Source of the DNA: Rhizopus arrhizus
Taxonomy: Eukaryota; Mucoromycota; Mucoromycetes; Mucorales; Rhizopodaceae
Reading direction: 5' to 3'
Assembly (NCBI GenBank): GCA_024220505.1
Contig: JAKZZE010000012.1
Coordinates: 434,001 to 498,000 of the forward strand
DNA: 64,000 bases
Shown one piece after another: positions 1-64,000 of this stretch. Under the pieces are notes generated by a model. The model did no database searches. It had not been told where the DNA came from and saw only the letters and a program-made list of their open reading frames with translations. Numbering within the stretch: the first letter of the stretch is position 1; every line of letters begins with the position of its first letter. The position numbers and the translations under genes are program-made.

Positions 1-533
1 ATAAACATTTGTATATTAATAGATATAGCACAACAAACATTTCCAACCACAGCTATCACTGTTGAAATCAGATATATAATTCTTCTGCCTAAGAGTAATT
101 AGTGTCGAAAAATAAGTAAATAGATGCGGTATTTATGTATAATTGCCTTACCAAAATGTTCTCCAAGTGAGGCCCAAATAAGAGGCTAAGTTGTAAAAAA
201 AAAAGAAAAAAATTACTTCAAATCATTGCAAACGCAAAGCCTTAGAGTACTTACAAAAAATGCAGTAAAAAATATGAAGATAAATACTAAACAGAAGAGA
301 ATAAGAGTCGTATTTCCATTTGATAAAAAACAAAGCAAGTATGTATTTACAGGATGCATTCAGCGTTGTATCGTTCGTATGAAAATATGTTTGCATCGAA
401 GGAATAGCTGGATACTACAAAAATAAGTGATGAGCGATCAATTAAAACTGTACGAGCGCAGCTCACATAAACCGTGGACCCAATAGGTGACCTAATGAAC
501 TTCTTAGAGAAACCTCTTCTTTGTACATGCCGC

Positions 534-614
<81 letters not shown>

Positions 615-630
615 AAGTGAGTATACTTAC
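1..630. other. No supported gene; long A homopolymer
   Basis: I see no convincing coding region here. A run of about 75 A residues (537-612) sits 18 bp from the splice donor of the MFS fragment to its right, so on that gene's strand it is a T run inside or beyond the first intron. The reverse-strand reading frame through it does not resemble the expected continuation of a transporter. Confidence 0.5.
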
Positions 631-860
631 ATTGCACCAGCAATGGAAACGATAAATAAGATAGCATTTTTCTTTAACTTTGAGAATTGACGAGGACCAA
701 GATAGTCTTTTGATGTATTCTCATCCTGGTTATCTATTGTTTCAATGATTTCAAGAGTGGGTCCAATTACTGGGCCATTATTATCTAAAGAGACAAGAAG
801 CTCTCTTTCTATATAACTCTTTGTTGAATGATTTGTAATTACTTTGGATGCAGGTTCCAT
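631..860 (-). pseudogene. Truncated 5' end of an MFS transporter gene
   Basis: The reverse-strand frame starts with MEPASKV and ends in a stretch of the form YLGPRQFSKLKKNAILFIVS, the typical cytosolic N-terminus and start of transmembrane helix 1 of fungal MFS drug/H+ antiporters. It stops at a good splice donor (GTAAGT). The next exon should carry the rest of helix 1 and eleven more helices. I cannot find it in the 630 bases to the left, where a 75-nt A/T homopolymer and unrelated sequence follow. It is therefore probably a broken gene, although a very long first intron running off the window cannot be excluded. Family assignment rests on about 30 residues. Confidence 0.45.
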
Positions 861-2480
861 TGATAAGTAGAAAGGTGAAAGAACAGAGTAAGCAAGTAGA
901 ATATCTTGAGTTTCCTTCTTTATATAAAATCGGTAGAATACGCTCGCAACAAATCAGGGAAAAGTTTTCCCCGTTACGACTTTGAGTAGGGCGGTGATTT
1001 ACTAAAATAAAAAGATCTTCGTTTATATATTAATAAAAGATTACTTACAGGATATGAACAAGATGGACATTTGCGTAATAGTATTTCAAGAACCACAAGG
1101 AATCAAAGACAATAATGGCTATAATAAAATTAGTATCTGTGCTGTGTATGTGTCCATTAACCGAGGAACATTGAATACGATATAAATTTGAATGGAACAG
1201 AAAAATTAAGCATTTGATAATATTATCAGCATCAAATACTATGTATTGAGTGATGCAAGTACCAACAGTGACTCTTTTTTCGTTATCTTTATGTTTCAAA
1301 TGTAACTATTCCCGACAACATTATCGGGTGTCGTTTTTTATAATTAGTATTAATTGCACTCCAGATCAGATCATAAAACACATTTTTTACACTTAAATCG
1401 TTGCATATGGAGTATTTTATCTTACTTAGAAAAAACATGAGATAATTGTGAAATTTCAATGTAATAAAATCAGATGAAAATTCGTTTTTGTCTTTGTATT
1501 TTTTGGTGTAAAAAATATACACCTGTATTTAAACTTGTTTTTGCTATTAGTAGCCATTCTAAGACAAAGGTATTCGCTAATAAGAGCCTACATTAAATAC
1601 ATTTAATGAGATCAAATACAATTTTTCTATAAAATAGTAAGAATACTTGACGGGACAAAGAAAAAAGAAAAAGTTACGTTTAAAGATCAAGGATACCCAA
1701 CACTCTGCCTTTAAGAACATGCAATAATGAATAGTATGGAAAGGATTTGCTAAATATAAGCTTGTCTTAAACTCTCTTTTATTTTACGAAAAAATTGAAT
1801 TATAACAATTCACTATATTGATTTTAGATGTGTTTTAGAGACAAGCATTACGATAACAAGAATAGATTGCATAAGCATGTTTATCTTAAATGAAGAAGCT
1901 TAAAAATAATTTTGCCTTGAGTCATAGTTACTGCAGTTATACAATTTTTTTTAAAAAAAAAAAAATGAATTTCGCTATTACTATCATAATGAAAAAATAG
2001 GCGATCACTGGCTTATTTAGGTATAACCATAATGTATATGTTGTTAAAACAAAAAAATACAAAATTTGGACCGGAAAGAAAGATAACCATGAGTTTTTGC
2101 ATTTGTAGCAAATATATTTAAGGATAGATGCAGGAGAACTTATGAGTGATACTATGATTTGGATATGAGCACTTATAGACAAGCCAGTTTTTATATTTTA
2201 AAATTGTATTTGCCATAGTAATCTCAAAAACTATGAAGCTTTTACTCGCAATAAACTCTTAATACGTTATAAAGATGTTACCATAGTTCTGGTACAGACT
2301 AAAAGAAACTCTTATTTATTAATAAATCATGAAAGAAGATAAAATGCTTTGGCTGGATGATTGCTGCATGACAATATTTTAGAAAGGGTCTTTCTATAGC
2401 TTACACTTTTTTCATTTGTGTTTTGCGCATGACAAGAAAAACATTTGACATATAATTTCACGTATTTCTAAAAATAACTT
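861..2480. other. No supported gene
   Basis: AT-rich sequence with only short frames (for example 1045-1299 and 1289-1522 on the reverse strand) that show no family resemblance, no splice-consistent continuation and no sensible composition. Confidence 0.5.
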
Positions 2481-2489
2481 TTGCTTTCA

Positions 2490-2815
2490 AGTTATAATGC
2501 TGCAACTCGGACCGTTATCCCTTTCCCGTACACCAAATAAAAAAGCTTTGCTTGTTCCGTATCTTTGTAGTGATTGTTCGATACATGGCTAGACTTCTTT
2601 TTCAAAATATTATCTTTAACAAATTCGGTGTCTTCTTTTTTTTTTATTTTTGTGGTCTTCAATGGTTCAGGAGTTTTGCTTTCAGGTATTCGTTGTAATT
2701 GGTGACAGATTCGATTGGATACATCACGTCGCTAACGTCCATATTCATTTGAAGAATGCCTTTTCCGGTTTTATCCTGAATATTCCCACATCCATTATAA
2801 ATAAAGGTAGCCATT
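2490..2815 (-). pseudogene. Degenerate N-terminal part of a Tc1/mariner-type transposase
   Basis: On the reverse strand an ATG near 2814 opens a frame (MATFIYNGCGNIQDK) followed, after a stop and frame changes, by TEQAKLFYLVYGKGITVR. This resembles the helix-turn-helix DNA-binding N-terminus seen in Mucoromycota Tc1/IS630-like transposases. Stops interrupt it and the catalytic part does not follow on this strand. The matching catalytic fragment lies just to the right in the opposite orientation, so the element has been rearranged. Assignment is by motif recognition only. Confidence 0.4.
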
Positions 2816-3004
2816 TATTATAGATCAGTAGAAGTAAAAAAGAGCTACGGCATAATATATCCCAGAGGCACGCTAAGAGTAACTTGGATTCAAATCAGAC
2901 CATGTACAGCGTAGCATTGGGCACAAAAAGATAAGGAAGACCCACAAGATGAAATACAAAGAAAGACAGGAAACGATAGACGTAGATAAAAACCAGCGAT
3001 ACTA

Positions 3005-3400
3005 GGAGAAAAACATAAGCAACTCCTGATACACAAGATAGACAAAAATCCTTCGCTCGTGCTGAATCAGATGATGGCAGGCCTAACCAAACAGTTTGCT
3101 GAACTGGAGATTGGAAAGACTCCTCTACAATTTTATGACCAAAAAATACAGGATTAGCCTCAAGAAAGATCACTTTCGCTCGTTTGAAAGAAATTGTTCT
3201 GAAAAAATTGAAGAGAGATTTCAATGGGCGAAGATATGCATGGAAACCGATATAGACTATGCTAGCAATTGTGTACTCATTGACGAGGTTGCATTCCATA
3301 TTAACATGAAGCGCTCCTTTGCGTGGTCAACAAAAAGAACCATAGCAACACTGAAATTACCGAAAATAAGATTGTTTGAATAGAAGACCAATTCAATAAA
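3005..3400 (+). pseudogene. Degenerate DDE-domain fragment of a Tc1/mariner-type transposase
   Basis: The forward strand reads KHKQLLIHKIDKNPSLVLNQ and then, after a frameshift near 3130, YNFMTKKYRISLKK and SNCVLIDEVAFHINMKRSFA. The last stretch matches the region around the second catalytic aspartate of the DDE_3/Tc1-type fold (FIDE followed by a FNIN-like strand and a W-S-x-K-G-T-like turn). The frameshift and the stop at about 3381 mean it is not functional. The third catalytic acid is absent. The HTH part lies to the left on the other strand. Confidence 0.6.
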
Positions 3401-3717
3401 ACGCATATTGCGCATTTTGCGCATTGTCATTTTGGCAAAAAGAAAAAAGAAAAGTTGGTAAAATTTATTTCCACGCATACGCAAAAAATAAATGAATGAA
3501 AGTGTTATTTACAAATAGCATTTTATTTCATTGAGCATAATTATATTTTTTCTCTATCCCTTGTTTGCGTTCGAATATTTGTATTAGACTTGTAGCAAAA
3601 CGCTTCTCTCATAAATTATAAAATAATAAAATGCAGTGCAAATCTTTCTCGATACATATTATAAGAAAATTTATAACACATAACAGTTAGATTGCAAGTA
3701 AAAATACAATTTATTTA

Positions 3718-4656
3718 TTAGGGATGCCACTCATGAATCGCATTTTGAATACTTGACCAATATTGCAATTCAATAGCTAACTCTTTTGCTTGCGCATAGT
3801 CTTCTTTATCAAATGCTGTTTGTAATTTTTCTATGGTTTCTTTGAATTTTTCTAAAAAAATTCAAAGATGAATAACATTGAATAGCAATAATATTGACTG
3901 TCGCTTACCGTCATTTTTTTCTTTAACAACTTGCAATTCACCTTCATTTGCTACTTCTTCTAATTCTTCTCTAAGCTCCATTACTTCCATTAATAGTTCT
4001 GGATCTGTTAATGAATCCTCTTCGCTAAGTTTATAACCCTTTTGCGATAATATATACTTTGCTCTAGTTAAAGGGTTTTTTAAAGTGTTGTATGCTTTGT
4101 TAATTACAGAAGACTGGAGCTGCGCATATTCATGCTCTCGCTAAAAATAAGTGCAAAAGAGTAATAATAATAAAATAAAAAAAACTTCAGAACAAACAAA
4201 GAAATGTAACAACAAGTAATTACCTTGTGTGCATTTGAATAGCTGTCAGGATGTGCCTTTTGCTGGAGCGCTAAAAACCTTCTTCTTAAACTCTTCAAGT
4301 CAATGTCAAAATTTGGGTTTTGCCTATATTGTTTCAGTTTAATAAGGGTAGAATTATTTACATAGAAGTTTTACTATTATTTACTTATTATCTCCTTTTC
4401 CTGCTTCCAGTAAGTGAAAAAAGTTTAATTCAGACGGAATAGGTTGAATGACACTGCATACTTTATTTTCGCAAAATAAAGCAGTTGGTTTATTGGTTGC
4501 TTGACATTGCCAACATGTTTTATTCTGACTCATGTGTTTACATGCTGAGGTTGCTGCAATACTCCTTTTAAATAAAATAGAATTGTTTGTATAACCAGAG
4601 CTTAATATTAAGGGTCTTGCTGTCAATCTTTTTAAAACGTTCATTGCTACAAACAA
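3718..4656 (-). CDS. JAC1: Fe-S cluster J-type co-chaperone Jac1/HscB
   Basis: Mitochondrial DnaJ-type co-chaperone that brings the Isu scaffold to Hsp70 for iron-sulfur cluster transfer. Four exons splice cleanly: 4385-4656, 4224-4323, 3909-4140 and 3718-3851. Features seen: a basic N-terminal presequence; a zinc-binding tetracysteine module (CWQC ... FCENKVC) like that of animal HSCB; a J domain with the invariant HPD in QQKAHPDSYS; and a C-terminal helical HSCB domain (MELREELEEV ... KFKETIEKLQ) that binds the scaffold. The spliced length of about 245 residues fits the family. A second in-frame ATG lies at 4644. Its start is only 41 bp from the stop of the upstream gene on the same strand. 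Confidence 0.92.
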
Positions 4657-4697
4657 AAAAAAAGCTATATTTTATACGCACACACCTTAAAATTTTA

Positions 4698-7600
4698 TTA
4701 GTGAGTAAATCGATTAATCATATCAGAGACGCGATTTGTTGGTGATTTAGAGCGGAGATCTTTAGATTGACTAGTTACAACTGTGGTAGTTGCTTGAAGA
4801 GATTCAAACTTGCTACGAATAGAAGCAATCTCAGTTGAGCGAGAATGTTCACGAGGGTGTTCAGCTAATAATTCCTTTTCTTTATCAGCAGAATTATCTT
4901 GAACTATAGGCTCTTGGATGCTTTTCTCTTGAACATCTTCAACAATAATCACAGTTTCATTGTTTGCTGTATTCTTTTCTTCTTGAGCTGATACTTGTTC
5001 TTCAGCTTCGTTTTTCTCCTCTTCCCCACTTTCTACATTTTCTTTCTTCTCTACCGCTACTTCTTGTTCTTTGAATTCCTCAGTACTTTTGTTTTCTTCA
5101 ACTTCCTTGTTAATTTCTTGCTTTTCAACCTTCTCTTCATCTTCTTTTACTTCATCTTCTTTTACTTCATCTTCTTTTACTTCATCTTCTTTTACTTCAT
5201 CTTCTTTTACTTCATCTTCTTTTACTTCATCTTCTTTCGATTCTTCCTTTTTACCATGTTCTTCAAGCTCTTTTTTTCCTTTTTCAATGTCTGATTTTTT
5301 TTGCTTGGATTCCTTGATGTCTTTTTTGGGGTCATTTGAAACTTCTTTCTTAACTACTCTCTTTCGTTCACTTGAAGCAGACTCTTTCTTGTCATCACTT
5401 GGTGATTTAGTTACCTTTTTTACAGGCTTCTTATTAACCTCCTTCTTCGTAGAAGCCACACTTGCACGTCCAGCCCCGTGTGCTGTGTCTTTGTGAATGT
5501 CATTGCTAATCTTTGAGGAGATCACCTAAAACGAAAGAATTAGTGACGTTTCTGCCTGCATCATTCATGTTTCGTTTACCTTTTTTGTAGTAGTAGAATT
5601 AGGAGGTGATGTCTTGTGTGTTGAACGCTTTTCAGTTATAGTTGTTTTATGTACACCTTTAGACTCTTGCATAGAATGATGAGTGGTCACAGATGACTTT
5701 TTAACTGTAGTCGTCCTAGCTGTTGAACTTGGGCTGACTGTCTTTTTCTTTTGTTCAGTAGCAGATTCACCTGACTTCTTCTCATTCACTGTGCCTGTAG
5801 GTGATTTTCTACGGGCACTAGCTGCTGTAGATGCTGTCAAACGAGAAACTGCTGATTTAGTTGTCTTAGCCTTCTTCGCTTTTTCCTCCGTCACGTTGTC
5901 TGCTTCAGTAGTTGTCGTCTTTTTAGTTGCTAATAGAGCAACTCGAGGCACACGTGCTGGTTTAGTTGCTGTCTTTTTTTCTTCACCACTTGCAACCGAT
6001 TTAACCTTTGTTTTTTTCTCTTCACTGTTGGCAGCTAGCTTTACTGGTGTCTTTTTTGTTTCACTGCTTAAAGCTGGTTTTTTGCCACTCGAAAGTCTGG
6101 AAATCGTGGACTCTGCTTTCTTTGCGGTAAGTGGCTTCTTGTTTACTGTTTTGCTAGTGTCTTTTTTTACTGAACTTGGTTTTTTAATTTTAGTTACAGC
6201 AGACGACTTTTTTGTTTCCTTGTGATTATCTGTACTGCTGTTTGCTGTGGAGCTAGTATCCCTTGAGATCTTTTTTAAAAAAAAAAGTAAATAAAAAGAA
6301 CAAATTAAACAATAGATACTTACAGTTCGACTATCAGTCCCTTCACTGTTTGCAGAACTGGTACTTTGTTCAACATGGTCATTGTCAGTCAAGTTTTCTT
6401 GATTTTCAGAGTTTTCTTGTTCCTTCTTGGCCAAGTTACATTCATCAGATTCTACTTCGGATTTAATGTTTTCATGAGTGTCGCTGCTTGCTTCCTCCAT
6501 CATGTCACTCAAGTCATTTCCATGAACAACTGTTTCAATCAAATGGTCCTCATCTTTTGCAATATGTGACTCTTGTTCTTCTTCTTCAACCTCGTCTGGC
6601 TTGCCAGGTTCATCATCAATTGTTACTGCTGTATCGCTTTGATCATCGTCAACTCCGTCAGCAATGGCTGTACCTTCATTGTTTACCTCTATCGCATCAA
6701 CATCAGCCGTCTCTATGCTATTTACTTCTTGAATTACAATTTTTTCAGCAGACACAATTTCTGAACTTGTCACTGCAGATGTTCGTGCACCATCTTCAAT
6801 AGGTGATATGTCCTTTTCGGGAATTGTAACTTCAATGACGTCTTCGACTATTGTTTGCTTAGATTCATCACTTTCCTTAGTTACAACTTCATCTATGTCT
6901 TTGTTTTGGGCATATATATTGATATTATCTTGCTGATCTTCTTTAGCGAGTTCTTGTTTGACAGTTTTAGTAATTTCAATTTCACCATATGTATTATTTT
7001 CAAAAGGCTTAATCTCATTAGAATCTTTAGTAACATCTGCTGCAACTGCATCCATTAGTGTATTTGATTGCACAGTATCAGAGTTTTGAACAATCTGGAG
7101 TGAAGATACAGTTTCAGTCATAGTGCATTCAGCGGCCTTTTTAGCAAAGTTATTATCAGAAGATTCATTAACAGTAAGTATTTCGATGTCATCTTCATTT
7201 AAATGATTTTTTGCATCAGTGGGTTGATCTTTGGTTGTATTCTGAATTTGTTCATCGGACATCACTTCGGTTACAATTGTTGTTGTAGTTGTCTTTACGG
7301 CAGCATCAATTTCCCCATTTGTCTCAACAACGGTGCTTTGAGAATGCTGTTCCAAGATAGCCAAGTCTTGGTCTTGTTCTGAAGGTATTGGCTCCTTGTT
7401 TGTTTTTTCAGAGTTTTCTATTTTAATAGGAGCTGCTTCGTCCTGAACGGGAATGGTATCGATAACATCGCTTACAGAATTAGGCTTCTCTGGTGTTGAA
7501 TCTCCTTTGACAGCTAAATCAGTGATGCTGTTTTCAACAGATTCGGTCACGTTCGTCTCTACATTGTCGTTGGCATTTGTAAAAAAAGACTCTTGTTTCT

Positions 7601-8990
7601 TCTTGAATGCATCGATAGGCTCTTCAGCATCATCCTCTTTATTTCCTTGCATTTCTGTACAAGATTCGGTATTCTCTAAAACAGAGTTGTCTACATCGTC
7701 CTTTGCACCAACACTTTCAAAATGTTCTTTATTACAGGCATCATCATTTGCAGTGGCGTCTTTCTCTATGTCTTCCTCTTTATGCGTATGGTTATCTGCA
7801 GCAGCGTTCTTATTGAATTCTTCATCGCTAATGTTATTCTTTGCGTTACTGTCTTTGCTTTTTTCTCTGTCTTGAATATTCTTCTCTTCAGTAGCAGCCT
7901 CTTCTTTTGTTTCTTTATGATCAACATTACTTTCGACAACAATGGCTTCTTTACTTATTTCATCTCGGGCATCATTTTTTGTTGCAGTATTCTCCTTGCT
8001 CTCCTCATAGGAGATGTCATCCTTAACCGGCAAACTTGCGCTTTGAATAGATTCATTATTCTGATCCATTTTGTCTTGTTCATTGTCACTTTGTTGCTTG
8101 TCTGTTGTGTTGTTAAAAAGAAGCCCAATTTCTCGTTCTGCGCTTATGAGACAATCACTTCCATGTACAGCATTATGTAACCCGTCTGTACCAAATAGAG
8201 CTCTAATACTATTATAGAACAAAAAACGTGATTAACATTTCCTTTCTCTCGATATTGTCTCACTAGTTTTACCTGTTTTGCTCGACTACCTTTGCTTTAG
8301 CTGAATCTGTTGGTCCCATTAACACTCTCCAATCTTGTACAGCATTTTCCTTTTCTAAAGTCATGGCATAAATAGGAGAGCTATTATAAACATTTTTTTT
8401 AAAAAAAAAGGTAAATCATCCATTTGTAACGTGGTACAATCCTGTTACCTGCTCATCCATTGTACAAGGTCATCATAAAATGGTTTTGATTCATGCTCTC
8501 GATAAAACAAACACATCTTTTCTTTACTTGAAAGTATTTCCTGTTCTCGAGTAATTTTGAATCCTTCTTTTTTAATTCTTTCAATGATTGCATCTTTAAC
8601 TTGGATAGCATCAGGTTTAATAATCGCAAGCGTTTCTTGGACTTTGTTCTAAGCATAAAAATTTTTGTTGAGAAAAACAAAAAGTTAATAATAATTAACT
8701 ATGTACCTTTTCTACTACATCAACCACTTCGCTTACTTAATGAGAACAAAAAAGTTAGTTAATCAAAGCATATTAAAACATGTCCAATCAAATATCAAGA
8801 TAGAATTCAGGGTCGCATATAAACTATGGTTGCCACTGCTTCCTTCTCTTGGTTTCATGTTTCTAAACTTTACCTCGTTTATTTGGGGAACTGCTATTTT
8901 CCTGTTATTTTTTAAAAAAAAACGATTTAAAAAATTGATTAAAAGAGTAACAAAACTTACTTCAGTTTGTTGCATCTCAAGAGATGACAT
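4698..8990 (-). CDS. Group II-like nucleoside diphosphate kinase domain fused to a very long charged disordered tail
   Basis: The first ~160 residues form an NDP kinase domain: ETLAIIKPDA, then a GPTDSAKAK segment, then ALFGTDGLHNAVHGSD with the catalytic histidine, then SAEREIGLLF. The wording is closer to NME5/NME8-type (group II) domains than to housekeeping Ynk1. The start at 8990 (MSSLEMQQTE) joins through three tiny exons (8961-8990, then near 8900 and 8730) that keep frame. After the domain come roughly 1,100 residues of low-complexity acidic and then Lys/Ser/Thr-rich sequence. This includes six or more tandem VKEDE units (about 5145-5235) and a histone H1-like stretch with repeated KKT and SGEEKK. 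The last intron is about 5527-5573, and the protein ends in VSDMINRFTH. The domain is sure, the tail is seen directly, and its role is unknown. Confidence 0.8.
5145..5240 (-). repeat. 15-bp tandem repeat encoding VKEDE units
   Basis: At least six perfect copies of a 15-bp unit (on the forward strand ttttacttcatcttc) encode consecutive VKEDE pentapeptides within the acidic tail of the NDP kinase-domain protein. Copy number of such an in-frame minisatellite is likely to vary between strains. Confidence 0.9.
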
Positions 8991-9865
8991 TTTCAGAAAG
9001 AAAAAGAAAAAGAAGAAAAAAGGAGGGAAAAGACTTGTACAGTTGGTGTCTAAATTGTTCAACAGTCGGGGGGGGGGTAGTCAACCAATGGATAAATTTG
9101 ATAAAGTAACACCTTTTTTACTATAAAAAAAATTATAAAATACAAACAAACTGTATGCATTCTCTTCTTCTCTTTTTCCTAAATAGTATTCATATATTCA
9201 TCATCAATACACTATGCTTATAGAAGAGACATAGTACTTTCAAACTAAAACTAGATGCGTGATTTTTTTTTGTCATGTCTTTTCGTAATTTGTGACACAC
9301 GTACTGGTTAATGTGTGGCGCAAACATTGAATAAACACCCGACTGTCAAAAAAAACAGTTGAGCGGATAACCTAAATCCAGTAAAAGAAAAAGAATTTTG
9401 GGGAAGCATATTTCCTTTTAACAGAACACGAGACAATTGATTGAAGGATTATTAAATTATAAAATGACATTTCTGGCGTCAGTATTACATAGTTTATGAT
9501 TCAGACATAATTCCTTCTCTATTTAATTTACCCTTTATTGCAAAGACTGGAGAACGATATTAGAGAAACAAGGGCCAGGACTCAACAGGGTTTTAACTTC
9601 GTTTGTGATACAAAACAAGAAAGCCAAGCTAAAGCATTGAATGTTTTAGAAAAAATGCAATCGCGCATTTAAAAAAAGTAAGTTCTTGTTTATGGAAGCA
9701 TCGAATTATGTAGGTTGCGTTTTACATTTGTGTGCCTTTTTCCTGGTTTCAATTTAACATGGCGTTTCTACAAGCTTCTTTCAATAAATATGCATATATG
9801 ATTTGGTATTCATTCAAAGGGTTAACTTATTACAACAGACGTTTTTATTATGAAAAATGAGAAAT
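8991..9865. other. Intergenic, no gene seen
   Basis: Contains the upstream region of the NDP kinase-domain gene, with a purine-rich tract at about 8998-9030 and a run of nine G at 9068, and the region downstream of RPL5. No coding frame with family resemblance was found. Confidence 0.5.
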
Positions 9866-10960
9866 TTAGTTTTCAGCTTCGAAAGCAGCCTTGGCAGCGT
9901 TAATCTTAGCAAGACGTTCCTTCTTGGTAAGACGAGCAGGCTTCTTGTGGAGAGTGCCAGACTTCTTCTTCTCAGTGATTTGAGGAAGAGGGTTTTCACG
10001 AATAGCAGCGTGGGCTTCAGCGTACATATCCTCAACGGCATCAGAAGTGATACCTTCCTTGATGAAAGTAGCGAATTGCTTCTTGTAACGTTCTTCATCT
10101 TCTTCTTCGAGGTATTCCATGTATTCAGCGACGTGGATACCAAAGATGTAGTTACGGAGGAGTTCGTCATCGTTAGTCTTAGTTTCAATATCGAAACCAG
10201 GGAAACGGTTACCGCTGTGGGGAATGTAGATACCACCATCAGAGGCACCCTTCATGGCACCGAAGACACGGGCACCAGTAGAAGTACGAGCGAGACCGAC
10301 ATCGAGGAAGGCCTTGAAAGGACGGGGAGCTCCTTCAGCGGTTTCGATCATTTGGACAGTACCATCGGGTTCAGCGAAACCTTCGTACTTGTCAGCAAGA
10401 CCGAGCTTGGTCAAGGTACGACGAGCGAGCAAAAGACCGGTGGCATAGGCAGCAGCCCAGTTGGTCAAACCACCCTTGATACCATAACGGGGAAGTTCGT
10501 GGGCGTAAGCAGCAGAGAGGACAAAGTCACCTTGGAGCTTAGCATAAACGATTTGACAGATGATGTCCTTGTTGGTGAAACGAACGACCATTCTGTACTT
10601 GGGAGAGTTGTACTTGTTCTTGGCTTGAACGACAAGTCTCTTACGAGCATAGTAGTCGGTCTTACCCTCTGTTATAAAATTAATAAAAAAAACTTTGGCA
10701 TTTGTCTGCATCTATTTTACCTCTTCTTCTACGGTACTTGACCTGGTAACGCTTGAAGTAAGCCTTGTTCTTCTGTTGCTTGACGAAAGGCTAATTCCAA
10801 AAAATTAGTAAATGTTCTTTACATTGTCATTTCTCCTCTCTGCAAGTTTCCATCCATTTTTTTTTTGTATCAAGTTTAGGTTCATTCATCCACTTGATTA
10901 TCCATCCATAAATCACTTTGCACTAACTTTTGCCTCTTATATTTATCGTATACATACCAT
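9866..10960 (-). CDS. RPL5: 60S ribosomal protein L5 (uL18)
   Basis: Binds 5S rRNA and, with L11, forms the 5S RNP of the large subunit. The main exon reads [20 protein letters not shown] and later [18 protein letters not shown], unmistakable for uL18. The preceding exon encodes [20 protein letters not shown]. The first exon consists of the ATG alone (10958-10960), followed at once by a GTATGT donor, so the start codon is separated from the rest by an intron of about 167 bp. Three exons give about 291 residues, which fits the family. Codon use is strongly biased (AAG, GGT, GCC), as expected for a highly expressed gene. Confidence 0.96.
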
Positions 10961-11424
10961 TGCGACTGGCTGAAGTAATTAAAGGAAGGATCCTATTTTG
11001 ACCTCACTTTCCAAAGACTTTGTTCATCCTCGCCTGGCAGACAAGTAAGCCCGAAAGAGAAGCAGTCACACAGCCGAAATGACGGGATTGTAAATACTTT
11101 AAGCTGACCTTTGAACACTGAGATTTCCTAATAATTGCTTTTACACTACTATCAGGAATAAATACCGTGCTTGTCACTTTTTTGTATACATTGTATTATA
11201 AAGTTTGTAAAAATCGAAAATTACTTTCTGAAAATAGTATACATCTTTAGATTTTATTTGACGAGATTAAGAAGTAGAAATACTGTAGTATAGTAGAGTA
11301 GTAGAAGAGAAACTAGTCTTTATTGGAGCTGAGATACATGATCCAAGGGTATATATAAATTACATAATATTAAAATGAAAAAATTTATCTACTGTGTTTG
11401 GTTTCTTTTGTTTTCCTTGAAACT
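10961..11424. other. Promoter region of RPL5 and downstream region of START gene
   Basis: AT-rich, with no coding frame that I can support. The first ~150 bp upstream of the RPL5 start should hold its promoter. Confidence 0.4.
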
Positions 11425-14236
11425 CTAATTACACTGATTTGATAGTTTCCCCATGTAATAACACAATAACATGAGTAATAAAACAAAAGAAAATTGTTGC
11501 ATTGAAAATGTAATGTCGTCTGTAATGACAATGACTGCGCTATGGCGTCTTTCAACTATTACAGGTTCTTCTATCTAAAAAAAGCCAATAATTCTCTTAG
11601 TTGTTCTCTTCATTATCCAGAATATGTATATATGTAATATACCTCATTATATGGTTTCTTATCTTGTTCAATATGTACAACTTCTTCAATTTCTTGAGGA
11701 GCTTCCTTCTCTAAAGGAAACACCTGCTCTTGTTCTTCTTTCACCATTTTAGTTTGAGGATCATCGGTACTACTGCAGGTATACTGAGCCTCACTGCCTT
11801 GTAAAACAGGTGAAATTGTTATATGGATATGTTTTCCTTCCAATATATCACTTTCTGTATATATCCTTAGGCCGACACCTGGTTTGATCGCAACACGTAC
11901 ATTCTCCTTGGGCTGCGTTTCAACATGATAACCTAGAGGATAAATGCTTGCGTGAATTCGAAGATCTGTGCACCATGAGCTGTGGCTCTGTCGTGAGGGT
12001 GCATGCTTAGCAATATAGGTCATTGAATAAAATTTGTTCTCTGTGTCAAAACGCTCAGCGATAATCTTACCCGCCACACGTCGGATGTACGGCGGACAAC
12101 CCACATTTTCAAGATACTGTTTGACCTTTTCTAAGCATGAGGGAACCTGGGTTGTCAACCGCCTGATGATAGATGATGGAAGTGGAGTTTTTCCACCTAA
12201 ATGCATATGAGCAATAAATGTGACCTGTACAGATGTTGAAGTTGGTACAAGAGCCCACCCATAGGCTGAGTAAGTGCCTCGGGTATGCTGCTCTTTTTCC
12301 AATGGAGGAGGTATCAGACCATCTTCTACACTAGTAGATGCGATGTATACAGCTCCTGTGCTGATATTGCTTTCTATGCTTGTAAGGATAGAAAAATCGC
12401 GACTTTGAATGGGAAATAAGCTCTTCATCTTTATATGAATCAAGTATTCTTTTTGTGAGTATCTTTCTATCACTTGTCCGTCCTCAAAATATTCATCCCC
12501 TAAAGCAAATAAGTAAATAAAAGGCATTTATGATGCTTATTAATAACCATATACATATTTTTCGTGCTCCAAAACATTGAATTACTGAACATATCTGTTC
12601 TACTGTCCATTTATCAGAGAATTCATAATAACTTCGCATGATGGGTAACACGGAATCTGGTATTGTTTTGATATACATCTTTATGTCGCTTTCATCCCCA
12701 ATTTGTTTCCATCCATCCAGATTACTTTCTACATAATCTTTCAATATCTCCAAGCTTCTTTTGCGGGAGCTCCTGTGAGGACTAGCTGGGTAAAGCCTGG
12801 GTCTTATTGGGTTATTGCTCACTTTATGAGTAGGTTGCGTTGGTTCAGTTTTAACTATCGAATTGTTACTCTGGAATATATCATCTGCAAACTTGACTTG
12901 TTTAGGTGTGCTTGAACTTAGTGATGATATGCGTGGTGGAGGATTAGATAGAACTACGTGCTCTGAAGGTCGTCTGTGACCTTTGAATAAAGGGGGCAAA
13001 GTAACCTTTCCTAATGTTGGTGAAGATTGCAAGTATTCGGACGAAATCCTAGTAAAAATAAAATTTAGTTGCTCAAACAATGGAGAGAATGCAATAAAAC
13101 TTACTGAGGGGATGGCACGCTAAGGGTAAGTGTAGATTGAGATGTCTGTGTGTGTGTGGCGTGCTTAGATATAGATAGATCTGATATATGCTGTTGGTTT
13201 ATCGTGCTTTGGCCTTGAACTTTTAATCTGTCTGCCTTTCGCTGAAGATAACCATCGATAGCAGCAATAACTAAAGGTTTTCTTGCTAATGATTTTTTTG
13301 TTAACCCTGGAATCCAGCCTTTGATGCTCTCTTGTGTGACATATGTAACTTTGGTAGCTACTGGATATTTGCTTATTTGTTTCAACACCCAACCTTGCAA
13401 CTTTTAAAGAAAACCGATGGTAAACTCAACATCATATGAATTTAAATATACATTAAAACCTAATGTTTACCTTAATTTGGTGTCTATTCTTTCCGGACAC
13501 CTTTGGAACCTTTGGAGTATCTACACTTGTGCATGCAAAAATGATTTCACCATTTGCTAAGCAATCAATTTTTTCTACCAAAGTCACATCGTAAGCTCTA
13601 AATGGAAAACATTTAATTAATCTTTTAAATCGTTTATGATAATTTTTGCTTTTATCACCATTACTTTGATGTTGATGTTGACTTGTATGACTCATAGGTT
13701 AACGAAGTTGAATCATTCAAATTTTCGATTAGTTTTCCTTCTTCGAACCTATAAGTGAGCTTATGAGTTCATTCAACACATTGCCATGTTTATATATCGC
13801 ACAATGCTTACTGTTCATCCCATAGCTTTCGCATACCTATCACATAAAAGATAGACTGAGGAGTAAAGCCCTCAATCACAGCTTCTCCTCGAAATAGTGC
13901 AGACTTTTCTCCTTTGTTTTGTTTCTGAAGCATATAAACTGTCGTTCCACTCTTATGCTTTAACACTTTTTTCCAATCTTTGTCTTGTATAAAGTCCTTG
14001 AGAGAAAGAATCGTTTGGTCTGCTAAATTGGCGAGGTATCCCTGTGAATGAAAGACAGCTGTCATACTCGGCATGCGTTCAGTACGCTTGTAAAACTCGT
14101 CATCGTCACTAAAGATACATGTGGGTGCGGCACCTTCATCTTCTGTCTCGGTTGTTGCAATACCACTATCTCGGTCATAATAATTCGATTTGGCGACACG
14201 AAGAAAAGACGGGTCATCATGCTTTCTATTGTACAT
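11425..14236 (-). CDS. Two-START-domain lipid-binding protein with C-terminal membrane anchor
   Basis: START domains bind single lipids or sterols. Exon 1 (from 14236, MYNRKHDDPSF) plus the next exons form a first START domain: ILSLKDFIQDKDWKKVLKHK, then YDVTLVEKIDCLANGEIIFA, then KVTYVTQESIKGWIPG and VIAAIDGYLQRKAD. After a Ser/Pro-rich linker a second START domain follows: LKDYVESNLDGWKQIGDESD, then SRDFSILTSIES, YSAYGWALVPTST and SCLEKVKQYLEN. A last exon (about 11425-11576) reads IEEPVIVERRHSAVIV, then a 15-residue hydrophobic helix (FSFVLLLMLLCYYMG) and a short tail. This suggests a tail-anchored lipid-transfer protein at an organelle membrane. All splice joints keep frame. The lipid is unknown. 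Confidence 0.8.
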
Positions 14237-15401
14237 GGTTGTTAAAAAGAGAAAGAGAGAAAGAGAGAAAAGAAGAAGAGAAAGGCTCAGAAGGCACAAA
14301 AAAATGGCGGAGGGGGGATGTTAACAAATCTTCTACAATTAGAAACAAGCTTTATTATCAGTGTAACAATTAATAAGTATTCTGTACAAATCAATTGTTT
14401 TTATAACTTATAAAGTGCTTAAAGCTGGACATTTTAAAGTAATTAATTTTTATGAAAGTGACCGGTGCTTTCCTCTTTATCAATTTCTGAAATATCAGTT
14501 TCAAGTTAATATAAATTGCGGATCTTACCACGTGTGGCTTAATAAAGCGGTTGTTTACTTTCCATTTTAAGCATAATTGTTACACTCACGTCGAAATATG
14601 AGAATCAAAGATTGTCCCATTTTGATTGATCTTCACCTCAGTAAAGATAGTCCTACAGTATTAAAAAGAAAGTCGCGCTAGTGAAGCTTTGGTATATTTC
14701 TCTGGACTCAATTTAAATTGATTTTTCTTCATGTAATCGCTTCACTAACAACCTATTAAATTTGAATTCATAAACTATAAACTCTCATAATATTATTGTC
14801 TTTTTTAATTAAATGTGGCATAATTACCCCATATTCATAAATCAATTCAAAATCGAACAAAGAAACTGGATTGTCTTTAATATTTTTCATGTCTCACAAG
14901 AGATTAATAAGTGCTTTGATACAATTTTATTAATAGTTTTACAATGTAATTCTTTTTCATATGATCGTGTTTTCTTTAAATGGACATACTTGTAAATCCC
15001 AATTATGCAATGATATTGCTAGTGTTTTGCAAAGGCAAAGCTTGGATGAAGAAAAGCTTATTACTTATATTACAAAATACATTTATAGAAAAGCTGAATT
15101 GTACTTGTTTTAAGTTAGTATAAAAAGACATGTGCTACTATTCTCAATTTAAACTACCGGAAGATTATGTTTACTATGCAAGCATACATCAGTAATGATC
15201 ATTATAAAAGTGAAAAACATAGAACGGTATACTTTCTTAGTCTGAATTTAGGTGAAATCTATGTGATATTGAAACAGAATAAGGATCAAGTATAGAGTGT
15301 ACACTATGATATATTAGGTAAATATTTAAAAGAATGGCAAACTTCATTCATAGATCATTAGAAACAAGTTAAACTGAAAGAGATGGCATGATTTATTTTA
15401 T
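14237..15401. other. No supported gene
   Basis: AT-rich intergenic sequence. One 60-codon forward frame (14813-14995) has no recognisable features and is treated as chance. Confidence 0.5.
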
Positions 15402-16703
15402 TTAAAATGGTAACAAGTTACTATACATATAGAGCGATTCATTGATTACAATCTCTATACTTCCTCCTCCTTGTACATTTATTTTTTCAATAATGTACTT
15501 TATCCAAGCAGCCAACTTACTTCCTTTATCTTGAGTGAATGGCCAGCCGGTAAATCGAATGCCTGAAACTGTACCAACACCATAATAAGGTCCCATTGAT
15601 ATAAACATGGCTGGTTTTGCATTTTGATATGGTACCATCTTTTGTCCGTTCAATACTCTTGATAAATTGCGCACAAAATGCATGGCTTGCATATGAGCTG
15701 TGTAGTATAATTTTGCTTCACCAAGATTGTTAATATCCCCTAAGGCAAATACATTGCTTTTCCCTTTGACATTCAATGTTTTTTCTACTTGAATGTATCC
15801 TTTATCATCAAGCCATTCCTGGTATGATTCCTTCAAAAACTCAGAATTTGGCTTTACTCCAATGCAATTATAAACCAAATCTGCTATAATTTCTTGTTTT
15901 GATTCATCTGTTACATAGACATCGCTGTCTTTGTATTTCTTTTCTATTTTTTCATTCGAAATAAGCTTCACATCAATAGAATTTAATATTTTTTGAGCAT
16001 ATTTTCCTAGTTCCTGAGGTGCACTGGCCAACACACATGACCCACTATTTACTAAAGTTACCAATTTTTGAGGTGATCGGTAGACTATTTCTGCTGCTGA
16101 CTCTACGCCCACTGGGCCACCACCAATGATCAGTATGCTTTTCGCGTTTAGGTAAGCTTGTCTTTGTTCATTTAAATATGTCATTCTCGCTTCTAAATTT
16201 AAATTATGGGTGATGTCATTTGGTTTCCATGGGTCAGCATAACTTGAGCCAGTACAGATCGCGAGATAGTCATAATCAATCGATACCAGTTCATCTTTCT
16301 TTACAGACACATAAACTATAAAAATAATACAAATATGTTTTAGAATACAATACTAATTAGACTGATTTATTTACCTTGGTTCTCTCCTAAGCTTTTTACT
16401 TTTCCGGGAACGAATTTGACGTTCAACTTTTTCAGTACTGTTTCATAATCAAACGTGATATTCATAAAATGTCGATGGAATTCTTCCGAGGATTTTTCAT
16501 ATAAAACTGAGCATAATGCAGGTGTATACTCAAAAAAAGTCTACATTTAATAGAAAAATTAGCTGTGCATGAAAATAGCAGACATCAAACCATACTTTAC
16601 TATCCACCAGAGTTACTTCAATATCCGAAATCTTTGAGCGCATTACTCTTATAGCAATCAAGAAACCTGCTGCACCTCCACCCAATATAACAAGCTTTTT
16701 CAT
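15402..16703 (-). CDS. AIF/FSP1-like FAD-dependent NAD(P)H oxidoreductase
   Basis: A pyridine nucleotide-disulphide oxidoreductase-fold flavoprotein of the AIFM2/FSP1 (Ndi1-related) group. Three exons: one from 16703 encoding MKKLVILGGGAAGFLIAIRV, with the FAD dinucleotide-binding GxGxxG; a middle exon (FFEYTPALCSVLYEKS, VLKKLNVKFVPGKV); and a long final exon. The final exon has LAICTGSSYADPWK, a second Rossmann motif for NAD(P)H (ILIIGGGPVGVESAAEIVYR), DLVYNCIGVKPNSEFL and the FAD-contacting NVFALGDINNLGEAK. About 395 residues. The Rossmann fold starts at residue 3, so there is no cleavable presequence. This fits a cytosolic or membrane-peripheral enzyme. It shares a 196-bp divergent promoter region with IML2. 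Confidence 0.85.
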
Positions 16704-16899
16704 GATGAGACAATAACAGCAAAGAGGAAAAGAAAGGAAACAAACAAAAATCTTATGAATATTTACAAGCCTTTTTTATGCGGTCGGGGTTAAAGTAAAA
16801 CTCAAGTTTTCAGGAAACACAAAATTGTTGTTCTCCGCTTATTATGTACTGTTGCACATCTCAACTTTTTTCTTTTCTTTTTCTTTTTTACAACAAAAA

Positions 16900-19800
16900 A
16901 TGGCCAAAAATACATCAAAAGGCTCTGGTGATAAAAAAAATGTATGGAAAGGTATACAAAAAAGATTATCTACCGCAGCTACAAAAAAACCCCAAGATGG
17001 TGAGCAAGTATCAACACATACAAAGGTATATAAAATCATCCTTTTCTTTATTTAAAATGGGACGAATAAAGTTAAATAACTTAATTTTACTATCATTATT
17101 AGACTGAGGACAGTAGATCAAAAACTTCCTCAATTACAAGCTTGGATGATTTTAAAGATGCTGAAAATGACACTGTAGAAGACGATGAAGACGATGATTA
17201 TTTTCAAAATGAAGACTTAGAAGAGAAACAAAAGAAAAGTCCAGAAGAAAATCAGACTGAAGAGATAAGAGATTCTTTAGAAGAGACAAAGGTAGAAGGA
17301 ACTCTAAAAATTCTGCGAGACCTTTATCAGAAATGGCATTCATTTTACCTGCTTTACAAAACCATGGATATGATTCTGATGAAGATGATAATGATAATGA
17401 ATCTTTGAAAGATCCAAGAGAAATCCAAGAGGAGGAGAAGCCATTTGAAGAGAATGAGAAGGAAGAAGTAACCAAATCAGTAGAGCCACAAGCTATCCAA
17501 CCCGCTGCTGCCCCTATTTTACCGGTTGAACTTAAGCCAGTTTCCTCTGAAAAGCCAACCACTTACGAGCCTATTCCAGATGAGAAAGAGGCAACCAAAG
17601 AGATCCCAACAAAAAAGTTACATGAGGTGCATGCCATTTACACACCAATGTTGGTTCCTGAACACAAACAAGATTCTACCCAAGAGGACGCAGAAGCAGT
17701 AACATCGGTGCCCGAAATTAAAGACAGCGACTTGAGCCCTGTTAAACAGCCAGTTACTGATACTCCAAAGGCAGATCCCGATAGTGGAATCCCTGATAAT
17801 GGAACAATCGATAGTGAGGTAGTTGATAGTGGGGTATCCAGTTCTTCCCCTCCTGTCGAAAAGCAAACCAATCGTTTAGCAAACATCCTGCCTGCTGTAG
17901 AGGAATCTTTTAAGCATATAACTTCCGCTTCAGACCTCAAAAAGTCTTTAGAAGAGCAGTTGCCTGCTCGGGATAAAGAACGGGCTAGTCGCAGCAGGGA
18001 ATTTGAATACTCTATCGAAGACCCTATTGATCTTGATTTATTTAGAGACAATGTGATCGCCATTCAATCCATTGATCCAAAGGATATACCCGTAAATGAC
18101 TTGAAACCTCGCCAACAAGAAGAAGCAGGCAAGTAGAAACACGATTTCCAAACTGTAGCTGGATATGTACTTACATGCTTCATTACACTCATAGATCAAC
18201 CTATTAGGGAAGGAATGAAGTATTTGTTTGATAACCGCTTTATGAAAGCTAAGTCTATATTTGAAACAAGATCAACGGTGGATCCTTTGTACGCATTAGG
18301 GTTAGGAGCAATGGCTTTCATCAAAGCTATTATGACATTTCATGAATTTGATCGAGAAACAGCTATGAGCGCATTGGCTACAGCATATACCATTGCTAAA
18401 GCACAAATTGATAACACATCCTTTAAAAAGCCATTTAAAGATACCGTTACCCAGTACTTCACATCTATTCTTTCACATAATAATACCGGTTTGCCTGCGA
18501 ATCCATCTGCATCAACCATGCCAAACAGTAGCGGTGGAATTTCGGATCCTAGCTCCTTTATGCCAAATGGAGTATTAAGAGCTCATGTTGTAAAAGCTGA
18601 ATGTTGTCTTTTAATGGGCATTCTTCAGATGACACAGGAAAGTGTAATTGGTTACTTGAAATGTGGTTTAAACATTAGAAGAGGTATTTATTAAACACGT
18701 ATAAAAAAGGGATGTATAAAGCACAGCTCTCATTCTTTTTGTGTAGCATATCACAGTTACGGCATTGTATGGCGAGAATATAAGCGAATGGGGCAAGAGT
18801 ATACAAAATATATGGATTGTGATACCGTCTCAGCTATTCAATTCGGCATTGGTTCTGTACACCTCATCTTATCATCCATGCCTCCAAAAATTTTGAAGAT
18901 TTTCTCTCTTTTAGGATGGAAAAGTGACAAGCAACTAGGCTTTGCCTTACTTAAGCTGTGCTTGGAAGGAGGTGGCATCCGGGCTCCGCTGGCTTCTTTA
19001 ATGTAAGATTTTATTTACTTTTATGTATGATTTGATTTTGACTAGCAAAAAATCTGTACAGGCTTCTCGCTTATTATTCTGTGTTGACTTCGTTTGCCCC
19101 TCAATTGTATACAAAAGATATGATGAGCCCAGCCATCGAATGTCTGCTCGATGCACAGGGTAAGCACCCCAACTCTTGCTTTTTCCTCTTTTTCGCAGCT
19201 CGTATCTCAAGAGTGGCAAAAAACCTGCCACTTTCCATTCAATCGTTTACATTTGCAGCTGAATCCAGCAAGGGAGAATGGACAGAAGTTGCCATGAAGC
19301 AGCTATCAGACTACGAAATCGGCTTTAATCTTGCTCTTCAATTAGATTGGAAAGCCGCTGCTACTTATTTTGAACAGCTTAGTCAGGAGAAGTACTGGTC
19401 CCCCGCTTTTTCAAAATATTTTGTAGGTGCCTGCTTTGAAATGAACGGTCAAAGAACAGAAGCTATTTTAGCATTTGCCCAAGTACCAGAATCAGCCAAA
19501 GATCAAAACAAAAAGTCATATATTGATGCTTATGTGGAGAAAAAGGTCGAGTTTTTTCAAAAGAGCGGCTACCAAGACTTGGACTTTAGCTTACCTGGTA
19601 TAGAAATCTTTCTTGTGCTAAACGCATTTGAATACATGGAAAAGGAGTCACTAGAAGCTTGTCTTGAAAAAGTAGAACGAGCATTGGAAATGATTTATGA
19701 GCGAGAAAAAATAGAATATACTATCCGACTTCGTGAGCTAGTTCCTGCTTCGGCTCCACCAGATTATTATGACCAAAGATGTGTCTTGTTGCTTTCTAAG

Positions 19801-20224
19801 GCATCAATCTTGAACTCACTAGGTCGCTATGACGAAACAATTCCTCATTTGAATTGGGTGCTTGATCATAGGGACTGCATCACGCATGAAACGTGGGTTG
19901 TACCATTTGCTTATTGGGGTAAGGATATAAGAAGCGAGGAAGACATAGCAACAAAGAAAGCCTAATTTTTTTTTGTTGAATATAGAGTCTGGAGTTACTA
20001 GTTGGGGTTTAAATAATTACGTGAAGAGCCGTAAACTATGGCAGCTTGCAATGGCCTGTACAAAATATGACTTTGAGTATCGCATGGCCGTTCGTTTAAG
20101 TCTTGCCTTAAGCAAATGCGATGATATTGGTGTGACACATATTGATGATAAAGAACTTAAAGGTGAAAGTACAAATAGTCGGAAACGTATGCCTATTTTG
20201 AGTATATCTCCACAAGTTGTCTAA
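16900..20224 (+). CDS. IML2: Iml2/TTC39-family (DUF3808) TPR protein, with an apparent frameshift
   Basis: Iml2 proteins are TPR-type proteins of the cell periphery and mitochondrial outer membrane with a role in clearing inclusion bodies around lipid droplets. The conserved part is clear: EGMKYLFDNRFMKAKSIFET, LYALGLGAMAFIKAIMTFHE, YHSYGIVWREYKRM, FGIGSVHLILSSMPPKILKI, SLLGWKSDKQLGF and the C-terminal ESGVTSWGLNNYVKSRKLWQ. The N-terminal ~370 residues are acidic and disordered. Introns lie near 17023-17102, 18131-18194 (a GC-AG intron), 18686-18747, 19003-19061 and 19919-19985. Between 17300 and 17333 the reading frame shifts from MAKNT...LEETK to ...LSEMAFILPALQN with no usable intron. A single missing A in the run at about 17309-17313 would explain it. 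Confidence 0.85.
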
Positions 20225-21701
20225 AATGGAAATAGCTTTTCTCTTAAATAAAATTAAAACATTAATATAATAAAGTGAAAGGACGCGCTTATAAAGGAAT
20301 TTTGTAAGGATTGGAAAATTTGGAATATGGCAAGCTTGTGTATAGTACAGTTATATTAAAATTGAACAATAATGTTTCAAAGTGAGGTTAGCAATATCAT
20401 TAGAAATAACATCTTTTTGCAGATCATTCCCACGCGTGTCAAGGTTGCCACAAGTTCAAGGGGCGTCTAATGATGAGATTAAATGAATTTGAAGAAAAAA
20501 TACAACTTCAAATTTTATACTTTAAAATACTTTTACATTTTTTTTTTTTTTTCGTAAAAGGAATACACATTATTTTAGCTAAGCCTTCTTGATTGACAAA
20601 TGTTAATATAAACTGCAAAAGCATATGCTATGTCATTTAATTCGTTCAGATTTGTTAAAGCTGATTGTTTTTAAAGTATATTTGTACAACTAGTTTTTAC
20701 TACAAAGACGATAGACAATAACAGAAGTACTCTATTTATTGGCTCAGTAAGCTCATTGCTGCTCTGAAAAAGGAACTTTAAAGGTGCTAATAGGCTTTTT
20801 TCCGAGGGATTAATGCTTGGCTTGTTATGCATAAATTAAGGTAAAGCTTTATATAGCTTGCTTGTAAGAACAGCTTCACAATCTCTTGCAATGTTATTAT
20901 TATCTAGATATCCAAATTCGGAATGATAATCAAAGGAGTTAAAAGCAACAGCAAAAGTCTGCGTTGTTACATTATCGGCTTTACACATATCCAATTTTAT
21001 TTTTGGTAGAGAATAATCAAATTCGGCTGGTTACTTACAGAGCACATCTTACTCACAAAGGAAAAGATGTTCATGTAAGAAAGTCAAGTATTTATTTAGG
21101 TTTTAAAGAACGAAGATTAGAAGCCTCAACTACCCATTTTTGGTCATTAAACAAGGCCAAATAAATCTTGTACATATTATATTACTTTATACAGGAATCA
21201 AGAGCTTTGTTGCTTTCCCTAACTTGGGGATTTATTGTCTTTAAATAGACACTTGTTCCACCCTCCAATATCTGACATCTAAACAATTTATCTGAAAAAG
21301 AGGAGAAACAGGCAACGATTCTCGCTCTTTTTACATTTAAAAGTACATGAAAAGTAAGTCTTTTGCTGATGCTATTGTTACTAAACCGTAAAAAAAATAT
21401 GAAAGTCTAGACTATAAGACATTGACATATTTCAATCTCTCGATTCAATAAAATCAAAGAAGTCTGCACGAGTTTCCAATTTTGAGCACTTGCATCTCCT
21501 ACTGAATCAGTACAAAACATCTCACTTAATTTTATTTGTGTAGCCTAAATAGCATTCATTTTCATACTTTGAATCGAACACACTTTTTAAGTTTCTTTTT
21601 TTCTCTTTTCTTTTTCTTTTATCTTTTTTATCTTTTTTTCTTTGACCCCTTACCCTTCCTTTCTACATAACACAAATAAACAGAAAATAACAATTCCAAC
21701 A
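20225..21701. other. No supported gene
   Basis: Intergenic, AT-rich. The 67-codon frame at 20964-21164 has no recognisable feature. The last 100 bp (about 21595-21660) are a strongly pyrimidine-rich tract ahead of the secreted barrel protein and probably form its core promoter and leader. Confidence 0.5.
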
Positions 21702-22313
21702 ATGAAACTTCTCCTTACTCTTTGTTTACTAGTTATTGTTTGCCTCATTAATGTCGCAAAGGCTGCTGACCTTCGTGGACGTGGAATTGCTACAGTCATG
21801 CAATTCGGCAACTCTACTACTACAGATCTCAATAAGCGAGGTGGACGTGGCACCTGGTAGATTCATGAAAGCATACTATTTGAATACAAAGTGATTGACA
21901 GCTGGCATTATTATAGGTACAGCGGAGCTGATTTGAAGAATGCCGCTTGTTACGATCGTATTGGCCTTCCCAAATACTCTGCTACTATTCACAGTATGAT
22001 CGGCGCCATGGTAATAGATATAACTAAGCGAATGCCAAATACTAACCACGTTCACATTTTTTTAATGTAGGCTATGAAGAAGTTTGAAAACTGTTACAAA
22101 TGCATGAAAATCACCAACAACAGTAATAAAAAGAGTATTGTTGTTAAGATTGTTGACAAGTGTGCTGGCTGTGTTGTCGGAAAGGCCATTGATTTGACTC
22201 CTGGTGCTTTCCAAAAGCTTGCTAAACTTGATGTTGGTGTTCTCAACATTTCTTGGAAGGCCGTCTCTTGTCCCAGTAACATTAAACCTAAAATGGGCCC
22301 CAAAAAGGCCTAA
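21702..22313 (+). CDS. Secreted double-psi beta-barrel (RlpA/expansin-like) protein
   Basis: Starts with a clear signal peptide (MKLLLTLCLLVIVCLINVAK, cleavage around AKA-AD). Three exons (21702-21857, about 21917-22012, 22071-22313) splice to give about 165 residues with the RlpA-like barrel signatures: GRGTWYSGADLKNAACYDR, then SMIGAMAMKKFENCYKC and KSIVVKIVDKCAGCVVGKAI, then DLTPGAFQKLAKLDVGVLNI. The aspartate of the IVDKC strand and several paired cysteines are kept. Fungal relatives are small extracellular proteins thought to act on or bind cell-wall polysaccharide. Enzymatic activity is not demonstrated for most of them. There is no separate carbohydrate-binding module. Confidence 0.85.
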
Positions 22314-22368
22314 TAGAATAAAAATGACACTAAACATACATGTTATTTGTACTTTTATAATCATAAAT

Positions 22369-22773
22369 TACTGTATTTCCACTCTCAATTTACTGAATTT
22401 TTGAAAAGTCCGCCCGCTTTTTTGAATTATTTTGGACATTTGTGTGAGGTTAAATTGCCCATAATAATGAGACCAATTTGACCAGGTGTTTGAAGCCAGT
22501 TTGCCCAGCTTTTTGAGAATAAATTCACCACCATTTTCAATCAAGTTGCCCAATTTTTTGAGCCAATCATCATAAACAATATTCGTAAAAATGAACTTCT
22601 TTCATGGAGATGGAAAAGGTGGTATTGTGGATGAATCTGGCAAGGAAGCAAGTACTTCCCTCATTTCGATTAAGAAACTTGACAGTTTTAACTAGTATAT
22701 AAAAGCCAAAAACCTTATTTAAACCTTCCTTATTGAGAAAAAAAGCTCAGAAGGTCTCACTGGCAAAAATCAT
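22369..22773 (+). repeat. Left 405-bp terminal inverted repeat
   Basis: Reverse complement of 27013-27417. It contains a 61-codon frame on the reverse strand that is mirrored in the right repeat; this is a consequence of the duplication, not evidence for a gene. Confidence 0.9.
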
Positions 22774-23432
22774 GTTGCTTCTCTTTCATGTATAGTTTCT
22801 GTCGTATTTGAAGAAGGTTATACGAATACAAATACTCGGGTGTGAAGAGATTAGAGTTCTAGCTATTCAGCACATGCTCTACAAAACACGAATAGTTAAA
22901 TAGTATTCGTTGAGCGACACTTTAGTATAGTTTTGAGTAGCAATACTCACATACACAAAGGTGTTAGATTATTACTATATATTAATACACCTTTATTGAT
23001 ACAAAAATAAGACTGTATTCGCTACATAGCTACGATTCACCTTTTAATGAAAATGATATCAGCTATGCTACTGGATTTCGGTACTAGTGAAAAAGTACAG
23101 TAGAAATATATGTTTCTAGAATTATCAAGGAATACATACAATGTCATGCAAATTTTTAAAAACATTTTCTTTAATAATTGGGTAGCATAATCACTTGCGA
23201 GTATTTTCTTGTTGTAACAAGAAAGTGCCAAGTGTAATGCATCATAGTTTTAATATCTTTGAGAACCTCTCATGCTCTTTTTATTCAGTATGATAATCTT
23301 ATGCACTTTTTTAAACACACCAACACTTCATGCATATTTTTATCTACAATATAGCCAGTTTCATAATACATATCTTTTTATTTGGTATAGCTTTTCATAA
23401 ACATTAGAAATAGCTTAACAATATACAAATTT

Positions 23433-25596
23433 TTATTGTTCTTGAGCATAAAGGTTACTTGGTTCTGGTGGCGGTGGGGTTTTTGTCGTACGAGGAGGGT
23501 TCCACGAACCACGAATCCAAGTTTGCTTTGTAGAGATATCATCATCAATAGGTCGAGGAGCTGGACGTTTCGCAGTCTTTTGTTGACCACGGGATGATGC
23601 GAGATGATTTTCGTAGATATTATAGATTTCGATACATCGATCTCTAAAACACAATAAATTGAATGCAAGTTCCATATATTTTTCAAGTGAGTTCAATGAA
23701 GCATTGACCACTGAATGATAATGTTGTGTTCCAATATACAGACCATTGTCTTGAAGTTCAAGTTTAATAAAATAAACCTCCATACCACATATTTGCAGTG
23801 AATCAACATTATCAATGTGGCAACCGTCCAAAATAAATCTATCAACAATGACTTTGCTTTCAATTAAAACCTTGCATCGATCAGAATTAAACTTCACTTT
23901 TCCTGGACTCTCTTCAGCTGCCTCAGCAACTCCAACTTCATTCTCGACGTTGTATCTCTGCTTTATACTGTCATGTATAATACGAAGATCGACTTTGAGC
24001 ACTATATCGCCAATCGTGTCATGCAGAGTTAAATGTGTATCGCCCCATTTCAAGCGTAAACCACTGAAGTAAAATAATCGTTGTGTAATCGGGCCCCAAA
24101 ACTTCACAATGTAATCCCATTCTGAAGAGTGCACAGTATCCGAAAATAAACCTGGTTCATGTTTAATTGCCATCAGAATCTGCAACATAACATGTATACA
24201 AAAAGAGATATCCTTTTTGCTAATGTCAATTTCAGGATCATTTTGTTCCGTCAACTTTTTAGCCTGAACGTAAAGAGCTGTACAATTTTCATCAGAAGTC
24301 TTGGCTGGGTTATACGCTTTAAATATAGGCATTAATATTTTGCTAATATATGCGTATTCTTCAGAGACGTATTCCTTTGGTTTGTTTGTACGTTGGAGAT
24401 GCAACCATTGTCTATTGTTGAAAAGAGTTGACTGTGCGTCGAGATACTTATGGCTAAGGTCGAGAATGACACTCTCCGAGGTGATTATGATTGTAAACTC
24501 GATTTGTGTGGCCAGAAGAAATTTCCTTTTTCTGTTTGGTTCTTCAAGTTAAATCTATCTTTTTTGATGTAGTAACACTTGTCTTAAAGAGGTGAAGCTT
24601 TTGGTCTTTTTCCTTTTTGGTCTAGCTCAACTTGGTCATGGCCGAATGGAATGAGTAAGTCAATGTGAAAGAAATATAAGATTAGAAAAATGAAAGATGT
24701 CTGTTGGTGACCTGGGTGTCGGTAGCGAGTCGATGACGTGAGAAGGAAATCTGGGTTTGATTTCGGTGTTGTCTCGGCGGAGCTTCAGCAACATTGATCA
24801 TTGTTCAAGGCTTAAATCATCTTTCCTTTGATTTACCATTTTTATTCTAGTATTTCCCTGATCGTGTTTGACGCTATTTTAGTTACTTGATTTAACTTTT
24901 GATCTAAATTAGTTTACCTTCTTAATTTTCTCAATTGCATCATTTTCCTCCACTTGTTTAAAGAATTGATATCAGGATAACCCTTAGTTTAACTTCGAAA
25001 AGATATAAATATTGTTATAAAGTGAATCAATAAACAGGGAGTAATCGAATTCTTTCTTCCGGATAATATTGTCTTGGTTTAAAGACAAGGTTTTGTTATT
25101 ACTGTTTTCCTATTGGGTTCGTGTTTTCTTTTCTATTAAAGAACATTTCAGTCTATTATTCGCAAGTCCTTCAAAACAACTAGTTTAACACTACCGCGTA
25201 ATCTCAAGAATCGAATTCAAACCAAGTGATACGATTGCTTTTTCGTTGGAATCTAGGTGATGATACTCTTTACGTAAAGTGCAAGCTTTTGTTTTTATTA
25301 CAGAACCGACCGATTCTTCTTTTTCTGGTACAAAATGCTTGTCATGTTCAACTATTCTAACTGCACTTGATTCACCGAGTTGCTGTTTGATCTTCAATTT
25401 TTTTTTTCATTGAATTGAGCTCCTTTGTTCCTTCATGCTGAACATTAACGAAAAAATACTCTTTAGCTAAATTTCTGCACTGTCCTTTTTCATCATCAGA
25501 CGCGTTTGTTTTAGTATTCTCCTTATCGTCGCTCATTTTGTGTTGATCAAGTTGTAACAAAATATTTAATGCATAAAGTTTTCCAAATGGTGACAT
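23433..25596 (-). CDS. Protein of unknown function carried inside the 5-kb TIR element, with homopolymer frameshift
   Basis: A final exon (23433 to about 24540) reads ESVILDLSHKYLDAQSTLF, DENCTALYVQAKKLTE, EWDYIVKFWGPITQRLFYFS, GLRLKWGDTHLTLHDTIGDI, KVKFNSDRCKVLIESKVIVD and ends in SNLYAQEQ. A 5' exon (25191-25596) encodes FGKLYALNILLQLDQHK and LDSNEKAIVSLGLNSILEIT. The intron from about 25195 to 24540 can be joined in frame. In the 5' exon the frame breaks at a run of ten A (about 25400-25409); a one- or two-base change there would merge the halves. I recall similar multi-copy hypothetical proteins in Mucorales and Glomeromycotina but know no function. It has no transposase signature. Confidence 0.55.
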
Positions 25597-27012
25597 AAAT
25601 CGTATTTAAGTTGTTGCGTCACAATATGTAACCTACTGCTATAAAAATCTCCCCATAACCTTTTACTTCACTTTTACTTGTATTTTTTTTCTTATGCTTC
25701 ATTTTATTTTTAAATTTAAATAAAAACATACTATATTGGTTATTTTTGAAAAAGTCCCTTCACTCAAGACATCTGCTCTGACTAATTGAAACTACAAAAG
25801 TCTTATTTAACAAATTATTATTACCACGAACTTCATAAAGTTGCTTGTAATAAAATAATATAAAACATCTTTTACAAATTTTTCTTGATTACAAGTTCAT
25901 ATCTAAAAACCTTAAAAGAACAATAGAATTGAGCTACATATTATCTAAGTTATTCGTTTTTAATAAAGTTTACTACATCTTTCGTCTTTTTATAATAAAC
26001 GGTCCGGTCTCTAGATAAATTTCAAACTCTTACAAAGTACAACTAAAATAATTAAAAGTGTGATGTAACAAGTATCTCTAATCTTGATATGTTTGATTAA
26101 TCTTGCATGGCAGTTATTCGAGTATCATGGTGATCATAGACAAAGCGCCAATGAAAGTACCATGTAGTGTAAACAGTTTTAAGAATTTTCTTGATATGAT
26201 CCGGGAGAATAATATGTCGTAAAAACATTAACCAGAAAATGAGAGGTTAGGTATCAAAATAATGATCCCAAAGTGGTTTTTTTCGAGGGTACATAGACAT
26301 AAGCAATATCATCGGCAAGTGCTGATACCTAGTACACCACACTGAACACATGAAGAACAGAACTTCATATCCTCATACACCGGTCAATGCAATCAGATAA
26401 TGATATTGCTATGTCTATACCACACAACCCAGATGCATAAGATTCCTTTTTGCTGTCATTACTGCCCGCTTAGTCGACTTCTAAAGCACTCGTAAGCAGA
26501 CTCAGTTGTTCTGTTCAACCGGAAGTAGACCACACTAAAGCATGACAAAGGAATCAAATGCGATAACAGCAGAGACACAACCAAAGGTTTCTTATCACTA
26601 AAAAAAATATATAAATATGTTATACATAGATATTTAGCAATCTATTTAAACAAGTAGGTGCAAACTTTTTTACCAAGCATTTACAATAAATACCAAAACA
26701 AGCTACATAACATAATATTTCTATCTCTTGTGGGGAATTAAATATTCAGTAAACCCAAAAATAAGTAAGCTGCATTTTTTATTTTTGTATATTTGCTAAT
26801 GCATTCACAATTTTATAGGAATCATTATGGGAGTTGCGTACTATTGCATTCTTTTATAGTTTTGAAAATAAAATGAGTGAGAGAAGTGTTGGTTAAAAGA
26901 AAATGTAAATAAAAAAACAATAACTCAAAATCATGACGTCGCCGAGTGACGACATTTATTTATGGGGAATTGGACACCATATTTTTTTTTGGGACACTGA
27001 TAAAGTATTTTT

Positions 27013-27417
27013 ATGATTTTTGCCAGTGAGACCTTCTGAGCTTTTTTTCTCAATAAGGAAGGTTTAAATAAGGTTTTTGGCTTTTATATACTAGTTAAAA
27101 CTGTCAAGTTTCTTAATCGAAATGAGGGAAGTACTTGCTTCCTTGCCAGATTCATCCACAATACCACCTTTTCCATCTCCATGAAAGAAGTTCATTTTTA
27201 CGAATATTGTTTATGATGATTGGCTCAAAAAATTGGGCAACTTGATTGAAAATGGTGGTGAATTTATTCTCAAAAAGCTGGGCAAACTGGCTTCAAACAC
27301 CTGGTCAAATTGGTCTCATTATTATGGGCAATTTAACCTCACACAAATGTCCAAAATAATTCAAAAAAGCGGGCGGACTTTTCAAAAATTCAGTAAATTG
27401 AGAGTGGAAATACAGTA
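27013..27417 (-). repeat. Right 405-bp terminal inverted repeat
   Basis: Reverse complement of 22369-22773. It ends ...GGAAATACAGTA, after which the retroelement's target duplication continues into TTTTGTCCGCCC. Confidence 0.9.
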
Positions 27418-27429
27418 TTTTGTCCGCCC

Positions 27430-28418
27430 AGATCTCTTTCGCTTCCCCAACACTTTTGATATTTTTTTCCTTTTAAGGAAATAACCCATCATGTCCACCC
27501 ACCTTCAAACCATTCAATGATTACAAAATGAACTCGCAATCGCTAATGCCAAGATACACCAGTTGCAACAGGAAAACGCTTCTTTGCGGAAGCAAGTATC
27601 CTCTGAACCCACACCAACTGCAAACTCCAGTCCTCCTTCTGAATCTACTCCCCCCTCCTCCAAACGTCCACGCTCCCCCAGCAATGATGCTGCTCCTCCC
27701 ACAACCAAGGTATCTAAGCTTCCGAATCCCAAACCCAAACACAGCTTAGCTGCCATTGCTCGACAATTTTCCTCTCCTACTGCTCCTTCCAGCTTCATGT
27801 TTATTCACGTTCCCATTCACCGTCGCCTCCCCATCCATCAACTCCGTGCTAACCTTCGTGAGTTGCACATTAACACACGCCGCATTCTGGATATTCAATA
27901 TTCAGATCGAAATGTGGTCAGCTTCCTTATTCATACCGGTTTCGAACCTGAGCTCCGTTCTCAGCTGTACAAACACAAAATCACTATTCGTGACGACTTT
28001 GACCCTCTGAGCCCCTCCATCATTCGTGATCCTACACTTCTCAATGAATCCATTGAAAGAAAAACTAAACTTGCTCGTCATGTATTCCTCCAACGACTTG
28101 GTTCTGCTTTCCGCCGTCTCAAGGCTCCCCTTTACAACGCTGTTACTAACTACTTTCTCCAATCTGGACTCATAGACCTCAATTTCTTGGAGTCTTTTGA
28201 TCTCGCTCTCCCTCACAACTATCACAACCCTCTCCTAGACAAGATCTAGAGCTCTTTTCTACCTCTCCTCTTCCCTTTCCTTTTTCCCTTTTTGACTATC
28301 AAAAAGGTTTTTCGTTCATTTAATCCTCTTTTTGATCTAACCCGGGCAATGCAATCCTAAAAGTGATTATGTGCTCACATGGGGTTTTTAATTTTATAAA
28401 TAAAAATAATCTTTAATC
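27430..28418 (+). mobile_element. ORF1-only non-LTR-like retroelement, copy D (989 bp)
   Basis: The body is bounded by a perfect 15-bp direct repeat, GTATTTTGTCCGCCC, at 27415-27429 and 28419-28433. That repeat begins inside the last bases of the 5-kb element's right TIR. The element has a short 5' leader (AGATCTCTTTCGC...), one reading frame, a pyrimidine-rich 3' region and an end of the form AATAAAAATAATCTTTAATC with no long poly(A). There is no reverse transcriptase or endonuclease. The 3' end is nearly identical to copy A at 50590, and the architecture matches copies B and C. Confidence 0.8.
27491..28249 (+). pseudogene. ORF1-like protein of retroelement D with an early stop codon
   Basis: From ATG 27491 the frame reads MSTHLQTIQ, hits TGA at 27518-27520, and continues in the same frame as LQNELAIANAKIHQLQQENA, aligning with the coiled coil of copies B and C. 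So a single nonsense change breaks this copy. The rest is open: a Ser/Pro linker, then FIHVPIHRRLPIHQLRANLR and LHINTRRILDIQYSDRNVVS, an RRM-like alternation of strand and helix, and a helical C-terminus. The domain organisation (coiled coil, flexible linker, RRM-like domain) is that of a LINE ORF1 or Gag-like nucleic-acid-binding protein. The RRM call is inference from pattern. Confidence 0.65.
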
Positions 28419-28634
28419 GTATTTTGTCCGCCCCCTCCCGTTTTATACAAAGATACACCCAGACGCATAAAATTTGCGCATATTTTTTCTGAGCGAATAG
28501 AAAAGGCATTGACATAACTGAAATTGTCTACGCGTACATGTAATGAGATTGATCCCGATATTTCATAAAAATGCTTTGTTTCTTGTTTAAATGTTTATTT
28601 GCTCATAGCAAATGATTTTTTACAAATACAGTAT

Positions 28635-28907
28635 TTAGTTCTTCTTTTCTTCAGCTTCAGCCTTTTGAAGGAATTCGCGAATGAAGGCTTCCTCATCAGA
28701 AGAGCTAGCTTGAATTGGAGGAGTGGCAGGTTGAGGAGCCTTGGGCTTCAACATGAAGTAAGCACCAAGGGCGGCATAACCACCAATGAAACCCATAGCA
28801 ATCTATATATTTTTAATTAACCAAACATGAAAAGATTTATTAAAGTATTTTCTATTTACCTTGTGGTTAGGAACTTGCTTTCCGGCGATAGTGTAATAAC
28901 CTCCCAT
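28635..28907 (-). CDS. ATP19: Mitochondrial ATP synthase subunit k (Atp19)
   Basis: Small F1Fo-ATP synthase dimer-associated subunit of the inner membrane. Two exons (28860-28907 and 28635-28802, intron 57 bp) give 71 residues: MGGYYTIAGKQVPNHKIAMG, a hydrophobic segment (FIGGYAALGAYFML), a short linker and SSDEEAFIREFLQKAEAEEK. The MG-YxxxGKxVxxHxxA start, single membrane helix and DEExFIxxxLxK end match yeast Atp19 in order and length. Confidence 0.85.
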
Positions 28908-29711
28908 TTTAATATAGTGTTTCGGTCGAGAGAAAAAAAGTAGCAATTGCTTTCACCAGGGGAGATTAAACAGAAAAAAAAATTTAGAGCAGTGGTCGGA
29001 AATGGAAATTACACAGTGACGTGTTAAGTATCCCCGGCATTCCTTTTCCCCCGTACTATTTTACAAAAAAAATTTGTCGAGATAATGCCTGTCCGGCAAA
29101 ATCATTCGAAACATTAGCAATTTGTTTGAAGTTTTGAGTAATAAAAGCTCCACTGGACATTTTTTTATTTTCCTCGTCTTAACATTGCTGTTAATAAAAG
29201 AGTCGCTTACATATTTTTTATTGTCCTTTAACTCCATAAAGATGAACTATACTTGCTATTCGCTTTTAAATAAAGAATTAAGTCATATACAGTGTTATTA
29301 TATCATGCTTCGCGAAACTCAGGGACAAGTAACTTCCTATAGTGAGCAGCAAAGCCATCCCAAACTCTTTGCTCTTTTTCAAGTACAAATATTTGACAAA
29401 TTTCTTTAATATAACCATAACATCTTCCTATGTTTTCTTATGAGTTTTTGACTCTTTCATCTTCGCTAGTGAATATTTGAAAAATTTACAATTGAAAACT
29501 CTCGCGTTTATCAAAGAGAATACTGGCAAATTTAAAGAGCCTGATGTGGGAGACTGATAGAGGAGAGTTTATCATGAAGTTGAGCTCCTACGTTACCGTT
29601 TGATAATATACTGATTTTCCTGACTTCATGATGCACCTACACTAGTATTATTTTGTTGACGAAAAGGTCATGCATTAGTCTGCTGCGTGTCAACCTTAAA
29701 CTTATACTAAC
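28908..29711. other. No supported gene
   Basis: A 95-codon forward frame (29122-29409) has a hydrophobic segment but no recognisable family. It may be decayed sequence upstream of the Mutator-like relic. Confidence 0.4.
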
Positions 29712-30500
29712 ATGGGAATAAATAGTTATATCGAGATTTGGCACAATCATCTCAAGGCTATCTATATGAAAGGAAAGAGAAACAGAAGAGTTAATAGACT
29801 GTTTTGCATCTCAGTAAAGGACGTTGAAGAAGATTATCGGCAAAATGCATTAAAAATAGCCGTCAATGTAGACCGAATGGGCCAAGAAGAAGAAAAAGAA
29901 AAGAAATCGATGCTTACGATACCACCGAGCCTTTTATGAGCGACATGATCGAAGAAGTAAGGGATGAAGAAAGTGAGAAAACGTCATTTTCTGTGACCTC
30001 CTTCTCTTCGCCTGAAATCCGGTATAGTATTAAAGTGATAGCTATCATGAACGCAAGTTGTTTTTACCCTGATCTCTACTTGAATCGTATCGCATGTAAG
30101 TATATACACTTGCTGTGTTATGTCGATGAAAGTTTAGAAGTCTACCAAGGTAAATAGTGATAACTTTCGTAAAAACAATATATCTAAATTTCTTAAAACT
30201 TTAGCTCAAGCATAATAAATAGCTATATCCCAAGAGAACATTGGTGAAAGTTCGACAATTCAGCAAACCTATCACGTAGACAGCATCAACGAACCCAGCA
30301 ATAAAGCAAGCAGAGTTGCTAGTAAAACAAATAGGCTTATCGCTGTATTGAGTACTTTCAAAGAGCAAGTACTTCAGCTTATCATTGCAAACATGCATAA
30401 ATTAGAATTCAACTTTCACTAGCTGCAAGACTTCTTGTCTTCAGAAACCCAAGAGATACTTCCTCCCAACATGAATTTTGAAAGACAACGACGTCAGAAT
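29712..30500 (+). pseudogene. Degenerate Mutator-like (MULE) transposase C-terminus with SWIM zinc finger
   Basis: The forward strand reads NSYIEIWHNHLKAIYMKGKR and RNRRVNRLFCISVKDVEEDY, then across a stop SFSSPEIRYSIKV. A decayed SWIM-type finger follows around 30050-30110 (SCFYPDLYLNRIACKYIHLL, where the usual pattern is C-x-C-x(n)-C-x-H). A third frame from about 30230 gives QQTYHVDSINEPSNKASRVA and continues to a stop. The order matches the end of MULE-type transposases common in Mucoromycota. Frame changes, the lost H and stop codons show it is dead. Confidence 0.6.
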
Positions 30501-32496
30501 GTTTTTTTTTTCTTTTACAAATAAAACAGCTTAACGAATACATCATTCAAATGTTTTAAATTCCATAAAATAGACGGCGTGAAATAAGTAAATCAGTGCA
30601 ATAGCTCTTCTTTTTATTTATTTCATCACAAAATAAACGAGTACTAAACTTTGTTTAGAAAGCCTATGTATAAATAAAACGTAGCTACTTTCATTGAAAA
30701 ACAAAATTATATGTTTTGTCCGTATGTGCCATTTGATGTCTATGGACAGTGATATTTTTATCAGTAAAGAAGCTGTCATCTCCTAGTAACCTTTAATACC
30801 AGTAGACGAATATGAGATTAGTTATTACAAGCGCCACAGAAGACTAGATATGTATATTAAAAAAAACCTTGTTTATAACTATAGTAGGGTTTTCACCACA
30901 ACAAGCAAGTATTTGACATAAACTTAACATGCTATACAATAAGGAAAGATAAAGATAAATCTAACAGAAAAAAGAATGCGGTCGTTCATTGCTTAATGGA
31001 GAAGCAGATACAGTGTGAATCTTTTCAATGCCAGAAACTTTAGTAAGTATTATTGCTATCCACTAACTACTGGTTTTTATAAGGATATCCTCCTTCTAAT
31101 TACAAGTTAATTCAAAGCAAGCTATGCTCAGTTGTGGATGTTCAAAAATTGATAAATGCTATTATAAGATACAAGCAACCATTAAATATGAAATTAATAG
31201 ATTTAGCAAAGAGATATAAACGTTGCTTATACATATAGCATTCATATATAATCTTTTTTCAGTTTATACTTTTCTTCAAAGAACACTTACTGGTAATGAA
31301 GATCCTATATTTTAATCATTTTATTTGACTTGTCTGTATCTATATCATTACCTTGGTGGTAATTTAAGCATAGGCGACTTCTATTAGTTGTTATGTATGA
31401 TCCGCCTTTTGGTTGAGTATGCATCAAGGATTGCCATCCAAATATTGCACAGAATACATTAATTCAGAAAAGTTTGACATAGTAAAGAAATAAGTAAGGG
31501 AAGCCTTTCAATAAAGATCAGTAAACTCCTTTTCATCCAGTAAAATTTCTTAGACAATGGAAAACATATAGTCTATGATATCAAATATCATATAATATAC
31601 GATTCATTCTGTAAGCTCAACTAAAATATTACATGGATACAATACAGCTGTATCAAACTTAGTAATAAGTCCTTTAATATTATTATATAAAATAGTATTA
31701 AAGTATTTCTGTATTTATTTTCATTGATATCATAACAAAGTGATGCTCGTGCATTAGTAAATACTCGTTATTTGCACCGTTGTATTTTACAACTTCAGCT
31801 CGTGTTATGTACTGCATGCTGGTGTATGGTCCTGAGGTTATATTACACAATTCAGACATCGCTCAACAAAGCACATGTGCCTTGGAAAAGAATTGTCTAG
31901 CCCCTTGTTAAGCTAAGATTCATCAATTGAGTTATTTAAACTCTATATAATTTTCGGAGAGAAAACGATATTTTACAACCCTATTTTCCTTTTAAGTAAG
32001 CCAAACATCAAATTTTGACTTTTGGTTTTTTTTTTTTTCTGTAGATGCATTTTAGGACTTCATGGTAAAGACACGTATTGCTTCTTTTCACAAATCAATA
32101 AAAGCACCAATCCCATTTGACTGACTGATTGATTGGTTGATTGGTTTGGTATAATAAAAAAACGAACCTGCCTATTTTAAATGACAAAACATTTTTAGGG
32201 CAGTCTTTTAGTTACAACACTTTATTGTCTGTATATTTGAAAAGCAAAAAAAAAAAAATAAAAAGAAAGAAAGAAAGAGTGCTGGATTTATGCGGTACCA
32301 CTTTCCTTAATCTGATAAGAAAAAAAAATTAGAAAGAAAAATGTGAAGTTTCTTTGCCCTGTTTGTTATCGCTGCTATCTTCCGGGGTCACAGTCACGGC
32401 TAATTTCTTTGGGGTTTTTCGCCGCATTCTCCTGGGTTTTCCCAGCTTCAGAAAAAATATCTTCTTTTTTTCCCTCTTCTTTCGTACTAGAATAAC
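30501..32496. other. No supported gene
   Basis: About 2 kb of AT-rich sequence without a frame I can support. The last 250 bp hold poly(A) and GAAA repeats and, from about 32455, the CT-rich leader of the pyruvate dehydrogenase E2 gene. Confidence 0.5.
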
Positions 32497-34448
32497 ATGT
32501 CCACTGCTGCTATCAGACGTCAAGTTATGAGAGGTGTTGCCTCTACTGCTCGCGCTACTGCTGCCAGAGCTGCACCAGTTTTTGCTAAACACGTCTCTGC
32601 TCGCGCTTTTTCTGCCACCTCGTAATTATAAAAATTATTATCTCGAAAAACACCCTTGCTAATCTTTTCAAATCAGTGCACCTAAGTTCATTGCTCTCCG
32701 TTCCTTAGCCAACCAAGTCATCAATAAGGATGCTCGCTTCTACTCTTGTAAATTTACTTTTTGCAAATTGTTAGAATTTTTTTTAACCCCAAAAATTTTT
32801 CACTTATAGCTTATCCCGCTCACAACGTTATTGCTATGCCTGCTTTGTCTCCTACGTAAGCTTGAACTCAATAAATAACAATGATTATTTCTAATCTTTT
32901 TGGTAGTATGACTGCAGGTGCCATTGGTGCTTGGCAAAAGAAGGTTGGTGATGAAATCCAACCTGGTGATGTTTTGGTAGAGATTGAAACTGATAAGGCT
33001 CAAATGGATTTTGAATGTCAAGAAGAAGGTTTCCTTGCCAAGGTCTTGATTGAAACTGGTGCCAAGGACGTCAGCGTTGGTCAGGTAACACTTACAATTC
33101 GAATGTCCGGGGTATAGATAGGACAGAAAAACTAAATTAGGTATTTGTAGCCTATTGCTGTTTTCGTTGAAGATAAGGAAGACATCGCTGCCTTCGAAAA
33201 CTTTTCTCTTGCTGATGTAGCTGGTTCTGCTCCTAAGGTTGAAGCTACTCCAGAGCCTAAGGAAGAAAAGAAGGAAGCTCCTAAGGCTGAAGCTAAGAAA
33301 ACCGAGAGCGAAGCCGTTGCTAGTCACGGTGGTAAGTACTACAAGTATTTCACAATTTAGTTCGTACATTAATCCCAAGAACTTTTTAGGTCGTGTCTTT
33401 GCCAGCCCTCTCGCTAGAGTAAGTTACTAATGCATATCTTGACGATTGTGTATCTAATCATCACTACAGAAAATTGCTGAAGAACGTGGTATTGACATTT
33501 CTCAAGTTAAGGGTTCAGGCCCTAGAGGAATTATTTCCAAGGAAGATGTTGAAGGATACAAGGGTAAAAAGATAAAGATATAAAGAATACCTTCTCATGT
33601 TATTAATCTTTGATGACATATAGCTCCTGAAAAGGCTGCTGCTTCTGGTATCGCTGCTCAAATCCCTGCCGCTTACACTCCTCAAAATGCCACTGGTGAT
33701 GCTTTTACCGACATTCCTACAACCAGCATGAGAAAGATTATTGCTAGCCGTTTGACCGAATCCAAGCAACAAGTTCCTCACTACTACGTGACTGTTGAAG
33801 TCAACATGGATAAGACCTCTAAGTTGCGTGAGGTTCTTAACAAGTCTGGTGATGGCAAGTACAAGCTCTCTGTCAACGACTTTATCATCAAGGCCTCTGC
33901 TCTTGCTCTTAAGAAGGTTCCTGAAGTTAACTCCGCATGGCAAGGTGACTTCATTAGACAGTAAGTGAAGCATTATATAAAACGTATAATTATATTGAGT
34001 TATTTCTTTTCTTAGATACAATTCTGCCGATATTTGTGTTGCTGTTGCTACTCCTAGCGGTTTGATCACTCCTATCGTCGCCAATGCTGAAGCCAAGGGT
34101 TTGTCCACTATCTCCACTCAAGTCAAGGACTTGGCTAAGCGTGCTCGTGACGGTAAGCTTGCTCCTCACGAATACCAAGGAGGATCCTTCACTATTTCTA
34201 ACTTGGGTATGTTTGGTGTCAGCAACTTCACTGCCATCATCAATCCTCCTCAATCTTGTATTTTGGCTATTGGTGGAACTCAACAAAAGGTTGTTCCTGA
34301 TGAAACTTCCGAAAGTGGTTTTGCCGTCCGCAACGTTATGGAAGTTACTTTGAGCGCTGATCACCGTGTTGTTGATGGTGCTGTTGGTGCTACCTGGTTG
34401 CAGGCATTCAGAGAGTACATGGAGAACCCTCTCAAGATGATGTTGTAA
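32497..34448 (+). CDS. LAT1: Dihydrolipoyllysine acetyltransferase, pyruvate dehydrogenase complex E2
   Basis: Transfers the acetyl group from lipoyl-lysine to CoA in the mitochondrial PDH core. Start ATG 32497 gives an Arg/Ala-rich presequence ([20 protein letters not shown]). It is followed, across short introns, by one lipoyl domain with the lipoylated lysine in [13 protein letters not shown], a Lys/Glu/Ala-rich linker and the E1/E3-binding domain ([33 protein letters not shown]). The catalytic domain ends in [20 protein letters not shown] with the catalytic His and Asp. The C-terminus LKMML is typical. About nine exons. Single lipoyl domain as in yeast. Confidence 0.96.
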
Positions 34449-34525
34449 ATAACTCTATATGATATCTTTTTATCCTTCTGTTCTCTCTTCTTAATATATT
34501 GATTTTGTTCAAAATGATTTATTCC

Positions 34526-34791
34526 TTTGGAGTGAATTTTCATTCAACTTGTTGAAACTCATTTGCTCGTCGTTTTATTTGAAGACTTCATTCCTTCATT
34601 ATTATATGCTTTGTATATTTAATTATGGTATATAAGCTAAGCGTTGGCCCTTAATGCGTACCTTTCTTTTCCTTTCCCCTAACCTAACTTGGCAAGAATC
34701 CCAGATGGTATTCTGGTTGAGAGAATATAGCGAAAGATCAATACACATAGTACCCATTTTCAATAAATCCTCTTTAATAGACAGTGTATGA
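34526..34791 (+). repeat. Left arm of a 266-bp perfect inverted repeat
   Basis: Reverse complement of 35075-35340, with a 283-bp spacer. I found no mismatch where I compared the arms. The arm begins 77 bp after the stop codon of the E2 gene. Confidence 0.9.
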
Positions 34792-35074
34792 GTAGGTACA
34801 TTATCCATGATAGTATCGTATATTTTCATTTCATGTTTATTCAATACTACCACCACATTTGAACAGGCAGTCAAAATAATGATTGCTATGATGATTACTA
34901 CCACTGCTGCAGACGATGTCTTTTCTATCTTTTAATAGATATACTTCATATACACATATTTATTTATGTAAATAATTTATAGGTGTTCCTCATAAATACG
35001 TTCTGCATATTTATATCTTACGTTAGTATTATAATATCTACGTTAAGTCGGTATTCAACCGACTTTTTTACTTT

Positions 35075-35340
35075 TCATACACTGTCTATTAAAGAGGATT
35101 TATTGAAAATGGGTACTATGTGTATTGATCTTTCGCTATATTCTCTCAACCAGAATACCATCTGGGATTCTTGCCAAGTTAGGTTAGGGGAAAGGAAAAG
35201 AAAGGTACGCATTAAGGGCCAACGCTTAGCTTATATACCATAATTAAATATACAAAGCATATAATAATGAAGGAATGAAGTCTTCAAATAAAACGACGAG
35301 CAAATGAGTTTCAACAAGTTGAATGAAAATTCACTCCAAA
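35075..35340 (-). repeat. Right arm of a 266-bp perfect inverted repeat
   Basis: Reverse complement of 34526-34791. It ends 222 bp before the Kar9-like gene start. Both arms share a short open frame (SIKEDLLKMGTMCIDLSLYS), which is duplicated because the DNA is duplicated. It could be a captured gene fragment. Confidence 0.9.
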
Positions 35341-35562
35341 GTACTGTCTACACTGCGAAACTGTTTTAAACAGTTTTTTTCTTATTAGCGATATTCCCTC
35401 TGAGTTTAATTTTAAGCAAAAAAAAAAAAAAACCTGCAGAGTGCACAAATGACGGCGGCAGCTGATTTAACCCAAAAAGTATAAATTTATAAAAATCCAT
35501 ATTATTTTCTAGTAAAAAGGGCCAGGGTTTTTCTCTTTCTTTTTCTTTTCTGAACAACAATT

Positions 35563-37317
35563 ATGATAGATGTCACAGTCAATTCACAGCTGATTACATC
35601 AACTACTGAATCTGTAAAAGAGCAATCATTGAACAATGATAACGCAGTGAATATGCTATTGGCAAAGCTTGATGAAGGAACACAAACAGTAATGAATTTG
35701 CGCTCCATTTTGACCTTAAAAACTGCCGAATTGAATGAATTATTGGCACAACTCGAACTTACAAATCAAGCCATCACGACTGTTGAATCTACCACTGCCC
35801 AGATAGAGGCAATGTTGAAGGATCTTGGGTTATCTGATTCAGCAAAAGAAAGCTTGTTAATAAATGCTGGAGCATGTCTTGATTCGGCTATTAAGTCTGC
35901 TTCAGTCATTTACAATAACAATAATAATAGCAACAACAATAGTAATGCTAAAGGAACCATTGTTCGACGTCCTTCAACTGCCAGTACACATAGTAATGGA
36001 GTTGATACAGTTAGCTCAACAGAAAAAAGATTCGTAAGACACAAAAGAGGGAGACGAGGGAGAAGAAAAAGGAAATTTAATAATTTGAATAATTATTAGA
36101 GTAATGCTAGATTGGCAACAAGAATAAGATATAAGCCTGATACAAAACACATTTTAAGAAAATTGAATGATTTACTAAGAGAATTGGAATTAGATTCCGG
36201 AAAGTTCTTTGCAAGTCTTGGTACTACAGGTACTTTTTTTTTATACAAGCATATGATGTTTATGCATGAAGACTAAATATTTTCCTATTTAGATGATTAT
36301 GAAGTGTTACAAAAAGCCTATGTTGATCTTGATATTGCAAAGACTATTTCGTTATCCGCTAAGAGTAATATGAAGAGAAGAAATATATTGATCAGAAGCG
36401 CAAGAAGAAGAAATAACTTAGATGGGATTAAAACTGTATAGTTACCATAAAAATGATGGGATCAGTATAAACTCACAGAAATATTTTTAATTAGCTGGGA
36501 GATAAAATTAGAGAAGGTGTATCTCTTTGGATGACTTATACAAAGAATGCCCCATTGCTAATTAATGGTGAAGATATTATTACAGTTTTGGATCGAGAGG
36601 ATAGCTCTTTGGCAAAGAATGTAAGATAAGCATACATTATCAATTATTTTATTTAACGTGTCTACTATATAGTCAGCAACACCATCTTCACGTGTATCTT
36701 ATGATGATAAATACAGCAATGCCTCAATGACACCTTCATCTTCTGGACAAACTAAGACAGTCAACTTGAGATACAGCTTATCCAACGAAAGCACGACTTC
36801 TTCAAAAGCAACAAAGCATGTTAGAACGCCATCCGTTGTTACCAAGACGACCGAATCTGCTAAAGAGACATCTATTCCTTCTCCAGTGCTATCACCAATC
36901 AGTACTACAATAGCAGCTTCCAATAAAAAGACTTTCCGCCCATCAGTCGGACCCCGATTGACTCCTGTAAAAGCTAATATTGGTTTACCACGAGTCAGAA
37001 CCACCTCTGTTACTCAACATCATGCCAAACCTTCTATTTCTCCATCATCGCCTAATAAGAATATAGCAGCCGCTATAGCAGTTCACAACATGAAAACACC
37101 TACGAAATCACCTTCTACAGTGACAACAAATCAAAAGAAACCAACACCTAGCGCTTCAACTCTCACCTCATCTGAATCTACGGAAACAGGAAAGAAATCA
37201 TTATTAAAGCCTCCCTCACAACGTGGACCTGGTTCAACATTAAGATTAAGAAGTATGTTGGCAAAGCGATCATCAGCATTGAAACCTCCTACTGCAGTAA
37301 ATACTCAAAACGAATGA
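35563..37317 (+). CDS. Kar9-like coiled-coil protein with EB1-binding-type motif
   Basis: Five exons splice in frame (35563-36030, about 36101-36229, 36294-36437, 36494-36620, 36673-37317). The N-terminal ~150 residues are helical (NLRSILTLKTAELNELLAQL). A second helical region follows (RIRYKPDTKHILRKLNDLLR, GDKIREGVSLWMTYTKNAPL). The last ~215 residues are basic, Ser/Thr/Pro-rich and disordered and contain ETSIPSPV, a match to the S/T-x-I-P motif that binds EB1 at microtubule plus ends. This layout resembles the fungal karyogamy/spindle-positioning protein Kar9. The family call is an inference from layout and should be held loosely. Confidence 0.45.
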
Positions 37318-37539
37318 TGATCTTTCTAGCTTCTCTTCTATTATGATTTTTTATATTGAATATTCCCTCGTATTTTTTATGACGCTTATGCTATGTATAC
37401 TTTTTTTTCTATCACATCTTTTTTAAGAAAAAGAATTTAACTTATTTTATACATACCCAGTGCATTGTTTTTACTATTTTGTTTACAGAGAAATGACATT
37501 ATGAAACTATATACAGTATTTATTTATTTTTTACTTTTG

Positions 37540-39823
37540 TTAACATTTAGACTGTGAATCTTGTAAATAAGGTGCTGTTTGGATTCGTGAAGAACCAAGA
37601 ACAAGATGTCCGAATAACTCTGTATCATACAAGAATCCAATGCTATTAAAGTTGATGTTTTTAAAATAATCAGACTCTGTCGATTTCAGCTGATCATGCA
37701 TTACTTGTGCATTATGCAAGCGTTCCTGTGCAAAATAGTGATCATGCTGATTGTAAGGCGTTGTCGAAGATGGCAAGTCTTGGGAGAAAAATGTAGTTTT
37801 GGATATTTGCTGGCTTTGATTATCTGTCTGAGAACGGTTACTTTTGTATTTCTCATGAGCGACTAGTAGCTTTTTAATCACATCGGCTAGGTTCTTACAA
37901 CTCAACCAGTATGGTGAAAGTCTCTATTTGAAAAGTTTAATAAAAAGTATTTCGTGATTTATATTACCTCAATAAATTCATGTAAAATTGTCAAACCTTT
38001 TTGACACTTTTCTCCATCTTTGTCGATATCTGAAAAGGCTGATGCCATGAGAAAAGTAGCCAAAACATAAACCAAATATCCAATATAAGGTGACATATTA
38101 TGGCCACAAACATCTTTCATAGCACCAAAGATATCTATGGCTATATCTGCACACTTATAGCAGATCTCGAGGCCTCTTTGTATCTTCGTTTTTAATTCGT
38201 CTGTCATTGCCGTTTCATAGTATACTGCATTAGTGTAAGCTAAACTTCCTCTATGAAGTATGATCATACTACAACACCACATAGTATGGCAATTAAGCCA
38301 AACTGCCAAATGTTGAGTATCTGCAAACTTTTGATGATATTTTAAGTTCTCCTCTGTAAAATGGAATTTTTCAGGTAAACTTTTTTGCCATGAGCAAAGT
38401 TGCATATCAAGGTTTCTGTACTCGGCAATGGGTGGCCATAGAGCCTTGTCATTTTGTCTATGATTGGACATTTTACTCATCCACCTGTTGACTTGACCAA
38501 ATTTCTCTATGCATGTTATGTAATGCTTGGTGATATTTAAAAGTGAATCCTCATGGATTGGATATCCGTAAACGTCCCTATGACAATCTGGCTCTTTAAG
38601 TAGAATAATTTCTGCCAGAGTTGTAGTATGAGCATCATAATCAGCCTGGCCAACGCATTGAATTCGGTGGGTCCCTGCGCTGGTTACTCTAGAGAGAATA
38701 ACTCAATTAAAAGAAAACTACAACCTATCTACGTCACATACTTGTCAAGCATAAAGCAACTCCAAAATATTCGGCGTCGCATGGCCATTGCAACAGCGTC
38801 GATCGAACCATCCTCAGTATGTATGGCTGTACTTAATATTTCTTCTTTATGGTAGCTTAACTCTCTACAAAGCCTGAAACGAAATTGTAAATTTAATAGG
38901 GTTTTCAATCAGGTTTCTTCTGACTTTTTAACAACAGCTTACCTAATGGCTATATCTGCATATATCCAGGACCTACATTGATATGTTAAATGGATCCAAA
39001 GCATATGTACAATATCCTTACATTGAACCAGAAGCACGACCATATTCAACACAAGACATAATGCCCCAAAATTGGATGTTGGCCATGGTTGGCTGAAGCA
39101 TATTATTGTCTACTAAAGACAACGCCCTTTTAACAAATTCTTCTCCTGCCAAATAAGGTGAACTTATATGAATAGAAGAATGGCTCGAGAATCTATAGAC
39201 CATTGAATGGGTAAGTCTACTATAAGCTTTCTTTTACCTCGCACTGATTGCCATAATACTATAAAGCAGAGGCCGTGATATAGTCCTATTCTTAATGCTG
39301 GTTTTTAGAACAGCTTGATTTAGAAAGGGAAGAAAATGATTGAAATGCTTAAAGAATATATTAACAAGATGATTCACAATCTCTAATGGTGGCAGATCAT
39401 CTATTAAATATGACTATAGTTTTAGCTATTTTTTATTATGAAATTTTGTGAAAAAGAGTAAATAATTTGCTGTTAGAAATACCTGAATAAGCTCTGATAG
39501 ATGAGAGACTATTGAGCATTAATTTATCATTGTATCCCAGCATTTTTTCCATTTGAGCAAGCTTATGCTCTAAGCTCTGTACATATCCTTTACGTGGACC
39601 TCTCTTCTTACTTTCCACATACTCACATACAATACCAATCTGTTGACAATTAGAGCAATGGGGCTGCTGGCCATCACATCTTATCTATGCCGTATTATTG
39701 AAACTGTCATTTATGTTTCACTCATACACACACCACAATAGCTCCATTTACCTTTTTCTTTCTGCAATGGAGGCAAGCTTGAGAGATCCTTAATCTTTTA
39801 TGAAAAGAGCTTGATTGGTTCAT
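37540..39823 (-). CDS. Zn2Cys6 transcription factor with fungal-specific middle homology domain
   Basis: Starts at 39823 (MNQSSSFHKRLRISQ). The first two exons encode the binuclear cluster CLHCRKKKIRCDGQQPHCSN with the C-x2-C-x6-C ... C-x2-C-x6-C spacing completed by CQQIGIVC, then a basic linker and a short coiled coil for dimerisation (GYVQSLEHKLAQMEKMLGYN). Further exons carry the fungal_trans domain (SALRLVDNNML-type helices near 39100; WLNCHTMWCCSMIILHRGSL; GYLVYVLATFLMASAFSDID). The protein ends in a Gln/Ser-rich tail. It is a nuclear DNA-binding regulator; target genes cannot be inferred. There is no obviously co-regulated cluster next to it. Confidence 0.85.
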
Positions 39824-39903
39824 AAGAAAAGTAAAAAATGGAAGAGAGAGAAAGAAATGTGTTGATACCTTATTTTATTTGTGCCAAATTACATTATTTT
39901 CGC

Positions 39904-41052
39904 CAACTTTAGGAAAAAGTTAGCTGATCTTGAAAAAAACGTTTAAACCATCTTTTAATATTAGCCGAGATACAAAAAAAAAAAAAAAAAAAAAAAAAGA
40001 GAGAAAGTGGGGCTGACAGCAACTTTGTCAGTCTTCTTTAAATGTACATGGTTGACCAATTTCGTTTTCTTAATTTAACAACCACTTTTTAACGCTTATT
40101 CGCTCAAGATCAAATGTTCTAGCATATTTAAAACCTGCAGAAATACCAGCGCATTACTGTTATATATTTTGAATCACATACTTAATTTAATGGATAAAAG
40201 GGGTTCTCTAGACACCTTTAACAATCTATTTTTTCTAATTATTGTTCTTTTGTTATCCTTACTTTGTTGGCTAAACAAAAGCATTTGTTTGCTTACTTAG
40301 TAGATAATATAACGAATTCAAACATATCGGATAATTTTTTAAAAGGACTTATGCTCCTTATATAAACACAAGTTTGATGGACTATATTTTTTAATTAAGC
40401 TAGTTATGCCATCAAAAGCTTATAATGAATTCTAGTAATTCATGTGCTCATGAGTAGTGATTATAGTAGGATTACAATTACTTGACCACACTGTATTGAT
40501 ATCTGTCATCAATGAACTATATGACAAGTAAGCCAAGGTTTTTATCAAAATTAAAGGCTCCAAAAGTCACCAAGCTCTTCTTATTTGTAACAACTTGAAG
40601 TTACTTGTGAAGATGTTTCTTCAAATGCTCAAACATACGACAAAGATCTTCTTTAATCAAGTTAGTTGATGCCTTTAATAGCTTGATTTTGCCATAAGTA
40701 ACTTCATAGCTATCAATAGCGCTGATGATGACATATAAAACAGTATCTTAACAAATCACATTCTTGTCATAATAAATAAATCCAACGCTTTGACGCTTTC
40801 TAATTCTTGTTACTGTTGCTTCTGCTTTTTATCTATATTAAGAATGTTTAAAGTATAGACATCCTTTATTTATTTTTCCTTTCTTTCTTCCTGAACGTAT
40901 CCTATTGGCTAAATGTTTTTAACCCGGTAAAGACAGTTTAACACACAAATTAACAACTTGCAACATAAATATTTTATTTCGGCTAATATTAAAACGATGA
41001 AATGATTAAATATCCTTTTTCGAGATCAGCTAACTTTTTCTTAAAGTTTGCA
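39904..41052. mobile_element. 1.15-kb non-autonomous element with ~70-bp imperfect TIRs
   Basis: The left end (39905-39975: AACTTTAGGAAAAAGTTAGC...) and the right end (40976-41050) are inverted repeats with scattered mismatches, both closing on TTTTAATATTAGCCGA. The interior has no coding capacity and includes a run of about 28 A near 39970. It separates the Zn2Cys6 gene from the PCMT gene and its right end lies about 40 bp beyond the PCMT stop. Family unknown. Confidence 0.65.
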
Positions 41053-41091
41053 AATGATTTCTGAAAATAGTATATTTAACCGTATGACTAC

Positions 41092-42134
41092 TTATTCGTC
41101 ATATTGATGAAAGCCTCGCTGAGCTTTTGCATCGGTCAATGGAACATACTGTACGCCCAACCATTTCTTTTCATGAACATTACCATCAGCATCCTTATCA
41201 TAGATCATTATTGATTGTGAGTACTTTCCAACTGGTATGAATAACCTTTTATAACAAAATCAACCAACTTGAAAATACTATCTTTTGATGTATACCTTCC
41301 AGGCGATTTTAATTGATCAATAAGCCTTGTAGGTGTTGTGGGTGCAGCAGCTCCTACATGTCTTTTAAAGAATAAGTTTTTTTTTTTTTTTTAAAGAAAA
41401 TATTTTAATTACATGCAATCATATGGTGCTTCTTTTTCATAACCAACTCTTCCATCACCTTCAACCAATTCAAGTCTGTCTGAATCAATCCAATCTTCAT
41501 GGCTCTTTTGAACATTACGTTTAGATGATTCCACTAATTCAGATATATGCTCAATTCCAACTACTTTTCCAGTATCTCCTACCTAACAATAACAAGTGGG
41601 ATTTCTCTCTCTCTCTCTTCACGAGCTATTTAATTATTTACCATAGCAGCCATACATGCTGCCAAATAGCCTGAACCAGATCCAATATCAAGTGCTATAC
41701 ATAAAAACTATTAAATAATATTTATTTTGAGACATTGTGTATACCTTTCATTCCAGGCTGAAGAAAAGGTTCGAGTTTATCCAGAGCATATCCATGCATA
41801 TGTCTATTTTATTAATGCATGTATACTTGAAACATAAAAATAGATCTTACGGCGCAGAAATAGTAGCACCATATCCAATAGACTGTGGACTATCTTCATA
41901 TGCATACCTGGGACAATAGTCCTTTCTATTGATATCATATTAAAAACAAGTACTGAATGATTTCTAAATTAAAACCTGTCAATAGCTTTCATTGCAGCAA
42001 AGACTCTTTGGTTAGTGATTATACCAGAGTCCAATAAATTTTTAACGAGTTCAAGATTTGTCTCAGCTAAATGAATAAGTGTAAATTAAATCATAATAAA
42101 GCTATTCTAAATTACCAGAGCATCTCCATGCCAT
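41092..42134 (-). CDS. Protein-L-isoaspartate O-methyltransferase
   Basis: SAM-dependent enzyme that methylates isoaspartyl residues in aged proteins so they can revert to aspartate. Start 42134 (MAWRCSGN). Short exons splice to [60 protein letters not shown], then the SAM-binding motif [57 protein letters not shown] and the C-terminal VQYVPLTDA. All PCMT signatures are present in order at normal length (about 230 residues). It is divergent from a DJ-1 gene with 173 bp between starts. Confidence 0.94.
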
Positions 42135-42166
42135 TGTGTCAAGTAATAAAATTAAGAAGGAGCAAA

Positions 42167-42197
<31 letters not shown>

Positions 42198-42307
42198 AAA
42201 AAACATTAAAGTTTGCATGAATGACGTTACTTTTACTTTAAAATTTAAAAAGGCTTGCGAAATTTTCTTTTTTTTTTTTTTATATTTTTCAATAGTAGTA
42301 ATAAAAA

Positions 42308-43089
42308 ATGTCACCAAAGAAAGCTGTTGTATTTTTAGCTGAAGGCGCAGAAGACATGGAATTTAGTATTAGTGGTAAGGAAGAAAGGCGTTATTTCGTG
42401 AAAAACAAAAGTATTTAATGTGCATACAGTGGACGTCCTACGTCGTGCTAAAATTGAAGTTACTGTTGTTGGTGTTGATATCAGTGGTGATTATGCAACT
42501 TGTGCTCGAGGCATTAAAGTAGTTCCTGATACAAAGCTTGATAAAATTAGCCTGAAGGCTGTAAGTGTTTCATTCCTGACATACGCGTAAAAATACTTAA
42601 CGTTATGATAGTCAGAGTATGATGTTGCTATTGTTCCAGGCGGTGCTGGTTCTGCAAAGACATTGGGTGCGCACAAGGGAGTACATAAAATACTCATGGA
42701 ATTTTATGAACATGCGAAGCTTGTCGCTTTTATTTGTGCTGGTACCCTTGTTGCAAAGGAAGCAGGTATTCCTGCTCATCATACTGTTACCTCATTCCCT
42801 GGTGTTAAAGATCAATTGACTGGTGGTAAAGCATTAACATAAATACAAACTTATTAGTTCTAACTAGCAAATAGTCTACACTTATTCTGAAGACAGAGTT
42901 GTCGTAAGTGACAATGTAATTACTAGTCGTGCTCCTGGAACAGCCTTCTTATTTGCTTTAACAATTGCTGAGAAATTAGTAGGCTCTGAGGTAAGAAAGA
43001 GATCAAAGCATTACATCACTCTTATATTAATCTCATTATAGATCGTTGACACAGTCAAGCATGATTTATTAACCTTACCTGAATTATAA
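42308..43089 (+). CDS. DJ-1/PARK7-like protein (DJ-1/PfpI superfamily)
   Basis: Five exons encode about 190 residues. The N-terminus is [20 protein letters not shown], with the conserved glutamate (AEGAEDMEF) that holds the active-site cysteine. Then come [37 protein letters not shown] and the nucleophile elbow [16 protein letters not shown] with its cysteine, then [10 protein letters not shown] and [20 protein letters not shown]. This is the DJ-1 layout rather than the larger PfpI protease or glyoxalase Hsp31 type. Proposed roles are oxidative-stress sensing and glyoxalase/deglycase-type repair; the latter is debated. Its leader contains a T-rich tract ending 20 bp before ATG. Confidence 0.93.
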
Positions 43090-43527
43090 TTAAACACGTC
43101 CTTATTTACATGTGAATGAAAATTGCCTTTTTTTTTTCTGTACGAATGTGTATATGTGTCCTATTTTAATATGTGTTGTAAACATTATTTTATTTGACAG
43201 TTACTTTGCATGCATGAGTTCACTTTTTTTTTTGCCCTATTTTCGTACTACTTAAACTTTTTTTTTGTATTAATAAGCTCCCTTTATTTTAACAAAGCAA
43301 AACAACTTGTTTTTTCTCTGTTTTCGTAGCAAACTAATATCACTTACACATGCAGAGTATCTAAAGAGATATAAAAGGCATGGAGCTACAAGACACGGTT
43401 AGAAAGCAACTCACTGCTGTCAATACTAAAGAAAAAAGAAAAAAGCAAAAATACGGAAAATAGTTATTTTTATAAGAATTGAACAAAATATTACAAATTA
43501 AAAAAAAAAAGGCGAAAGAGAGAACTT
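43090..43527. other. Convergent intergenic region
   Basis: Downstream of both the DJ-1 gene and the G gamma gene. T-rich runs and no coding frame. Confidence 0.6.
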
Positions 43528-43806
43528 CTACATTAAGACACAACCACATCCAGCTGTTGGTTCAATAAATGGATCAGGATTACGACTACCCCATACAGAA
43601 GGTACCATCATATCTTGTGTAGTCTGGCAATATTCAATCATACTATTACAATCAGATTAATAACACTGCATAATATTATATGTTGATATTTACGATTTAC
43701 TGGCTTCTGAAATTGGCACACGGGATATTTCTAATTGTTCCTTTAATTTGATATTAAGTTCTAATAATTTTCGAAGCTTTGTTTCTGATATAGCTTGCTT
43801 TGACAT
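43528..43806 (-). CDS. STE18: Heterotrimeric G protein gamma subunit
   Basis: Two exons give about 74 residues: MSKQAISETKLRKLLELNIK, LKEQLEISRVPISEASKS, then MIEYCQTTQDMMVPSVWGSR and NPDPFIEPTAGCGCVLM. The N-terminal helix forms the coiled coil with G beta, the NPF-like motif is present as NPDPF, and the protein ends in a CaaX box (CVLM, predicted farnesylation) preceded by another cysteine two residues upstream (palmitoylation candidate). It acts at the plasma membrane in receptor signalling. The gene is too short and split to stand out as an ORF but all parts match. Confidence 0.88.
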
Positions 43807-44107
43807 TAAAGAAAATAAAATAATAAAAAAAAAAGAGAGAAACAGAACAAAACAACACCAAAAATGCCTAAAGCGAAAAAAAAAAGAGAATTAGGAGAAA
43901 AGGGGAAAAGAGAGAGAGAGAAAGTTGAAGGAAGCTTAGATAGGGAGACAAAACTAAATCACACAAACAAATAAAAAACATTTTACTCCTTAAAATCCAA
44001 ATGTCACAATTTACTCTCCTTTATGTCTTTTTTTTTTGTACCCCTTTTTCTTTATCGTTATTCTTTTTTATTGTAAAGAACCTTTTAGGAATCCTATATA
44101 TACACAT

Positions 44108-46007
44108 TTAGGCATCTACATGCACACTTTTATTCCGTACACTTACAATAAACCTATCAGGCATAGCAATAGGTGCTACCAGTGACCATATATAAATCAA
44201 ATGGCATATCCAACCAGATACAACCTTCACCCAAACAGCTGTATAGCTTTGTCCAATACGAACAAGGTCACCACCATCATTTCCTAAAGTGTCTTCGAAT
44301 CGAATTGTGTTCCTATACATACTCTGTTTAATACCTAATAATATTATTAATACTTTCTATACCAATTCGTCAAGACCATAGATATATACATTGCTGCTAT
44401 AGCAAATACAAAATGAAAGAAAGAATAATTATAGAGTGATCCATATTTTTCGTCATCTTTATCATTCATGTTATCAAACTCATCATCTTCATCATCTTCA
44501 TAGAGTACAGATCGAGGCAATGCACTATTCATTTGCGTAAAATTCTCTGCTTTTTATAACTAAATAATAAATTTACCCTGCTTCAACTGCTGCAATTAAG
44601 TGCTCTCTACCCGAACCTTGAGTACTCATGCGTTTCACACCTGCTTCCACTTGATTTGGCATCAAAGGTACAGCACTCGCTGTATCCAAAGGCTCATAAC
44701 TATTTCCTAACTTTGGTCTACCATTTGAGGATTTACTACTAATGAATGCTCCATCCTGAGTGGCCGCACGACTGGTAGAATAAGCAACGGCCAAAAATGT
44801 AAAGATGGCACCCAAGACAATCGAGGTTGTTTGAGGACCAATCGATCTACGTAGTGGATTACATTCTTTATCATTAGGCTCATTAGCAACAGCAGACAAG
44901 ACAAGATAGGTACAGTAGATGACAACAATGGAGGCCTGAGATAATCCCGATTTGGGATTGGCTTCTTGAATCTTTGGTGAGACGCACAAAACAGTGACAA
45001 GCAGACAAAGAATCATGTTCAATGTGACAAAGAATTGATTTAAAGAACAGCCATTTGTAGCAAAAAATCCATACATGATGCCTGTCAAAGTGATTGCACC
45101 TGAAAACATCAACAATGTTCCACCTAATAATAATACATATAAATATCATCCCCTATGTACAATGCTTTCATTCAGTTTTACCAATTAATATATTTTTCCA
45201 TAAAGTAGAATCTTCCATTTCATACTTTTCCATGCACTTTTCCGTCCAACTGTGTGCAAAATCCACCAATAAAACAAGTCCAAATAGAATGAACACGGCC
45301 GCACCAAATAAGGCCAAGTAATTTCCCCAGACCATAAAGAATCCACTAGGAATAAAGAATGAAACAATCACCAAAATAATCCAAGCAAGAATCTTGGGTC
45401 CCCACCATCCATTTTGAATAGCTGCTCTCTTTTGTCGACTATCATGCACACCAATCAATAAACAACCAAGTATGGCATGAAATAAGACAAGTGCAAATGA
45501 CACACGATGAACCTACAGAAAGTGTTATGAATTCGGGAGCTTCAGAACCATTTTTGTTTCTTACGCCAATCACTCCATAGCAACTTCCTTCTTTACAATC
45601 AAACTTCATATAATCTAAAGTCAAATGCTCTAATCTTTTTATTGCCCAATTAGATAACATGAGCCAAGCTAGCTATATAATACATTGAGCTTTTTTTTTT
45701 GTGGAAAATTATGTTAACAACATACAATGGAATTAAATAAGAATATAATCTATACATAGCATAAGTACATGCGAAAAGCTAGATAAAGTTTAACCAACTT
45801 ACTGCATATCCAATACGAGTTGCAATAGAATTATTACAATTGCAGCTGTGTAAATTCTTAGTTCATGTATCATTCTTGGCATTGTATATATTTATATATA
45901 TACCTTTTAAAGGCTAATGAACAAGCTGCTGCTGAAAAACAACTTGCAATCCAAGTTCCAATTGAACTTAGTGCTGGTAATGCTATACAACTTAAAGCTG
46001 CACCCAT
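44108..46007 (-). CDS. TMS1: Serinc/TMS1 family membrane protein
   Basis: Multi-pass membrane protein of the serine incorporator family. The family was proposed to feed serine into membrane lipids; scramblase activity is the better-supported view today. Start 46007, MGAALSCIALPALSSIGTWI, with the typical cysteine-rich first helix and CNCNNSIATRIGYA. Later exons carry DCKEGSCYGVIGVHRVSFAL, RAAIQNGWWGPKILAWIILV, SFFIPSGFFMVWGNYLALFG, DFAHSWTEKCMEKYE, then many helices, an acidic loop (DDEDDEFDNMNDKDDEKYGS) and YNYSFFHFVFAIAAMYISMV before the last helices. About ten helices. A T run of ~32 nt on the coding strand ends about 13 bp before the start codon. Confidence 0.93.
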
Positions 46008-46015
46008 TATTACTG

Positions 46016-46056
<41 letters not shown>

Positions 46057-46123
46057 AAAAAATTCCAAGTTTAGGGGGAAAAAAAATGTTGCATGAATAA
46101 ATTTATTTTTGTCTATTATTTTA

Positions 46124-47280
46124 TTACTGCTTCCAAGGCAAGTAGCCACCATATATTGTATTATCTGATGGACAATAGTTTAAGAGTGGAGCAAGCGCTG
46201 GACAAGAGAATGTATATGCATGTCTATAGTGTAGACTATTGATTAATATACCAATAATTGCATTATATATCAGTAAACAAACCTTCTTCTAAAAGGATTT
46301 CTGTTTATCTTCTTTTGCTTTAATGTTCCATGGCAGCCATAAATATCGCTTAAAAAAGGTTTCAATGAGTTTTCTAATTCTCCTTTTTCACGTTCAACTG
46401 GATCTCCAACTACTGGATCGATGCCAACGTAATTAAATCTAGTAACCTTTAATATAATATCAATAGAGAGTAATTTATATTACTGCTTAATAGGGTATCC
46501 AATAGCCAATCTGTGAATATCTTCAAATCTTTGTCTTTTGAACTCAAATCCAACTACAGTCACTTTTGAAGGATAGCTTCCAGTCATCTCAGCAAATCGA
46601 CACATTGAAAAAAGTAGATTTTCATGAGAATCCTTTGCAAATTCTTCTGTAATCATTCGTTTCTTTAAATGCTCATCATCAATCAACAGTTGCGCTATAC
46701 TCCAGTAAGAAAATGATTCAGATATAGGCCCAGCGTGAGGCCGTGTTTCTCCACTAAATAATATATAAGCCTGCTTTCATCTCTTTCTCCAACTTGGCTG
46801 CTTTTTTTTTTACCCAGAAAATATTAAAACAGCATTATGATCTTGCTTTAAGATATCTATTCCTTTCTTAATATGTTCAACAAATGTCTCTACTTGACCT
46901 CCTCTTTGATAGGGTTCCAAAATCCAGTTGGAATCATCTAAAAGTTCTTCCACTTCTTGCGGCCCTGTATAAATCGCATGTCCAGCCACAATGATAGCGT
47001 GTTGACTGGAAGATAAGGGTAAAGGTGGTAAAAGTTCTGGACTGCTAACTGCAGAACCTATACGAGATTGTCTATTATGTTGGATGATGTTGAGAAAGAA
47101 GCTAAAGGAGAGGATCAAGAGAAGAAGGATGATGGGTAGATGTCGCTTATTGGCCCATCTTTTCCAAATGTGTGCATTACTTTGTTGTTGTCCGCTGATG
47201 AAAGAAGCAGTATCAATATGAAGAGGTAATAATGGCTTTCTTTTTGAGTTGTTACTACTACTGATACTGTTACTATTCAT
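46124..47280 (-). CDS. DUF218-domain type II membrane protein
   Basis: Three exons encode about 310 residues. There is a short cytosolic N-terminus, one signal-anchor helix (HLPIILLLLILSFSFFLNII) and a lumenal DUF218 domain: HAIIVAGHAIYTGP, AVLIFSGGETRPHAGPISES, FAKDSHENLLFSMCRFAEMT, then SKVTVVGFEFKRQRFEDIHR. It ends in fungal-specific GELENSLKPFLSDIYGCHGT and NPFRRRHAYTFSCPAL. The GGETR and SxN-type motifs are those of the YdcF/SanA fold. Biochemical function is unknown; the fungal type II form probably faces the secretory lumen. An ~24-nt T run lies about 6 bp upstream of the start on the coding strand. The gene precedes TMS1 on the same strand by 116 bp. Confidence 0.8.
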
Positions 47281-48815
47281 AGTGTTGCAAAAAAAAAAAA
47301 AAAAAAAAAAAAGAGAGAAACGAAATAAGTCTGTATGCTAGTCTATCAGTCACGTGTAGTACAAAAATACTCAAAAGGTACACACTGCAGGCACACATCT
47401 GTAGATTGATTGACATTATACGTATACTTAGCAATTATAAAGGATAAAGCGTTGCATATCTTTTTTCTTTTTCTTTTTATTTTAATGAATCAATTCACAA
47501 TATACTATATATTATTTTGTATCCATCTTACTTTATATCTTCAATAGCTCAATATTTAGAGTTTCCCTACTAAAATGACTTAATGACAGTTTCTAATCAA
47601 AGTCTTCATGCCATTCCAATATCTGCTTTTTTTTCCGTTCTTTAAATATTTCCTTAAAATAGGTTAAATAAAATAACGATAAACAGTGTATCACAAAAAG
47701 AATTCTTGTACATGATATTAATCTGTGCTTACTGATAATAAATAGCTAAAGACGTCTGTCTTGCATAAAAATATCATAAAATTTTTGTGAAGCCATTGTA
47801 CTTTACACAAAGATTTTATTAGTCAAAAACACTTTAAAGTTTTATGTCTGAGATAATTCTATTTTACTTAACGCCATCTAATCTAACTTGTAATATTTTC
47901 TCGTGTATTCTTTTACAATTTTATTATTACCTTTTGCAATCATTTTTTTTACTTTTTATTTTGCTATTCTATTACCTTTATCGCAAACATCGCTTCCACC
48001 CGAGCGACTATATTATTCCTTCAAAAGTCACTTTCTTGTAATTTTACTTGCAATGATTTTTGAAAACTCTCTATTCTTTCTTGTTATACATAAACTTGAT
48101 AGAGAGGGTGGGAACATTGACGTATGACAGCATTGGTGTGTACCTTTCAATTTTCAATCCCCGATGTTTGTCGTGTGTATTTTAAGTTGCGCTCATCAAA
48201 AGTTTTTTTTTTCTTTTATGATACTGAACTATACAATCAAATCTGCCGTTTAAATAAGATAACTTTATTTTATGTAAGAACAAATATTATGCTTAAATGA
48301 ATTATGTATACTGCTCCAAATTAATAAGAAAGTATGCAATAAGTTATTTATAAAGTAAGAAGAAAAGAAAAAAGAGAAGGAAAAGTGAAGAAGAGATGGA
48401 GCTTCAATATGCTTATAAAATTCAAATAAACTTGAATATATTACTTTTTAAAATATACTCTATTGAAGAAAGAATATCTACAAATTAGAACTGATATCTT
48501 TCTTTTTGTCTGAAGTGCCTTTTTATTGTTTATAAATCGAAAGGAACATCTCTATCCTTCTCTTTCTCTCATTAAAGCTTTAGCTATTGAAGCGTTTAAT
48601 AATTTAAATAAACCAAACCAAAACTATCTGCAAATTTATTTAATGAGTTGCATGTATATAGAGTTGTCTTGAGCAACAGGCAAGGACAAAAAAAAAGAAA
48701 TTCAACTTTTTTAAGAACTTCGGTCCTTAAAAATAAAAGGACCCTTTTAAGTTAAATTTCGATCATTTTTTTTATTCTTTTTTTTTCGTTTTATTATTAT
48801 TTTTAATTGATATCG
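47281..48815. other. No supported gene
   Basis: AT-rich divergent promoter region. A 65-codon hydrophobic forward frame at 47844-48041 looks like a by-product of T-rich DNA. Another T-rich tract lies just before 48816. Confidence 0.5.
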
Positions 48816-49887
48816 ATGTCAGTGCGTGATGCAAAAATAATGTCTGAACGAAAGCAACAAAGTAGTGATGGGGAAGAAAATCAATTATCAAAAAAACCAA
48901 GAAACTATAAATATTGGTCAGACGAAGAAGTAAGAAAGATACTTTATTGGTTTAATTTGCCTGAAAATGAAGGAAAATTAAATCGTAATAAAGCACAAGC
49001 ATGTCGTGAAGTAGCTAAAGAATTATTTGATGGAGATGAATATATGGCAATATCTGTTCGATCCAAATTAATGTCTTTAGAAAAAGGATATAAAGAAGTT
49101 GAACAATTAATTTTACAATTAAATGATACTTCATCATCACAAGATAAATTAGCAATTCAAGGTAAATCAAGTATAAAAATAAACTATTTGTTAATGACTC
49201 TTTGCTTAGATAAAATTAATGAACTTTGTAAATTTCATAAAGAATGTAAACAATTATTTGGAAAATCGGAAACTCGATTTCCCCCAATCACTTCACCTGT
49301 TACACCTGAAACCTCAATTATGCCATATTCGCCTATTAGAAACAATACCGCATTTCCTTCATCATCATCAAGCCCATCACCTGTATTTATTACAGAATCA
49401 TCACAAACAAAACTTCCGCATTTGGATAAAGATCGTTTAAGAGCATTATCATCCAATTTGGCTCCAATGCCAAAGAATACAAGTTGGTAACATAATTTAA
49501 AACATTATATAAATTGAATTCAAAACGCCAATCGGAATATTAATTTCGGTGTTAATCAGGTCACTTCCGCGCGTTTCATTGTCTTCAAATAACGAAGATG
49601 AAGATAATCATTATCAAAGCAGAAAAAGGAGTCTTGATAAACAAAGCACAAGCAGCTTTGAGTCTACTGATAGTACTTCACAAGTAAAAATAGCTCGCTA
49701 CAAAGCAAAACAAGCTTCTTATGCGGCTAAACAAGCACATTATGAAGCAACAAAAGCAGAATCTGAACGAGGGAAAATGGAATCCGCAATTCAGTTGGCT
49801 CGAATAGAATTGGATCGGGATGCTTTAGCAGTAAAGAAAATGGAATTGGAATTGGAATTATTAAAAGCAAAAAGATCAACTGCATAA
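48816..49887 (+). CDS. Myb/SANT-like DNA-binding domain protein
   Basis: Start ATG 48816. The N-terminal domain reads YKYWSDEEVRKILYWFNLPE, NRNKAQACREVAKELFDGDE, then ISVRSKLMSLEKGYKEVEQL, a three-helix Myb/SANT- or trihelix-like fold seen in many Mucoromycota proteins. A 50-bp intron (about 49161-49210) gives AIQDKINELCKFHKECKQLF. A Ser/Pro linker follows. A second intron (about 49489-49558) joins SW to SLPRVSLSSNNEDEDN. The C-terminus is a long Ala/Lys/Glu helix (KAKQASYAAKQAHYEATKAE, MELELELLKAKRSTA), probably an oligomerising coiled coil. Several such proteins derive from transposable elements. Function is unknown. Confidence 0.6.
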
Positions 49888-50580
49888 TATGTTTGTTACT
49901 ATAGAAAAATATTCTTTTGTTCGTAAATAGGATTGTTATTATTACTCTTTGGCTAATATAAAATAAACGAAAAAAGTAAATTTAACTCTGATAGTTATGT
50001 CGGCTTTTTGATCGTGATACCTAAAATCCCCACTTTTCGGAAAAGTCACAAATATGGAAAGTCCTCAAAGTAGTTTATCTACTATTACTTTATATGTTAG
50101 TTACTATTTCTGGAAATCAGAATGTACTTTCCCTTTTTTATAAGTAATACAGTTTCTTTTGAAACTATTGGCGTACTTTATAAAATCACCACATTATTAT
50201 TTTCTGTTTATTTTTTTCTCCTTGTAACTCACAAAGGACTTTTTTTTCCTTTGTCTTTCCACTCTACAGGTTGGTCTGGTCCAGATGAACAACTTAATTA
50301 TTATGCACTCATCTTAATCTTCAAGAACAAAGAGAAATTAGTTCAACAATTAAAGAAAGTCAATTAGATTTAGTAAAATTTGAAGATATGATCTGCTCGT
50401 GTAATGTTTGATGGTATTATGAGAAGCAAACAACACATCTAAAGAGATTGAGCTCAAACCTGGTAATTGAGAGAAACAAAGAAATATGCTTGTGATTTTT
50501 AAAGTGTGCCAAAAGGGTCCCAAAGGCCCTTGCCACAATGACCCCTTTTGGGTTATCCCAACTTCTTTCCGCAAGATTCT
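49888..50580. other. No supported gene; short sequence echoed at 54095
   Basis: Contains a pyrimidine tract, a CAG acceptor-like site and CAGGTTGGTCTGGTCCAGAT (about 50268-50287). A very similar stretch occurs near 54102 in the same orientation. Possibly decayed remains of duplicated gene ends. Confidence 0.35.
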
Positions 50581-50589
50581 GTACTCTAC

Positions 50590-50979
50590 GATTAAAGATT
50601 ATTTTTATTTATAAAAATTAAAAACCCCATGTGAGCACATAATCACTTTTAGGATTGCATTGCCCGGGTTAGATCAAAAAGAGGATTAAATGAACGAAAA
50701 ACCTTTTTGATAGTCAAAAAGGGAAAAAGGAAAGGGAAGGGAAGAGGTAGAAAAGAACTCTAGATCTTGTCTAGGAGAGGGTTGTGATAGTTGTGGGGGA
50801 AGCGAGATCAAAAGACTCCAAGAAATTGAGGTCTATGAGTCCAGATTGGAGAAAGTAGTTAGAGACAGCGTTGTAAAGAGGAGCCTTGAGACGTCGGAAA
50901 GCGGAACCAAGTCGTTGGAGGAATACATGACGAGCAAGTTTAGTTTTTCTTTCAATGGATTCATTGAGAAGTGTAGGAT
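50590..50979 (-). mobile_element. ORF1-only retroelement, copy A (5'-truncated, ~390 bp)
   Basis: On the reverse strand it matches the 3' part of copy D: the end of the reading frame, then the pyrimidine-rich region and the identical terminus AATAATCTTTAATC. It starts abruptly within the coding part (GATCCTACACTTCTC). It is flanked on both sides by GTAGAGTACAGAA (reverse-strand sense), a 13-bp target duplication. 5' truncation is typical of target-primed reverse transcription. Confidence 0.75.
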
Positions 50980-50993
50980 CTTCTGTACTCTAC

Positions 50994-52053
50994 GATTAAA
51001 TAAGTTTTATTTATTTATTAAACCCAAGTGGGCACGCAGTATTTTTATACTAATTTTGCCCGGGTCAGTTCAAAGAGTGAAAGAAGTATCTAAAAACCCC
51101 TCTGGGATTGAGGGTAAAAAAGTTATAGTTTGAAGAAAGGGGACAGAGAAATGGATCTCAGAAAGAGAGGCTACTGAGAAAACAGTAAGTAGAGCTCATG
51201 TGTTTTTGACGGGAAAGAGCTCAGGAAAGTCGCCACGATCCAAATATCCTTTGTTAGCGAAGAAACTGGCTACAGCCCGCTTGATAGGGACTCTAAGGTG
51301 ATCGAGAGCACGAAGGATATGACACAGAAACAGGCCACGTGCGGCGCACGTCCTGTCCGCTTCGTCATAGTCGTCGTATTTAGGATCACGAAGGTTTGAG
51401 GGGTCTAAAGGATCATAATCATCTTGAATGGGGATCTCAAATTTCTTTAATAGCGAACGGAGCTCAGTTTCGTAATCATTATGAATTAGAAGGGCAACAA
51501 GGTCGCGGTCAGGGTAATGAATGTTGAGGATACGCCTGGTGTTAATATTCAGTTGTCGCAGACGAGAGCGTATTTGACCTACAGGAAGGCGGCGGCGTAT
51601 AGGCAGGTATAGGAACTTGTAGCCATGGTTGGTCGAGCGAACACTGAAGGTGCCAGCAGCAGCCATTTGACTAGGAAGGGGCGTGGAAGCTTTAAGCTTG
51701 GCAGCTTTCTGAGGAGGAGAAGAACCTAAATTGGAAGGCGGAGGACGTTTCTGAGGAGACTTGGGTTGCGATGAGGTTTCGGATACTAGTGAGGGAGACG
51801 TAAGTGGAGGAGATACCGGTGGAGAGGAGACCAAAGTGGAAGCGGGTTTCTTAGAAGCAACAGCGTTGGATGCATTAGCTAATCGCTCAAGGAGAGAAGC
51901 GTTTTGTTGCTTGAGTCGGGTGATTTCAGCCTTAGCTGCAGCGAGTTCTGCTTGTAGCTGCTTTACAGTTGGCATGGATCAAGTCTGTTGTTGTGGATAG
52001 CTTTCCAAATAAGGCAAGAATCTATGGAAAGTGATGGAAAGCGGAAAAAGAGC
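50994..52053 (-). mobile_element. ORF1-only retroelement, copy B (1,060 bp)
   Basis: Full-length copy bounded by the 14-bp duplication CTTCTGTACTCTAC at 50980-50993 and 52054-52067. It sits in the target duplication of copy A, so it arrived later. It has a 5' leader of about 80 bp, one intact frame, a 3' region and the terminus AATAAAACTTATTTAATC. It is a mirror image of copy C across a 115-bp MITE. Confidence 0.85.
51196..51975 (-). CDS. ORF1-like protein of retroelement B (intact, 259 aa)
   Basis: Intact frame of 259 residues. Residues 1-35 form a heptad-type coiled coil (VKQLQAELAAAKAEITRLKQ). Residues ~40-105 are a Ser/Pro/Lys-rich linker. Residues ~110-180 look like an RRM-type fold (YKFLYLPIRRRLPVGQIRSR, LRQLNINTRRILNIHYPDRD, LVALLIHNDYETELRSLLKK). 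The C-terminal ~70 residues are helical and charged (ARGLFLCHILRALDHLRVPI). This is the order of a LINE ORF1 protein (coiled coil, RRM, C-terminal domain). No zinc knuckle, endonuclease or reverse transcriptase is present. The nucleic-acid-binding role is inferred. Confidence 0.7.
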   Translation of the reverse strand: MPTVKQLQAELAAAKAEITRLKQQNASLLERLANASNAVASKKPASTLVSSPPVSPPLTSPSLVSETSSQPKSPQKRPPPSNLGSSPPQKAAKLKASTPLPSQMAAAGTFSVRSTNHGYKFLYLPIRRRLPVGQIRSRLRQLNINTRRILNIHYPDRDLVALLIHNDYETELRSLLKKFEIPIQDDYDPLDPSNLRDPKYDDYDEADRTCAARGLFLCHILRALDHLRVPIKRAVASFFANKGYLDRGDFPELFPVKNT

Positions 52054-52058
52054 CTTCT

Positions 52059-52173
52059 GTACTCTACACTATTTCCAGAAATTAAAGTCGTTTTTTGTGA
52101 AGTTTTATAATACAATTATATGTAATTGCGACAAGTCACGGCGACTTTAATTTCTGGAAATAGTGTAGAGTAC
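52059..52173. mobile_element. 115-bp MITE with 32-bp perfect TIRs
   Basis: 52059-52090 (GTACTCTACACTATTTCCAG...) is the reverse complement of 52142-52173, with a 51-bp loop that has no coding capacity. A TA occurs near each end (TA-CTCTACACTATTTCC), fitting a Tc1/mariner-derived MITE. Copies B and C lie at its two ends with their target duplications overlapping the last nine bases of each TIR. Confidence 0.8.
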
Positions 52174-52178
52174 GACCA

Positions 52179-53239
52179 GGAGCTCTTTTTCCGCTTTCCA
52201 TCACTTTCCATAGATTCTTGCCTTATTTGGAAAGCTATCCACAACAACAGACTTGATCCATGCCAACTGTAAAGCAGCTACAAGCAGAACTCGCTGCAGC
52301 TAAGGCTGAAATCACCCGACTCAAGCAACAAAACGCTTCCCTCCTTGAGCGATTAGCTCATGCATCCAACGCTGTTGCTTCTAAGAAACCCGCTTCCACT
52401 TTGGTATCCTCTCCACCGGTATCTCCTCCGCTTACGTCTCCCTCACTAGCATCCGAAACCTCATCGCAACCCAAGTCTCCTCAGAAACGTCCTCCGCCTT
52501 CCGATTTAGGTTCTTCTCCTCCTCAGAAAGCTACCAAGCTTAAAGCTTCCACGCCCCTTCCTAGTCAAATGGCTGCTGCTGGCACCTTCAGTGTTCGCTC
52601 GACCAACCATGGCTACAAGTTCCTATACCTGCCTATACGCCGCCGCCTTCCTATAGGTCAAATACGCTCTCGTCTGCGACAACTGAATATTAACACCAGG
52701 CGTATCCTCAACATTCATTACCCTGACCGCGACCTTGTTGCCCTTCTAATTCATAATGATTACGAAACTGAGCTCCGTTCGCTATTAAAGAAATTTGAGA
52801 TCCCCATTCAAGATGATTATGATCCTTTAGACCCCTCAAACCTTCGTGATCCTAAATACGACGACTATGACGAAGCGGACAGGACGTGCGCCGCACGTGG
52901 CCTGTTTCTGTGTCGTATCCTTCGTGCTCTCGATCACCTTAGTGGCCCTGTCAAGCGGGCTGTAGCCAGTTTCTTCGCTAACAAAGGATATATAGATCGT
53001 GGCGACTTTCCTGAGCTCTTTCCCGTCAAAAACACATGAGCTCTACTTACTGTTTTCTCAGTAGCCTCTCTTTCTGAGATCCATTTCTCTGTCCCCTTTC
53101 TTCAAACTATAACTTTTTTACCCTCAATCCCAGAGGGGTTTTTAGATACTTCTTTCACTCTTTGAACTGACCCGGGCAAAATTAGTATAAAAATACTGCG
53201 TGCCCACTTGGGTTTAATAAATAAATAAAACTTGTTTAT
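52179..53239 (+). mobile_element. ORF1-only retroelement, copy C (1,061 bp)
   Basis: Full-length copy bounded by the 14-bp duplication GTAGAGTACGACCA at 52165-52178 and 53240-53253. This duplication differs from that of copy B after the shared GTAGAGTAC, proving an independent insertion. The terminus is AATAAAACTTGTTTATTC. The body is about 96% identical to B in protein but inverted. Confidence 0.85.
52260..53039 (+). CDS. ORF1-like protein of retroelement C (intact, 259 aa)
   Basis: Same organisation and length as the protein of copy B, starting MPTVKQLQAELAAAKAEIT and ending FPELFPVKNT. I count about a dozen substitutions (for example LPIGQ for LPVGQ; HLSGPVK for HLRVPIK), mostly conservative, so both copies look recently active and under coding constraint. 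The start lies 81 bp into the element. Confidence 0.7.
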   Translation: MPTVKQLQAELAAAKAEITRLKQQNASLLERLAHASNAVASKKPASTLVSSPPVSPPLTSPSLASETSSQPKSPQKRPPPSDLGSSPPQKATKLKASTPLPSQMAAAGTFSVRSTNHGYKFLYLPIRRRLPIGQIRSRLRQLNINTRRILNIHYPDRDLVALLIHNDYETELRSLLKKFEIPIQDDYDPLDPSNLRDPKYDDYDEADRTCAARGLFLCRILRALDHLSGPVKRAVASFFANKGYIDRGDFPELFPVKNT

Positions 53240-53253
53240 TCGTAGAGTACGAC

Positions 53254-54428
53254 CACAGTTGGAATAAGGGCTTGTAATCAACCGTCATAGCCTTGCTCAA
53301 CTAAAAAGTTTAAAAGATACTCAAGGCGGCTATATATGCAGAATTGACGACGCTTACGAAAAGACTCTCTACCAAGATGATGCTTCATTTTGTCTAGTTG
53401 TCCTCAGAGACTGAAAGAGTAAGCATTTCCCCATGATCAATCTCTCTTTCGCTCCCAAATATTACCAGAAGAACATGTTGCTGTCCCGTTTAATGCCTCC
53501 TATCTAGCACACACTTGGTCACCTTTGATATCAGTTGTCTAAAACTGCTCTGTGACGAACGATACCCTCCCCCATTAGATGAACAAAGTACCCAAGCGTT
53601 CAGGGCTATTAAGAGACAATTCTTGCAGCTAAACCTGGACAAACGAATTCAAGACAAGAATTCAAAGCTCCTATCCAGTTGTCAGAAATTCTCTCTCAAC
53701 CCAACTTTATGGCTACCTATGATCCGCCAGGAAAGGAGCAGATGCATACGTTGACACCTTGGACGTTGGTCACCCCAAGCTTTACCCGTGATATCCTATT
53801 TATGTCCTTTTCAGATGACAGGCTAATCACTATCTGGACATGCATCATTTATCGTTTCTTTTAAATATGCTCCCAACATGCTCTTTCACCTCCTCAAATA
53901 TAGTCATCTCCTGGATATATTGATGGTCGATCATTTGCTCTATACTACATGAACTAGATCAATTACATCACTATGCTCCTATATTTATTCTGGTTTCCTC
54001 TAGTCAAATACTAATTGAATAATTCAGTCAACTTCTCTGATATTAGGTGACTCTTCAGTCCACTGTTTTCCTTTTGTTTTCTTTTCTTTTATTCTTGTTC
54101 CAACAGGTTGATCTGGTACAGGCGGACAATTTAGATATTATGTAGTCTCCTGGACCTTAATAAATAAAAACTATGTTTAATCATTAGTCCTTCAATAATT
54201 TCAAGAAAAATAACTGAATAATTTATATTCAAACTGAAACTTATTCATTTAGAAAGGTACATGAATATGAAATAATGAATTTTTATTTTATCAGCAAAAG
54301 GGATATAAACTTTACCATTGCCTTTCAATACCAAAAAATATCACAATTTCAATTGGCGCAAATTCTTGTAAAGCAGGCCTTTTTATAAAAATGAACCTTT
54401 TTTATTCACAAATTAACAACTTTTGTAA
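53254..54428. other. No intact gene; possible decayed coding sequence
   Basis: 53440-53860 has unusually high coding-like composition in several interrupted frames (for example SSCQKFSLNPTLWLPMIRQE) without a family I recognise, so it may be a decayed mobile element. Near 54102 a CAGGTTGATCTGGTACAG stretch echoes that at 50268. The last 200 bp are the promoter of the E2 gene. Confidence 0.35.
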
Positions 54429-55698
54429 ATGGCTTTAAAAAGAATTCAAAGAGTAAGGAATGAGAATGAAAAGTTTTAAAAAGTACTTGTAATTAAAAAA
54501 AAAAAATAGGAATTATCAGAATTAGCAAAAAACGCACCATCCAATATTTCTGTTGACCCTATAGAAGGCGACATATTTCACTGGAATGGTAAAAGAAAAA
54601 GTAAATGCTTTATTGGATCTTTTATTTATAATCGTATATAGGTCTTCTACTAGGACCTGTAAAATAGACAAATGGCATTTATTTATTTGATGAGCTTTTA
54701 CTAATTACTATATTCAATAGAAAGATACACCTTATCAAGGTGGTCGTTTTAAACTGGATATTCTTTTCTCTTCCGATTACCCATTTAAACCACCCAAGGT
54801 AGAATAATAAGAAGTATAGCTGACCTGTATTCTAATTCGTTATAAAGATCAAATTTATCACTAAAATATATCACCCTAACATTGACGATGATGGTTCAAT
54901 TTGTATTGACCTTTTAAAGCCTGATATCTGGAAGCCTGCTACAAGATTAGCCAATGGTATATAGTCGTAACATTAAGCGTATATTTTTTGTCTCATTCAA
55001 TATGATTATAGTTTTATTGGCTATTGCATCACTCTTGGAAAATCCTAACCCTGATGATGCTCTTGTGGCCTCTATTGCTGAAACCTACAACAAGAATCGT
55101 CCAAAGTTTAATAAGATTGCAAAGGAGTATGTTGAAAAGGCAAGTACACAAATACATTGTACATGGTCAACTTGTTAACATTATAATAGTATGCTTCTAC
55201 ATAAGTAAAGGAAAAGTGTGTTCAAATGATAAGCGAATAAACCAATTTCCTGCTTTTTATTTTGTATATAAAAAAATCCAGTTTTTTCCTCGTTGTCTGC
55301 TGTGACGAGGGCAAATTTCCAATTTTATGCTAAAGAGCATATTGTTCAATTCTTTTCCTTTTCTTCCATATCCTGAGGCCTTGTGAGGAAGTCTCTCTCT
55401 CTCTCTCTTCAACCTTGATAGTTTAAATGCATTATCATTTGATTGCTAGTACGAACGTCTTGAGAAATTAAAGATGGATCAGACAGAAGAAGACGGAAAG
55501 GCAGATATGATGGTCGATCAAAGAAATCTTCTTTACATGCCATTTCAAACAAGAAGCAAAACAAACAGACACAAACAGACATCGTTTGCTGTATCTCAAA
55601 TGATCTTTAAAATCTTTAGTGAGCTTATGCTTTCAAATACAGCTCTTTCAAGTTATTTTCTTGTAATCTTGATAATCAATGGTTTCTTTAAAACTTGA
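54429..55698 (+). CDS. Ubiquitin-conjugating enzyme E2 (Ubc4/5-like core with unusual C-terminal extension)
   Basis: Accepts ubiquitin on a cysteine and passes it on with an E3. Seven exons: [79 protein letters not shown] with the catalytic cysteine, then [20 protein letters not shown] and [20 protein letters not shown]. The usual HPN triad is present (YHPNID). [15 protein letters not shown] replaces the common LxxxWSPALTIxK, a divergent loop after the active site. The core splices through a GC-AG intron (donor AAG|GCAAGT near 55139, acceptor about 55449) to an extra ~85 residues ending in a hydrophobic segment ([16 protein letters not shown]). If that intron is retained, the protein stops after 12 more codons. 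Confidence 0.85.
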
Positions 55699-55816
55699 GT
55701 TACGGTTTAGAAAAGTAAAGATTTTGTAATAAATAAGTATTGCCTACTTTTAATGAGACTCACAACATGTTGTATTTTTAGATCACACATGTTCTTTTCA
55801 GGTTAATTCTAAATTT

Positions 55817-58800
55817 TTATTTAAAAGTAGCAGCAATTTCTGTACTCTTGACAAAATCAATACAGTGGAGACGATCATCCCGCGGGACAGAATAGACATC
55901 ATCCACATACACAAAGAATTGGTGTTTTTTATAATAATTACGAATCACTATGTCCATGAAACGGACTGAATCCATTTTTTGTGATTCGGTTGACCAAAGC
56001 TTTATGATAGCAATCTTGTCATTACTTAACGCTAAAGACAATCTGATCACGGCCTCTTCTAATTTACTAAAATAAATATTGATAAGCTGTCTATGCTTAC
56101 TGGTACACTTACTATTCTTTCATCCTTTCACTTTTAGCTGTCTTTAAGAGTGAAAAGATATCGTGTGGTAAAATAAACTTCCAATGTCCATTTGAAACAG
56201 CATCCGAATTTAACTATAAAAAGTCAATTATACACATGCGTTACTGTATCATTCTTACTTTTTATACCTTTTCAATCTGTTCACAAATTACGTCAATGAT
56301 AAAAGGACTTATCAAGATATTTTCAGCATCCGTTGTAACAAGTCCACCTGAATGGTTCGGGAATACTTGCTCTGGTGGTTGTATTTTTCCTGTAGGTGCA
56401 TTAGGCACGCCAAATTCCCATATTTGTGAAGAGGGTTCCTTTTTATGTCTTGTCAGTGTCCTTGAAAAGACTACTTCATTGCATCTATCAAACTATACAC
56501 AACCTATTCAGCACTCTTTATCATTTAAACACAGTATGCTTACCATCATGACGTAAATCTTTGGGTTTTTAACTGGTTTCAGTTTGGTGATCGCTTTGGT
56601 TAATAACGAGGCACATTCTGAATGTCCATAAACAATAAACTTGGCTTCTTTTTTCAATTGTTTCAGCTTTTTATTTTTTTAAAAAAGATAAGTAAAACAT
56701 ACAACTCTTCTTTTTTATATTTTACCTTGGAAGGAAAGCGTAGATAGGTAATAGCTTTTTCCCAACTAAATGATAAATGATCTCCTTTTGGTGCTAGATC
56801 CAACATATCTATACGAGTATGTACTTTGGATGGTATATTGTCGAGGTAAATAGCATACAATTGATGATTGGAAGCCAAAGAGTCAGTATCCGCTGGTAAA
56901 TTGGATAATTTATGCAAGTTTCCTACAGGAAGGAAAGCGAGTATTTGATTTGTACTATCAGAGTCATATGCTACTCCTGCCTACTATGTTGTTAATTCTA
57001 TTTTGTCTTTTCTTTTTCTTTTTTAACTTTACAATTTCATTTACTTGTAAGAAACTTTTCAGTTTGCTTACGTCTACTAATGATCCAGTACAATTAACTT
57101 TTATTAAACTAAATCTACTTTCACAAATCATGTTATCTAGAGTTTTTAGTGGAAAATAAGATACAATGTGTATATGATTAGGTTTCTTGGCTTGTCCAGC
57201 AATTAATTTTCTATATAAAAGATGTTAAAGATTAATTTGCAGTGTTACGATGAAAACTTACTGAATCTGATCTTTATGAAAGCACATTTCATTTCCATTT
57301 AATACAGCCGATGTAATAGGATCATCATTCTTGCATAAAACTGCGTCAATCGTTAAAGGTGTAAGCTCCATTCGTTCTGTCACAGCTACTTTGGATGACA
57401 GCGATGTGCTCAGCTTTGCTTTTTTCTGTGGATTGAGTCTCGGGTCTCTTGACTCGGCTAACCTCTTCAAGTTTGCGAGTTCGAGCCTGGGGTCTGCAGG
57501 TCTGTTGACTGTTTGAATTTGTTGCAGTTGTGGTGAAACTTGCATCTGCAAGTTGGGAACCAGTTGCTGTTGTGGATGCTTCAAGAGATTAGAAGTCGGT
57601 CGGGTAGAAGAAGCCATAGAAAGCGACTGTGATGAGCGCTGAGGATGACTAGGAGGCGTTGGAGCTGGAGGCTGCATCTTTGGATACGGATGAAGCGGGA
57701 GCGGTTGTCTATGTTGAGCCAATGCGCCAGGATTTGAAGAAACCTTCTGTTGAGATTGGAACGGTGGTGCCTGAGATGGCTTGGCTTCCGCTAGAGGTTG
57801 AACAAATGACTGCTGCCCTGATGGATGTTGCACTGGTAGTTGTTGTACTGGTGAATGTTGTATTGATGGTTGTGATGTTGCTCTGACTGGAGATGTACGT
57901 ACGTAAGAAGGATTGGATGGCCCTATACGAGCCGTATCAGTTTCTATTACATAAAATGAGACAAAAAAATCATGCACATGAATCTTATTCTATGCTTACG
58001 CTTTATATGATCCGTATCTTTTCTATAAGTTTCTTTAGGTCTAAAGCTGGCTCTGTCTAAAGGCGTAGTGACTGGGTATTGTGATGGTTTAAAAGAGCCG
58101 GATAATACCTTCTGTTTTTGTTTCACTTCTTTACTTTCTAATATTTTCTGTAAAGTTGTATCAATGTCCACAGTGGGTTGTACTGATCAAAAAGGAGAAA
58201 GTATTATTAACTGCATGCCATTTTGATAATAAAACTATTTACCTGTTGTCACGACGGGTGGTCGCTTAATTGAAGTGAATTTGGCAGGGGCCTTATGAAA
58301 AGAGTTTAACATTTATTCTGCAGAGGAGATATATTACGCAGCTTTTTACCTTTGCCAAGGATTTTGAAGAAGGCGTTTGAGAGGCTGTCTTGGAAGAAAC
58401 TACGGGAGGTGCAGGGTCCTTGTATTTGGAAGCTTTTCCACTGTCACTTTTAACATTAGGTCCAGATCGTTGCAAGCTACTGTTCATATTATTCTTTAAA
58501 GAAGTAATAGGTCTAGCTGATATCTGCTGCTTTTGCTTTTGCTTGCTGCTGCTGCTGCTACTACTAGTACTCGACAGGAAGTCGTTTTCATGGTTATTGA
58601 TCAAGCGATTGAATTCTTTGTTAACTGTGGTTCCTGACTGACACGAACTTAAAGAATGTTTTTCTTTCACTAATTGATCCTGTCCTTCTTTCTTTTCCTT
58701 TTTTATTTTGTTTATCTTATTTGCTGCTTTCTGTTTTGCTAAATTGCTTTCAAATTCGGCCAATATACTGGGACAATTCAAATTATCTTCAGGTTCCCAT

Positions 58801-59068
58801 GTGTTGTATCTAAAAAATTATATTGATTAGCAAAAAAAAAAAGGAGGGAGGCTTCATTAAGCCATTTATAAAACACGGTACTCTAATGAAGAAGAAAAAA
58901 AAAAGAATACTTTTAGTATTTCATTAAAAAGTTAAAATCTTAAAAATACCACGATTCACTATAGTTTTTCCATTTTATAAGATATTCTTTAGTGCCGTCG
59001 TGCAAAGTTCTTTTGTCACGAATTGTTTCGACTTCATAATAACTAGTTTCATCATCGTCCAGATCCAT
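55817..59068 (-). CDS. Chromodomain protein with Chp1-like architecture
   Basis: Start 59068. Residues ~9-60 are a chromodomain (YYEVETIRDKRTLHDGTKEY, LIKWKNYSES, then YNTWEPEDNLNCPSILAEFE) that keeps the three aromatic cage positions (Y, W, Y) needed to bind methylated H3K9. Then come ~400 disordered residues rich in Lys/Ser and later Pro/Gln (VQQLPVQHPSGQQSFVQPLA). A folded beta-rich region follows (NGNEMCFHKDQIQ, HIHIVSYFPLKTLDNMICES, NQILAFLPVGNLHKL), and then an alpha/beta C-terminal domain (GGLVTTDAENILISPFIIDV, NGHWKFILPHDIFSLLKTAK, LSNDKIAIIKLWSTE, HQFFVYVDDVYSVPRDDRLH). The order chromodomain, linker, SPOC-like, PIN-like is that of fission yeast Chp1 of the RITS complex. The chromodomain is certain; the C-terminal calls are inference. 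Confidence 0.7.
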
Positions 59069-60940
59069 GATTATTTTTATAGAAAAAAAAAAAATTGTTT
59101 AGTATCCGGATGCCGTCAAAAAGTTCTCCGTGTTGCCTTTTTGGGACATTTTCAATTGTCGGGTTTGTAAAACTACTCTATTGTTCAGTCTAGAGATCCC
59201 TTACTTGAATGACATAATCTGTAAGGTATATGAGTTTAACAATGAATCAAACATCAATAAAGGTAGATTGATGAATACATAAAGACAAGATATCAACCCA
59301 AGGGTCCCAAAGCCTATTTACATCACTCTTTATATATAAAATGAAATTCTTTGCTTATCAAGTATCTTTGAATACCTGTGACTACTTGCAAACCTTAGAA
59401 AGAATAGTATAGACATTGTTTCTGCTGTTTGAGTTCTTTTTTTCTACTCCCATTCGTGCCTCGAAAATAAAAGTGGATTTCACTATGCTTATTGACGTGA
59501 GAATGATCAATGCTGCGCATAAATCTGCTTGGTAATTACGAGCATTAATGATTTAATATGCTGCAGTGGATGATATCACCCTGCTGCGGGTGAGTTGAAT
59601 AGATTAGAAATATATGGTTTCTATATAGCTTCATGCTTTATCAGCTCCTTACTTTTTACATTGATTGGTTACTGTAATATGACCTTTCTGTATATATAAA
59701 GTAGGTATGATGACATTCTAAAGCCTAATGATTTTGTGATTAGAAAGAGTACAATCGAATAATATCCAAAGAGATTATGTGCATTTTCATCATTTTAAGA
59801 CATGAATCAAACTTGAGAGAGAATGATCTTTAAACTATGAAACCGAAAAAGATCAAACAAAAATTACCGCTTGGTCATAAAATTAAAAGACAAGTGTGTT
59901 TCTTTTTTTATGAATACAAAACTGTCAGATATGATTGAATCATTATTATTCTTCAAAGCAGTATTCGATGCTATCAAGGCTCTCTATTATGATGGATGCC
60001 GAGCGTCATTTTCTGTTCTATAGATCAGCCTATGAAGTTGTAGTGAAGCTATTTTGCACGATACAATTGAAATTCAGCAAAGCATCAATCACAGATCGTT
60101 CCTGAAAAGCTTATAAACGAGAACAGTGCTCACAAAGAAATCTTTAACTGAGAGACTACATTAAATAGTCATATCTGTTTATTTTTCTCATGCTTTTGTT
60201 GGTAGAGAATTTGATGCGATGAAGAATATGTTTTATTGAAAGATAAGTTATGGCTTTGAAGCCTTCATAACAGATCACCTTTCTTACTTTTTAAAAAGGA
60301 GGTTCTTGTCTTGCTTGTTTATTTTAAAGTAAACGTTTGGTTGATAAGAATTTGCAATTTTTTTCTTTGAGAAAGAAAAAATAGATAAATTCATTTACTC
60401 AAAATTATATAGAAAATAGCATTTTATGAATGAATCAAATAAGCCCTTGGTAATCTTTAAAGCAGAATATTAAAAAAAAAAAAATTGTTTTTCCGACAAT
60501 TATACTTTTTGAAAGCCGCATTTATACACAAAAAAGATAAAAAAGAGTAAGCCAAATTTGCAACAAAGATAAGGACTTCAACTCAAAATGAAAGAGTGTA
60601 AAGATTTTATTCGATACATACGCTTTGGTCCTTTTATCATCATTTATTGATTGTACGCAGTAGAGCGATCATTTAAAAAAAAAAAAAATAAAAAAAAAAA
60701 TAAAAAAAAAAACATTTCTGTCTTTTAAAAGAGTTGTTCCTGAATTCACTTAAAATATTGTTGCCAAGATGAACCGATTTCTAGACAGAAAACACGTTTT
60801 TTTGTAAGAAATAATTTTTTTTATTATTATTGCTATTAAAAAAAAAATCCTAAAAAAAAGATTTTCTTTTTTTCTATTCAAAAATATAAAATAAAAAACA
60901 ATGATAGGCTAAATATACAAATGTAATACAAAGAAAGATA
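59069..60940. other. No supported gene
   Basis: Nearly 1.9 kb without a credible frame. It contains several A-rich runs near 60470, 60675-60712 and 60839. Confidence 0.5.
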
Positions 60941-61417
60941 TTATGACATAGTAGGGCTATGATGCATCATTACCAACAAGTGCGCAGCATCTTCGTCATC
61001 AGAAGACAATGTAGCTGATAATTTTCTTTGTTGTTCATAATAATAAGGCCGTAACCTTGTATCTGATATAGGCACATGGCTTGGTGATCGTGGCGCGTGT
61101 CTCTTTAACATACGGTCATTATGAAGGGGTGGTGATGTTGGATAGAACCTGTGATGTGACAACAGACGCTTTCGTTTTTTATCGTGCATGTTTAGTTTTG
61201 TTAAGCTTAAGGTCGGTTTTGTTACGCGTTCAAATAGACTGGATTCTAAAGTATGTAAATCTATATTCTCATAACCATGTTCTCTTTTAAAATTAGCAAG
61301 ACTTAATCGTGCTTTTAGTCGATAAGCTAACTATTTTTAAAAAAAGATAAGTATGATTACTTGTTTACTTTATCTCCTTACATTAGACATATCATATTGT
61401 TGAACTGATTGTGACAT
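60941..61417 (-). CDS. Small basic protein of unknown function, possibly Whi5/Nrm1-like
   Basis: Two exons: MSQSVQQYDMSN (from 61417) and, after a short intron, a second reading LAYRLKARLSLANFKREHGY, ENIDLHTLESSLFERVTKPT, then LNMHDKKRKRLLSHHRFYPT and an Arg/Pro/Ser-rich tail ending MMHHSPTMS. About 135 residues. The short helical motif RLKARLSLANFK is reminiscent of the GTB-type motif of fungal G1 repressors Whi5/Nrm1, and the tail has SP/TP sites as expected of a Cdk target. The resemblance is weak and I would not name the gene from it. Splice sites and codon use support that it is real. Confidence 0.5.
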
Positions 61418-62128
61418 TTTTCTATTATCATGTATTAAAGAAGAAAAAATAAAAGAAAAAGAAAAATAAATAAAAAAATAAAAAAAATAAAAAATATAAT
61501 CCGGTTTATAATTGAACAAATAAAAAAGCTTTATTTTATGCCGAAAAAAAAAAATAAAAAGTAAAAGAAAAAGAGAGAGAAAGGATGAAAGCACGCCACT
61601 CCACATGCTCATGTTTTAAATAGGAACTGAACCAATCAAATCTATTCTTTTTATCCCTTATTTAAAAAGGACTCTAATCTTAATTTGCACTTTCTGTGTG
61701 AGATTTTATATTTTCTCACTAAAGTGTTACACGATAATGAAGCCAATCATATCATTCATGTTGACTCCTTTTTATCGTGTGTATTAGTTGTGAAGGGTAT
61801 GATGAGTAGTCATTGAATATATAAAAAAGAAATTTTCTTTGTTGAATAGTTCAAGAGAATAGAATGAAATAATAAAGTTGATAAAAGTTATAATAAACAC
61901 GTATCATGTTTTATAAGCAAAAGTGTCTATACTTCAAATAGCAGAAAGGAGAATTAATTACACATTCTTTATGAAACGCGTTTCTATTTCTCAATACTGG
62001 TAATCACACGTGCAAAAGCATCTTTAGATTCTATTTCCATAAAAAAAAGAGGGAGAGAGAAAAGAGGAAAAGAGACTTTAAGCTTTTTATTTGGATTCAC
62101 TCTTTTTCTATTCGCGTTCTGTATTTTA

Positions 62129-62177
<49 letters not shown>

Positions 62178-62487
62178 CTCCTAAAAAGAAATACGTGTTG
62201 AATAAAGTCATAGAAAGATTTGCTTTCTTTTATTATGCATTTCTTTATAAACAAACGACAACAAGCCTCTTTTGTTATACACGAGAAAAAGAACGGACAG
62301 CTATTAAAGATGAATAGTATTTGCTTATCTCAAGTATGAGATTATCAACTAAACTGCCATTTATGAAAAAGAATGCTAAATGTCTTGCAAAAATAAAGCA
62401 ATTATACGCTACATAGTCTAACCAAAATATGTTATTTTCCATCTGAATGATCTTTTATGTCCCCCCTCCAATTGAAAAGGAGGTATT

Positions 62488-62518
<31 letters not shown>

Positions 62519-62575
62519 GGTTTTTAATAGATTGATTCGTCGGCTTTTTCTTTCTTCTTTTTATCCCTTTTCTTA
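61418..62575. other. Intergenic with long A homopolymers
   Basis: Divergent promoter region between the small basic protein and the kinase. It includes an A run of about 43 nt at 62132-62174 and another of about 24 nt at 62488-62511, only 65 bp before the kinase start. Confidence 0.6.
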
Positions 62576-63631
62576 ATGAAAGAGCAAATTGATGATGACG
62601 TTAATGATACAATAACCATGACAACCAATCTAGAAACCTTGATCAACGATGATTCATACAGCATATTTAAAGAACTCAATTATCCACACATGAGAAGACG
62701 ACGGTTTTATTCAACAGAAGTGACATCATCTGCAGAAAAGAGCATGATCAAATCACCTCCTATCACCACAGCAGCTGCATTTCTAGCGAACCTGATGTCA
62801 CCCGTAACACCACCAAGTAATCGAATCCAAGATTACGTCTTGGGTCCCGTCATCGGCTACGGAGGATTTTCGGTCGTTCACAAAGCACATCATCATCTAC
62901 GCATCAATCATGTTAGGGCGATCAAGGTCATTAATAAATACGCCATGTCTGATGTAGATTTACATCGATTCAAACGAGAGTTAACCATCTGGAAATCACT
63001 CTGTCATCCAAGGATTGTTAACCTTCAAAGGATCCTCAGACGGACGAACAATAACAAGCATGAGATTTATCTTGTCTGTGATTACTGTCCTGGTGGTACC
63101 CTACTTCAGCTTCTCAACAAACTCACTTGTTTACCTGAACATCATGCAAAGCGTATCTTTAAAGAACTCTGTCAGTGTGTTCACTATTTACATATCGACC
63201 GCAAAGTATGTCATAAAGATTTGAAGTTGGAAAACGTCTTGCTGGATGAAAACGGACATGTCAAACTATGTGATTTCGGTTTGGCTGTCTATCAACGGCC
63301 TCGAGAGAACAAGAGAGGGACAAGGGAACCCGTCGGTGGATCCTTGGCTTATGTTGCACCCGAACAGCTTCAAGTGGCTGTGCCACTGGCATGTCCCAAG
63401 ACAGACATCTGGTCCCTCGGCGTTATCTTGTATGCATTGGTGGTAGGTCAATTGCCTTTTATGGATACCTTTGACTTGAGATTGATTCAAAAGATACAAG
63501 ATGGCCTATTTGAGATGCCCACCTTTCTGTCTCTTCCACTTCAGCAGCTCATTTTGAGTTGCTTAGAAAAGGATCCAACCAAGAGACCAAGCATTGATCA
63601 ACTGCTTAAATACCCTTGGTTGCAATTATAA
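62576..63631 (+). CDS. Serine/threonine protein kinase (CAMK-like), intronless
   Basis: Single-exon gene of 351 codons. After ~80 variable residues the kinase domain starts at YVLGPVIGYGGFSVVHKAHH (glycine loop GYGGFS). The ATP-binding lysine is in RAIKVIN and the helix C glutamate in FKRELTIW. The catalytic loop reads VCHKDLKLENVLL (HKD instead of the common HRD), followed by CDFGLAV, GGSLAYVAPEQ, DIWSLGVILYALVVGQLPF and the closing KDPTKRPSIDQLLKYPWLQL. All catalytic residues are present, so it should be active. It resembles fungal CAMK/SNF1-related kinases, but no C-terminal regulatory domain follows the kinase fold. The absence of introns is unusual for this window. Confidence 0.9.
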   Translation: MKEQIDDDVNDTITMTTNLETLINDDSYSIFKELNYPHMRRRRFYSTEVTSSAEKSMIKSPPITTAAAFLANLMSPVTPPSNRIQDYVLGPVIGYGGFSVVHKAHHHLRINHVRAIKVINKYAMSDVDLHRFKRELTIWKSLCHPRIVNLQRILRRTNNNKHEIYLVCDYCPGGTLLQLLNKLTCLPEHHAKRIFKELCQCVHYLHIDRKVCHKDLKLENVLLDENGHVKLCDFGLAVYQRPRENKRGTREPVGGSLAYVAPEQLQVAVPLACPKTDIWSLGVILYALVVGQLPFMDTFDLRLIQKIQDGLFEMPTFLSLPLQQLILSCLEKDPTKRPSIDQLLKYPWLQL

Positions 63632-64000
63632 AAAAGTAAATAAAATTGCGTTCGGAGTTCATTAAAAAGGATTATGATTGGATCATATCATGTATGCCCG
63701 GACATACTGTTTCCTTTCTCCTTCACCATCCAAAAAAGTCCTTTCTCTTTCCTCACAACATAGTTATAGACATGGGATCCGATCGGTAAGCTCTCGTTTT
63801 TTTTTTTGTTTGGAAAAAAAAAAAAAAGAGACATCCATCCATCCATCCATCATGAAATAGAAAAAAACAACAACACAGAAAAATAAAAAGAGAAAGAAAG
63901 AGAGAGAGAGATTTGGAAATGGAAAAAAAGATAAAGATTGAACAGTGAAGCATGTCAATTTTGGATGGATGTCTAACTAATAAGACAAAAAACTAAAAAT
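63632..64000. other. Intergenic with (ATCC)n microsatellite
   Basis: A short ATCC repeat at about 63833-63852 and GA-rich runs (63888-63912). No gene seen. Confidence 0.7.

Follow-up and report, generated by a model that had tools for sequence, protein, structure and literature searches.

A LINE and two short ORF1-only relatives probably target the inverted-repeat tips of Tc1/mariner-type transposons in Rhizopus arrhizus

Introduction

R1, TRAS, SART and the fungal telomeric elements are site-specific non-LTR retrotransposons with rDNA or telomere repeats as targets, and TRAS-like elements also stack. Tx1L of Xenopus laevis, an APE-type LINE, reportedly inserts sequence-specifically at an internal site of the DNA transposon Tx1D. 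HAL1-type half-LINEs encode an ORF1-type protein only.

In its accessible text, PMC4640811 gives rDNA, telomeres, snRNA and tRNA genes and microsatellites as the main targets of site-specific LINEs, assigns the APE-type elements with specific targets to the Tx1 and R1 clades, and counts transposons among the targets of specific non-LTR elements; the available part of PMC8869645 adds other transposable elements. Within Mucoromycota, Grem-LINE1 surrounds the centromeric area of Mucor lusitanicus (accessible portion of PMC7763443), and the Rhizopus LINEs include L1 and RTE (PMC5982828, whose accessible portion contains no statement on their targets). Among the open-licence papers listed in our literature searches, including the available text of PMC2881922, we found neither a LINE target at the tips of terminal inverted repeats (TIRs) nor a description of a self-renewing geometry with ORF1-only satellites on TIR tips; most subscription papers and Repbase lie outside this scope.

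Here we describe a LINE and two short ORF1-only families, B and D, from a 50.26-Mb assembly (41 contigs) of Rhizopus arrhizus. We consider it probable (about 0.8), from sequence comparison, that all three start at the outer TIR tips of Tc1/mariner-type elements, likely through a nick by the LINE endonuclease at the transposon/TA boundary. The window is the whole stretch of 64,000 nucleotides analysed (C4:434001-498000), and unprefixed positions refer to it.

Results

Insertions at transposon ends in the window

The first locus contains a single MITE and three retroelements with the following features:

50577..50589, minus strand: 3' target duplication of copy A, GTAGAGTACAGAA
50590..50980, minus strand: copy A, a 5'-truncated D-type retroelement corresponding to D positions 596-986
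50980..50993, minus strand: 3' target duplication of copy B, GTAGAGTACAGAAG, whose final base (50980) coincides with the start of copy A
50994..52053, minus strand: copy B, a B-type retroelement with a stop-to-stop ORF at 51196-51978
52054..52067, minus strand: 5' target duplication of copy B, GTAGAGTACAGAAG
52067..52165, no strand assigned: MITE of 99 bp, ends CACTATTTCC...GGAAATAGTG, TIRs CACTATTTCCAGAAATTAAAGTCG, TA at 52065-52066 and 52166-52167
52165..52178, plus strand: 5' target duplication of copy C, GTAGAGTACGACCA
52179..53241, plus strand: copy C, a B-type non-autonomous retroelement; ORF 52260-53036, 259 aa
53242..53255, plus strand: 3' target duplication of copy C, GTAGAGTACGACCA

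Copies B and C abut opposite ends of the MITE and both face outward, in agreement with the first-pass annotation, and each of their 14-bp duplications begins at the terminal base of the MITE. The two insertions counted there are indeed found, one per end, but the locus holds three retroelements, the older copy A included. Copy B lies within the 5' duplication of copy A and is the younger of the two, since its own duplication takes in A's first base.

The MITE, previously given as 115 bp, measures 99 bp between its TA flanks and belongs to a family with 189 candidates genome-wide (101-bp unit including TA), the best 40 of which were scored. The nonamer GTAGAGTAC had been taken for the last nine bases of the TIR; its first G alone belongs to the MITE, the following TA is the target duplication of the MITE, and GAGTAC is flanking sequence that is by chance palindromic around it (GTACTC-TA-GAGTAC). 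At other tips in our flank tables the bases 3' of GTA differ.

Another insertion lies at the end of a larger element:

22371..27415, no strand assigned: TIR DNA transposon of 5.0 kb, TIRs of ~400 bp, TA duplication, tip GGAAATACAG followed by TA
27430..28418, plus strand: copy D, a D-type retroelement, with the duplication GTATTTTGTCCGCCC at 27415-27429 and 28419-28433

Copy D occupies the right tip of this transposon, as had been proposed, with GTATTTTGTCCGCCC on either side, and the duplication begins at the final base of the TIR element.

The LINE and the B and D families

The LINE is 4,712 bp long and contains ORF1 and ORF2 (1,115 codons stop to stop). Eight copies are full-length at 97-100%, and many others are 5'-truncated. 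ORF2 includes a reverse transcriptase (RT) domain (RVT_1, PF00078, E = 2.6e-28) and an APE-like endonuclease (Exo_endo_phos_2, PF14529, E = 7.1e-9, which passes the cut-off; PF03372 falls under it), and its best match of solved structure is human LINE-1 ORF2p (E = 3.1e-21). These domains, a constant 3' end, common 5' truncation and target duplications (58/80 across the three families) identify it as an APE-type non-LTR element. ORF2 has 207 relatives; within the best 120, the species-named rows down to P0086 are all from Mucoromycota; the names include Rhizopus, Parasitella, Mucor, Circinella and Phycomyces, among others, and the weaker rows include animals.

The B family (~1.06 kb, 24 near-full copies) encodes a protein of 259 aa, and the D family (~0.99 kb) one of 254 aa. 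The closest named matches of the 259-aa protein are the Rhizopus arrhizus proteins P0124 (85%, full length) and P0127 (96% over 70%). The region of ORF1 that aligns with these two proteins is C-terminal (residues ~156-395 in the translated frame), with identities of 38% for the B protein and 33% for the D protein. B itself has no RT; the LINE, with a similar 5' start and an identical 3' end and target, has both endonuclease and RT. In all three families the 3' end typically reads ...TTTAATC, followed by GTA. B and D have no RT and possess the same 3' end and target as an autonomous LINE, as non-autonomous LINE satellites do. The 4.7-kb LINE is probably their autonomous partner, and they are likely to borrow its enzymes and to be moved in trans.

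Pooled dN/dS is 0.37 for B (23 distinct sequences, three with an in-frame stop), 0.22 for LINE ORF2 (four sequences), 0.33 for LINE ORF1 (three) and 0.53 for D (six); one single B pair gives 1.01. From the pooled values, the B protein is probably kept by selection.

Census of insertion sites

The flanks of 80 copies were analysed (27 D, 30 LINE and 23 B). Because scoring covered approximately the 40 best candidates of each DNA search (of 83, 153 and 293), the sample is biased towards young copies. For D, 46 rows yielded the 27 copies (29 rows) after exclusion of seven rows in loci already covered or in the window, two without a 3' end and eight below 80% identity. For the LINE, 49 rows yielded 30 copies (36 rows), with ten rows in loci already covered and three left out. 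For B, 42 rows yielded 23 near-full copies; 18 partial or diverged rows were left out, as was L019, which lies at a contig end and meets a MITE on its 5' side. The LINE and D members of the arrays in L061-L064, L006, L009, L013, L015, L017 and L020 are outside the 80. A duplication was accepted when anchored on AATC/GTA (the slash marks the junction) with at most two mismatches in 12.

Such a duplication is present in 58 of the 80 copies (D 18/27, LINE 20/30, B 20/23), with a length of 12-16 bp in 52 of the 54 rows that have an exact match of at least 9. Forty-three of the 58 begin at a TIR-tip motif, the main tip accounting for 38 and a second tip type for five. Thirty-seven of the main-tip cases match the 14-mer TTTCTGRAAATAGT immediately 5' of GTA with up to three mismatches (LINE 17/20, D 7/18; B 13/20 at no more than one), L071 being classed as a tip solely through a three-mismatch match; the remaining one, L137, has a tip two bases shorter and brings the LINE to 18/20. 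The second tip, with the pattern ATTGRSRSTGGAANNACWGTA, is found in the D rows L077, L087, L101, L103 and L107, three of which are apparently one event. Segmental duplication accounts for several of the rows (L087=L101=L103, L163=L165, and L065 repeats the L061 array), so there are fewer insertion events than rows.

Six further duplications are located immediately after the 3' terminus of a different retroelement (L011, L016, L018, L020, L065 and L117); for L011, L016, L018 and L020 a tip lies farther upstream, within L061, L063, L062 and L020, respectively. Two end ACT/GTA, with the TIR unproven (L089 and L093), and seven lie away from tip motifs (L008, L010, L023, L099, L111, L131 and L149). 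Among the junctions outside arrays, A occupies position -3 in 50/52 and T position -1 in 46/52, and the bases after GTA are variable. The D family uses a broader range of tips than the LINE and B, part of its copies having the upstream motif GGAANNACW/GTA.

The 22 copies without an anchored duplication include five that meet a tip solely at their 5' end (L005, L015, L073, L095 and L147) and two, L069 and L145, with a 13-bp duplication not anchored on AATC/GTA; the others appear rearranged or broken. Mismatched duplications suggest recombination at L005, at L015 and at the D end of L062.

The census thus bears out the orientation-specific TIR-end target claimed in the first-pass annotation: most insertions share one sequence and one orientation. 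The opposite outcome, with most copies in unrelated sequence or GTAGAGTAC forming part of the retroelement, was looked for and did not occur. What the insertions share is the TIR end, but not GTAGAGTAC, which is mostly flank; the common sequence is approximately TTTCTGRAAATAGT upstream of the nick, followed by GTA.

We also considered a weak preference for an A-rich sequence that ends in GTA, with survivors concentrated in transposons as harmless sites. The seven duplications outside tip motifs and the several motifs accepted by D are compatible with this idea, but selection among survivors would leave neither the exact base of the junction nor the orientation fixed. Furthermore, the 14-nt tip at up to three mismatches precedes only 2 of 1,655 background GTA (window, repeats masked), compared with 37/58 insertions genome-wide, and a reversed element is present at 0/100 first-listed tips. 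We regard this explanation as quite improbable.

Tips as ends of DNA transposons

The main tip has 197 exact matches in the genome, against 0 for the reversed control, and belongs to MITEs and to a 1,682-bp Tc1/mariner element. This element (L185) has 60/60 identical terminal bases, TA on either side and a stop-free DDE_3 frame (E = 5.4e-26). The flanks of L007, L022 and L123 match its end over more than 100 bp, as does L015, which has no anchored duplication. The second tip pattern has 99 matches in the genome, against 0 reversed, with 15 outward-facing pairs among the matches listed, six of which span 1,613-1,646 bp. TA and TIRs are observed for this tip type and for the 5.0-kb element of the window; no transposase was found for either, and a 371-aa frame has no Pfam match.

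In 16/58 cases the tip has an inverted partner at a distance of 98-100 bp and with no more than three mismatches, and these pairs correspond to the MITE; the search covered ~100 bp for D and the LINE and up to 1.5 kb for B. A tip-motif match is not in itself proof of a TIR, the inverted partner being present in these 16/58 only.

Occupancy was measured against 102 known element places. At ten of the 100 first-listed exact tips (of 197), an element begins no more than 45 bp away and has its 5' end tipward; no known element start adjoins the other 90. No reversed element lies within 60 bp of any of these 100.

Arrays and order of insertion

Up to four retroelements are stacked on a single tip. 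The order in L061 is MITE tip, truncated LINE, full LINE, B and D, with GTACTGGGATTCC at all five junctions, and comparable stacks are found at L006, L009, L013, L017, L020, L062, L063 and L064. At six junctions (window, L061, L006, L009, L020 and L062) the duplication of the left element exceeds the shared core by 1-2 bases, and these equal what follows the core at the 5' end of the right neighbour. Since the left duplication runs into the 5' sequence of the neighbour, the left, tip-nearer element is the newer; with extensions of only 1-2 bases, single cases are possibly due to chance. The signal is weakest at L061 and L062, and in L062 the far D duplication is mismatched. In L063 a base common to the outer two junctions is absent from the middle one, an arrangement that simple nesting does not explain.

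The arrays also bear on the reverse order of events, in which the MITEs came second and inserted at the TA that opens the duplications of the retroelements. The duplications do begin with (G)TA, and Tc1/mariner insertion is at TA; yet the MITEs would need to strike the 5' duplication and never the 3' one. A single MITE lies between two divergent insertions both in the window and at C37:451.2-456.5 kb, where LINEs occupy its two ends; stacked arrays, in which the duplication occurs as many as five times, retain one tip; and 5'-truncated copies are likewise flush with tips. Together these observations make a later arrival of the MITEs extremely improbable.

Other LINE families

Three further LINE families, with ORF1 of 454, 443 and 412 aa, were read at their 5' flanks and, for 3' ends, at one tandem junction (L180). 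All five copies examined of the 454-aa family have AAATAAATGTC, AAATAATTGTC or AAATATTTGGC in the 5' flank, at the start or a few bases from it. Three of these (L182, L183 and L187) sit in a repeat with TATGGAAATTGGCGTTTT, which occurs ten times in the genome; its inverted pairs suggest that this repeat is a TIR. Two further places of the ten are ~0.5 kb from ORF1 matches of another LINE. One copy of the 443-aa family, L190, begins within a MITE-like repeat. The 412-aa family has a different junction motif; of its four examined copies, two that share one flank (L179 and L191) are located ~110 bp into a repeat that starts with AGTGAGAACGG and also flanks L184.

A guild of LINEs on DNA transposons can be imagined from these data. 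One lineage would occupy the outer TIR tips of several TA-flanked families, in a self-renewing and stacking manner, and its 454-aa and 443-aa ORF1 relatives would occupy ~AAAWAAWTGKC inside inverted repeats, so that transposons would spread landing pads for a whole retroelement community. This picture is tentative, and we place it slightly below even odds. Since the 3' ends and duplications of the three families are known at L180 alone, the second target is a lead only.

Discussion

A model for insertion at TIR tips

In the sequence, the element ends ...TTTAATC and is followed by GTA and flank, and on its 5' side the TIR tip is followed by the same GTA and flank. The bases upstream are conserved and those after GTA are not, for which an endonuclease recognising the TIR end is the simplest reading. 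The APE endonuclease of the LINE would recognise approximately TTTCTGRAAATAGT upstream of GTA and first nick the strand opposite the one on which the TIR reads outward, no more than one base from where the transposon meets TA; the position is given to within one base because the G can be assigned to the 3' end of the element or to the target. Reverse transcription would then start from the freed end (target-primed reverse transcription), and the LINE proteins would mobilise B and D in trans. With the TIR untouched and GTA duplicated, the target would be intact again after insertion. The shared sequence upstream of the nick and a duplication beginning with GTA imply that insertion rebuilds TIR/GTA, and hence that the same tip can take further insertions. 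On this rebuilt-target model the tip-adjacent member of an array would be the youngest.

The specificity might instead come from a Tc1/mariner transposase that guides the LINE, either by binding or by a nick that serves as primer. The junction is constant at the transposon/TA boundary, give or take one base, tips from different TA-flanked families are used, and a stop-free transposase frame is present in the genome. Tc1/mariner enzymes also cut the relevant strand first, the same strand as the nick proposed here, but they do so 2-3 bases within the transposon, a position unfit for a primer ending in TA or TAC. The APE endonuclease domain carried by the LINE itself, and the seven non-tip duplications (of 58) that begin with GTA as well, likewise argue against guidance by a transposase, which we consider unlikely.

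A target formed by the ends of another transposon is multicopy, dispersed, self-multiplying and likely harmless. Positioned outside the TIR and restoring GTA, such insertions would never use the target up and would leave their order readable, which opens target choice, endonuclease recognition and satellite dependence to tests with short oligonucleotides.

Comparison with known systems

In target and endonuclease type, the system resembles Tx1L, likewise an APE-type LINE with a specific DNA-transposon target. It differs in using the outer TIR tip and the host flank, whereas Tx1L reportedly uses an internal site; here, in addition, several TA-flanked families are targeted, the target is rebuilt and copies stack. 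Constant junctions and a specific endonuclease target are shared with R1, TRAS, SART and the fungal telomeric elements, as is stacking with TRAS-like ones, but the targets there are rDNA or telomere repeats and here TIR tips. Like HAL1, B and D hold only an ORF1-type protein, together with the target and 3' tail of the LINE; in contrast to HAL1, they retain only the C-terminal part of ORF1, and the B ORF has signs of purifying selection (dN/dS 0.37). Grem-LINE1 is comparable as a LINE within the same phylum, Mucoromycota (accessible portion of PMC7763443). Transposon-targeting LINEs are already known (PMC4640811, PMC8869645); the use of TIR tips of several families looks new.

Inverted-repeat features of the window

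The MITE between retroelement copies B and C is located at the centre of a 14-bp palindrome, GTACTCTAGAGTAC (window 52054-52178), and it is because of this central position that the target duplications on its two sides start alike. Two further inverted-repeat features are as follows.

22371-27415, 5.0-kb TIR element with repeats of about 400 bp
34525-35341, perfect inverted repeat of 267 bp, with arms at 34525-34791 and 35075-35341

No Pfam match was found for the longest listed frame of the 5.0-kb element (371 aa, minus strand).

Unusual element copies and other LINE families

At locus L014 on contig C23 (1014-1016 kb), a B copy and a LINE with a 443-aa ORF1 are arranged head to head, and no target duplication is seen for this B copy. 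Three copies of retroelement D on contig C4 (1690-1708 kb; L067, L091, and L093) display swapped flanks, as if an inverted duplication and recombination between copies had occurred.

In all five examined copies of the LINE with a 454-aa ORF1 (L182, L183, L184, L186, and L187), an AAAWAAWTGKC-like sequence is observed at or directly before the 5' start. The 5' junctions of these copies mostly fall within repeats resembling the TIRs of other DNA transposons, and the family is possibly a second LINE targeting transposons.

LINEs with a 412-aa ORF1 are found in tandem on contig C37 (1585981-1591439; L179 and L180), spaced by ~4.7 kb and sharing the junction AAAATTGATTGTGT, which again looks like stacking on a single target.
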